Assembly (NCBI GenBank): GCA_004366385.1
Contig: ML178782.1
Span: forward strand, 155,734-192,258
From: Actinomycetota bacterium
GTDB lineage: Bacteria > Actinomycetota > Thermoleophilia > Gaiellales > Gaiellaceae
Direction of reading: 5' to 3'
DNA length: 36,525 nucleotides
Shown here: positions 1-36,525 of the stretch, piece by piece
Numbering within the stretch: position 1 is the stretch's first letter
Layout of the letters: each line of letters starts with the position of its first letter
Notes under the pieces: model-generated
Databases searched by the model: none
What the model was told of the DNA's origin: nothing
The model's input: the letters and a program-made list of their open reading frames with translations, nothing else
Position numbers and translations under genes: made by a program

Positions 1-438
1 GGGCACGGGCTCTCGCTCCTGCGCGTCTCGGTCGGCCCCGAGGCCGACCGGCACGCCCCGCTCGGGCCGCGCGCAGCCGTCGTCCACCCCGAGGCCGCCG
101 GGCCGGCGGGCGCGACCGGCGGGCGCTCGTACGAAGTGCTCCTCGGCCCCGAGAACGGCTCGACGCGCGCGACCCTGTTCGTCGGGCATGTGCCGCCGGG
201 CCGGGCGCCGTGGCACTTCCACCTCTACGACGAGATCGTCTGGATCCCGGAGGGGCCGGCGCGGCTGCACGTCGCGGAAGGGGTCGAGGAGCTCGGCCCT
301 GGCTCCGCGTTCCGGCTCCGCCCGCGGCAGGTGCACATCGTCGAGAACGCGAGCCCCGACCGGAGCCTCACCGTGGTCGGGGTCTTCACGCCCGCGGGCA
401 GCCCGTCCGCCGCCTACCTCGCCGACGCGCCCACCTGA
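1..438 (+). CDS. cupin-domain protein, 5' end outside window
   Basis: The reading frame is open from the first base, so the N-terminus lies outside the window and 145 residues are visible. The C-terminal part is a cupin barrel: around residues 59-75 there is a PPGRAPWHFHLYDEIVWI stretch carrying the two histidines and acidic residue of cupin motif 1, followed by a glycine-rich turn and a second strand with RQVHIVEN, which supplies the motif 2 histidine. The metal-binding set therefore looks complete. Residues before about 45 are less conserved and could be the end of an earlier cupin domain, so a bicupin is possible. The substrate cannot be told. Its stop overlaps the start of the next gene (TGATG), so the two are probably translationally coupled. 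Confidence 0.8.
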   Translation, partial: GHGLSLLRVSVGPEADRHAPLGPRAAVVHPEAAGPAGATGGRSYEVLLGPENGSTRATLFVGHVPPGRAPWHFHLYDEIVWIPEGPARLHVAEGVEELGPGSAFRLRPRQVHIVENASPDRSLTVVGVFTPAGSPSAAYLADAPT

Positions 439-1505
439 TGGCGCTCGCGCTGCCCGTCGTCTGGGCGGAGGCGCACCGGCTCCACGCGCCGGAGACGGGG
501 ACGTGGGTCGGGACGCCGATCCCCGCCGACGAGATCCCGGAGCGGGCCGATCTGATCCGCGCTGCACTCGAGGGAGCGGGCGCGGCCGTCGTCGACGCGG
601 AGCCCCACGACGACGCAGCGCTGCTCGAGGTGCACGACGCCGCGCTCGTGGAGTTCCTGGCAGGCGCGTGGGACGCGTGGGTCGAGACCGGCCTGCGCGA
701 GGAGGCGGGCGGCGCGCCCGTCACCGCCTACATCTTCCCCACGCCCGGCCTGCTCGCCGGCGTGGAGGCCCACGTCCCCGCCTCGACCGCGGCCCGCACC
801 GGCGCGCACGCCTTCGACACGATGACGCCGGTCGGACAGGGAACCTGGGCGGCGGCGCGGGCGGCGGTGGACGCGGCGCTGACCGCGGCCGACCTCGTGC
901 TCGCGGGCGAGCCCGCGGTCTACGCGTGCTGCCGTCCTCCCGGCCACCATGTCACGCGCTCGGCCTACGGGGGCTCGTGCTACCTGAACAACTCCGCGAT
1001 CGCCGCGCAGCGCCTCCACGCCCACGGTGCCGCGCGCGTCGCGGTCCTCGACGTCGACGCGCACCACGGCAACGGCGCACAGGCGATCTTCTGGGAGCGC
1101 GACGACGTGCTCACGGGCTCGGTGCACGTGGATCCCGGCGCGGGCTGGTTCCCGCACTTCCTCGGCTTCGCCGACGAGCGCGGAGCCGGTCGCGGCGAGG
1201 GCGCGAACCTCAATCTCCCGCTCGCGCCGGGCTCGGGGGACACGGAGTGGCTGGCGGCCGTCGAGCAGCTCGTGGCCGCGGCGCGCGGGCACGGAAGCGA
1301 GGCGCTCGTCGTCCCGCTCGGCGTCGATGCGGGGGCGGGTGACCCGAACTCACCGCTGGAGGTGACGGAGGGAGGCTTCCGCGAGGCCGGTCGCCTCCTC
1401 GGCTCGCTCGGGCTGCCGACCGTGCTCGTGCAGGAGGGCGGCTACGACCTCGACGCGCTGGGCGCGCTCGTCCTGGCGCTGCTCGAGGGCTTCGAGGGCG
1501 GGTAG
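438..1505 (+). CDS. histone deacetylase / acetylpolyamine amidohydrolase family protein
   Basis: This is a 355-residue zinc-dependent deacetylase of the arginase-deacetylase fold. The family removes acetyl groups from acetylated amines (acetylpolyamines, acetyl-lysine or related amides). The diagnostic blocks appear in order: RPPGHH (active-site histidine pair), YGGSCYLNN, DVDAHHGNG (Asp and His zinc ligands), GVDAGAGDP (third zinc-ligand Asp) and QEGGYD (transition-state tyrosine). All catalytic residues are therefore present. The ATG at 438 overlaps the upstream cupin stop and gives a normal family length. The frame also runs further upstream, but that part overlaps the cupin gene and has no family similarity. 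An acetylpolyamine substrate is attractive because a PotABCD system lies in the same window, but this is inference; acetoin-utilisation-type (AcuC) or other amide substrates are equally open. Confidence 0.88.
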   Translation: MALALPVVWAEAHRLHAPETGTWVGTPIPADEIPERADLIRAALEGAGAAVVDAEPHDDAALLEVHDAALVEFLAGAWDAWVETGLREEAGGAPVTAYIFPTPGLLAGVEAHVPASTAARTGAHAFDTMTPVGQGTWAAARAAVDAALTAADLVLAGEPAVYACCRPPGHHVTRSAYGGSCYLNNSAIAAQRLHAHGAARVAVLDVDAHHGNGAQAIFWERDDVLTGSVHVDPGAGWFPHFLGFADERGAGRGEGANLNLPLAPGSGDTEWLAAVEQLVAAARGHGSEALVVPLGVDAGAGDPNSPLEVTEGGFREAGRLLGSLGLPTVLVQEGGYDLDALGALVLALLEGFEGG

Positions 1506-1886
1506 CTGCCCCGCCCGGTCCTGCTCTACGACGCGGAGTGCCGCGGCTGCCGCTTCGCGGCGCGCCTCGCGGCCCGGCTCGACCCGGACGAGACGCTCGC
1601 GCTCCTGCCCCTCCAGGATCCTGCCGCCGCCGCTCTTCTCGACCAGCTTCCCGAGAGCGAGCGCCTCGCCAGCTGGCGGCTCGTGCGGCCGGACGGCTCG
1701 CTGGCCGGCCGCGGCGCCGGCCTCCCGGAGCTGCTCGCGATGCTGCGCCGCACGCGGGCCGCGGGACGGGTCCTCGGGCTCGTGCCGGACGGCGTACTCG
1801 ACGCCGGCTACCGGCTGCTCGCACGACACCGCGGCCGCCTGGGACGGCTCGCGCCGGACGGGCCGGCCCCGCACCGCTATCCCTGA
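1506..1886 (+). CDS. DCC-family (DUF393) thiol-disulfide oxidoreductase-like protein
   Basis: This is a 126-codon frame whose start shows the DCC-family signature: VLLYDAECRGC, i.e. a YD..C..C redox motif immediately after the first strand. The C-terminal GYRLLARHRGRLGR segment is also typical. Members are small cytosolic proteins of poorly known redox role, often beside membrane or oxidoreductase genes. The frame begins directly after the TAG of the deacetylase gene and is in the same frame as it. No ATG, GTG or TTG occurs before the CxxC motif. The first canonical start is the GTG at 1683, which would remove the active site. CTG at 1506 is therefore the most likely start, preceded by a GGGCGGG purine-rich stretch. 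Coding bias and motif make the protein credible; the start is uncertain. Confidence 0.68.
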   Translation: MPRPVLLYDAECRGCRFAARLAARLDPDETLALLPLQDPAAAALLDQLPESERLASWRLVRPDGSLAGRGAGLPELLAMLRRTRAAGRVLGLVPDGVLDAGYRLLARHRGRLGRLAPDGPAPHRYP

Positions 1887-1918
1887 GCAGGTCGCCGGGC
1901 GGGCGGTAGAGTCGGCGC

Positions 1919-2977
1919 ATGGCCGTCACCGGGGGCACGCGCACGCTCCCCTGGAGCTGGTACACGGATCCGACCGTGCTCCGGCTCGAGGAGGAGCGCA
2001 TCTTCCGCCGCTCGTGGCAGTACGCGGGGCACGCCGGCGAGGTTCCCGAGCCGGGCTCGTTCACGGCCACGCGGGTCGGCGGCGTCCCGCTGGTGCTCGT
2101 CCGCGACGAGGAGGACACGCTGCGCGCGTTCGTGAACGTGTGCCGCCACCGCGGCAGCATCGTCTGCGAGGGATCGGGGAAGCGCGCGACGCTCCAGTGC
2201 CCGTACCACGCCTGGACGTACGGCCTCGACGGGCGCCTGATCACCGCACCGAGGGCGAACCGCGAAGGCGGGCTCGACACGAGCGAGCTCGGGCTCGTCC
2301 CGCTCGCGCTCGAGACGTGGGGGCCGTTCGTCTTCGTGAGCCCCGACCCGGAGCCGGCCCCGCTCTCCGAGCTCCTGGAGGACGTGCCCGAGCGAGTCGC
2401 CGACGCCGGCGTCGACGTCGACGCGCTCCGCTTCCTCCAACGCGCCGAGTCGGAGCTCGCCGCGAACTGGAAGATCTGCGCGGAGAACTTCCTGGAGTGC
2501 TACCACTGCCCGGTAGCGCACCCCGGCTTCTCTGCCGTCGTCGACGTCTCCCCCGACTCGTACCTCCTCGAGATCGGCGGCCGGCGCATGTCGCAGGTCG
2601 GCCCGCCGCGCCCGGAACCGCGCGGCGCCTACGACCCCGCCGGCGAGGTCGAGCGCGGCCAGTTCCACCTGCTCTTCCCCGGCACGGTGATCAACGTCAT
2701 GCCGGGCCGCCCGAACCTCTCCATCGGCCCGATCGTGCCGGTAAGCGCCGAGCGCACGAACCGCTTCCTCGACTACTTCGTCGCGCCCGACGCGCCGCAG
2801 GAGTGGATCGACGAGCTGCTGGCGTTCGACGGCGAGGTCGGCGCCGAGGACACGACGCTCGTCGAGCGCGTGCAGGAGGGAGTCCGCAGCGGGCTCGTCG
2901 AGGACGGCAGGCTCCTGCCCGAGTCCGAGCGGCTCGTCGCGCACTTCCAGGCGCTCGTCGTCGACGCGCTCGCCTAG
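1919..2977 (+). CDS. Rieske-type ring-hydroxylating/N-oxygenase alpha subunit, CntA-like
   Basis: This 352-residue oxygenase has an N-terminal Rieske [2Fe-2S] domain and a C-terminal mononuclear-iron catalytic domain. The Rieske ligands are Cys75/His77 (CRHRG) and Cys94/His97 (CPYHAW). The catalytic motif NWKICAENFLECYHCPVAH contains His196 and His201, and Asp311 is the likely third iron ligand. The residue between the two iron centres is Glu193 rather than the Asp found in aromatic-ring dioxygenases. A Glu here is known from carnitine monooxygenase CntA and choline monooxygenases, so a quaternary-ammonium or other non-aromatic substrate is the best guess. It needs a reductase partner; none is adjacent. 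It starts 32 bases after the DCC gene and may share its transcript. Confidence 0.87.
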   Translation: MAVTGGTRTLPWSWYTDPTVLRLEEERIFRRSWQYAGHAGEVPEPGSFTATRVGGVPLVLVRDEEDTLRAFVNVCRHRGSIVCEGSGKRATLQCPYHAWTYGLDGRLITAPRANREGGLDTSELGLVPLALETWGPFVFVSPDPEPAPLSELLEDVPERVADAGVDVDALRFLQRAESELAANWKICAENFLECYHCPVAHPGFSAVVDVSPDSYLLEIGGRRMSQVGPPRPEPRGAYDPAGEVERGQFHLLFPGTVINVMPGRPNLSIGPIVPVSAERTNRFLDYFVAPDAPQEWIDELLAFDGEVGAEDTTLVERVQEGVRSGLVEDGRLLPESERLVAHFQALVVDALA

Positions 2978-3005
2978 TGCGCGCGAAAGACCACAGGACT
3001 TGAAG

Positions 3006-3027
3006 CGCGGCCGCCTTCGCGGCCGCG
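3006..3027 (+). terminator. hairpin after Rieske oxygenase gene
   Basis: A near-perfect inverted repeat: CGCGGCCGC, a CTTC loop, then GCGGCCGCG (9-bp stem), 29 bases after the oxygenase stop. There is no T-run, as is common in very GC-rich actinobacteria, so it may act as a factor-dependent or intrinsic weak terminator separating the first operon from ppk. Confidence 0.5.
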
Positions 3028-3063
3028 GTCGTCGCGACACGCCGGTGCCTGCCCGATCGGCCC

Positions 3064-3085
3064 GTTCACCGGAAAGCAACCCCGC
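3064..3085 (+). promoter_or_regulatory. candidate PHO box upstream of ppk (weak)
   Basis: Two adjacent 11-base units, GTTCACCGGAA and AGCAACCCCGC. The first matches the actinobacterial PHO-box unit (GTTCACC core) exactly; the second keeps only the AACC part. The units read toward ppk and end 23 bases before its GTG. It is weaker than the other sites in this window, so regulation of ppk by PhoB is only suggested. Confidence 0.4.
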
Positions 3086-3108
3086 AAACGGCGCTCGCAC
3101 GCCATGAT

Positions 3109-5220
3109 GTGCCCTTGGCGACACGAGTCCGCAGCGAGCCGTCGGAGCGCTTCCTCAACCGGGAGCTCTCGCTCCTCGACTTCCACTCGCGCGTGCTCGA
3201 GCTCGCCGGCGACGAGGCGGTGCCGCTCCTCGAGCGGGTCCGGTTCTGCGCGATCTTCGCCTCCAACCTCGACGAGTTCTTCCAGGTACGCGTCGCCGGG
3301 CTGCTCGGGCAGGCCGAGTCCGGGCTCTCGATGCGCTCGGCGGACGGGCTCACCCCGCAGCAGGCGCTCGCGAGGATCCGCGAGCGCGTCCTCGAGCTGA
3401 TCGCCCGCCAGGCGCGGACGTGGAAGCGCGATCTCAGGCCCGCGCTCGCCGCCGAGGGGATCGTCGTCGGCGGGAACGGGGGCTGCGCCGTCGAGGACTG
3501 CGACGACGGGGAGCTCGCCGGTCTCGAGCGCCACTACCAGCAGGAGATCTATCCGATCCTGACCCCGCTCGCGGTCGGCCCCGGCCAGCCGTTCCCGTAC
3601 ATCTCGGGCCTGTCGCTCTCGCTCGCCGTCTTCGTGGCCGACCCGCAGACGGGCGAGGAGCGCTTCGCGCGGGTCAAGATCCCGGAGGGCCTGCCGCGCT
3701 TCCTCGAGATCGGCGGACGCGGCCTCTTCCTCCCGCTCGAGCAGGTGATCTCGCACTTCCTCCCCTCGCTCTTCCCCGGCGCGACGATCGTGGAGCGGGC
3801 CGCGTTCCGCGTCACGCGTGACGCCGACTTCGAGGTCTCGGACGACGCGGCCGACCTGCTCGAGGCGGTCGAGACGCAGCTTCGCAAGCGCCGCTTCGGC
3901 GACGTCGTGCGCGTCGAGGTGAGCTCGTCGGCGTCCGCGGAGATGGTGGAGCGCCTCACGCGCGGGCTCGGCGCGGACGAGTCGCAGGTCTACCGCAGCG
4001 AGAGCCCCCTCGACCTCGCCGATCTGACCGAGCTCGCGCAGCTCGAGCGGCCGGACCTGAAGGACGAGCCGTGGGTCCCGGTCGTGCCGCCGCGGCTCGC
4101 GGTGGCGCAGAGCGACCTCCCACGCATCTTCGACGAGATCCGCCGCGGCGACGTCGCCGTCCACCAGCCGTACGAGTCGTTCCGCGCAAGCTTCGAGGTG
4201 TTCGCGCAGGCCGCGGTCCAGGACCCCGACGTGATCGCGATGAAGACGTCGGTGTACCGGACGAGCGACGACAGCGCGCTCGTGGGCTCGCTCATCCAGT
4301 GCGCGGAGGACGGGAAGCAGTCCGTGTGCCTGGTCGAGCTGAAGGCGCGCTTCGACGAGCGCCGCAACATCGAGTGGTCGCGCGCGCTGGAGCAGGCGGG
4401 AGTGCACGTCCTCTACGGGTTCCCGGACCTGAAGATCCACGCGAAGATGACGCTGATCGTGCGCCGCGAGGGGGGCGTGCTCCGCCGCTACGCGCACATC
4501 GGCACCGGGAACTACCACGCGGCGACGGCGCGGCTGTACGAGGACGTCGGCATCTTCACGGCCGACGAGGACATCGCGGCGGACGTGGCCGACCTCTTCA
4601 ACTTCATCACCGGCTTCGGGCGGCCGCGCCGGTTCCGAAAGCTCCTCGTCGCCCCGTTCACGCTCCGCAGCGGCCTCGTCGACGAGATCCGCGCGGTCGC
4701 CGCGGCCGCGGCCGCCGGAGAGCCCGCGCGCATCCGGCTCAAGGTGAACCACCTGGTCGACCCGGGGATCGTGGACGAGCTGTACGCAGCGTCGCAGGCG
4801 GGCGCCGAGATCGACGTCATCGCGCGCACGACGTGCACGCTGCGGCCCGGCGTCGAGGGTCTCTCGGAGACCATCCGCGTCCGCTCGCTCGTCGGGCGCT
4901 TCCTCGAGCACAGCCGGATCTACGAGTTCGAGGCGGGTGAGCGGGCGACGACGTACCTCGGCAGCCCCGACCTCATGCCGCGCAACCTCGACCACCGCAT
5001 CGAGGTCCTCGTCCCGGTCGAGAGCGGGCGGATCCGGCAGGAGGTGCACACGATCCTCGACAGCGCGCTCGCGGACGACGTGAACGCGTGGCTCCTCGGC
5101 CCGGACGGCGCGTGGACGCGCGCGACGCCCGGCGAGCGGCCCCACTCCCACCACGCGACGATGATGCGCCGGGCCGGAGCCCGCGCCCGCCGCCGCGCCC
5201 GCGCGCGGCGGGTGGAGTAG
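3109..5220 (+). CDS. ppk1: polyphosphate kinase 1
   Basis: This is a 703-residue PPK1, the usual family length. It polymerises the gamma-phosphate of ATP into polyphosphate, reversibly, through a phosphohistidine intermediate. The N-terminal domain opens with RFLNRELSLLDF (about residue 14) and NLDEFFQVRVAG (about residue 54). The two C-terminal phospholipase-D-like domains carry the catalytic histidines: His444 in DLKIHAKM, the expected autophosphorylated residue, and His601 in EHSRIYEF. The AHIGTGNYH motif follows the first. The chosen start is GTG at 3109; TTG at 3115 is an alternative. The C-terminus ends in an arginine-rich tail after the conserved core. ppx follows after 31 bases on the same strand, so synthesis and hydrolysis of polyphosphate appear co-transcribed. 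Confidence 0.96.
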   Translation: MPLATRVRSEPSERFLNRELSLLDFHSRVLELAGDEAVPLLERVRFCAIFASNLDEFFQVRVAGLLGQAESGLSMRSADGLTPQQALARIRERVLELIARQARTWKRDLRPALAAEGIVVGGNGGCAVEDCDDGELAGLERHYQQEIYPILTPLAVGPGQPFPYISGLSLSLAVFVADPQTGEERFARVKIPEGLPRFLEIGGRGLFLPLEQVISHFLPSLFPGATIVERAAFRVTRDADFEVSDDAADLLEAVETQLRKRRFGDVVRVEVSSSASAEMVERLTRGLGADESQVYRSESPLDLADLTELAQLERPDLKDEPWVPVVPPRLAVAQSDLPRIFDEIRRGDVAVHQPYESFRASFEVFAQAAVQDPDVIAMKTSVYRTSDDSALVGSLIQCAEDGKQSVCLVELKARFDERRNIEWSRALEQAGVHVLYGFPDLKIHAKMTLIVRREGGVLRRYAHIGTGNYHAATARLYEDVGIFTADEDIAADVADLFNFITGFGRPRRFRKLLVAPFTLRSGLVDEIRAVAAAAAAGEPARIRLKVNHLVDPGIVDELYAASQAGAEIDVIARTTCTLRPGVEGLSETIRVRSLVGRFLEHSRIYEFEAGERATTYLGSPDLMPRNLDHRIEVLVPVESGRIRQEVHTILDSALADDVNAWLLGPDGAWTRATPGERPHSHHATMMRRAGARARRRARARRVE

Positions 5221-5251
5221 GGCGGCCGACGGACCGGGGAGAATCAGCTCC

Positions 5252-6136
5252 GTGATCGTCGGGATCCTCGACGTCGGCTCGAACACGGTCCGTCTGCTCG
5301 TGGCGTCCGTCCACGACGGCTCGGTCGAGCAGCTCACCCGCGACCGCCACTACCTCCGTCTCGGCGACGACGTGCATGCCGCCGGGCGGATCGGTGCGAG
5401 GAAGCTCGAGGAGGCGGGCGAGGTCGCGCGCGAGCTCGCGCGCGCGGCCCGCAAGGGCGGCGCCGAGCGCGTGCAGACGATCGTCACCGCGCCGGGCCGC
5501 CAGGCGGCGAACGGGGACGACCTCCGACGCGTGCTCGAGAAGCGGACGAAGGCCGCCGTCGTCCAGCTCACCGGCGAGGACGAGGGCCGCCTCGCCTGGG
5601 AGGGCGCGGTCGCGCGCATGGCCGACCCGCCGCGCCGCGTCGGCGTGGTCGACCTCGGCGGCGGCTCGTTCGAGCTCGCCGTCGGCCGCCCGGGACGCGG
5701 CCCGGCGTGGGTGCGCTCGGTCGACGGCGGAGCGCTGCGCATCACGCGCGAGCTGCTCGGCGGCGACCCGCCGTCGCGGAAGAAGGTCGCGCGGGCGCGA
5801 GAGCGGATCAGAGAGCTCGTCGAGCCCCTCGACCCCCCGGGACCCGACGTCGTCGCAGTGGTCGGCGGCACCTCGCGCGCGATCGGCCGCGTCGTCGGCC
5901 GCAGGTACGGCGCGGCCGAGCTCGACGAGCTCGTCGACCGGCTCACGCGCAAGCGGGCGGAGAAGGTCACGGCGCCGCACGGCATCACGCCCGAGCGGGC
6001 GCACACGCTGCTCGGCGGGACGCTCGTCCTCGCGGAGATCGCGCGCACGCTAAACCGCGAGCTCGAGGTCGGTCGCGGCGGCCTGCGCGAGGGGGCCGCG
6101 CTCGCGCTCGCGCGGGACGAGGCCGCCGCCGCGTAG
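5252..6136 (+). CDS. ppx: Ppx/GppA family exopolyphosphatase
   Basis: This is a 294-residue member of the actin-like ASKHA fold that removes terminal phosphate from polyphosphate or hydrolyses pppGpp. The phosphate-binding loops are visible: ILDVGSNTVRLLV at the N-terminus, VVDLGGGSFELAVG near residue 134, and VVGGTSRAIGRV near residue 207. It has the short two-domain form typical of actinobacterial PPX and lacks the C-terminal HD domain of E. coli Ppx. The GTG at 5252 gives the first conserved strand at residue 2 and follows a purine-rich GGGGA. It sits 31 bases after ppk1, in the same operon. Whether polyphosphate or pppGpp is preferred cannot be read from the sequence; linkage to ppk1 favours polyphosphate. 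Confidence 0.92.
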   Translation: MIVGILDVGSNTVRLLVASVHDGSVEQLTRDRHYLRLGDDVHAAGRIGARKLEEAGEVARELARAARKGGAERVQTIVTAPGRQAANGDDLRRVLEKRTKAAVVQLTGEDEGRLAWEGAVARMADPPRRVGVVDLGGGSFELAVGRPGRGPAWVRSVDGGALRITRELLGGDPPSRKKVARARERIRELVEPLDPPGPDVVAVVGGTSRAIGRVVGRRYGAAELDELVDRLTRKRAEKVTAPHGITPERAHTLLGGTLVLAEIARTLNRELEVGRGGLREGAALALARDEAAAA

Positions 6137-6138
6137 CC

Positions 6139-6171
6139 GTTCACCACCCCGTCACCGTCCCGACACGACTC
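6139..6171 (+). promoter_or_regulatory. PHO box upstream of arsC-aquaporin
   Basis: Direct repeats with an 11-base period: GTTCACCACCC, CGTCACCGTCC and a degenerate third unit CGACACGACTC. The TCACC cores begin at 6141 and 6152, exactly 11 apart. This matches the Streptomyces-type PHO box bound by PhoP. It reads toward the arsenate reductase gene, with the second unit ending 40 bases before its GTG. It lies just after the ppx stop codon. Confidence 0.75.
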
Positions 6172-6200
6172 GGACGCCTTGCAGCTGCGAGGATCCCGTC

Positions 6201-6827
6201 GTGCCCACGCTCGACCCGGTCACGCAGCACCACGTCCAGCAGGTCACCGAGGGGCTCGTGGACGAGTTCGCGGGGATCTTCTCCCGGGAGACGATCGAGC
6301 GCTACATCGCGGAGTCCATCGACCTGCTCGGCGAGTCGAAGATCAACGTCTTCGTGCCCGTCCTCGCGCACCGCTTCGCCCGCGAGCGGCTGAAGGCGCT
6401 CGGGCAAGCCGACGGCGCCATCACGAAGGAGCAGCCCGAGGTGCTCTTCGTCTGCGTCCAGAACGCGGGTCGTAGCCAGATGGCCGCCGGTCTCGTGCGG
6501 CTCCGCTCCGAGGGCCGCGTCCACGTCCGCTCGGCGGGCAGCGCGCCGGCGGAGAAGCTGAACCCCGCCGTCGTGAAGGCGCTGGAGGAGGTCGGCGTCG
6601 ACGTGAGCGAGGAGTTCCCGAAGCCGCTCACCGACGAGGTCGTGCGCGCAGCGGACGTCGTGATCACGATGGGCTGCGGCGACGCGTGCCCGATCTACCC
6701 CGGCAAGCGCTACGAGGACTGGGAGCTCGACGACCCGGCGGAGCAGGACCTCGACACGGTGCGGCGGATCCGGGACGAGATCGACGAGCGCGTGCAGCGG
6801 CTCGTCGACGACCTCATCGGGGATTGA
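6201..6827 (+). CDS. arsC: arsenate reductase (low-molecular-weight phosphatase fold) with N-terminal helical domain
   Basis: This 208-residue protein has two parts. Residues 1 to about 72 form a helical segment resembling the three-helix N-terminal dimerisation domain that precedes many actinobacterial ArsC proteins. Residues 79-208 are a low-molecular-weight phosphotyrosine-phosphatase fold: VLFVCVQNAGRSQMAAG gives the P-loop nucleophile Cys85 and Arg91, MGCGDACP gives Cys159 and Cys163, and GKRYEDWELDDP gives the general-acid Asp. This set marks arsenate reductase rather than a protein phosphatase. The enzyme would convert arsenate to arsenite with a thiol partner (thioredoxin or mycothiol; not decidable here). 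The start is GTG 6201 with GAGGA eight bases upstream. Its stop overlaps the aquaporin start (TTGA), and a PHO box precedes it. Confidence 0.87.
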   Translation: MPTLDPVTQHHVQQVTEGLVDEFAGIFSRETIERYIAESIDLLGESKINVFVPVLAHRFARERLKALGQADGAITKEQPEVLFVCVQNAGRSQMAAGLVRLRSEGRVHVRSAGSAPAEKLNPAVVKALEEVGVDVSEEFPKPLTDEVVRAADVVITMGCGDACPIYPGKRYEDWELDDPAEQDLDTVRRIRDEIDERVQRLVDDLIGD

Positions 6828-7510
6828 CCGAGCCGCGCCGCGAGGCGGCCCGGCTCGCAGCCGAGCTCGTCGGCACGTTCGCGCTCGTCTTCGTCGGCTG
6901 CGGGGCGATCATGGTCGACGCGGAGACGGGTGCGCTCGGACACCTCGGCGTCTCGCTGGCGTTCGGGCTCGTGATCGCAGTGATGGTCTCGGCCGTCGGG
7001 CCGATCTCGGGCGCCCACTTCAACCCCGCGGTGACGCTCGCGCTCTGGGCGGTTCGCGAGGTACCGGGCCGGCGCGTGCCCGCGTACTGGCTCGCGCAGG
7101 TCTCGGGTGGGTTGGCCGCGGCGGCGCTGCTGCGCGCCTCGCTCGGGGGCGTCGCGAGCCTCGGCACGACGCAGCCTGCGGAGTCGGCAGGCCAGGCGTT
7201 CGTGTGGGAGGTCGTGCTCACCTCCTTCCTCCTGCTCGTGATCGTGGGCGTTGCGACCGGACGCCGCCCGGCGGCGCCCGTGGCCGCCGGCGCGGCGATC
7301 GGAGGGACGATCGCGATGGCGTCGCTCGTCGGCGGGCCGGTCTCGGGCGCCTCGCTCAACCCGGCACGCTCGCTCGCCCCAGCCCTCGTCTCCTGGGAGC
7401 TCGGCTCGCTCTGGATCTACCTCACGGCGCCGCTCCTCGGCGGCGTGCTCGGCGCCGTCGCGCTGGTGGCGATGCACCGCGCAACGCCTGTCGCGGACGC
7501 CGAGAGCTAG
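6824..7510 (+). CDS. MIP-family aquaporin, probable arsenite/metalloid channel
   Basis: This is a 228-residue six-helix major intrinsic protein. Both pore motifs are intact: HFNPAVTLA and SLNPARSLAP. By hand alignment with E. coli AqpZ, the aromatic/arginine filter reads Phe (in SLAFG), Ser (in AMASLVG), Ala (in SGASLNPAR) and Arg. The histidine of strict water channels is replaced by Ser and the Thr by Ala, so the pore should be wider and could pass small neutral solutes such as arsenous acid or glycerol. The start is TTG 6824, overlapping the arsC stop by four bases, so the two should be translationally coupled. AqpS of Sinorhizobium and actinobacterial MIP-ArsC fusions give precedent for arsenite efflux. 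The substrate remains inference. The end overlaps the convergent phosphatase gene by four bases. Confidence 0.88.
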   Translation: MTEPRREAARLAAELVGTFALVFVGCGAIMVDAETGALGHLGVSLAFGLVIAVMVSAVGPISGAHFNPAVTLALWAVREVPGRRVPAYWLAQVSGGLAAAALLRASLGGVASLGTTQPAESAGQAFVWEVVLTSFLLLVIVGVATGRRPAAPVAAGAAIGGTIAMASLVGGPVSGASLNPARSLAPALVSWELGSLWIYLTAPLLGGVLGAVALVAMHRATPVADAES

Positions 7511-7968
7511 CTTCGTGCGCCGGCGCGCTCGGTGACGCTGACCGCGACCGAGGGAGGCGGCAGGTACGCGACCGCCTCGAGCGCGCCGTCGCGGCGCTCG
7601 ACGAGCCAGGTCCCGCCCTTCTCGCACGTCACCTTGCCGTCGAAGAGGTGCTCGAAGACCTCGCGGTGCGTGCAGACGAGCGCGGCTTCGGGAAGCTCGG
7701 CGAGCAGCGCGCGGGTCTCCTCGGCCGACGCGCCGGGCAGGAGCTCGTCGCGCGTCTCGACCCGGAGGTTCCGGCTCCGCGCGAGCGCCTCGACCGTCTC
7801 GACGCAGCGCGCGTGGGGGCTCGAGACGACGCGCTCGAGCGCGTGCCCGGCGAGCGCCTCGGGCAGCTCGCGCGCGTCCGCGCGCCCGCCGCGGTCGAGC
7901 CGGCGCGCACGGTCGAGCGTGGCCGACGGCCGTCGCTCACCCGCGCTTGCGTGTCTCAGCAGCAGCAC
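7507..7968 (-). CDS. SixA/MutT1-C-like histidine phosphatase
   Basis: This is a 153-residue member of the histidine phosphatase (phosphoglycerate-mutase-like) superfamily. The RHA motif, LLLRHASAGER at the N-terminus, carries the phospho-accepting histidine. SSPHARCVETVEAL supplies the second phosphate-pocket arginine, and VCTHREVFEHL near residue 98 supplies the second histidine. The short length and motif style match E. coli SixA and the C-terminal half of mycobacterial MutT1. The start is GTG 7968 because a strong GGGAGG ribosome site (7975-7980) sits six bases before it; the frame is open further upstream only by overlapping the NUDIX gene. It follows the NUDIX gene by 62 bases on the same strand. 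The substrate may be a nucleoside phosphate made by that enzyme or a phosphohistidine protein. Confidence 0.85.
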   Translation of the reverse strand: MLLLRHASAGERRPSATLDRARRLDRGGRADARELPEALAGHALERVVSSPHARCVETVEALARSRNLRVETRDELLPGASAEETRALLAELPEAALVCTHREVFEHLFDGKVTCEKGGTWLVERRDGALEAVAYLPPPSVAVSVTERAGARS

Positions 7969-8030
7969 CCTTTTCCTCCCGCGTCCGGTGCGGGATTCTG
8001 CTCGTGTGCAGGCCCTTCTGTCAAGCGCCG

Positions 8031-8408
8031 TTAGATCGTGTCGAGCAGCGCCCGGTCGCGCTCGTAGGAGAGGAGCCGCCTCGCCTCGGCGGGCGTGACC
8101 CAGCGGGCCTCGTCCACCTCGTGCAGCAGCTCGACACGGCCGCCGACAGGGCGCATGCGCCAGTAGCGGACGCGCTTGGGGCGGCCGGAGCCGTCGACGT
8201 ACTCGGTCGGGGGCAGCTCCTCGCCGAGCTCGCACACGAGGCCGGTCTCCTCCTCGACCTCACGCACCGCGCACTCCTCGTCGGTCTCGTCGCCGTGGGC
8301 CTTCCCCTTCGGGAACGACCAGTCGTGGTAGCGCGGCCGGTGGACGATCAGCACCTCGGGCCCGTCCCGGCCCTGGCGGACGACGAGCCCGCCCGCGGCG
8401 CGGATCAC
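8031..8408 (-). CDS. NUDIX hydrolase (MutT1 N-domain-like)
   Basis: This 125-residue NUDIX protein has a complete NUDIX box: GX5EX7REUXEEXGU is satisfied by the region from GKAHGDE through REVEEETGL, so the metal-binding glutamates are present. The HDWSFPKGKAHGDE context resembles the diadenosine-polyphosphate/8-oxo-dGTP group and mycobacterial MutT1. The GTG start at 8408 overlaps the stop of the CYTH-CHAD gene by four bases (GTGA), so translation is probably coupled. The next gene is the SixA-like phosphatase: together the two reproduce, as separate genes in the same order, the NUDIX plus histidine-phosphatase architecture of MutT1, a gene that neighbours ppk1 in mycobacteria. Likely substrates are oxidised or diadenosine nucleotides; this is inferred from the family. 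Confidence 0.88.
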   Translation of the reverse strand: MIRAAGGLVVRQGRDGPEVLIVHRPRYHDWSFPKGKAHGDETDEECAVREVEEETGLVCELGEELPPTEYVDGSGRPKRVRYWRMRPVGGRVELLHEVDEARWVTPAEARRLLSYERDRALLDTI

Positions 8409-9796
8409 GCGCTCGCCTTCCGCCCGCGGCGCTCGAGCCGCTCCCAGGCCTTCGGCCAGGCCTTGCGCGCCGCCCGCCGGCGGCGGCGCTGGTGCTCGAG
8501 GAGCGGCTCCGCAGAAGTCTCCCGCTCCGCGTCGCCGCCGGCCCAGGCGAGCACGCGCTCCTCCGCGACGGCCGCGTCCTGGTGCTCGCCGAGGACGTCC
8601 TGGAGCCGCTTCGCGGCCGCGACGAACCGTTCGCCGGCAACGCCGAGCTCCGCCTCGGCCAGTTCGGCGGCATAGCGTGACCGCTTGACCTTGATCCGAG
8701 CAGCGTGCAACTCCTCGTCGGCCGAGCCCACACTCAGCTTCGCGAACGCGCGCCGCGTCCTGCGCCACTCTTCGCGCCAGAGGCCGGCGAGCGTCGACCC
8801 GGCCTCGGAGCGGAGCACGGGCTCCACGGTCTCGAGACGGTCGAGGAGCGCGAGGTAGCGCTCCTCCGAGAGGGCCGCCAGCACGTCCTCGTACGCCCGC
8901 GCCCGCTCCCGCTCGAGCGACGCGAGGAGCTCCACCACCGCCGCAGCAGCCGGGTCTGCGCGGAGATGCTCCAGGAGGACGTCGAGGTCCCGCGCCGGCC
9001 CGAGCGCGGCACCGAGCCAGCCGAGCTCCGCCCGCAGGCCGCCGGCCCACTCGGGGTCGAGGAGCGGCCGCGCCGCCCGCAGGAACGCGCGCGCCCGGCG
9101 CGTGGCGACGCGCAGCTGATGGAGATCCTCGGGATCGGACCCGAGCCTCGTGCCGGGGTCGTGGGCGAGCAGACGCTCGTGCTGGGCGACGAACGCGGAG
9201 CGCAGCACCTCGGCCGGCAGTGCCCCGTCCGGGGGCGTAGCCGACACCTCCACCGGCGCGAGCCCGAGCGCGCGGAAGAGCTTCGGCGTCCACTCGCCGG
9301 GCTCCGCCCCCGCAGCTCGAAGTGCTTGCTCGAGCCGGCGCAGCGTCTGCTCGTCGCCGTCGAGCGACTCGACCTCGACCTCGCGGAAGCGCGCGGCGAC
9401 GCGCTGGCCGTCGAGGACCGCGACCGAGTCGTCGACGATCTCGGCGCCGTCGACGCGCAACGTCTGCCGGCGCGTGCGCAGCCTCGCGACCCGCGCGAGC
9501 CCGGCCCCGCGCAGGTGGGCGACGAGGAGGTCGACGAGCTCGGCGGGAGGCCGCGCCGGCGGCCCCGCGACCTCGAGCTCGATCCGCGAGGCCCCGTGCG
9601 GGAGCTTGAGCTGCCAGAGGCCGGCGCCGTCCTCGAGCCGGTGCCGGAGGGTGATCCCGCGCCGCGCGAGCCGGAGATCCTCGGCGTCGAAGTACGTCGA
9701 GACGAAGTCGCGCTGCGGCAGCTCGCGCCCGAGCGCAGGCAGCAGGAAGCCCTCGCGCGGGACGAGCTTCAGCTCACGCTCGACGCTCTCACGCAT
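8405..9796 (-). CDS. CYTH-CHAD domain protein (polyphosphate-associated)
   Basis: This is a 463-residue two-domain protein. Residues 1 to about 190 form a CYTH (triphosphate tunnel metalloenzyme) domain with the N-terminal ExExK signature at Glu6, Glu8 and Lys10, followed by alternating charged strands. Residues from about 205 form a CHAD domain: a helical bundle rich in conserved His, Lys and Arg, visible as LHQLRVATRRARAFLRA, HAARIKVKRSRYAAELA and LGEHQDAAVAEERV. CHAD domains are known to bind polyphosphate and to target proteins to polyphosphate granules; CYTH domains hydrolyse or bind triphosphates. It lies downstream of a PHO-box-controlled pstS and facing ppk1-ppx, so a polyphosphate role fits. 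The C-terminus is arginine/lysine-rich. The gene starts at ATG 9796; the NUDIX gene overlaps its end. Confidence 0.92.
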   Translation of the reverse strand: MRESVERELKLVPREGFLLPALGRELPQRDFVSTYFDAEDLRLARRGITLRHRLEDGAGLWQLKLPHGASRIELEVAGPPARPPAELVDLLVAHLRGAGLARVARLRTRRQTLRVDGAEIVDDSVAVLDGQRVAARFREVEVESLDGDEQTLRRLEQALRAAGAEPGEWTPKLFRALGLAPVEVSATPPDGALPAEVLRSAFVAQHERLLAHDPGTRLGSDPEDLHQLRVATRRARAFLRAARPLLDPEWAGGLRAELGWLGAALGPARDLDVLLEHLRADPAAAAVVELLASLERERARAYEDVLAALSEERYLALLDRLETVEPVLRSEAGSTLAGLWREEWRRTRRAFAKLSVGSADEELHAARIKVKRSRYAAELAEAELGVAGERFVAAAKRLQDVLGEHQDAAVAEERVLAWAGGDAERETSAEPLLEHQRRRRRAARKAWPKAWERLERRGRKASA

Positions 9797-9810
9797 GGGT
9801 TCAGCCTAGA

Positions 9811-9844
9811 ACGCGTGGGGGCGGCCCGGAGGCCGCCCCCGCGT
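9811..9844 (-). terminator. hairpin between pstS1 and the CYTH-CHAD gene
   Basis: A strong GC hairpin: GGGGGCGGCC (9817-9826), CGGA loop, GGCCGCCCCC (9831-9840), extended by ACGC/GCGT with a two-base bulge. On the minus strand it falls between the pstS1 stop and the CYTH-CHAD start and has no T-run. It may be a terminator or an attenuator/processing site that raises pstS1 mRNA relative to downstream genes. Confidence 0.55.
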
Positions 9845-9869
9845 GACAGACCACTCGGAGCGATGAGGG

Positions 9870-10865
9870 TCAGGTTCGCTTCGCCTGGGCGAGCTGGAGG
9901 TGGAAGCTCGTCCGGGCACGCTTCAGCTGCTTCTTGGTCAGCGGGATGAAGTCCGCGCGCTTCGCGATCCTCACCTCGTTGTCGAACATGAAGTCGATGA
10001 ACGCCTGCACGTGCCGCTTCTTGAACGACGTGCCCTTCACGTAGATGAAGAGCGGCCGTGAGAGCGGCCTGTACGTCTCGTTGTGCACCGACTTGATGCC
10101 CGGCGTGACGCACTGGTTCGTCTTCGGGTTGCGGACCTGGATCGCGGTCAGCCGGCTCTTGTTCTCCTCGTAGTACGAGTAGCCGAAGTAGGCCATCCCG
10201 CCCCGCTCGCCGAGGACGCCCTGGACGAGCACGTTGTCGTCCTCGGATGCCTGGAAGTCGGTGCGGCTCGCCCGCGAGCGTCCGTTGATCGCCTCGGTGA
10301 AGTAGTCGAACGTCCCCGAGTCCGTGCCCGGGCCGAACAGCTTGAGTGGCACGTCCGGGAAGCCGGGGCGGACGTCCTTCCAGTTGTTCACGGTCGAGCC
10401 GGGCTCCCAGATCTTCTTCAGCTCCGCGACCGAGAGGCACCGCGCCCACGTGTTCTGCGAGTTCACGACAACCGTGAGCGCATCGTTCGCGACCGTCCAC
10501 GCCCGCCAGCTGCCGACCCTGTTGTCCTTGCACAGCTGCGCCTCGGAGAGGCGCATCGGACGCGAGGCGTCCTGGATGTCGGTCTCCCCCTTGCAGAAGC
10601 GCTGGAAGCCGCCGCCGGTGCCGGAGATGCCCACCGTGACCTTGACCTTGCTCGCGCCGGCGCGCCGGAACAGCTCGGCGGTCGCCGTCGTGTACGGGCC
10701 GACCGTCGACGAGCCGTCGGCCGTGATCGTCCCGGAGAGCTTCTTGAGGTTGTACGTCGGGTTCCGGACCGACGCCGAGCCTGCCGCCAGCGACGCGAGC
10801 ACCAGGCTCGCTCCGACCCCCAGTGCCACCACGATGACGCCGCGGCGGCCGAGTGAGAGCTTCAT
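9870..10865 (-). CDS. pstS: phosphate-binding protein PstS (copy 1, non-lipidated)
   Basis: This is a 331-residue periplasmic-type binding protein. It has an N-terminal signal sequence (basic KLSLGRRG, then a hydrophobic stretch to about residue 30, with likely cleavage near SAS), but no lipobox cysteine, unlike the other two copies. Ligand-site blocks are DGSSTVGP, GISGTGGGFQRFC and GPGTDSGTFDYF, the arrangement of SphX-like PstS proteins. SRPLFIYV near the C-terminus is shared with the two paralogues. The mature protein is rich in Lys/Arg. ATG 10865 has AGAGGAG about ten bases upstream. It lies downstream of phoU but is separated from it by a hairpin and has its own PHO box, so it is probably transcribed separately. 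It may be a secreted or cell-wall-held phosphate scavenger. Confidence 0.9.
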   Translation of the reverse strand: MKLSLGRRGVIVVALGVGASLVLASLAAGSASVRNPTYNLKKLSGTITADGSSTVGPYTTATAELFRRAGASKVKVTVGISGTGGGFQRFCKGETDIQDASRPMRLSEAQLCKDNRVGSWRAWTVANDALTVVVNSQNTWARCLSVAELKKIWEPGSTVNNWKDVRPGFPDVPLKLFGPGTDSGTFDYFTEAINGRSRASRTDFQASEDDNVLVQGVLGERGGMAYFGYSYYEENKSRLTAIQVRNPKTNQCVTPGIKSVHNETYRPLSRPLFIYVKGTSFKKRHVQAFIDFMFDNEVRIAKRADFIPLTKKQLKRARTSFHLQLAQAKRT

Positions 10866-10939
10866 GTCGTCCCAACTCCTCTCTTGAATTGCCCTGCCGC
10901 CCGCGATGCTTGCGACGGCGGGCCGCAGCGTGGGGCGCG

Positions 10940-10972
10940 ATCGAGTGAAGCTGTGGTGGCGGAGTGGTGACG
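10940..10972 (-). promoter_or_regulatory. PHO box upstream of pstS1
   Basis: On the minus strand there are three 11-base units whose cores read TCACC (10966-10970), CCACC (10955-10959) and TCACT (10944-10948), spaced exactly 11 bases apart and reading toward pstS1. The last unit ends about 74 bases before the ATG, leaving room for a promoter. The core is less perfect than the sites before phoB and pstS2. Confidence 0.6.
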
Positions 10973-11096
10973 TCGATGCCGGAGCTCGGTTCGCTGCTCC
11001 GGTCCGGCCACACGGCGCGGTCGAAGAGGCGCAGGCGCAGCGACCGCGGCCGTGCGAAGCCGGCCCCTTTCAGGTCCTTTGCTGTTCCGCGCAACT

Positions 11097-11118
11097 GGAA
11101 TCCCCGCTCGGGGATTCC
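11097..11118 (-). terminator. hairpin downstream of phoU
   Basis: A perfect inverted repeat, GGAATCCCCG CT CGGGGATTCC, lies 15 bases past the phoU stop on the minus strand. The stem is 9-10 bp with a short loop and no T-run. It is the best candidate for the end of the pstS2-pstCAB-phoU transcript, separating it from pstS1. Confidence 0.6.
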
Positions 11119-11132
11119 CGTCTTGCGCACAA

Positions 11133-11813
11133 TCAGACCAACGGCCGCGGGTCGTGCGAGGCGTCCGTGAACTCGGCGAACTCGCCGGTCACGATGAAGG
11201 CGGTCTGCTCGCCGATGTCGACGGCGTTGTCGCCGATCCGCTCGAAGCAGCGCGCGACGGTGATCTGCCGCATCCCCCACTCGAGCGCCTCGGCGTCGTG
11301 CACGTACCCGAGCACCTCGTGGAAGACCTGCCGGTTCGCGTTGTCGACGAGCTCGTCGAGCTGGTGCAGCCCGCGGGCGGCCTGCACGTCTCGCGCGGCG
11401 AACGCCGACAGCGAGACCTTGACCATCTCGGCGCAGCGCTCGCCCATGTCGACGAGGCTCTCGACGACGGTGCGCTTCGTGTCGAGATGGCTCGAGAGCT
11501 TCGTCAGCTTCGCGATCGTGACGCACTGGTCGCCGACGCGCTCGAGGTGCAGCGCCGAGTGGAGGATGGCGAGCACGAGACGGAGATCGCTGGCCACCGG
11601 CGTCTGCCGCGCGAGCGTCATCTCCACCTGCTTCTCGAGCGCGAGGTAGCGGGCGTCGATCTCGTCGTCGAACGCGATCACCTCGTCGCAGAGCTCGACG
11701 TCCTGCGTCCGCAGCGCGTCGATCACGCCGCGGATCGAGCGGAGCACGATCTCGCCGGCCTCCTGGAAGCCCGCCTCGAGCGCGTCCAGCTCGGCCTGGA
11801 GCTCGACTCTCAT
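11133..11813 (-). CDS. phoU: phosphate signalling regulator PhoU
   Basis: This is a 226-residue all-helical protein made of two PhoU repeats. The metal-site-type helices are visible as [18 protein letters not shown] in the first repeat and [17 protein letters not shown] in the second. PhoU bridges the Pst transporter and the PhoR kinase, silencing the Pho response and limiting uptake when phosphate is ample. Its ATG at 11813 overlaps the pstB stop (ATGA), so stoichiometric production with the ATPase is expected. It is the last gene of the pst operon and is followed by a hairpin. The start is firm because the upstream part of the frame merely shadows pstB. Confidence 0.95.
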
Positions 11814-12676
11814 CCGAACCGTCCCGTGACGTAGTCCTCCGTCCGCTTGTCGGACGGGGTCGTGAAGATCTTGGTGGTCGCGTCGTACTCGACGAGGACT
11901 CCGCGCCGCGCGGCGCCCTCCTCGTCCACGAGGACGCTGAAGAACGCCGTCATGTCGGCCACACGCGCGGCCTGCTGCATGTTGTGGGTCACGATCACGA
12001 TCGTGTAGTCGCGCTTGAGGTCGTGCATGAGATCCTCGATGCGGGTCGTCGAGATCGGGTCGAGCGCCGACGCCGGCTCGTCCATGAGGATCACGTCCGG
12101 CTCGACGGCGAGCGCGCGGGCGATGCAGAGCCGCTGCTGCTGGCCGCCGGAGAGGCCGAGCGCGTTGTCCTTGAGCCGGCTCTTGACCTCGTCCCACAGC
12201 GCCGCCTGGCGGAGCGCCTGCTCGACACGGTCATCCATCGAGCCCTTTATCCCGAGCACGCGCGGCCCGAACGCGATGTTGTCGTAGATCGACTTCGGGA
12301 ACGGGTTCGGCTTCTGGAAGACCATGCCGATGCGGCGGCGGATCTCGACGGGATCCACGTCGCGGGCGTAGAGATCGTCGCCGTGGTAGAGGACCCGACC
12401 CTCGACCTCGGCGCCGGGGATGAGGTCGTTCATCCGGTTGAAGCAGCGGATGAACGTGCTCTTGCCGCAGCCCGACGGGCCGATGAACGCGGTGATGGTG
12501 TTGCGATGGACGTCGAGAGAGACGTCCTGAAGGGCGACCTTCCCGCTGTACGAGACCGCGAGGTCCGTGACCGAGAACACCTTCTCGCGGCCCTCGATCT
12601 CGCTGCGGTCGAGCCCACGCGTGATCTCGGCGATCCGGGAGCTGTCGATGTGCGGTTGCGTCTCCATCTGCGTCAT
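11810..12676 (-). CDS. pstB: phosphate ABC transporter ATP-binding protein PstB
   Basis: This is a 288-residue ABC ATPase that powers phosphate import by PstSCAB. Walker A is GPSGCGKST, the Q-loop is [19 protein letters not shown] (a PstB hallmark), the signature is [15 protein letters not shown], Walker B is [13 protein letters not shown], and the switch histidine is in [14 protein letters not shown]. An N-terminal extension of about 40 residues precedes the conserved [10 protein letters not shown] strand. Two starts are possible: ATG 12676, used here, or GTG 12682, which would overlap the pstA stop by four bases in the GTGA pattern seen at other junctions in this operon. It is coupled to phoU by an ATGA overlap. 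Confidence 0.96.
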
Positions 12677-12678
12677 GT

Positions 12679-13551
12679 TCACCACTTCTTGCGATAGCGG
12701 TTGCGAAGGAAGATTGCCACGGCGTTCATGCTGAGGACGATCACGAGCAGGACGATCGCCGCGGCGGCGGCCAGCGTCTGGAACTCGAGGTTCGGCTGCT
12801 TCGTCCAGTTGAAGATCTGCACCGGCAGCGCCGTGTAGGGGCCGAACAGCTCGGGGTTGAAGGCCACGTACGTGATCGCGCCGACCATGATCAGCGGCGC
12901 GGTCTCGCCGACGGCGCGGGAGAGGGCCAGGATCGACCCGGTCGCGATCCCGGGGATCGCAGCCGGGAGCACCTGGCGCCACACCACCTGCCAGCGCGTC
13001 GCCCCGAGCGCGAAGGCGCCTTGGCGGATGGAGTCCGGCACCGAGCGGATCGCCTCCCGCGACGCGACGACGACGGTCGGGAGCACCACGAGCGTGAGGA
13101 TCAGCGCCCCCGCGAACACCACGCGGCCGATGCCGATCCCGCGCACGATGAATGCGAGCCCGAGGATCCCGTACACGATCGAGGGGACGGCCGCGAGGTT
13201 CTGGATGTTGACCTCGATCATGCGGTTCCACCAACGCGACCGGTTCGCGTACTCCTCGAGGTAGATGGCCGTCAGCACGCCGATCGGCACCGAGAGGAGC
13301 AGCACGAGGAAGCCCAGGTAGAGCGTCGCCAGGATCGCGGGCCTCGCGCCCGCCTCCGCCGGCACGGTGGACGGAGGCTCGCTGAAGAGCTTCCAGTCGA
13401 GCGCCGGCCACCCGGTCAGGATCGTGTCGACGAGCAGGACGACGAGCGTCCCGAACGCGACGAACATCGAGAAGAGCATCGCGACCATGAAGACACGGTT
13501 CTTCCAGACACGGTCGCGGCGCGGGGGCTGCGCGTGCGCGAGGCTCGTCAC
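12679..13551 (-). CDS. pstA: phosphate ABC transporter permease PstA
   Basis: This is a 290-residue inner-membrane permease with about six transmembrane segments: one near residues 20-43, and five in the MetI-type core from about residue 72 onward. The EAA loop that contacts the ATPase is visible as [24 protein letters not shown], followed by [15 protein letters not shown], a PstA-typical block. It forms the translocation channel with PstC. Its ATG overlaps the pstC stop (ATGA), and pstB follows with at most two bases between. Length and motifs are normal for the family. Confidence 0.95.
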
Positions 13552-14483
13552 TCGTACACCTCGCGGTACTTCCGCACGAGCCGGATCGAAACGAGGTTCA
13601 TGACCAAGGTCATGCAGAAGAGCGTGAGCCCGACCGCGAAGATCGTCTTGTACTCGATCGAGCCGGTCGGGACGTCACCGTTGCCGGTCGCGCCGATGAA
13701 CGCGGTCATCGTCGCGATCGTCTCGCGCGGGTCGAACGTGATCTGCGCGAGCTGGCCCGCCGCGATGAGAACGATCATCGTCTCGCCGACCGCGCGGGAG
13801 AAGCCGAGCACGAACGCGGCGATGATCCCGGAGATCGCCGCGGGGACGACGATCTTCGTGGAGACCTGGAGCTTGTCGGCACCGAGTGCGTAGCCGCCGT
13901 CGCGGAGGTCGCGCGGGACCGCGGCCATCGCGTCCTCCGAGAGCGAAGCGATGGTCGGGATGAGCATGACCCCGAGCACGAGGCTCGCCGAGAGCGCGTT
14001 GAAGATCTCGACGTCGAGCCCGATGTCGCGCAGGAACGGCGTCACGAACGTGAGCGCGAAGTAGCCGAGGACGACGGTCGGGATCGCGGCGAGGATCTCG
14101 AGCACGGGCTTGAGCACGCTCGAGACGCGGGCGGGCGCGTACTCGCTGAGGTAGATCGCGACGCCGAGACCGAGCGGGAAGGCGACGAGCGACGACCAGA
14201 ACGAGATCATGAAGGTGCCGACGACGAGCGGGATGACGCCGAACTCGGCGTCGAGAAAGAGCGGCGCCCACGTCGTGCCGGTGAAGAACTCGACCGGGCT
14301 GACCACCCGGAAGAAGTCGATCGCCGGGAGGACGAGCGAGACGACGATGCCCACGGTGGTGAGCACGGAGATCGCAGCCGCCAGGAAGAGGACCGCCTGG
14401 ACGAGCACCTCGCCCGCGCGAATCCGCTTGCGCGGGAGCGCCAGCGGCGCCGGCTGCTCGAACGCGACCGCGCGCTCGGTCAC
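13548..14483 (-). CDS. pstC: phosphate ABC transporter permease PstC
   Basis: This is a 311-residue permease with six predicted transmembrane helices, the first at about residues 28-52. The loop after helix 1 ([11 protein letters not shown]...[10 protein letters not shown]) is characteristic of PstC. The ATPase-contact loop is [24 protein letters not shown], followed by [17 protein letters not shown]. The GTG at 14483 overlaps the pstS2 stop by four bases (GTGA). The frame continues upstream only as a shadow of pstS2. It pairs with PstA to form the channel through which phosphate, and by mimicry arsenate, enters the cell. Confidence 0.94.
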
Positions 14484-15388
14484 TGCGCGGCGGCTTCCTC
14501 GAGCTTCGAGAGGCCCTCGTCGACCTGAGCCCGGCTCAGAGGCACGAACTGCGCCTTCTGCGCGATCGACTCGTTGTTCTCGAACATGAAGCGGACGAAG
14601 TCGCGCACGTCGTCGTCCTCGAGAGAGCTCGTCTTCACGTACACGAAGAGCGGCCGCGAGAGCGGCGTGTAGGTGTCGTTCTGGGCCGACTCGACGCTCG
14701 GCGCGACACAGCCGCTCCCGCCGTCGACCTCGAGCGCCTTCAGGGTCGCCTGGTTCTCCTCGAAGTAGGAGAAGCCGAAGTAGCCGAGACCCCCGCGCTC
14801 GCCCGCGACACCCTGCACGATGACGTTGTCGTCCTCGCTCGGCGCGAAGTCGGTGCGACTGGCGCCCTCCTCGCCGTTGATCGCCCCGGTGAAGTAGTCG
14901 AACGTGCCCGAGTCGGTGCCGGGCCCGAAGAGGCGGAGCCGGACGTCGGGGAAGGACGGGTCGACCTCCTTCCACGACTTGATCTTCGAGCCGGGCCTCC
15001 AGATCCGGTTCAGCTGGGCGACCGTGAGGCAGTCGACCCAGTCGTTCTCCTTGTTGACCACGTTGGTGAGCGCGTCCGTGACCACGCGGAACTCGACGTA
15101 CTCGACACCGGCCTCGGCGCATGCCGCCGCCTCGTCGTCGGCGATCTGGCGCGATGCGTTCGAAAGGTCGGTCTCGCCGGCGCAGAAGCGGTCGAACCCG
15201 CCGCCGGTGCCCGAGATGCCGACGGTGACGTCCATCCCGCCTGCCGCCTTGAACTCCTGGGCTGCTCTGGTCACGAACGGGCCGACGGTGCTGGAGCCGT
15301 CGGCGACGATCACCGGAGTTCCGCCACCGCAGCCCGCAGCAGCGAGCGCGAGCGCGGCGAGAGGCGCCGCGAGAAGTCGCGTGTGCAT
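14480..15388 (-). CDS. pstS: phosphate-binding lipoprotein PstS (copy 2)
   Basis: This is a 302-residue binding protein, first gene of the pstS2-pstC-pstA-pstB-phoU operon. The N-terminus is a lipoprotein signal: hydrophobic LLAAPLAALALAAAGC, with the lipobox cysteine at about residue 20, so it should be anchored to the outer face of the membrane. Ligand-site blocks are DGSSTVGPF, GISGTGGGFDRFC and GPGTDSGTFDYFTGAI, almost the same as in copy 1, whereas the linker regions differ. Direct coupling to pstC by a GTGA overlap makes it the most likely main partner of the transporter. The ATG at 15388 is preceded by a three-unit PHO box 40 bases upstream. Confidence 0.95.
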   Translation of the reverse strand: MHTRLLAAPLAALALAAAGCGGGTPVIVADGSSTVGPFVTRAAQEFKAAGGMDVTVGISGTGGGFDRFCAGETDLSNASRQIADDEAAACAEAGVEYVEFRVVTDALTNVVNKENDWVDCLTVAQLNRIWRPGSKIKSWKEVDPSFPDVRLRLFGPGTDSGTFDYFTGAINGEEGASRTDFAPSEDDNVIVQGVAGERGGLGYFGFSYFEENQATLKALEVDGGSGCVAPSVESAQNDTYTPLSRPLFVYVKTSSLEDDDVRDFVRFMFENNESIAQKAQFVPLSRAQVDEGLSKLEEAAAQ

Positions 15389-15428
15389 GCCGCCAGTCTC
15401 GTGAGCACGGCCGGCACGGCGGGGCGCC

Positions 15429-15461
15429 GGCTGGTGAACATGTGGTGAGTTTCCGGTGAAG
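15429..15461 (-). promoter_or_regulatory. PHO box upstream of the pstS2-pstCAB-phoU operon
   Basis: On the minus strand there are three consecutive 11-base units, CTTCACCGGAA, ACTCACCACAT and GTTCACCAGCC. The TCACC cores are at 15455-15459, 15444-15448 and 15433-15437, exactly 11 bases apart. They read toward pstS2 and end 40 bases before its ATG. This is one of the clearest PHO boxes in the window and shows that the operon has its own promoter downstream of pstS3. Confidence 0.82.
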
Positions 15462-15476
15462 AACGCGCCCGGCGGC

Positions 15477-16409
15477 TCAACCCGGCGCAGGACCGAGCTT
15501 CGCGAGCTGCTCCTGAAGCTGCTCGTCGCTCAGCGGCACGAAGAGGGCGTGCTCGGCGATCGCCCTCTGGTTGCGGAGCAGGTAGCGGACGAACTGCCGC
15601 ACCTCGGGACGCTCGGCGAGCGCGCGCTGCTGGACGTAGACGAAGAGCGGCCGCGAGAGCGGCGTGTACGTGCCGTCCTGAACGGTCTCGACGGAGGGCG
15701 GGACGCACCCCCGGCCGCCGTCGATCTCGAGCGCGTTCAGCCGCGACTGGTTCGCCTGGTAGTACGAGAACCCGAAGTACCCGAGCGCGCCCTTGTGGTC
15801 GGCGACACCCTGGACGGTGTCGTTGTCGTCGTCGGTCGCGGCGTAGTCCGAGCGGCTGGCGCCCCGCTCGCCGTTGACCACGAAGGTGAAGTAGCGAAAC
15901 GTGCCGGAGCCTTCGCCTGCCCCGTAGAGCCGGAGCGGGACGTTCGGGAACGAGGGGTCGACGTCGTTCCAGTTGTCCACCTCCGAGTCGGGCTCCCAGA
16001 TCCGCCGGAGCTGGTCGACGGTCAGGCACGTGACCCAGTCGAAGAGGATCGGCTTGTGGATGGCGACGGTGATCGCGTCGTTGGCGATCTGAAGCTCGAC
16101 GTACTCGACCGCCGCCTCGGCGCAGTCGGCGGCCTCGTCCTCGTCGATCGGCCGCGACGCGTTCGCGATCTCGATCTCGCCTGCGCAGAAGCGGTCGAAG
16201 CCCTGGCGCGTCGTCGAGAGCTCGACGTCGACGTCGACCTCGGGACGGCTGGCCATGAACTCGACCGCGGCGCGATCCGCGAACGGGCCGACGGTGCTGG
16301 AGCCGTCGACGGAGATCGTGGCGCCCTTCGGGTCACCACCGGTTCCGCAACCCGCTCCCGCGGCAGCCACGAGCGCCGCCAGCGCGATTCCGAGCGCCGT
16401 GATCCTCAC
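15477..16409 (-). CDS. PstS-like phosphate-binding lipoprotein (copy 3, divergent)
   Basis: This is a 310-residue paralogue of the two neighbouring PstS proteins. A lipoprotein signal (RITALGIALAALVAAAGAGC) gives a lipobox cysteine at about residue 21. DGSSTVGPF is retained, but the second block is ELSTTRQGFDRFC instead of GISGTGGGF..., and the third is GAGEGSGTFRYF instead of GPGTDSGTFDYF. Residues contacting the ligand are therefore altered, and affinity or specificity may differ. The mature protein is notably acidic. GTG 16409 was chosen because it directly precedes the signal sequence; the frame extends upstream only through the kinase gene. It starts 41 bases after the phoR stop, so it may be co-transcribed with the kinase rather than with pstCAB. 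A sensor-linked or alternative-oxyanion role is possible. Confidence 0.85.
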   Translation of the reverse strand: MRITALGIALAALVAAAGAGCGTGGDPKGATISVDGSSTVGPFADRAAVEFMASRPEVDVDVELSTTRQGFDRFCAGEIEIANASRPIDEDEAADCAEAAVEYVELQIANDAITVAIHKPILFDWVTCLTVDQLRRIWEPDSEVDNWNDVDPSFPNVPLRLYGAGEGSGTFRYFTFVVNGERGASRSDYAATDDDNDTVQGVADHKGALGYFGFSYYQANQSRLNALEIDGGRGCVPPSVETVQDGTYTPLSRPLFVYVQQRALAERPEVRQFVRYLLRNQRAIAEHALFVPLSDEQLQEQLAKLGPAPG

Positions 16410-16450
16410 GTTCCCGCCACCAGATCGCAAAGTGTGCCGCGTGCGGCCGT

Positions 16451-17371
16451 CTAGGGGAAGGAGCAGCGGATCTCGAGGCCACGCCCGCGCCCGCCGTGCG
16501 CCTCGACGGTACCGCCCGCCTGAGTGACGACGTGCTTCACGATCGCGAGACCGAGGCCGGTCCCGCGCGAGGCGCGCGCCGCATCCGAGCGGTAGAAGCG
16601 CTCGAACAGCCGCGGGAGCTCGGCCTCGTCGACGCCGGCTCCGTCGTCGCGCCCCACGAGCGTGACCCGCCCGTCGGCGTCGGTCTCGACGGCGAGTGTG
16701 AACGTCGTGTCGGGTCCCGCGTACCGGATCGCGTTCTCGGCCAGGTTGCGCGCGACGACGCGCAGCATCCGCGGGCGAACGGCGACCTCGACCGCCCGGT
16801 CGCACTCGACCCGGAGCTCGACGCTCGCGCGCGCGGCACGCTCGGCGAGCTCGTCGAGCGCCTCGTCGAGCACCGGCGCGACGGGAGTCGGGCCGAGGGA
16901 GACGACCCGCGCGCCCGACTCGAGCTCGCTGAGGAAGAGCACCTCGTCGATGAGCTCCGTGATCTGCTCGACCTCGCGGGTCGCTTGATCGACGAGCTCG
17001 CGGGTGTCCTCGCCCGGCAGCGTCGCGGTCTCGAGCAGGGTGAGGAGCCGCGCGAGCGGTGTCCTGAGCTCGTGCGAGACGGCCGCCGTGAACCCCGACC
17101 GGAGCTCCTCGTACGCGGCGGTGTCGCCCTCCCGCGAGAGGTAGACGAGACGCTCTCGGCGCCCGTCCAGCTCATAGGGGACGACGAAGGGGATGACGCC
17201 TGCGGCACCGGTCAGGAGCTCCGGAGGCAGCGGCTCCCCCTCCCGGATCCCCTCGATCGTCTGCCGAGCGCGGCGGCTCGCCATGAGCACGCGGTCCGCC
17301 TCGTCGAGGACGACGACGGCCTCGCGGCTCTCCTCGACGAGCGTGCGGCCCCGAGTCGCCTCCGCGTCCAT
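16451..17371 (-). CDS. phoR: PhoR-like sensor histidine kinase without transmembrane segments
   Basis: This 306-residue histidine kinase starts with a PAS-like region (residues about 10-85, EAVVVLDEADRVLMAS). A HisKA dimerisation domain follows with the phospho-acceptor His100 in FTAAVSHELRTPLARLL, then the HATPase domain: N-box NLAENAIRYAG (about 209-219), G1 DDGAGVD (242-248) and G2 RGTGLGLAIVKH (269-280). No stretch is long and hydrophobic enough to span the membrane, so it appears cytoplasmic. That is unusual for PhoR, which normally has at least one membrane helix; sensing would then depend on PhoU/Pst contact or a cytosolic signal. It is divergent from phoB, with a PHO box between them, and directly upstream of pstS3. 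Confidence 0.9.
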   Translation of the reverse strand: MDAEATRGRTLVEESREAVVVLDEADRVLMASRRARQTIEGIREGEPLPPELLTGAAGVIPFVVPYELDGRRERLVYLSREGDTAAYEELRSGFTAAVSHELRTPLARLLTLLETATLPGEDTRELVDQATREVEQITELIDEVLFLSELESGARVVSLGPTPVAPVLDEALDELAERAARASVELRVECDRAVEVAVRPRMLRVVARNLAENAIRYAGPDTTFTLAVETDADGRVTLVGRDDGAGVDEAELPRLFERFYRSDAARASRGTGLGLAIVKHVVTQAGGTVEAHGGRGRGLEIRCSFP

Positions 17372-17422
17372 CCTCTCGTCCTTCTAACACACGGCTTCCC
17401 CGCTGCTTCCGCGAGTCGACCG

Positions 17423-17455
17423 GTTCACCACCCGCTCACCAGCCCGTAACCACCC
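17423..17455 (+). promoter_or_regulatory. PHO box in the phoR-phoB intergenic region
   Basis: Three consecutive 11-base direct-repeat units: GTTCACCACCC, GCTCACCAGCC and CGTAACCACCC. The cores begin at 17425, 17436 and 17447, exactly 11 apart. They read toward phoB and end 45 bases before its ATG. The site lies between the divergent kinase and regulator genes and so may control both, giving autoregulation of the two-component system. It is the best match to the actinobacterial PHO-box consensus in the window. Confidence 0.85.
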
Positions 17456-17500
17456 CGCGGCCCCGGGTGACGGCGAGTGCGGTCACTATCGTGTCGCCAG

Positions 17501-18199
17501 ATGGCGAAGGTCCTGATCATCGAGGACGACGACGTCATCGCCCGCGGCATGGCTCGCCATCTCGAGTCCGCGGGCTTCGACGCCGTCGGCGTCGCCAACG
17601 GCGAGACCGGGCTGGCGCGCCTGCGCTACGAGCGGCCCGACGTCTGCGTGCTCGACCTCATGCTCCCCGGCATCGACGGCTGGCGCGTGATCGAGCAAGC
17701 GCGCTCGGAGGGCATCGGGACGCCGATCGTCGTCGTCTCCGCGCGCGGGACCGAGCACGACCGCGTGCACGCGCTCGAGATCGGGGCGGACGACTACCTC
17801 GTGAAGCCGTTCTCGCTGAAGGAGCTGACCGCGCGCGTGCGGGCGGCGGCGCGGCGCGGCGTGAGCGAGGCCGAGCCGAAGCGCGGCGAGGCGATCGAGA
17901 TCGAGGAGCTCACGCTCGACCCGGACAACGTGCAGGCGTACGTCGACGGCGTGAGCGCAGACCTGACGCCCACGGAGTTCCGCCTCGTGTACACGCTCGC
18001 CCGCGAGCAGGGTCGCGTCCTCACCCGCGACGAGCTGCTCCAGCGCGTCTGGGGGCGGCGGGCGACGCACCGGGATCGCACGGTCGACGTCTTCGTGCGC
18101 AAGCTCCGCGAGAAGATCGACCGAAAGGCGCCACGGCACACGTTCATCCACACGCGCTACGGCGTCGGCTACAAGCTCGAAGCGCTGCCGAAGAGCTGA
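17501..18199 (+). CDS. phoB: phosphate response regulator PhoB/PhoP (OmpR family)
   Basis: This 232-residue response regulator has a receiver domain (residues 1-120) with acidic pocket Glu8/Asp9, phospho-acceptor Asp52 in CVLDLMLPG, and conserved Lys in DDYLVKPF. The C-terminal winged-helix DNA-binding domain (about 130-230) contains LTPTEFRLVYTLA, RDELLQRVWG, RTVDVFVRKLREKI and a RYGVGYKL wing. ATG 17501 is chosen over the in-frame GTG at 17477 because it gives the standard MAKVLIIEDDD start. It is divergent from phoR. The five PHO-box candidates of this window are its expected targets, by homology with Streptomyces PhoP. A hairpin follows nine bases after the stop. Confidence 0.95.
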   Translation: MAKVLIIEDDDVIARGMARHLESAGFDAVGVANGETGLARLRYERPDVCVLDLMLPGIDGWRVIEQARSEGIGTPIVVVSARGTEHDRVHALEIGADDYLVKPFSLKELTARVRAAARRGVSEAEPKRGEAIEIEELTLDPDNVQAYVDGVSADLTPTEFRLVYTLAREQGRVLTRDELLQRVWGRRATHRDRTVDVFVRKLREKIDRKAPRHTFIHTRYGVGYKLEALPKS

Positions 18200-18207
18200 G
18201 GCCCCAC

Positions 18208-18229
18208 GGGTCAGGCTGAAGCCTGACCC
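18208..18229 (+). terminator. hairpin terminator after phoB
   Basis: A perfect 9-bp stem: GGGTCAGGC, TGAA loop, GCCTGACCC, nine bases after the phoB stop, followed by CCCAGCC rather than T's. It separates phoB from the marR-MFS operon. Confidence 0.65.
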
Positions 18230-18249
18230 CCCAGCCGAGTCGCTACTCT

Positions 18250-18276
18250 TAGCCTCGCTAATGATTAGCGAAGCTA
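18250..18276 (+). promoter_or_regulatory. palindromic operator overlapping the marR start codon
   Basis: A 27-base inverted repeat centred on 18263, arms 13 bases with 12 matching: TAGC-C-TCGCTAAT on the left and ATTAGCGA-A-GCTA on the right. The ATG of marR (18261) lies inside it. It is strikingly AT-rich for this genome. Its size and symmetry fit a MarR dimer site, so the regulator probably represses its own operon. Confidence 0.75.
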
Positions 18277-18704
18277 CGCATACGCCCGAGGCCGTCGCGG
18301 ACGAGTTGCGACCCGTGCTCCTGCGGCTCGCGCGCGAGCTGCGCAAGGAGACCGAGCAGGTCGGGATCACGGCCCGGCAGACGACGCTGCTGTGGCTCGT
18401 GAAGCGAAGCCCGGGGCTGTCGCTCGCGGAGCTCGCCGCCGAGGAGGGCATCTCCCCGCCCGCGCTCTCCGGGTCGGTCGACCGGCTGGAGCGAGCCGGC
18501 CTCCTCACTCGCGTCCGCTCGACCGAGGACCGGCGACGCGTGGGGCTGGAGCTGACCGAGGAGGGTACGAAGCTGCTGCGGCGGATCCGCGCGCGGCGCA
18601 CCATGTGGCTCACCGGGCGCCTCGCAGAGCTCGACGCCTCCGAGCTCGACGCGCTCGTCGTGGCAACACCGGCGCTGAGGAAGCTCCTGGGGGAGAGCGG
18701 TTGA
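18261..18704 (+). CDS. MarR-family transcriptional regulator
   Basis: This is a 147-residue winged-helix regulator. Helices before residue 40 form the dimer interface; the recognition part is ITARQTTLLWLVKRSPGLSLAELAAEEGISPPALSGSVDRLERAGLL, followed by the wing TEDRRRVGLELTEEG, all standard for MarR. MarR proteins usually repress a neighbouring exporter until a small-molecule ligand binds. Here the exporter follows with a TTGA stop/start overlap. The ATG lies inside a 27-base palindrome and has no ribosome-binding sequence upstream, so the message may be leaderless. A TTG at 18304 is a less likely alternative start. The ligand is unknown. Confidence 0.92.
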   Translation: MISEATHTPEAVADELRPVLLRLARELRKETEQVGITARQTTLLWLVKRSPGLSLAELAAEEGISPPALSGSVDRLERAGLLTRVRSTEDRRRVGLELTEEGTKLLRRIRARRTMWLTGRLAELDASELDALVVATPALRKLLGESG

Positions 18705-19951
18705 CGGCGCTCGCGATCGCACTCCGGACGCGCACGTTCCGCAGCCTCCGCCGCCACCGCAACTACCGCATCTTCTTCACCGGCCAGCTCGTGTCACTCG
18801 CGGGCACGTGGATGCAGAACATCGCCCTCGCGTGGCTCGTGCTCGAGCTGTCGGGCTCCGCGCTCGCGGTCGGCGCGCTCGCCTTCTGGCGCTTCCTGCC
18901 CTTCACGGTCTTCGGCTTCGTCGCGGGTGTCCTCGCCGACCGGATCGAGTCGCGCCGGCTCGTGCTCGCGACACAGGCCTCGGCCATGCTCGTGTCGGTC
19001 GCGCTCGCATTCGTCACGCTCACGGGGACCGCGACGCTCACGATCGTCTACGTCCTCGCCGCGCTCGGCGGGATCACGCTGGCCTTCGACGCGCCCGGGA
19101 GGCAGTCGCTCACGTTCCAGATGGTCGGGCGCCGCTCGCTGCCGAACGCGGTGGCGCTGAACGCCGGGCTGTTCAACGGCTCTCGCGTCCTCGGGCCGGC
19201 GATCGCCGGGATCGTGATCGCTGCGGCCGGCACGGGCATCTGCTTCGTCATCAACGCCTTCAGCTTCCTCGCCGTCATCGTCGCGCTGCTCAGCCTGCGG
19301 GTCGACGAGCTGCATTCCGTCGAGCGCGATCCCTCCGCGCGGATCGTCGACGGGACGCGCGAGGCCTTCTCGTACGCGTTCCACGACCCGCAGCTCCGCG
19401 CGCTCCTCGCCGTTGTGACGGTCGTGAGCACGGTCGGGTTCAACTTCCACGTGCTCGTGCCGCTGCTGGCCGCGGACACGGTTCACGTCGGCCCTCGCGG
19501 GTTCGGCTTCCTCTCGGCCTCCTTCGGCGTCGGTGCGCTCGCGGGCGCGCTCGCCACGGCGACGTTCCGCGCGGCGAGCTGGAGGCTGTTCGCGGCGGGC
19601 GCGGCGGGCTTCGGCGTCTCGGCCCTGCTGCTCGCGCCCGTGGAGCACGCGGTCCCGGCGGGCGTGCTGCTCTTCGCCGTCGGTGTGTCGTTCACGCTCT
19701 TCACCGCCAACGCCAACGCGCTCGTCCAGCTCGGCGCACCCGACCGGCTGCGCGGCCGGCTGATCGCCATCTACCTGTTCGCCTTCGTCGGGCTGGCGCC
19801 GCTCGGCGGGCTCATCGCGGGAGCGCTCGCGAGCGTCGGCGGGACGCAGCTCGCGTTCGCGGTCGCCGGCGCGAGCTCGCTCCTGACGATCGCGCTCGCG
19901 AGCGCGCGCCGCGCTCAGGCGCCCGGGATCGCCGAGCCTTCGCGGCCCTGA
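18701..19951 (+). CDS. MFS efflux transporter (EntS/MFS_3-like)
   Basis: This is a 416-residue major-facilitator transporter with about twelve hydrophobic segments. The N-terminus RRHRNYRIFFTGQLVSLAGTWMQ and the helix 2-3 loop GVLADRIESRRLVL are typical of the MFS_3 / enterobactin-exporter-like group of drug and siderophore exporters; DAPGRQSLTFQMV near residue 130 supports this group. The TTG start at 18701 overlaps the marR stop by four bases and has GGGGGAGAG upstream. Co-expression with MarR suggests ligand-induced export of a toxic or self-made compound. Its 3' end overlaps the convergent potC gene by 37 bases. Confidence 0.9.
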   Translation: MTALAIALRTRTFRSLRRHRNYRIFFTGQLVSLAGTWMQNIALAWLVLELSGSALAVGALAFWRFLPFTVFGFVAGVLADRIESRRLVLATQASAMLVSVALAFVTLTGTATLTIVYVLAALGGITLAFDAPGRQSLTFQMVGRRSLPNAVALNAGLFNGSRVLGPAIAGIVIAAAGTGICFVINAFSFLAVIVALLSLRVDELHSVERDPSARIVDGTREAFSYAFHDPQLRALLAVVTVVSTVGFNFHVLVPLLAADTVHVGPRGFGFLSASFGVGALAGALATATFRAASWRLFAAGAAGFGVSALLLAPVEHAVPAGVLLFAVGVSFTLFTANANALVQLGAPDRLRGRLIAIYLFAFVGLAPLGGLIAGALASVGGTQLAFAVAGASSLLTIALASARRAQAPGIAEPSRP

Positions 19952-20733
19952 CTCGTCCGCCGCAGGACGACGTACGCGACGACGATCGACACGAGAGTCA
20001 GCGCGAGGATCATCGCGGCGGTCGCGTTGATCGCGGGCGTCACGCCGAACCGCAGCTGCCCCCAGATGTAGATCGGCAGCGTCTCGGAGTCTGGCCCGGT
20101 GACGAAGAACGACGTCACGAAGTCGTCGAACGAGAACGTGAACGCGAGCAGCCCGCCCGCGAGGATCGCGGGCGCGAGCCGCGGCAGCGTCACCTGGAGG
20201 AACGTCGAGATCGGCCCCGCTCCCAGGTCGTACGAGGCCTCCTCGAGCGACTGCCCCATCGAGACGAACCGCGCGCGGACGACGAGCGCCACGACGGAGG
20301 CGTTGAAGACGACGTGCGCGATGAGGATCGTCTGCCAGCCGAGCGGGCTCTCGAACCCGAGCCGGGTCCCCGCCTGCACGAAGAAGACCAGCGCCGAGAT
20401 CGCGAACACGATCTCCGGCGTCACGAGCGTCATGTACGCGAGCGCGTCCACCGGCACCCGCACCCAGGCGCGCATGCGCGGGAGCGCGAGCGCGAGCATC
20501 GTCCCGAGGAGGCAGGCGACGAGGGCGTTCCCGAGCGCGATGAGGATGCTGAGCCTGAGCGCGCTCGTGATCTCCGGCGTCCCGAGCGCCGTCCCGAACC
20601 ACTTCGTCGAGAAGCCCTCCCAGTAGAGAACCTCGCGCCCGCCGTTGAACGCGAAGATGACCACGACCGCGATCGGCGCATACAGGAAGACGTACACGAG
20701 CGCCGCGTAGCCGCCGAGCAGGCGCTTCCCCAT
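19915..20733 (-). CDS. potC: spermidine/putrescine ABC transporter permease PotC
   Basis: This is a 272-residue MetI-type permease with six predicted membrane spans, beginning with LLGGYAALVYVFLYAPIAVVVIF. The loop that touches the ATPase is ASYDLGAGPISTFLQVTLPRLAPAILAG, and FSFDDFVTSFFVTGP is a PotC-family block. It forms the channel with PotB. The ATG at 20733 overlaps the potB stop by one base (TGATG); a GTG at 20736 would overlap by four. It is the last gene of the polyamine operon. Its C-terminal nine codons are antisense to the end of the MFS gene. Confidence 0.92.
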   Translation of the reverse strand: MGKRLLGGYAALVYVFLYAPIAVVVIFAFNGGREVLYWEGFSTKWFGTALGTPEITSALRLSILIALGNALVACLLGTMLALALPRMRAWVRVPVDALAYMTLVTPEIVFAISALVFFVQAGTRLGFESPLGWQTILIAHVVFNASVVALVVRARFVSMGQSLEEASYDLGAGPISTFLQVTLPRLAPAILAGGLLAFTFSFDDFVTSFFVTGPDSETLPIYIWGQLRFGVTPAINATAAMILALTLVSIVVAYVVLRRTSQGREGSAIPGA

Positions 20734-21662
20734 CACGAGTGCTGCTCCTGGCGGCCGAGCATGCGCGCGTACACGAGGAGCAGGATCGTGAGCGCGCCGA
20801 TGACGACCATCGCGAGCGCCGACCCGAGCGGCCAGTCGCGCGCCTCGAGGAACTGCTGCGCGATGAGGTTGCCGGCGTAGAACGTCGTGTTCCCGCCGAG
20901 GAGCACCGGGATGATGTACTCGCCGGTCAGCGGGATGAAGACGAGCAGCGAGCCCGCGAGGATGCCCGGCAGCGCGAGCGGCAGCGTGATCCGCCGGAAC
21001 GCGCGGAGCGGTGAGTCGCCGAGGTCCTGCGCCGCCTCGACGAAGGACCAGTCGATCCGCTCGAGTGCCGCGTACAGGGGCAGCACCATGAGCGGGAGGT
21101 AGTTGTAGGCGACGCCGATGTAGACGGCCCGCGGCGTGTCGAGGAGGTCGGCGCGGTCGACGAGCCCGTCCAGGCCGAGCGCGCGGAAGAGCGGGAAGTC
21201 CGGGTCGAGCAGGATCAGCCACGCGTACGTGCGGATGAGGAAGCTCGTCCAGAAAGGCACGACGACGAGGAGCAGCAGCAGCGTCTTGTGCTTCGCGTAG
21301 CGCGCGATGTAGTAGGCGAGCGGGAAGCCGATGACGAGCGTCGACAGCGTCCCGATCGCCGACAGCTTGAACGTCTCCAGGAAGATGTCGCGGTAGAGAT
21401 GGAGGTCGCCGGAGAAGTCGTCCCAGAGGTACCGGTAGTTGTCGAGCGTCCACGTGTACGCGACGTCCGAGAAGCCGACGACCTCCCCGAAGCTCGTCGC
21501 CGCGATGAACGCGAGCGGGAGCAGGAAGAACAGCAGGTACCACAGGACCGCGGGCAGGGCGAGCCAGCCCGGGTAGCGCGGGCCGAGGGCGCCGGCGCGG
21601 GAAGCCCCGCGCCGGCTCTCCGTCCGTTCCTCGTCGGCTACGACGCCTTGAACTCCGTCCAG
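20733..21662 (-). CDS. potB: spermidine/putrescine ABC transporter permease PotB
   Basis: This is a permease of roughly 285-309 residues. It has a cytoplasmic N-terminus, a first membrane helix (WLALPAVLWYLLFFLLPLAFIA), the PotB-typical loop with TLDNYRYLWDDF, PFWTSFLIRTYAW, the ATPase-contact segment AAQDLGDSPLRAFRRITLPLALPG and the C-terminal TGEYIIPVLLGG block. Function and completeness are clear, but the start is not. Between the potD stop region and the first helix there is no ATG, GTG or TTG in frame, and none in frame for about 150 bases further upstream. CTG 21662 is placed here because GGGAG stands five bases before it; it overlaps the end of potD by 25 bases. Confidence 0.85.
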   Translation of the reverse strand: MDGVQGVVADEERTESRRGASRAGALGPRYPGWLALPAVLWYLLFFLLPLAFIAATSFGEVVGFSDVAYTWTLDNYRYLWDDFSGDLHLYRDIFLETFKLSAIGTLSTLVIGFPLAYYIARYAKHKTLLLLLVVVPFWTSFLIRTYAWLILLDPDFPLFRALGLDGLVDRADLLDTPRAVYIGVAYNYLPLMVLPLYAALERIDWSFVEAAQDLGDSPLRAFRRITLPLALPGILAGSLLVFIPLTGEYIIPVLLGGNTTFYAGNLIAQQFLEARDWPLGSALAMVVIGALTILLLVYARMLGRQEQHS

Positions 21663-22747
21663 ATCCGCTCCCGCAGGCGGGTTCCCTTCGCCGAGACCTT
21701 GTTCGTCTCGAGCTTCTTCAGCGTCGCCGCGGGCGGGAACACGATCGGGTTGTTCATGATGCTCTTCGGCAGGACGGTCCTGAGCACGGAGCGCTTGAGC
21801 GCCGACCCGTAGTACGTGTACGACGTCTCGAGCGCCGCGTTCTTCGGCCGGTAGACGAAGTCGATCCACGCGTGCGCGGCCTCGGGGTTGTTCGCCCCGA
21901 CGGGGATGTTGTAGTAGTCGATCCAGATCTCGCCGCCCTCGCGCGCGACGACGTACTGGGCCGGCACCTTCCCCATCAGCGCCAGGCCGTCGCCGTTCCA
22001 GCCGAGCCCGAACCACGCATCGCCCTTCGCGATCCGGGTGTCGTAGTTGAACGAGTGGAGCATGAGGAGGTGCGGCTTCAGCGCGAACAGCTCACGCTTG
22101 ACCTTGTCGAGCTGGCTCGGGCTCTCGGTGTTGTAGGAGTAGCCGAGCATCCTCGCGATCGACCCGATCACCTCCGGTGAGCTGTCGACCATGGCCAGCC
22201 GCCTCCCGTTCTTCTTCACGAGGGTGAAGAACTCCCGCCAGGACTTGGGGCGCTCCTTGACCTTGTCGGTCCGGTACATGAAGCCGGTCGTGCCCCAGTC
22301 CTTGACGACCGAGTACCGGTCCTTCGGGTCGTCGGAGCGCTTCTGGAAACTCGGGTCGATGTTCTTCCGCACGTTCGGGAGCTTCGACCAGTCGAGGGGC
22401 ATGAGCCGCTTCTCGGCGATCAGCACCTTCGTCAGGTAGCCCGTCGGGCAGACGAGGTCGTACCCGCGCGCGCCGCCCCGGAGCTTGGCGTGCAGGGTCT
22501 CGTTCGAGTCGTAGAAGCCCTTCTTGACCTTGATCCCGGTCGCCTTCGTGAACGCCGCGTACGTCTTCGGGTTCACGTACTGCGCCCAGTTGTAGTAGTA
22601 GAGCGTGCCCGCCTGCTCGGCCTCGCCGAGCGCGGCGAACGCGTCCCCGGCCCGTCCCGTGCCGGCCGCAGCGAGCAACGCCGCCGCTCCTCCGATGAAC
22701 CCGCGGCGACTGAGGGGCCGCTCCCACGCACTGTGCTCGTCACTCAT
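21638..22747 (-). CDS. potD: spermidine/putrescine-binding protein PotD, Tat-exported
   Basis: This is a 369-residue solute-binding protein. The N-terminus carries a twin-arginine signal: LSRRGFIGGAAALLAAAG, with the Arg pair at residues 14-15. The mature domain opens with GTLYYYNWAQYVNPKTYAAFTKATGIKV, characteristic of the PotD/PotF group, and includes YDLVCPTGYLTKVLI and DYYNIPVGANNPEAAHAWIDF. The conserved aromatic and acidic residues expected to cage polyamine amines are plausible but not verified. Its ATG overlaps the potA stop (ATGA). Tat rather than Sec export implies folding before secretion. Other amine substrates cannot be excluded. Confidence 0.93.
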   Translation of the reverse strand: MSDEHSAWERPLSRRGFIGGAAALLAAAGTGRAGDAFAALGEAEQAGTLYYYNWAQYVNPKTYAAFTKATGIKVKKGFYDSNETLHAKLRGGARGYDLVCPTGYLTKVLIAEKRLMPLDWSKLPNVRKNIDPSFQKRSDDPKDRYSVVKDWGTTGFMYRTDKVKERPKSWREFFTLVKKNGRRLAMVDSSPEVIGSIARMLGYSYNTESPSQLDKVKRELFALKPHLLMLHSFNYDTRIAKGDAWFGLGWNGDGLALMGKVPAQYVVAREGGEIWIDYYNIPVGANNPEAAHAWIDFVYRPKNAALETSYTYYGSALKRSVLRTVLPKSIMNNPIVFPPAATLKKLETNKVSAKGTRLRERIWTEFKAS

Positions 22748-23787
22748 CCCGTTCCTCCTCGTTCTTCGAGGTCGAGGGCCTCCTCAGGGGCCCACGACAC
22801 GATCACGCGCTCGCCCTCCGCGAGCGTCTCGACACCGTTGCCCTTCCCCGAACGCTGCTCCCGCACCAGCACCTCCTGTCCGTCCTCGAGGCGGACGACG
22901 CACTGCACCGCCGGCCCGATGACCATCGTCGCGACGACGGACCCGCCCAGGCCCTCGCCGCTCCTCGACACGTGCACCCGCTCCGGCCTGATCGCGACCT
23001 CGCGCCCGCTCGCGCGCACGAAGTTCGTGTCGCCGATGAAGCGGGCGACGACCTCCGTGGCGGGCTCGTCGTAGATCTCCCCCGGCACGCCGAGCTGCTC
23101 GATCCGGCCACCGCTCATGACGGCGACGCGATCCGACATCGCGAGCGCCTCCTCCTGGTCGTGGGTCACGTACACGAACGTGATCCCGATCTCCTCCTGG
23201 ATCCGCTTGAGCTCGATCTGGAGCTCCTTCCGCACCTTCAGGTCGAGCGCGCCGAGCGGCTCGTCGAGGAGCAGTACCTGCGGGTGCATGACGAGCGCGC
23301 GCGCGAGCGCGACCCGCTGCTGCTGCCCGCCCGAGAGCTGACGCGGCTTTCGGCTCTCGTAGCCGGAGAGCTGCACGAGCTCGAGCATCTCGCTCGCGCG
23401 CGCGCGGCGCTCGTTGCGGCTCAGGCCGCGTTGCTTCAGGCCATACGCGACGTTGTCGCGCACGTTCAGGTGCGGGAAGAGCGCGTACGACTGGAACACG
23501 GTGTTGACGTTCCGCTTGTACGCGGGCAGGCGGGAGACGTCGCGCCCGCCGATCCGTACCTCCCCCTCGTCCGGCCGCTCGAAGCCCGCGACCAGCCGCA
23601 ACGTCGTCGTCTTCCCGCAGCCCGACGGGCCGAGCAGGGAGAGGAACTCCCCGTGCTCGACGCGAAGGTCGACGGCGTCCACCGCCGCGACGTCGCCGAA
23701 GCGCTTGGTGACCCCGACGAGCTCGACGTCGGGAGACTGCGCGGGAGGCTGCGGCGGGCTCAGTAGCTGGGTGGGCTGATGATCCAC
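22744..23787 (-). CDS. potA: spermidine/putrescine ABC transporter ATP-binding protein PotA
   Basis: This is a 347-residue ABC ATPase with Walker A GPSGCGKTTTLR, Q-loop VFQSYALFPHLNVRDNVAYG, signature [15 protein letters not shown], Walker B VLLLDEPLGALD and switch His in YVTHDQEEALAMSD. A C-terminal TOBE domain of about 100 residues follows (FVRASGREVAIRPERV onward). GTG 23787 is chosen because a strong GGAGG (23792-23796) stands four bases upstream; this start overlaps the end of the regulator gene by 28 bases. The next canonical in-frame GTG would delete the first strand of the nucleotide-binding domain. The potD start overlaps its stop. Confidence 0.93.
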   Translation of the reverse strand: MDHQPTQLLSPPQPPAQSPDVELVGVTKRFGDVAAVDAVDLRVEHGEFLSLLGPSGCGKTTTLRLVAGFERPDEGEVRIGGRDVSRLPAYKRNVNTVFQSYALFPHLNVRDNVAYGLKQRGLSRNERRARASEMLELVQLSGYESRKPRQLSGGQQQRVALARALVMHPQVLLLDEPLGALDLKVRKELQIELKRIQEEIGITFVYVTHDQEEALAMSDRVAVMSGGRIEQLGVPGEIYDEPATEVVARFIGDTNFVRASGREVAIRPERVHVSRSGEGLGGSVVATMVIGPAVQCVVRLEDGQEVLVREQRSGKGNGVETLAEGERVIVSWAPEEALDLEERGGTG

Positions 23788-24338
23788 ATCACCTCCGCGG
23801 TCCCGTCGCCTGCGTTCGCGAGCCGGTGGGGCGTCGAGCTCCGGTAGTCGATCGAGTCGCCCTCGCGCAGCTCGAACACCTCCGTGTCGAGCTGGAGGTG
23901 GACGACGCCCTCGAGCACGACCAGCAGCTCCTCCGAGTCGCCGTGGGTGTACCGCTCGTCGCCGGTCGAGCCTCCGGGCTCGAACTCGCCGACCATCACC
24001 TGGAGGTGCTCGAGCGGCCTCGGCGTGAGCATGAACTTCTGCCCGAGCGTGCCGAAGGTCAGCGCCGGCCTGCTCTCCTTCCGGAGCACGCGCGGCTGCG
24101 CCTGGGCCCCGTTCGGCTCGAAGAGGTCGGCGACGTTGATGCCGAGGGCGGCCGCGATCCGCTTCAGCGAGGCGACGCTCGCGTTCGCGCGCCCGCGTTC
24201 GACCTGACTCAGGAAGCTCTCGGAAAGGTCCGCCCGCTCGGCGAGCGTCCTGAGCGTGACGCGGCGGAGGGTGCGAATCGCTCGCAGCCGTTCGCCGACG
24301 TCGACGCTGGTCCCCTCTGAAGCTTCCTGCACGCTCAT
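23760..24338 (-). CDS. XRE-family regulator with C-terminal cupin (PuuR-like)
   Basis: This is a 192-residue regulator. The N-terminal helix-turn-helix (about residues 14-70) reads LRTLAERADLSESFLSQVERGRANASVASLKRIAAALG; the C-terminal half is a cupin barrel with GDERYTHGDSEELLVVLEG and DSIDYRSSTPHRLANAG. Such HTH-cupin proteins sense small metabolites; E. coli PuuR, which controls putrescine use, has this architecture. Because its 3' end overlaps potA by 28 bases, it is in the pot operon and likely regulates polyamine import. ATG 24338 is used; an in-frame GTG at 24359 would add seven residues. No clear ribosome site precedes either start. Confidence 0.9.
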   Translation of the reverse strand: MSVQEASEGTSVDVGERLRAIRTLRRVTLRTLAERADLSESFLSQVERGRANASVASLKRIAAALGINVADLFEPNGAQAQPRVLRKESRPALTFGTLGQKFMLTPRPLEHLQVMVGEFEPGGSTGDERYTHGDSEELLVVLEGVVHLQLDTEVFELREGDSIDYRSSTPHRLANAGDGTAEVMWIISPPSY

Positions 24339-24411
24339 CGAAGAAAACTGAAGCGACACTACTGCGCTCTTCGACGCGTTTCAACCGCGGACGTGAGAGA
24401 GTACGCCCGCG

Positions 24412-25683
24412 ATGGCGACGGTCGTGTTCTTCCCCGAGGGCGCGTACGGCCCTACGAACAACTGCGTGGGGATCGGGCAGGTGCTCGCCGAGCGCGGCCA
24501 CCGCGTCGTGTTCGTGATCGAGGAGTCGTTCGCGAGCTCGCTCGAGGCGCAGGGCTTCGAGGAGCGGCTCATGCGGCTCGGCCCGCCGCCGGAGGTGGAG
24601 GAGGAGCCGGGCCAGTTCTGGAAGGACTTCATCCGCGACACGGCGCCGGTCTTCCGGAAGCCGACGATCGAGCAGCTCTCCGAGTTCATCGAGCCGACCT
24701 GGCGGGCGCTCTGCGACGGCGCGCGCTACGTCGACGACCGGCTGCGCGAAATCTTCGACGAGGTGCAGCCGGACGTGATCGTCGAGGACAACGTCCTCTG
24801 CTTCCCGGCGATCCACGACTCCGGCCGTCCGTGGGTGCGGGTCGTCTCGTGCAACCCGCTGGAGCTGAAGGACCCGGCGATCGCACCTGTCTTCTCCGGC
24901 TATCCCGCCGCGGATCGCAGCGGCTGGGACGAGTTCCGCGCCGAGTACGCGCGCGCGATCGCCGGCCTGCACGGCGAGTTCTCGGCCTTCTGCGCCGAGC
25001 GCGGCGCGCCGCCGCTCCCCGAGGGCGAGTTCATCCACGAGTCGGGGTCGCTCAACCTCTACCTCTACCCCGCCGCGCTCGACTACGACCGCTCCCTCCA
25101 ACTGGCGCCCACGTGGCACCGGCTGGAGTCGTGCGTGCGCCGGGTCGAAGACAGCGTGGAGCTGCCGGATCACATCGCGGGCGGCGACGGCTCGTTGCTC
25201 TACCTCTCGCTCGGGAGCCTCGGCTCGGCCGACGTTGACCTGATGAAGCGGCTGGTGGACGTCCTCTCGCGGACACCGCACCGCGTGATCGTCTCCAAGG
25301 GGCCGCAGCACACGGAGTTCGAGCTCGCGGAGAACATGTGGGGCGCCGAGTTCCTCCCACAGCCCGCCGTCCTCCTGCTCGTCGACGCGGTGATCACGCA
25401 CGGCGGCAACAACACGACGACCGAGTGCATGTACTTCGGGAAGCCGATGGTCGCGCTGCCGCTCTTCTGGGATCAGTACGACAACGCGCAGCGGGTCGAC
25501 GAGACCGGGTACGGGATCCGGCTTCAGACGTACGAGTTCGAGGAGGGCGAGCTGCACTCGGCGCTCGACCGGCTGCTCGCCGACGAAGGCCTCGCGGCGC
25601 GCATGGCGTCGACGGCGGGCGCGCTCCAGGCGTTCCCGGGGACGGTGCGCGCGGCGGATCTCATCGAGCGCGTCGCCTCGTGA
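24412..25683 (+). CDS. GT1-family (UGT/MGT-like) glycosyltransferase
   Basis: This is a 423-residue GT-B-fold glycosyltransferase. The N-terminal acceptor domain starts with TVVFFPEGAYGPTNNCVGIGQVLAERGHRV, including the usual strand-loop-helix. The C-terminal donor domain holds the family signature THGGNNTTTECMYFGKPMVALPLFWDQYDNAQRV near residues 325-360, with the nucleotide-sugar-binding His and the terminal Asp-Gln that contacts the sugar. Members glycosylate macrolides, flavonoids, sterols or other small hydrophobic acceptors. The ATG at 24412 is 73 bases from the divergent regulator start. The following dehalogenase-like gene overlaps its stop (GTGA), implying a two-gene pathway acting on the same molecule. 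Donor and acceptor are unknown. Confidence 0.9.
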   Translation: MATVVFFPEGAYGPTNNCVGIGQVLAERGHRVVFVIEESFASSLEAQGFEERLMRLGPPPEVEEEPGQFWKDFIRDTAPVFRKPTIEQLSEFIEPTWRALCDGARYVDDRLREIFDEVQPDVIVEDNVLCFPAIHDSGRPWVRVVSCNPLELKDPAIAPVFSGYPAADRSGWDEFRAEYARAIAGLHGEFSAFCAERGAPPLPEGEFIHESGSLNLYLYPAALDYDRSLQLAPTWHRLESCVRRVEDSVELPDHIAGGDGSLLYLSLGSLGSADVDLMKRLVDVLSRTPHRVIVSKGPQHTEFELAENMWGAEFLPQPAVLLLVDAVITHGGNNTTTECMYFGKPMVALPLFWDQYDNAQRVDETGYGIRLQTYEFEEGELHSALDRLLADEGLAARMASTAGALQAFPGTVRAADLIERVAS

Positions 25684-26567
25684 GCGACGCGTACCGGACG
25701 CCCGACGAGCGGTTCGAGGGCCTCCCCGGCTGGGACTTCGAGCCGCGCTACCTCGAGCAGGACGGCCTCCGCATGCACTACGTCGACGAGGGCGAGGGCG
25801 ACCCCGTGCTCCTGCTCCACGGCGAGCCGTCGTGGAGCTTCCTGTACCGGAAGATCATCCCGCCGGTTGCGGGTGTTGCGCGCGTCGTCGCGCCGGACTA
25901 CTTCGGCTTCGGCCGCTCGGACAAGCCGACGCGCATCGAGGACTACTCGTACGACTTCCACTGCGACTCGATCCGCCGGCTCATCGAGGAGCTCGACCTG
26001 CGCACGATCACCGTGGTCGTGCAGGACTGGGGCGGGCCGATCGGGCTCCGGCTCGCGGTCGAGCATCCCGAGCGCTTCGCGCGCCTCGTGATCCTCAACA
26101 CCGGTGTCGGGGGCGGGCGCGCGCCGTCCGAGGAGTGGCTGCGCTTCCGCGCGTTCATGCGCCGCGTGGGGACGGACATCGTCGCCGGCCAGCTCATCCG
26201 CATCTCGTCCGTGACCGAGCTCGCCGACGACGTCGTCGCCGGCTACGACGCGCCGTTCCCGGTGCCGGAGTCGAGGGTCGGGATCGTCGCGTTCCCGGAG
26301 CAGGTCCCGACGGAGCCCGAGCACCCGAACACGCCGAAGATGAACGAGGTGCGGGACGCCCTCATGCGCTGGGAGAAGCCGGCGCTCGTCCTCTTCTCAG
26401 ACTCCGACCCGATCTTCTCGCCGGCCGCGGCCGAGCGCCTGGCCGCGCGCATCCCCGGCGCCGGCCCGGCCGAGATCGTCAGCGGCGCGGGGCACTTCCT
26501 CCAGGAGGAGAAGGGCGAGGAGATCGCGGAACGGATCGTCCGCTTCCTCGCCGAGACACCGTCCTGA
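25680..26567 (+). CDS. haloalkane dehalogenase-like alpha/beta hydrolase (DhlA type)
   Basis: This 295-residue alpha/beta hydrolase resembles subfamily-I haloalkane dehalogenases. The oxyanion segment is LLLHGEPSWSFLYRKIIP, with Glu49 in the halide-stabilising position. The nucleophile elbow VVQDWGGPIGL gives Asp116 followed by the halide-binding Trp117. Asp243 in SDSDPIFSP is the likely acid, and His272 in GAGHFLQEEKGEE is the base. RVVAPDYFGFGRSDKP is also characteristic. The cleavage of carbon-halogen bonds is the family activity, but epoxide or ester hydrolysis cannot be excluded. GTG 25680 overlaps the glycosyltransferase stop, so the two should be co-translated. A bidirectional hairpin follows the gene. 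Confidence 0.88.
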   Translation: MSDAYRTPDERFEGLPGWDFEPRYLEQDGLRMHYVDEGEGDPVLLLHGEPSWSFLYRKIIPPVAGVARVVAPDYFGFGRSDKPTRIEDYSYDFHCDSIRRLIEELDLRTITVVVQDWGGPIGLRLAVEHPERFARLVILNTGVGGGRAPSEEWLRFRAFMRRVGTDIVAGQLIRISSVTELADDVVAGYDAPFPVPESRVGIVAFPEQVPTEPEHPNTPKMNEVRDALMRWEKPALVLFSDSDPIFSPAAAERLAARIPGAGPAEIVSGAGHFLQEEKGEEIAERIVRFLAETPS

Positions 26568-26572
26568 ACAGA

Positions 26573-26595
26573 CCTTGTGGCTCAGAGCCACAAGG
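26573..26595. terminator. bidirectional hairpin terminator
   Basis: A perfect 10-bp inverted repeat, CCTTGTGGCT, loop CAG, AGCCACAAGG, lies between the convergent dehalogenase-like gene (+) and korB (-). It is placed five bases after the former's stop and 28 bases after the latter's, so it can serve both strands. Confidence 0.75.
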
Positions 26596-26622
26596 CGCGT
26601 GGGGCTGCCTCGCTCGCGCGCG

Positions 26623-27645
26623 TCAGCCGACGGTCCAGGTGTCGCCCGAGTGCAGGAGCGCCGCGAGGTCGCCTTCGCCCCGCTCGTCGCGCGCGCGGTC
26701 GAGCTGCTCGCTCATCAGGTCGTCGTAGACCGGGCGCTCGAGGGCGCGGAAGACGCCGAGCGGCACCGCGCCGTGCGTCTCGAACGTGATCCGCGAGAGG
26801 GCGAACGCGAGGCTCGCCTGCGCGTGCGCGGTGTCGTGGACGAGGAGCGAGTTCTCGCCCGCCTCGTCGACGTCCACGACGCGGAGAGAGCCGTCCGGGT
26901 ATTGCTGCACGCCCTTCTCGCTCTCGGCGCCGAAGCGGATGCGCTCGCCGTGGGCGAGGTAGATGCGGTTGGCCTTGTCCTCCCGCACGAAGTCGAAGGC
27001 GCCGTCGTTGTAGATGTTGCAGTTCTGGAGGATCTCGACGAAGGCCGACCCGCGATGCCGCGCCGCCGCGCCCAGTACCTCGGTCAGCCCCTTCTTGTCC
27101 GTGTCGATCGCGCGCGCGACGAACGACGCCTCCGCGCCGATCGCGACCGACAGCGGGTTGAACGGGTAGTCGAGCGAGCCCATCGGCGTCGACTTCGTCA
27201 CCTTGCCGATGCGCGACGTGGGCGAGTACTGGCCCTTCGTGAGGCCGTAGATCTCGTTGTTGAAGAGCAGGATCTTCAGGTTCACGTTCCGGCGCAGCGC
27301 ATGGATGAGGTGGTTGCCGCCGATCGAGAGCGCGTCGCCGTCACCGGTCACGACCCAGACGGACAGGTCCGGCCGGGACACGGCCAGCCCGGTCGCGATC
27401 GCCGGCGCGCGCCCGTGGATCGAGTGCATGCCGTACGTCTGCATGTAGTACGGGAAGCGCGCCGCGCAGCCGATCCCGGACACGAACACGATCCGCTCGC
27501 GCGTGAGCCCGAGCTCGGGCATGAAGCCCTGGATCACGTTCAGGATCGCGTAGTCCCCGCAGCCCGGGCACCAGCGCACCTCCTGGTCGGACTTGAAGTC
27601 CTTGGCCGTGAGCTGCACGAGGTTCCCGTTGCCGTCGGCCGTCAC
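26623..27645 (-). CDS. korB: 2-oxoacid:ferredoxin oxidoreductase, beta subunit
   Basis: This is a 340-residue thiamine-diphosphate-binding subunit. CPGCGDY (26-32) begins the cofactor domain; GDGDALSIGGNHLIHALRRN (from 101) with NNEIYGLTKGQYSPTS (129-144) is the ThDP/Mg site. With KorA it would oxidatively decarboxylate a 2-oxoacid, most likely 2-oxoglutarate, to the acyl-CoA while reducing ferredoxin. The same two-subunit form functions in mycobacteria as an alternative to 2-oxoglutarate dehydrogenase. GTG 27645 overlaps the korA stop by four bases. No ferredoxin gene or ferredoxin-like 4Fe-4S domain is seen nearby. Confidence 0.93.
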   Translation of the reverse strand: MTADGNGNLVQLTAKDFKSDQEVRWCPGCGDYAILNVIQGFMPELGLTRERIVFVSGIGCAARFPYYMQTYGMHSIHGRAPAIATGLAVSRPDLSVWVVTGDGDALSIGGNHLIHALRRNVNLKILLFNNEIYGLTKGQYSPTSRIGKVTKSTPMGSLDYPFNPLSVAIGAEASFVARAIDTDKKGLTEVLGAAARHRGSAFVEILQNCNIYNDGAFDFVREDKANRIYLAHGERIRFGAESEKGVQQYPDGSLRVVDVDEAGENSLLVHDTAHAQASLAFALSRITFETHGAVPLGVFRALERPVYDDLMSEQLDRARDERGEGDLAALLHSGDTWTVG

Positions 27646-29492
27646 GAGTCCACCAACGCGGTGATCGCGTCCTCGAGCTCCGCCGCCCTGAACGGGCGGC
27701 CGCGCACCTTGTTGTAGCCCGCCGCGTCCACCAGGAATTGCGCGCGGATCAACATCCGCAGCTGCCCCAGGTTCATCTCCGGGATCAGCACCTTCTCGTA
27801 CGAGCGCACGACCTCGCCCGTGTTCCGCGGGAACGGGTTCAGGTACCGGAGGTGGGCGGTCGCCACCGTGCGGCCGCCCGCCCGCACCCGCCGCGCCGCC
27901 GCGCCGATCGCTCCGTACGTCGAGCCCCAGCCGAGGACGAGCGTGTCCGCGCCGTCGGGGTCGTCGACCTCGAGCTCGGGGATGTCTGCCGCGATCCCGG
28001 CGACCTTCGCGGCGCGCAGGCGCGTCATGAGGTCGTGGTTCTCGGGGTCGTACGAGACGTTGCCGGTCTCGTCCGCCTTCTCGAGCCCGCCGATTCGGTG
28101 CTCGAGGCCGGGCGTCCCCGGGATCGCCCACGGCCGCGCGAGCGTCTCCGGGTCGCGGCGGTACGGGAGGAAGGCGTCCCCGTCGTTCGGCTCGGTCGCG
28201 AACTCGGTCGAGATGTCGGCGAGCTCGCCCACGTCGGGGATGAGCCACGGCTCGGAGCCGTTCGCGAGGTACGCGTCCGAGAGCAGGAAGACCGGCGTCC
28301 GGTACTTGATCGCGATCCGCGCCGCCTCGATCGCCGCGTGGAAGCAGCCGGCCGGAGTGGAAGCGGCCACGACCGGCACCGGCGACTCCGAGTTCCGCCC
28401 GAACAGCACCATGAGCAGGTCGGCCTGCTCGGGCTTCGTCGGCATCCCCGTCGAGGGGCCGGCGCGCTGCACGTCCACGATCAGGAGCGGCAGCTCGAGC
28501 GTCACCGCGAGCCCGACCGTCTCCGACTTGAGCACGACCCCCGGCCCCGCAGAGGTCGTCACGCCGAGCGCGCCGCCGAAGGCCGCGCCGAGCGCGGCGC
28601 CGGACGCCGCGATCTCGTCCTCGGCCTGGAAGGTACGAACGCCGAAGTGCTTCATCTGCGCGAGCTGCTCGAGGACGTCGGAGGCAGGTGTGATGGGGTA
28701 CGCGCCGAGGAACAGCGGGAGCCCGGAGAGCCTGCTCGCGGCGACGAGGCCGTACGTCAGAGCCGTGTTCCCGGACACCTGGCGATACGTGCCAGGCGCC
28801 AGCTGCGCAGGCGCGATCTCGTACGAGACGGCGAAATCCTCGGACGTCTCGCCGTAGTTCCAGCCCGCCTTGAAGGCCCGCGTGTTCGCCTCGGCGATCT
28901 CGGGCCGCTGCGCGAACTTCGACTCGATGAACGCGAGAGTGCCCTCCATTGGACGGTGGTAGAGCCACGACATCAGCCCGAGCGCGAAGAAGTTCTTCGA
29001 GCGCTCGGCCTCCCGCGACGTGATCCCCTCGACCTCCTTCAGCGCCTCGACGGTCATCGACGAGAGCGCGACCGGGTGCACGTGGAAGCCCTCCAGCGAC
29101 CCGTCCTCGAGCGGATTGCTCTCGTAGCCAGCCTTCTGGAGGTTCCGGTCGTTGAAGGCGTCGGTGTTGACGATCACGGTGCCGCCCTTCACGAGGTCCC
29201 CGATGTTCACCTTCAGCGCGGCCGGGTTCATCGCGACGAGCACGCTCGGCTGGTCGCCGGGCGTGAGGATGTCGTGATCCGCGAAGTGGAGCTGGAACCC
29301 GGAGACGCCCGGGAGCGAGCCGGCAGGCGCGCGGATCTCCGCAGGGAAGTCGGGCAGCGTGGCGAGGTCGTTCCCGAAGACGGCCGTCTCGCTCGTGAAG
29401 CGGTCTCCCGTGAGCTGCATGCCGTCGCCGGAGTCGCCGGCGAAGCGAATCACGACCCGCTCGAGCTGCTCGACAGGCTTGGTCGAGCTCAC
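27642..29492 (-). CDS. korA: 2-oxoacid:ferredoxin oxidoreductase, fused gamma-alpha subunit
   Basis: This is a 616-residue fusion. The N-terminal gamma domain (residues about 10-190) opens with IRFAGDSGDGMQLTGD. The alpha domain (about 235-616) contains GAYPITPASDVLEQLA (263-278), the YPITP motif of 2-oxoacid oxidoreductases, AEDEIAASGAALGAAFGGA, and RAGPSTGMPTKPEQADL. No Cys-rich delta domain is fused, as in mycobacterial KorA. The GTG at 29492 was accepted as giving the usual short N-terminus; the upstream sequence is the divergent region before the SRPBCC gene. korB is coupled by a GTGA overlap. Substrate preference for 2-oxoglutarate over pyruvate is inferred from this subunit layout. Confidence 0.93.
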   Translation of the reverse strand: MSSTKPVEQLERVVIRFAGDSGDGMQLTGDRFTSETAVFGNDLATLPDFPAEIRAPAGSLPGVSGFQLHFADHDILTPGDQPSVLVAMNPAALKVNIGDLVKGGTVIVNTDAFNDRNLQKAGYESNPLEDGSLEGFHVHPVALSSMTVEALKEVEGITSREAERSKNFFALGLMSWLYHRPMEGTLAFIESKFAQRPEIAEANTRAFKAGWNYGETSEDFAVSYEIAPAQLAPGTYRQVSGNTALTYGLVAASRLSGLPLFLGAYPITPASDVLEQLAQMKHFGVRTFQAEDEIAASGAALGAAFGGALGVTTSAGPGVVLKSETVGLAVTLELPLLIVDVQRAGPSTGMPTKPEQADLLMVLFGRNSESPVPVVAASTPAGCFHAAIEAARIAIKYRTPVFLLSDAYLANGSEPWLIPDVGELADISTEFATEPNDGDAFLPYRRDPETLARPWAIPGTPGLEHRIGGLEKADETGNVSYDPENHDLMTRLRAAKVAGIAADIPELEVDDPDGADTLVLGWGSTYGAIGAAARRVRAGGRTVATAHLRYLNPFPRNTGEVVRSYEKVLIPEMNLGQLRMLIRAQFLVDAAGYNKVRGRPFRAAELEDAITALVDS

Positions 29493-29551
29493 CCCCGAGG
29501 TATAGCTGACCGAGCGGGTGAGGCGCAGCCCCGTCCGGGTAGCGTGTCGGT

Positions 29552-29986
29552 GTGAGAGTCACCGAGTCGATCCGCATCGAGCGCCCGGCGGAGGACGTGT
29601 GGGCCGTCGTGTCCGACCTCGACACGCACCGGGAGTGGCGGCCCGCGATCGTGGAGCTGACGCAGCTGGACGAGGGCCCGCTCGCCGTCGGCTCGCGGCT
29701 GCGCGAGGTGCTGCGCTGGCGGGGGCGGACGCTCGAGCTCGACGACGTCGTCACGGCGCTCGAGCCGCCGCGGCGGCTCGGAATCACCGGCGGCTGGAGC
29801 GCGGCCGAGTTCGACCTCGAGCTGCTACTGGAACCGAACGGCGACGGCACGCTCGTGACCATGGACTGGCCGCTGCGCCCGAAGTCGCTGCTCATGCGCG
29901 TCGCTGCGCCGTTCCTCGGCGGGACGATGCGAAAGGCGACGCGCGAGGAGCTCGAGCTCCTGAAGGCGTACGTCGAAGCCCGTTAG
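29552..29986 (+). CDS. SRPBCC (START-like) family protein
   Basis: This is a 144-residue protein with the polyketide-cyclase/SRPBCC helix-grip fold: IRIERPAEDVWAVVSDLDTHREWRPAIVEL at the start, a central RGRTLELDDVVTALEPPRRLGITGG strand-turn region, and a long C-terminal helix (TREELELLKAYVEA). The fold makes a hydrophobic pocket for lipids or aromatic ligands. The ligand is unknown. The start is GTG 29552, 59 bases from the divergent korA start. Its stop overlaps the stop of the convergent NAD(P)-binding gene by four bases (TTAG). Confidence 0.85.
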   Translation: MRVTESIRIERPAEDVWAVVSDLDTHREWRPAIVELTQLDEGPLAVGSRLREVLRWRGRTLELDDVVTALEPPRRLGITGGWSAAEFDLELLLEPNGDGTLVTMDWPLRPKSLLMRVAAPFLGGTMRKATREELELLKAYVEAR

Positions 29987-30843
29987 CCCGCGAGTGCGGC
30001 GCGGACCGCGTCCTCGAACGGCGTCAGCGCAGCAGGGACGAGCTCGCGGATGCGATCCTCGCGCGCGACCGTCGGATTGCGGAGGCCCTCGACGAGCGGG
30101 CGCGAGACCGACGCGCCCACCGGCGTGACGAGATGGAGCCACCACGAGGACAGCCACGGAGTGAGCACCGGCACCTCCACGATCCGCGGGTGCTTGCCGC
30201 GGATCGCGCCGATGCGCTCGATCATCTGCCGGTACGTCATCACCTCCGGCCCGCCGACGTCGTAGTTCTCCCCCAGCGCCTCGTCGCGGCCGCAGACTCC
30301 GGCGAGGAAGCGGGTGACGTCGGCGAGCGCGATCGGCTGCGTCGGCGTCGTGACCCAGCGCGGGCAGATCATCGCGGGCAGCCGGTCGACGAGCGCGCGG
30401 ATCGTCTCGAAGGCCGCGCTCCCCTTCCCGATCACGACCCCCGAGCGCAACGTCGTCACCGGCACGGAGCCGGAGGCGAGGGCGCGGGCCGTCTCCTGCC
30501 GCGAGCGCAGGTGCGGGGAGAGGTCGGGGTCGTCGTCGCCGAGCCCGCCGAGGTAGACGATCTGGCGCACGCCCGCCTCCGCCGCCGCCCGTGCGACGTT
30601 CTCCGCCGCGCGCCGGTCGAGCTCCTCGAAGGAGGCCGAGCCGAGCGAGTGGACGAGGTGCACGGCGACGTCCGCGCCCTCGAGCGCGCGGCGGGCGCCG
30701 TCTGCGTCCGTGACGTCCGCCGCGAGCTCGCCGGGAGCGCCGCGCGGCGCGCGCGAGACCGAGACCACCTCGTGCGCGCGGGCGAGCTCGGGCACGAGCG
30801 CGGAGCCGATCACGCCGGAGGCGCCGAGGACCGCGACCCTCAC
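29983..30843 (-). CDS. NAD(P)-binding epimerase/NmrA-like protein (atypical SDR)
   Basis: This 286-residue Rossmann-fold protein starts with VAVLGASGVIGSALV, a GxxGxxG cofactor loop at residues 7-13. ADVTDADGARRALEGADVAVHLVHSLG and QIVYLGGLGDDD follow, typical of complex-I-NDUFA9-like/NmrA atypical short-chain dehydrogenases; the classical YxxxK catalytic pair is not evident. Later segments TLRSGVVIGKGS and NYDVGGPEVMTYRQMIERIG fit that group. The role may be redox sensing, assembly or dehydrogenation; substrate unknown. GTG 30843 overlaps the stop of the preceding unrecognised gene by four bases. Confidence 0.85.
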   Translation of the reverse strand: MRVAVLGASGVIGSALVPELARAHEVVSVSRAPRGAPGELAADVTDADGARRALEGADVAVHLVHSLGSASFEELDRRAAENVARAAAEAGVRQIVYLGGLGDDDPDLSPHLRSRQETARALASGSVPVTTLRSGVVIGKGSAAFETIRALVDRLPAMICPRWVTTPTQPIALADVTRFLAGVCGRDEALGENYDVGGPEVMTYRQMIERIGAIRGKHPRIVEVPVLTPWLSSWWLHLVTPVGASVSRPLVEGLRNPTVAREDRIRELVPAALTPFEDAVRAALAG

Positions 30844-31319
30844 AGCTGCCCCCGCGCGCCCCGCTCGAGGAACCGCCGGCTGACGTCCGCGTGGAGCGGA
30901 GCCTGGAGCGCGTCGTAGAGCGCCGCGCGAACGCGCGCGAGCCTCCCGCGCCGCGCGAGCCGCGGGTGGAACCCCTCGACCGCCAACCGGAGCTCGGGCG
31001 CCTCGCGGCCGGTCTGCGCGACGACGAGCGCCCCGCCGGGCGTGGCCGCGAGCAGGCCGCCGCGGATCGGGTACCGGCACTCCACGAGGCCGTCCTCGGC
31101 GCTGGTCGCCGCCTGCCCGAAACGGAGCAACGGCACGACTCCGGCGAGCACGAGATCGACGCCGTCGGCGCCGGTGCGCGGCCGGACGAGGCCGCGTGAG
31201 AACGCGCGCACCTCCTGCCAGTACGCGCCCCCGAGCCGCAGCGCGCCGTCGTGGCTCGGCTCCACCACCGGCGCGGGGAGGCGGATCCGATCCTCCGTGC
31301 TCACCGGGGAGGAGCGCAT
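30840..31319 (-). CDS. unrecognised 159-residue protein
   Basis: I do not recognise this protein. It is 159 residues, has no signal peptide, membrane helix or cysteine-based motif, and shows alternating short strands (LRLGGAYWQEVRAFSRGLV, LVECRYPIRGGLLAATPGGALVVAQ, PELRLAVEGFHPRL) suggesting a beta-rich barrel or grip fold, followed by a C-terminal helical segment. The reading frame is credible: codon bias is strong, the ATG at 31319 lies one base after the MMPL stop, and its own stop overlaps the next gene's start (GTGA). It is therefore the middle gene of an MMPL - unknown - NAD(P)-binding operon. A lipid-related accessory role would suit the context but is a guess. Confidence 0.75.
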   Translation of the reverse strand: MRSSPVSTEDRIRLPAPVVEPSHDGALRLGGAYWQEVRAFSRGLVRPRTGADGVDLVLAGVVPLLRFGQAATSAEDGLVECRYPIRGGLLAATPGGALVVAQTGREAPELRLAVEGFHPRLARRGRLARVRAALYDALQAPLHADVSRRFLERGARGQL

Positions 31320-31320
31320 G

Positions 31321-33420
31321 TCAGCTCTCCGCGCGGATCTCACGCGGCGCCGGCCCGGGACGGCGGCGGCGGCGCGCGAGCCACGACGGCCACCACGTGC
31401 GCTCGCCGAGCTCGAACGTCAGCGCGGGGACGAGCACCGAGCGCACGACGAGCGTGTCGAGCAGGACGCCAAACGCGACCGTGATCCCGATCTGCGTGAG
31501 GGCCACGAGGGGCAGCACGGCGAGCACCGAGAACGTCCCCGCGAGCACGATGCCCGCGGAGGTGATCACGCTGCCGGTGACGGCGAGCCCCTTCAGCATC
31601 GCCTCCCGCGTCGGCCGCACGTGCGCCTCCTCCCGCACGCGCGCCATCAGGAAGATGTTGTAGTCGACCCCGAGCGCGACGAGGAAGATGAAGGCGAGGA
31701 GCGGGTAGCTCGGGTCCTCGCCGGGGAAGTCCGCGAACGCCTCGAACAGGAGCAGCGCGCCGCCGAGCGCCGCGAAGTACGAGAGGACGACCGTGGCCAT
31801 GAGCACGACCGGCGCCACGAGCGCCCGCAGGAGGAGCACCAGGATCGCGAAGACCACGAGCAGGACGAGCGGGATGAGGAGCCTCGTGTCGCGCTCGGTC
31901 GCGGCGCGGAGGTCGGCCTCCTCGGCGGTCGGCCCGCCGACGAGCACCCCGTCGCCGACCGCCGCGCGCAGGTCGGCCCGAAGCCGCGCGATCGCCGCGT
32001 AGGCCTCCTCGCCGTACGGGTCGGTCGAGAGCACCACGTCGAAGCGGGCGCCCGGCTCGCCCGTCTCCGGGAGACCAACGGAGGCGACGTCCACCGACGA
32101 GACCGCCGCGTCGCGCGCATCGCCGACGCGGCTGGGGTCGCGGACGAGCACGGACGCAGGCGCGCCCGCCCCGGCCGGGAACGACTCCTCGAGCAGGCGC
32201 TGGCCCTCGACCGACTCGACCGTTCCGCGGAAGATCGTGGTCGTCGTCAGGTCGTCGTCCAGTGTGAGCGCGCCGAGCGAGAGGGCCGCGAGCGCGAGCG
32301 CGGTGACGATCCAGACGGGGCGAGGCCGCCGCTCGATCCACGCGCCCAGCCGCTTCCAGAGCCCCTCGCCGGTCCGGTCGTCGTCGCCGTACCGCGGGAC
32401 GAACGGCCAGAAGGCGCCTCGGCCGCCCACGAGGAGGAGCGCAGGCAGCAGCGTGAGCATCGCCAGCGCCGCGACCGCGACGCCCATGGCGCCGACCGGC
32501 CCGAGACCGGAGATCGAGCGCACGTCGGCGAGCGAGAGGCAGAGCAGCGCGGCGACCACCGTGCCGGACGAGGCCAGGATCGCCGGCGCGCCCCGCACCA
32601 GCGCGATCCGCATGGCCTCGTGCCGGTCCTCGACCCGGCGCAGCTCCTCGCGGTAGCGCGCGGTCAGGAGCAGCGCGTAGTCGGTCCCGGCGCCGAACAC
32701 GAGCACGAGCAGGATCCCGCCGGTCTGGCCGTTGATCACGACACCCGCGTCGGCCATCAGGTAGCCGAGGCCGCGGACGACGAACTCGGCGCAGAGCACC
32801 GAGACGAGCGGGATGAGCCAGAAGATCGGGCTCCGGTAGATGAGGACGAGCAGCACGAGGACGAGGGTCGCCGTGGCGAGCAACAGCGTCGTGTTGATCC
32901 CCTCGAACACCTTGGTCGCGTCGGCCGCGAAGCCCGCCGGGCCGGTCACGGCGGTCTCGACGCCGTCCGGCGCGCGCGCCGCGACGAGCTCGCGGAGCTC
33001 CTCGACCGCTGCGACGAGGACCTCCTCGTCGCCCTCGGCGGCGATCGGGACGACGACGAGCGCGGCCGTCCCGTCCTCCGAGAAGACGGGCGGCGACGGC
33101 TCTCCCGCGCCTTCGATCCCCGCGGCCGCCACGTCGTCACGGGCGCCCGCGACAGCCGCCCGCTCGGCGTCGTCGAGGCCGTCCGCGCTCCGGACCACCA
33201 CCACGGCGGGAGGGGCGTCGCCCGAGGGGAACGCGTCCGCGGCCTCGAGGACGGCGACCGACTCCGCGCTCCCGGGAAGGAACGTCGTCGGCTCGTTGCG
33301 CTGTGCCTGCTCGAAGCGCCCCGCGAGCGGCGCGAGGGCGGCGAGCAGCACGACCCAGAGCCCGAGCACGACGAGCTTCGACCGGCGGCCGGAGACGGAC
33401 GAGGCGAACCGTTCCAACAT
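31321..33420 (-). CDS. MMPL-family RND transporter
   Basis: This 699-residue membrane protein has the duplicated RND layout: one N-terminal helix (about 15-35), an extracytoplasmic domain to about 175, five helices to about 345, a single helix near 375, a second large outer domain to about 520, then five helices and an Arg-rich cytoplasmic tail. The proton-relay region FGAGTDYALLLTARYREE in the first half and VALGVDYNIFLMARVREE in the second are the MMPL hallmarks (Asp-Tyr pairs). Such proteins export lipids, siderophores or drugs in actinobacteria. ATG 33420 has no ribosome site, and a -10-like TATAAG lies nine bases upstream, suggesting a leaderless mRNA. Confidence 0.93.
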   Translation of the reverse strand: MLERFASSVSGRRSKLVVLGLWVVLLAALAPLAGRFEQAQRNEPTTFLPGSAESVAVLEAADAFPSGDAPPAVVVVRSADGLDDAERAAVAGARDDVAAAGIEGAGEPSPPVFSEDGTAALVVVPIAAEGDEEVLVAAVEELRELVAARAPDGVETAVTGPAGFAADATKVFEGINTTLLLATATLVLVLLVLIYRSPIFWLIPLVSVLCAEFVVRGLGYLMADAGVVINGQTGGILLVLVFGAGTDYALLLTARYREELRRVEDRHEAMRIALVRGAPAILASSGTVVAALLCLSLADVRSISGLGPVGAMGVAVAALAMLTLLPALLLVGGRGAFWPFVPRYGDDDRTGEGLWKRLGAWIERRPRPVWIVTALALAALSLGALTLDDDLTTTTIFRGTVESVEGQRLLEESFPAGAGAPASVLVRDPSRVGDARDAAVSSVDVASVGLPETGEPGARFDVVLSTDPYGEEAYAAIARLRADLRAAVGDGVLVGGPTAEEADLRAATERDTRLLIPLVLLVVFAILVLLLRALVAPVVLMATVVLSYFAALGGALLLFEAFADFPGEDPSYPLLAFIFLVALGVDYNIFLMARVREEAHVRPTREAMLKGLAVTGSVITSAGIVLAGTFSVLAVLPLVALTQIGITVAFGVLLDTLVVRSVLVPALTFELGERTWWPSWLARRRRRPGPAPREIRAES

Positions 33421-33450
33421 TTGACCGTACTTATACAGAATCCGTACAGA
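33420..33450 (-). promoter_or_regulatory. AT-rich promoter with repeats before the MMPL gene
   Basis: On the minus strand, TGTATAAG (33430-33437) is a good -10 element nine bases before the ATG. CTGTA occurs twice, 11 bases apart (33434-33438 and 33445-33449), and CCGTAC (+ strand) twice, 17 bases apart (33425-33430 and 33442-33447). The stretch is markedly AT-richer than its surroundings. The repeats could be an operator for a regulator not encoded in this window. Confidence 0.5.
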
Positions 33451-33471
33451 CGGAGGTGGAGCGGGCCGAGA

Positions 33472-33951
33472 CTACGTCTCTGCGAGCAGCGCGCGCAGGT
33501 CGAGCGGGCGCGTGAACATCGCGACCTGGCTCCCGTCCGGGGTCAGCGGCCACTCCTCGCGCGGCCGGTCGCGGTAGAGTTCGACCCCGTTGCCATCGGG
33601 GTCGCGGAGGTAGATCGCCTCGCTCACCCCGTGGTCGGACGCGCCGTCGAGCGGGATCCCCGCCTCGAGCACGCGCCGGACCGCTTGCGCGAGCGTCGTC
33701 CGGTCGGGGAAGCGGACGGCGACGTGGTAGAGACCGGTGGTGCCGGGCGGAGGCGGCGAGCCGCCCTGCGACTCCCACGTGTTGAGGCCGATGTGGTGGT
33801 GGTAGCCGCCGGCGGACACGAACGCGGCCTGGTCGCCGAGCCGCGCCTGCTCGTCGAACCCGAGCACGTCGCGCCAGAAACCGAGCGCGCGGTCGAGGTC
33901 GGCCACCTTCAGGTGGACGTGGCCTATGTCGACGCGCGGATCGAGCGTCAC
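33472..33951 (-). CDS. VOC-family protein, catechol-2,3-dioxygenase-like (CatE type)
   Basis: This 159-residue vicinal-oxygen-chelate protein has paired beta-alpha-beta-beta-beta modules. The first starts with IGHVHLKVADLDRALGFWRDVLGF (metal His), continues to FVSAGGYHHHIGLNTWES, and the second has GLYHVAVRFPDRTTLAQAV (second His), GVSEAIYLRDPDGNGVELYRDRP (metal Glu). These match the CatE/YfiE group annotated as catechol 2,3-dioxygenase. Known CatE proteins are nearly twice this length, so the one here may be a single-unit member or a different VOC enzyme. GTG 33951 overlaps the stop of the membrane protein upstream by four bases. Confidence 0.85.
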   Translation of the reverse strand: MTLDPRVDIGHVHLKVADLDRALGFWRDVLGFDEQARLGDQAAFVSAGGYHHHIGLNTWESQGGSPPPPGTTGLYHVAVRFPDRTTLAQAVRRVLEAGIPLDGASDHGVSEAIYLRDPDGNGVELYRDRPREEWPLTPDGSQVAMFTRPLDLRALLAET

Positions 33952-35318
33952 TCCGGGACTGTAACCGGGGCCGGACGCGGCGAGATCGCGATCCCGGCCA
34001 CGGCCCAGACGGCAACCGCAAGCCAGTGGACGCCGATCACGTCGGTCTGGAGCCCGAGCAGCAGCACGGCCGCGAACGCCGCCCCGACCCACGCCTCGCG
34101 CCGAAGGAGGGCGACGAGGAGCGCGAGGCTCCAGAGCACGAACGCCGCCATGCCGACGACCCCCGTGTCGACGCCGAGCTCCGTGTACGTCGACTCGCCC
34201 GCCTTGATCTCGACGCGGGTCCGCTTCGCCACGACGCCCGCGTTCCCGAGCCCGTAGCCCTGCGGGTGGCGCACGACCGCGCGCACCCCGTCGCGCAGGT
34301 GGCTCCAGTGGCTCGCGATCGAGGGCTCCGAGGGCGAGAACGGGTCCGAGCTGACCTCCGGCAGCGGAGCCTGCTCTCCCCCGGGGACCGGCTCCGGATT
34401 CGCGTTCTGGCGCAGGAACTCGAGCTCCTCCTGCGTGTAGGTCGTGGACGGCCCCAGCGTCGGGTACGCGACGAGGAACCCGACGGCGACGACGACCGAG
34501 GCGACGGCGACGAGCGCGGGAGCGAGCCGCCGCTGCGCGGCCGCAAGGATCACGAGCCCGACCGCGAGCGCGCCGAAGGCGGCCCGCGTGTGCGTGTACA
34601 GCAGCCCCGCGTAGAGGACGAGCCCGAGCGCGACCCACCACCAGCGGAACGGCCGGCTCACGACGAAGACGAGGCCGACGAGGAAGGCGTACGCACTCGC
34701 GAGCGGCGAGAGGAACGTTGCGACGAGGCGCCTGATCGGGTTCTCCTCGTCGCCGGTGTTGTAGACCCAGTTCTCCGGGAGCCCCGACAGCCCCTCGTAG
34801 TCGAGGCCGAGCTGCTCGCGATACCAGCCGGGGACGCCCGACTGCCTCCACGCCTGGAGCTCGATGAGCGCCAGGTCGGCGAGGCCCACCACGGCCACCC
34901 CGGCGGCGACGAGCGCGAGCAACGCCCCCACGCTGCCGCGCCGCTCCCACCACGTCCCGGTGAGCCGCCCCAGCGCGTAGCCCGCGACGGGAAGCAGGTG
35001 GTGGCGGAGCGCGAGCAGCTCCCCGCGCGTGGTCGCGTCCCCGCCGAGCCAGTCCTGCGGAACGAGCCAGTACACGAGGACGACCGCCGTGTACGCGGCC
35101 GCGAGCGCGTCGACCCCGCGCGCCCCGGGCAGCCGCCGCACCTTCCACGCGACGGCGACGAGCGCCACGAGAAGCAGCCCCTCCTTCCACGCGGCCACCG
35201 CGTCGAGCGCGCCACCGCGGAGGCCGAGCTCCCAGAGCTGGGCCATGACCGCGTTGTGCAGCGCGAGCCCGACGACGAGGACGACGAGCGCAGCCTGCGC
35301 GAAGCGCTCAGTCGACAA
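33948..35318 (-). CDS. O-antigen ligase/polymerase-like membrane protein (Wzy_C)
   Basis: This is a 456-residue polytopic membrane protein with about ten to eleven hydrophobic helices. A large outer loop between about residues 285 and 365 contains TQEELEFLRQNAN, SEPSIASHWSHLRDGVRAVVRHPQGYGLGNAG and ESTYTELGVDTGVVG; the H(P)xxGxGxG and late E-x-G patterns are those of the Wzy/WaaL O-antigen ligase superfamily. LLYTHTRAAFGAL is the usual Arg-containing helix before it. It probably joins or polymerises a surface glycan. TTG 35318 overlaps the methyltransferase gene by 11 bases; a slightly later start is possible. It is coupled to the VOC gene downstream. Confidence 0.85.
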   Translation of the reverse strand: MSTERFAQAALVVLVVGLALHNAVMAQLWELGLRGGALDAVAAWKEGLLLVALVAVAWKVRRLPGARGVDALAAAYTAVVLVYWLVPQDWLGGDATTRGELLALRHHLLPVAGYALGRLTGTWWERRGSVGALLALVAAGVAVVGLADLALIELQAWRQSGVPGWYREQLGLDYEGLSGLPENWVYNTGDEENPIRRLVATFLSPLASAYAFLVGLVFVVSRPFRWWWVALGLVLYAGLLYTHTRAAFGALAVGLVILAAAQRRLAPALVAVASVVVAVGFLVAYPTLGPSTTYTQEELEFLRQNANPEPVPGGEQAPLPEVSSDPFSPSEPSIASHWSHLRDGVRAVVRHPQGYGLGNAGVVAKRTRVEIKAGESTYTELGVDTGVVGMAAFVLWSLALLVALLRREAWVGAAFAAVLLLGLQTDVIGVHWLAVAVWAVAGIAISPRPAPVTVPE

Positions 35319-35919
35319 CTGCCACCAGCGAGAGCCCGAGGTTCACGATGCGCACGCGGCCGGGGAAGAGCGCCTCCAGGTCGCGGGGCGAGAGCAGCTC
35401 GAGCTCCTTCGCGAAGCCCTTCCCGACGGCGTCGTACACCCGGTGCGCCGCCCGGTCGGGGAGCCAGTGCACGAGCGGGAGGCGCGTGTGCACCTCGACC
35501 GGGAACCAGCGGTTCGGCGTGGTGATGAACGCACGGCGCCCCACGCGCAGCGCCTCGGAGACGAGCAGGCGCTGCCGATCGCGCCCGCCGACGTGCTCGA
35601 TGACCGCGTTCGAGTGGACGACGTCGAACGCGCCGTCGGGGAAAGGCAGCGCGCACGCGTCCCCTTGCACGTAGCGGACGTGTGGATAGCGCTCGCGGAA
35701 CGCCGTCCCGTCCTGGAGCCCGAGCGCCGTGATCCGCTCGGGCCACGGGTAGTGCTCCTCGAAGAAGTTGAGGGTCGTGCAGCCGTCGCCCTCGCCGAAG
35801 GCGAGCTCGTCGGCGCCGACGTCGAGCACGGTCGTCTCCGGCCCGGGACGCAGCTCGTCGAGGAAGAGCCGGAGCTTGCGCCGGCGCGAGCGCAGCGAGA
35901 TCGAGTCGGCGAGGGACAC
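35308..35919 (-). CDS. SAM-dependent methyltransferase (type 11-like)
   Basis: This is a 203-residue class-I methyltransferase. Motif I is TTVLDVGADE (about residue 30 from the chosen start), the acidic/aromatic region reads YPWPERITALGLQDG, motif II is YVQGDACALPFPDGAFDVVHSNAVIEHVG, and motif III is ALRVGRRAFITTPNRWFPVEVHT. The style is common next to glycan-assembly genes, where sugars or lipid carriers are methylated. GTG 35919 (VSLADSISLRSRRRKL) is preferred; the in-frame GTG at 35976 would run across the divergent glycosylase start at 35961. It overlaps the O-antigen-ligase-like gene, and the two form an operon with the VOC gene. Confidence 0.85.
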   Translation of the reverse strand: MSLADSISLRSRRRKLRLFLDELRPGPETTVLDVGADELAFGEGDGCTTLNFFEEHYPWPERITALGLQDGTAFRERYPHVRYVQGDACALPFPDGAFDVVHSNAVIEHVGGRDRQRLLVSEALRVGRRAFITTPNRWFPVEVHTRLPLVHWLPDRAAHRVYDAVGKGFAKELELLSPRDLEALFPGRVRIVNLGLSLVAVVD

Positions 35920-35960
35920 GCCTGAAGTATCGGGTCCGCGGAGGCGCGTAGGCTGGTCGA

Positions 35961-36525
35961 GTGGTCGACGCGGCACTCAGGCCGGCCGGGCCGTACTCCC
36001 TCCGGCTGACCGCGCGCACGGAGCACTGGCGCGGGCGCCTCCCCGAGGGCCGGTGGGCGGAGGCACGGCAGACCGGCGACGGGACGGTGCGCGTGCGCGC
36101 CTCGTGCGAGCAGGCGGTCGAGGAGGCTCGGTTCGTGCTCGCGCTCGACGACGACACGGGCGAGTTCCACCGCCGCTTCGCGCGCGACCCGCTCGTCGGC
36201 CCGTCCGTGCTGTCGCTGCGCGGGCTACGGCCGCGACGGAAGGCGACAGTTGCGCACGCGGCGCTGCGAGCGGTGTGCGGCCAGCTGATCCAGGCGAGCC
36301 GCGCGCTCGAGATCGAGCGGGCGGTGATCCGGGCGGCCGGCGAGGACCCGCCGTCGCGCGTCGCGCTCGCCCGGCTCTCGCCCGCGGCGCTCGCGGGCTG
36401 CGGGCTCGCGACGAGCCGGGCGGCGACGCTGACGAGGCTCGTGCGCGGGATCGACCTCGAGCAGCTGCGGCTCGCCCCGGAGACCGCGCTCGCCCGGCTG
36501 CGCCGCGAGCGCGGGATCGGCCCGT
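35961..36525 (+). CDS. AlkA/HhH-GPD family DNA-3-methyladenine glycosylase, truncated by window end
   Basis: The frame from GTG 35961 is open to the window edge (188 codons). The first 90 residues resemble the N-terminal domain of AlkA-type glycosylases (GPYSLRLTART at the start, DPLVGPSVLSLRGLRPRRKAT before the helical core). The core begins with VAHAALRAVCGQLIQASRALEIERAVI, the conserved helix with CxQ(L/Q)I, then LARLSPAALAGCGLATSRAATLTRLV and LRRERGIGP, which is the start of the helix-hairpin-helix. The catalytic Asp would lie beyond the edge. The enzyme removes alkylated purines in base-excision repair. It is divergent from the methyltransferase by about 41 bases. Confidence 0.82.
   Translation, partial: MVDAALRPAGPYSLRLTARTEHWRGRLPEGRWAEARQTGDGTVRVRASCEQAVEEARFVLALDDDTGEFHRRFARDPLVGPSVLSLRGLRPRRKATVAHAALRAVCGQLIQASRALEIERAVIRAAGEDPPSRVALARLSPAALAGCGLATSRAATLTRLVRGIDLEQLRLAPETALARLRRERGIGP

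Follow-up and report, generated by a model that had tools for sequence, protein, structure and literature searches.

The arsC-aqp gene pair of an uncultured Actinomycetota bacterium of the Gaiellaceae (genome G000) probably belongs to the Pho regulon, as judged from its sequence and that of its relatives: ArsC would reduce arsenate that leaks into the cell, the aquaporin would release the resulting arsenite, and the pair appears to have passed from ArsR to Pho control in a move made repeatedly in this family. The evidence comes from a PHO box before arsC, the recurrence of such boxes in other genera, the lack of a local ArsR and the position of the gene in the arsC tree.

arsC lies in an island of phosphate genes

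The window, by which we mean the whole 36,525-nucleotide stretch of DNA that was analysed, is a Pho gene island in which ppk-ppx-arsC-aqp lies beside pstSCAB-phoU and phoRB. The plus strand carries, in this order, ppk for polyphosphate kinase 1 (3109-5220; TIGR03705, 750 bits), ppx for an exopolyphosphatase of the Ppx-GppA family (5252-6136, the stop codon ending at 6136; PF02541), arsC (6201-6827, GTG start) and aqp (6824-7510, TTG start). Downstream of aqp, a minus-strand block encodes a histidine phosphatase, a NUDIX protein, a CYTH-CHAD protein, a second PstS-family binding protein (9870-10865; TIGR02136), PhoU (11133-11849, within an open reading frame of 11133-12197; TIGR02135), PstB (11813-12700; TIGR00972), PstA (12679-13551; TIGR00974), PstC (13551-14498; TIGR02138), PstS (14480-15388; TIGR02136), a third PstS-family protein between pstS and phoR (15477-16805; TIGR02136), each of these PstS, Pst and PhoU matches being above the cut-off of its model, and a PhoR-like sensor kinase (16451-17371). 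Beyond this block the plus strand resumes with a phoB-like response regulator gene of the OmpR family (17501-18199). A cognate phoR/phoB pair is therefore present in the genome by best family match and synteny, at scores below the curated cut-offs (TIGR02966, the best match of the kinase, 167.5 against 334.2 bits; TIGR02154, the best NCBIfam match of the regulator, 194 against 296.2 bits). A gene for a MarR-family regulator lies directly 3' of phoB (18261-18704, plus strand).

The first four genes share one strand and are closely spaced, with 31 bp between ppk and ppx and 64 bp between ppx and arsC, and a scan of 5200-7600 found no terminator-like element. The arsC stop codon TGA (6825-6827) overlaps the aqp start codon TTG at 6824 in a TTGA, which bears out the coupling proposed in the preliminary description. 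A sigma-70 promoter scan gave no match before arsC. Read by eye, a possible -10 element GAGGAT (6189-6194, plus strand) stands 6 nt before the GTG and may be that of a leaderless arsC mRNA. We also observed a near-perfect 14-bp dyad, CTTGCAGCTGCGAG (6178-6191), which overlaps this putative -10 element and could be either a second operator or a product of chance.

An actinobacterial PHO box precedes arsC

Sequence reading, pattern search and matrix scoring all located a PHO box of three direct 11-bp units in the ppx-arsC gap (6139-6171, plus strand), oriented toward arsC. The units are GTTCACCACCC (6139-6149; strong), CGTCACCGTCC (6150-6160; strong) and CGACACGACTC (6161-6171; weak), all in 11-bp register. 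TCACC cores begin at 6141 and 6152, 11 bp apart; these are the two units already recognised in the preliminary description, to which the weaker in-phase third is now added. A direct PhoB/PhoP target should have at least two direct 11-nt units of the regulator's motif upstream, and arsC has three. The first unit is identical in the arsC and phoB boxes.

The actinobacterial PHO motif is of the GTTCACC type with an 11-nt unit, according to the accessible part of PMC4415409, and the arsC motif is of this type and not of the E. coli type. The E. coli PHO consensus gave a single match in the window, with 3 mismatches (5.3 expected by chance) and elsewhere than at arsC, which marks it as the wrong motif for this bacterial group. 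With a Streptomyces-type consensus, the arsC site was the second-best 11-bp pair in the window, behind phoB. The pattern TTCACC-N6-TCACC has 5 exact matches in the 2.73-Mb genome and none in the reversed control, and 3 of the 5 precede arsC, pstS and phoB. The remaining two (C19:30102, or L194:1501, and C43:7399, or L198:1501) are found away from the Pho island. The first separates a histidine kinase gene from a small open frame, and the second falls between two genes of the opposite strand; they are possibly further Pho targets, or else due to chance.

We replaced the Streptomyces-type consensus with an 8-position unit matrix. It was built from 15 PHO sites of the window and related loci, all of them preceding phoB, pstS or the second pstS, with arsC sites excluded; the 200-bp stretch upstream of each gene was then scored and compared to 400 dinucleotide-shuffled versions. 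The arsC site reached 24.7 bits, a score attained in 0/400 shuffles. Among the other sites of the window, the boxes before phoB (17423-17455, plus strand; 32.0 bits) and pstS (15429-15461, minus strand; 32.3 bits) and the PHO-like repeat before the second pstS (10940-10972, minus strand; 24.9 bits) all belonged to the training set, and a weaker box precedes ppk (3064-3085, plus strand; 11.7 bits, 3/400 shuffles). Unlike these two pstS genes, the third PstS gene showed no PHO box in the 200 bp that precede its matched region (2.8 bits).

At a threshold of at least 18 bits the matrix recovered 9/14 phoB rows (8 of the 9 trained), 12/14 pstS rows (3 trained, 9 untrained), 7/7 second-pstS rows (4 of them trained) and 1/10 ppk rows, with 3 more ppk rows at 13.5-18, and it missed 5/14 phoB and 2/14 pstS rows, which score below 8. 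Since untrained pstS promoters were recognised, the matrix works beyond its training set. In G292, a score of 14.0 fell on an AT-rich ArsR-type operator; the threshold of 13.5 is therefore not clean, and we rely on the five arsC sites at or above 18 bits.

PHO boxes recur before arsC in other genera

arsC was found in 35 of 61 genomes (G000 and relatives), and in 34 of 103 Gaiellaceae genomes at a stricter cut-off. We scored 61 arsC stretches from 56 loci, the window included and 7 of the loci coming from other families of the order. Five stretches from four genera reached at least 18 bits: that of G000 and those of G022 (21.8), G126 (20.7), G006 (19.3) and G014 (18.3). Two are borderline, G086 at 14.8 bits (1/400 shuffles) and G091 at 13.5 (0/400); G009 follows at 10.2 bits (2/400), and all remaining arsC stretches score 4.3 or less. 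Compared to a background from which 320 bp before phoB, phoR, pstS, ppk and arsC had been left out, and in which 10 of 6218 windows score at least 18 bits and 21 at least 13.5 (including windows that precede pst or other pho genes), arsC stretches are enriched in boxes at both thresholds (Fisher p = 2e-7 at 18 bits and 6e-9 at 13.5, rows treated as independent). Read by eye, the G022 and G126 boxes have four units in register.

With 54/61 arsC stretches below 13.5 bits, a box kept in all relatives is ruled out. The search of related genomes proposed in the preliminary description had a mixed outcome: the box is found in G014, G022 and G126 and, among genomes of the same genus, in G006, whereas G001 of that genus lacks it (4.3 bits, 38/400 shuffles) and in G009 it is weak and stands beside a divergent arsR. 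In G002, G005 and G007 arsC lies behind ppk, and neither gene has a clear box (ppk 3.6, -3.9 and 1.8 bits), which rules out for these three genomes the idea that every arsC near pho genes is Pho-controlled. Because several relatives of the same genus have no box or a weak one, and the nearest arsC genes have none, it reads as a recurrent lineage-specific trait and not as a conserved element. The combination of a PHO box with an arsC-aqp pair was seen only in G000.

Linkage to phosphate genes takes other forms as well. In G027, arsC begins about 20 bp after phoB, whose promoter box scores 24.5 bits (trained), and in G012 and G095 it follows pstSCAB-phoU, with pstS boxes of 31.7 and 29.6 bits (untrained). 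The G035 arsC and the arsC that follows phoB in G126 are at most candidates for Pho control, their phoB promoters scoring low. In the arsC clade that includes the window's gene, 19/29 members have pho genes of two or more kinds within 6 kb, CHAD being counted as one kind, and arsR is also near in 4 of these 19. Efflux genes join the island too: in L040 (G002) and L035 (G006), both from genomes of the same genus, acr3 lies inside or beside it.

At 14 loci of the class that belong to other families (L202 having nearly no upstream sequence), we found no convincing PHO box; one of the 14 exceeds 13.5 bits and has the look of an ArsR-type operator, rich in AT and adjacent to a divergent arsR. The 7 loci from the order's other families likewise yielded no convincing PHO-boxed arsC. 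A set of named organisms comprised 80 loci with 169 arsC-like rows (L101 and L102 apparently duplicate the G009 and G108 contigs), of which 4 rows score above 13.5; arsR is near in 3 of these 4 highest-scoring rows, the exception being L104. There (L104:4185, Actinomycetota MGR_bin372), GTTCACCCGGCAGTCACC stands 47 bp upstream of an arsC that is divergent from ppk and near phoU-pstBA, and a scan found no arsR on the 8-kb contig, making this a further candidate for a Pho-wired arsC. At another locus, L133:9983 from Salinibacterium metalliresistens, arsC directly follows pstC-pstA-pstB with ppk nearby, a Pho-linked arsC outside Gaiellaceae, and no arsR was seen in 20 kb.

The arsC tree and possible repeated moves from ArsR to Pho control

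A scan with seven ArsR seeds found no ArsR-family gene in the window, as the preliminary description had stated; the six HTH_5 matches in G000 all lie outside it, the nearest about 25 kb upstream of arsC. The interval 6137-6200 contains no ArsR-type dyad and no TTGA or TCAA. Two marks of a classical ars operon, an arsR gene and its operator at arsC, are thus missing from the window.

Among 16 full-length arsC genes, 7 have a divergent arsR (L032, L033, L035, L036, L083, L084 and L085). Dyads or half-sites of the ATATTGA/TCGATATTGA type occur within 200 bp in 6/16 of these promoters. Each of the six belongs to an arsC gene with divergent arsR, giving 6/7 in this group compared to 0/7 among boxed arsC genes (Fisher p = 0.011, kinship ignored). 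We infer that ArsR binds these elements. An arsR lies close to a boxed arsC in G006, where it is divergent, and in the borderline G086, where it is just downstream. A separate arrangement was observed in L109, L130, L145, L151 and L168 (Microbacterium, Cryobacterium, Agromyces, Williamsia), whose arsR-arsC islands carry an extra pstSCAB with a shared motif of approximately TTCAnATAGA....CTTCTAT before pstS, perhaps an ArsR-type operator.

The tree has 33 weak branches among its 61 inner ones, and its bootstrap has not settled. In it, five arsC genes that have aqp and arsR near and carry no box come closest to that of the window. As the nearest relatives of the window's gene are arsR-linked arsC-aqp pairs, the arrangement in the window looks like an exchange of ArsR for Pho. 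The seven boxed arsC genes, a group that includes the two borderline cases and was fixed by score before the tree was made, do not form one clade: forcing them together costs 103 log-likelihood units (p-AU = 4e-5, a test run after the tree had been seen). The boxed state needs at least 4 changes on the tree, a count that by itself gives no direction. Because the nearest arsC genes are arsR-linked and no convincing box was found at the loci scored from other families, ArsR control would be ancestral and Pho control derived within Gaiellaceae. A broader statement, whose chances we put at about even, is that Gaiellaceae arsC genes left ArsR for the Pho regulon repeatedly, either through a box of their own or through relocation to a place behind pho genes, and came to be triggered by phosphate hunger in place of a local arsenic sensor, and that in G000 ArsC and a passive channel make up the whole arsenic defence.

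ArsC and the aquaporin could form a complete arsenate route

ArsC combines a three-helix N-terminal domain with an LMWP domain (PF01451), and its assignment as an LMWP-type arsenate reductase draws on Pfam and NCBIfam matches, a structural match and invariant residues. C85-x5-R91, C159, C163 and DP178-179 are invariant over 10 homologues and provide the CX5R P-loop, two further cysteines and DP of a three-cysteine LMWP-type reductase; CGDAC and DP motifs are typical of arsenate reductases. The best solved structure is 3t38, 'Arsenate Reductase' (E = 1.2e-59, both domains, residues 14-201), which we take to be the thioredoxin-coupled ArsC1' of Corynebacterium glutamicum, compared to E of about 3e-8 for the LMW-PTP YwlE. 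The protein stays below the curated cut-offs of TIGR02689 (glutaredoxin-type; 92.1 against 157.6 bits) and TIGR02691 (pI258-type; 79.4 against 174.3 bits).

Aqp is an aquaporin with a MIP domain (PF00230, 176 bits) and two NPA motifs. Its best solved structure is NIP2-1 (E = 2e-43), with AqpZ behind (E = 1e-31); NIP2-1 conducts silicic acid and arsenite. NIP-like arsenite channels are marked by a wide selectivity filter, but the filter of Aqp, read against the NIP2-1 and AqpZ positions, is F/S/A/R. The readable arsC-adjacent aquaporins of relatives have F/A/A/R or F/S/A/R filters, some with altered NPA motifs. A second MIP gene is present elsewhere in G000.

Of the dedicated arsenite pumps that mark classical ars operons, Acr3 and ArsB, no Acr3 was found in the G000 genome, which is 97% complete. 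One ArsB-like protein is above the Pfam cut-off (39.2 against 22.2 bits), is encoded on another contig unlinked to arsC, fits MamN/DASS models better and falls far below the NCBIfam ArsB cut-offs (72.9 against 415 and 88.9 against 457 bits); although above the Pfam cut-off, it was set aside as a probable relative of ion transporters. With no Acr3 found and the ArsB-like protein fitting other transporters and lying on another contig, the aquaporin is a candidate exit and may be the way by which arsenite leaves the cell.

Proposed mechanism and alternative explanations

Under scarce phosphate, PhoR would phosphorylate the PhoB-type regulator, which would bind the 11-bp repeats at 6139-6171 and raise arsC-aqp together with pst, phoB and ppk-ppx. 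The arsenate enzyme would then appear along with Pst, the transporter that admits arsenate; ArsC, probably with thioredoxin, would reduce arsenate leaking in by this route, and the aquaporin would let neutral arsenite diffuse outward. The pair was probably ArsR-controlled in an ancestor and later Pho-controlled, a switch that would have occurred more than once in Gaiellaceae. What stands of the Pho-controlled arsenate defence envisaged in the preliminary description is the operator's match to the island's own phoB and pstS boxes, the lack of a local ArsR or dyad, a plausible ArsC and channel, and recurrence in other genera; conservation of the box in close relatives is not supported.

Pho control could instead reach arsC-aqp mainly by read-through from the boxed ppk-ppx, with the repeats at 6139 adding little. 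The single strand, the short gaps, the terminator scan, the weaker box of ppk itself and the position of arsC directly behind ppk in G002, G005 and G007 all speak for this, but the arsC box is much stronger than that of ppk (24.7 compared to 11.7 bits) and arsC boxes recur where no ppk precedes (G014, G022 and G126), and we consider this reading improbable. Somewhat less probable still is a role apart from arsenic, in which the ArsC-like protein would serve phosphate metabolism as a phosphatase and the channel would pass just water or glycerol. The LMWP fold, the phosphate setting and scores below the curated reductase cut-offs would agree with a phosphatase, while the three invariant reductase cysteines with CGDAC and DP, the far better match to an arsenate reductase structure than to YwlE, and nearest relatives that adjoin arsR and aqp argue against it.

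The other two alternatives concern the operator. An ArsR-family protein encoded elsewhere could act on arsC in trans, as the six HTH_5 matches would allow; the nearest is 25 kb away, however, and arsC lacks the dyad, TTGA and TCAA, whereas dyads or half-sites are present in 6/7 relatives whose arsR is divergent, so that we regard control of this kind as very unlikely. That the repeat arose by chance in a GC-rich genome, in which two of the five exact matches are unexplained and outside the Pho island, has the least in its favour and is hardly credible given the result of 0/400 shuffles, the genomic rarity, the first unit shared with phoB and the recurrence in other genera. Together, these comparisons favour arsC-aqp as a member of the Pho regulon with its own operator. 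Such an operator would be a concrete element for feed-forward defence against a toxin, the cell reading the nutrient state that causes arsenate uptake and not arsenic: it seems to arm itself upon opening arsenate's entry route, with the usual arsenic sensor replaced by a phosphate switch. A small defence module could accordingly change its trigger over a short evolutionary distance and keep its enzymes. This could help explain arsC in habitats low in both phosphate and arsenic, where the gene need not signal arsenic contamination.

Comparison with known systems

The C. glutamicum ArsC1' system belongs to ars operons. The 3t38 protein has the same two-domain build as the window's ArsC (residues 14-201) and differs in the regulation of its system. 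Beyond the actinobacteria, SAR11 is an alphaproteobacterial group with a comparable gene pair. In Pelagibacter HTCC7211, the arsenic genes found amount to an LMWPc_ArsC gene and an aquaporin gene that follows it on one strand, as in the window, and arsC is reported to rise 2.3-fold under phosphate starvation and to be commoner where phosphate is low; the induction is mild, and the available text of that study does not contain 'PhoB' and presents neither a PHO box nor a comparison of promoters between relatives (PMC6426599). In Halomonas HAL1, PhoB binds a Pho box before aioBA and pst and ars genes share one island, so that a Pho box precedes an arsenic gene and phosphate and arsenic genes stand together as in the window, whereas the target is an arsenite oxidase and not an arsenate reductase, and is arsenite-induced (PMC4563254, accessible part). 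Arsenic and phosphate genes are adjacent and cross-regulated in the ars1 and pstS1-phoB1 region of Agrobacterium 5A (PMC7965956 and PMC3834237, in the portions available), where ArsR1 represses pstS1 and phoB1 (PMC7965956); arsenic there drives phosphate genes, and the window shows the reverse, a Pho operator before arsC. Crocosphaera arsB is induced by phosphate starvation (cited in PMC4284471), and cyanobacterial arsB/acr3 efflux is likewise tied to the low-phosphate response, although these are efflux pumps of another phylum for which the available excerpts give no PHO box (PMC4284471, PMC3686209).

The literature searched, largely without subscription journals and in part as excerpts, contained no PHO box before arsC. 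The excerpts of PMC8745256 mention arsC, PhoB and the Pho box unconnected, those of PMC1906773 and PMC11358556 gave no arsenic genes in a term search, and those of PMC6514093, PMC3610870, PMC6196244, PMC12607644 and PMC2848241 no PHO box at arsC. The earlier view that Pho control of such genes had not been described was nevertheless too strong, in light of the SAR11 arsC induction (PMC6426599), Crocosphaera arsB (PMC4284471) and PhoB binding at Halomonas aioBA (PMC4563254), as far as the available text of each goes. The link of arsenic genes to phosphate starvation is thus already known from these precedents and the idea is not wholly new; what is new is a PHO box on arsC(-aqp) in actinobacteria, the arrangement without an arsenic sensor at the locus, and the replacement of ArsR by Pho, apparently more than once, to which the comparison of relatives points.
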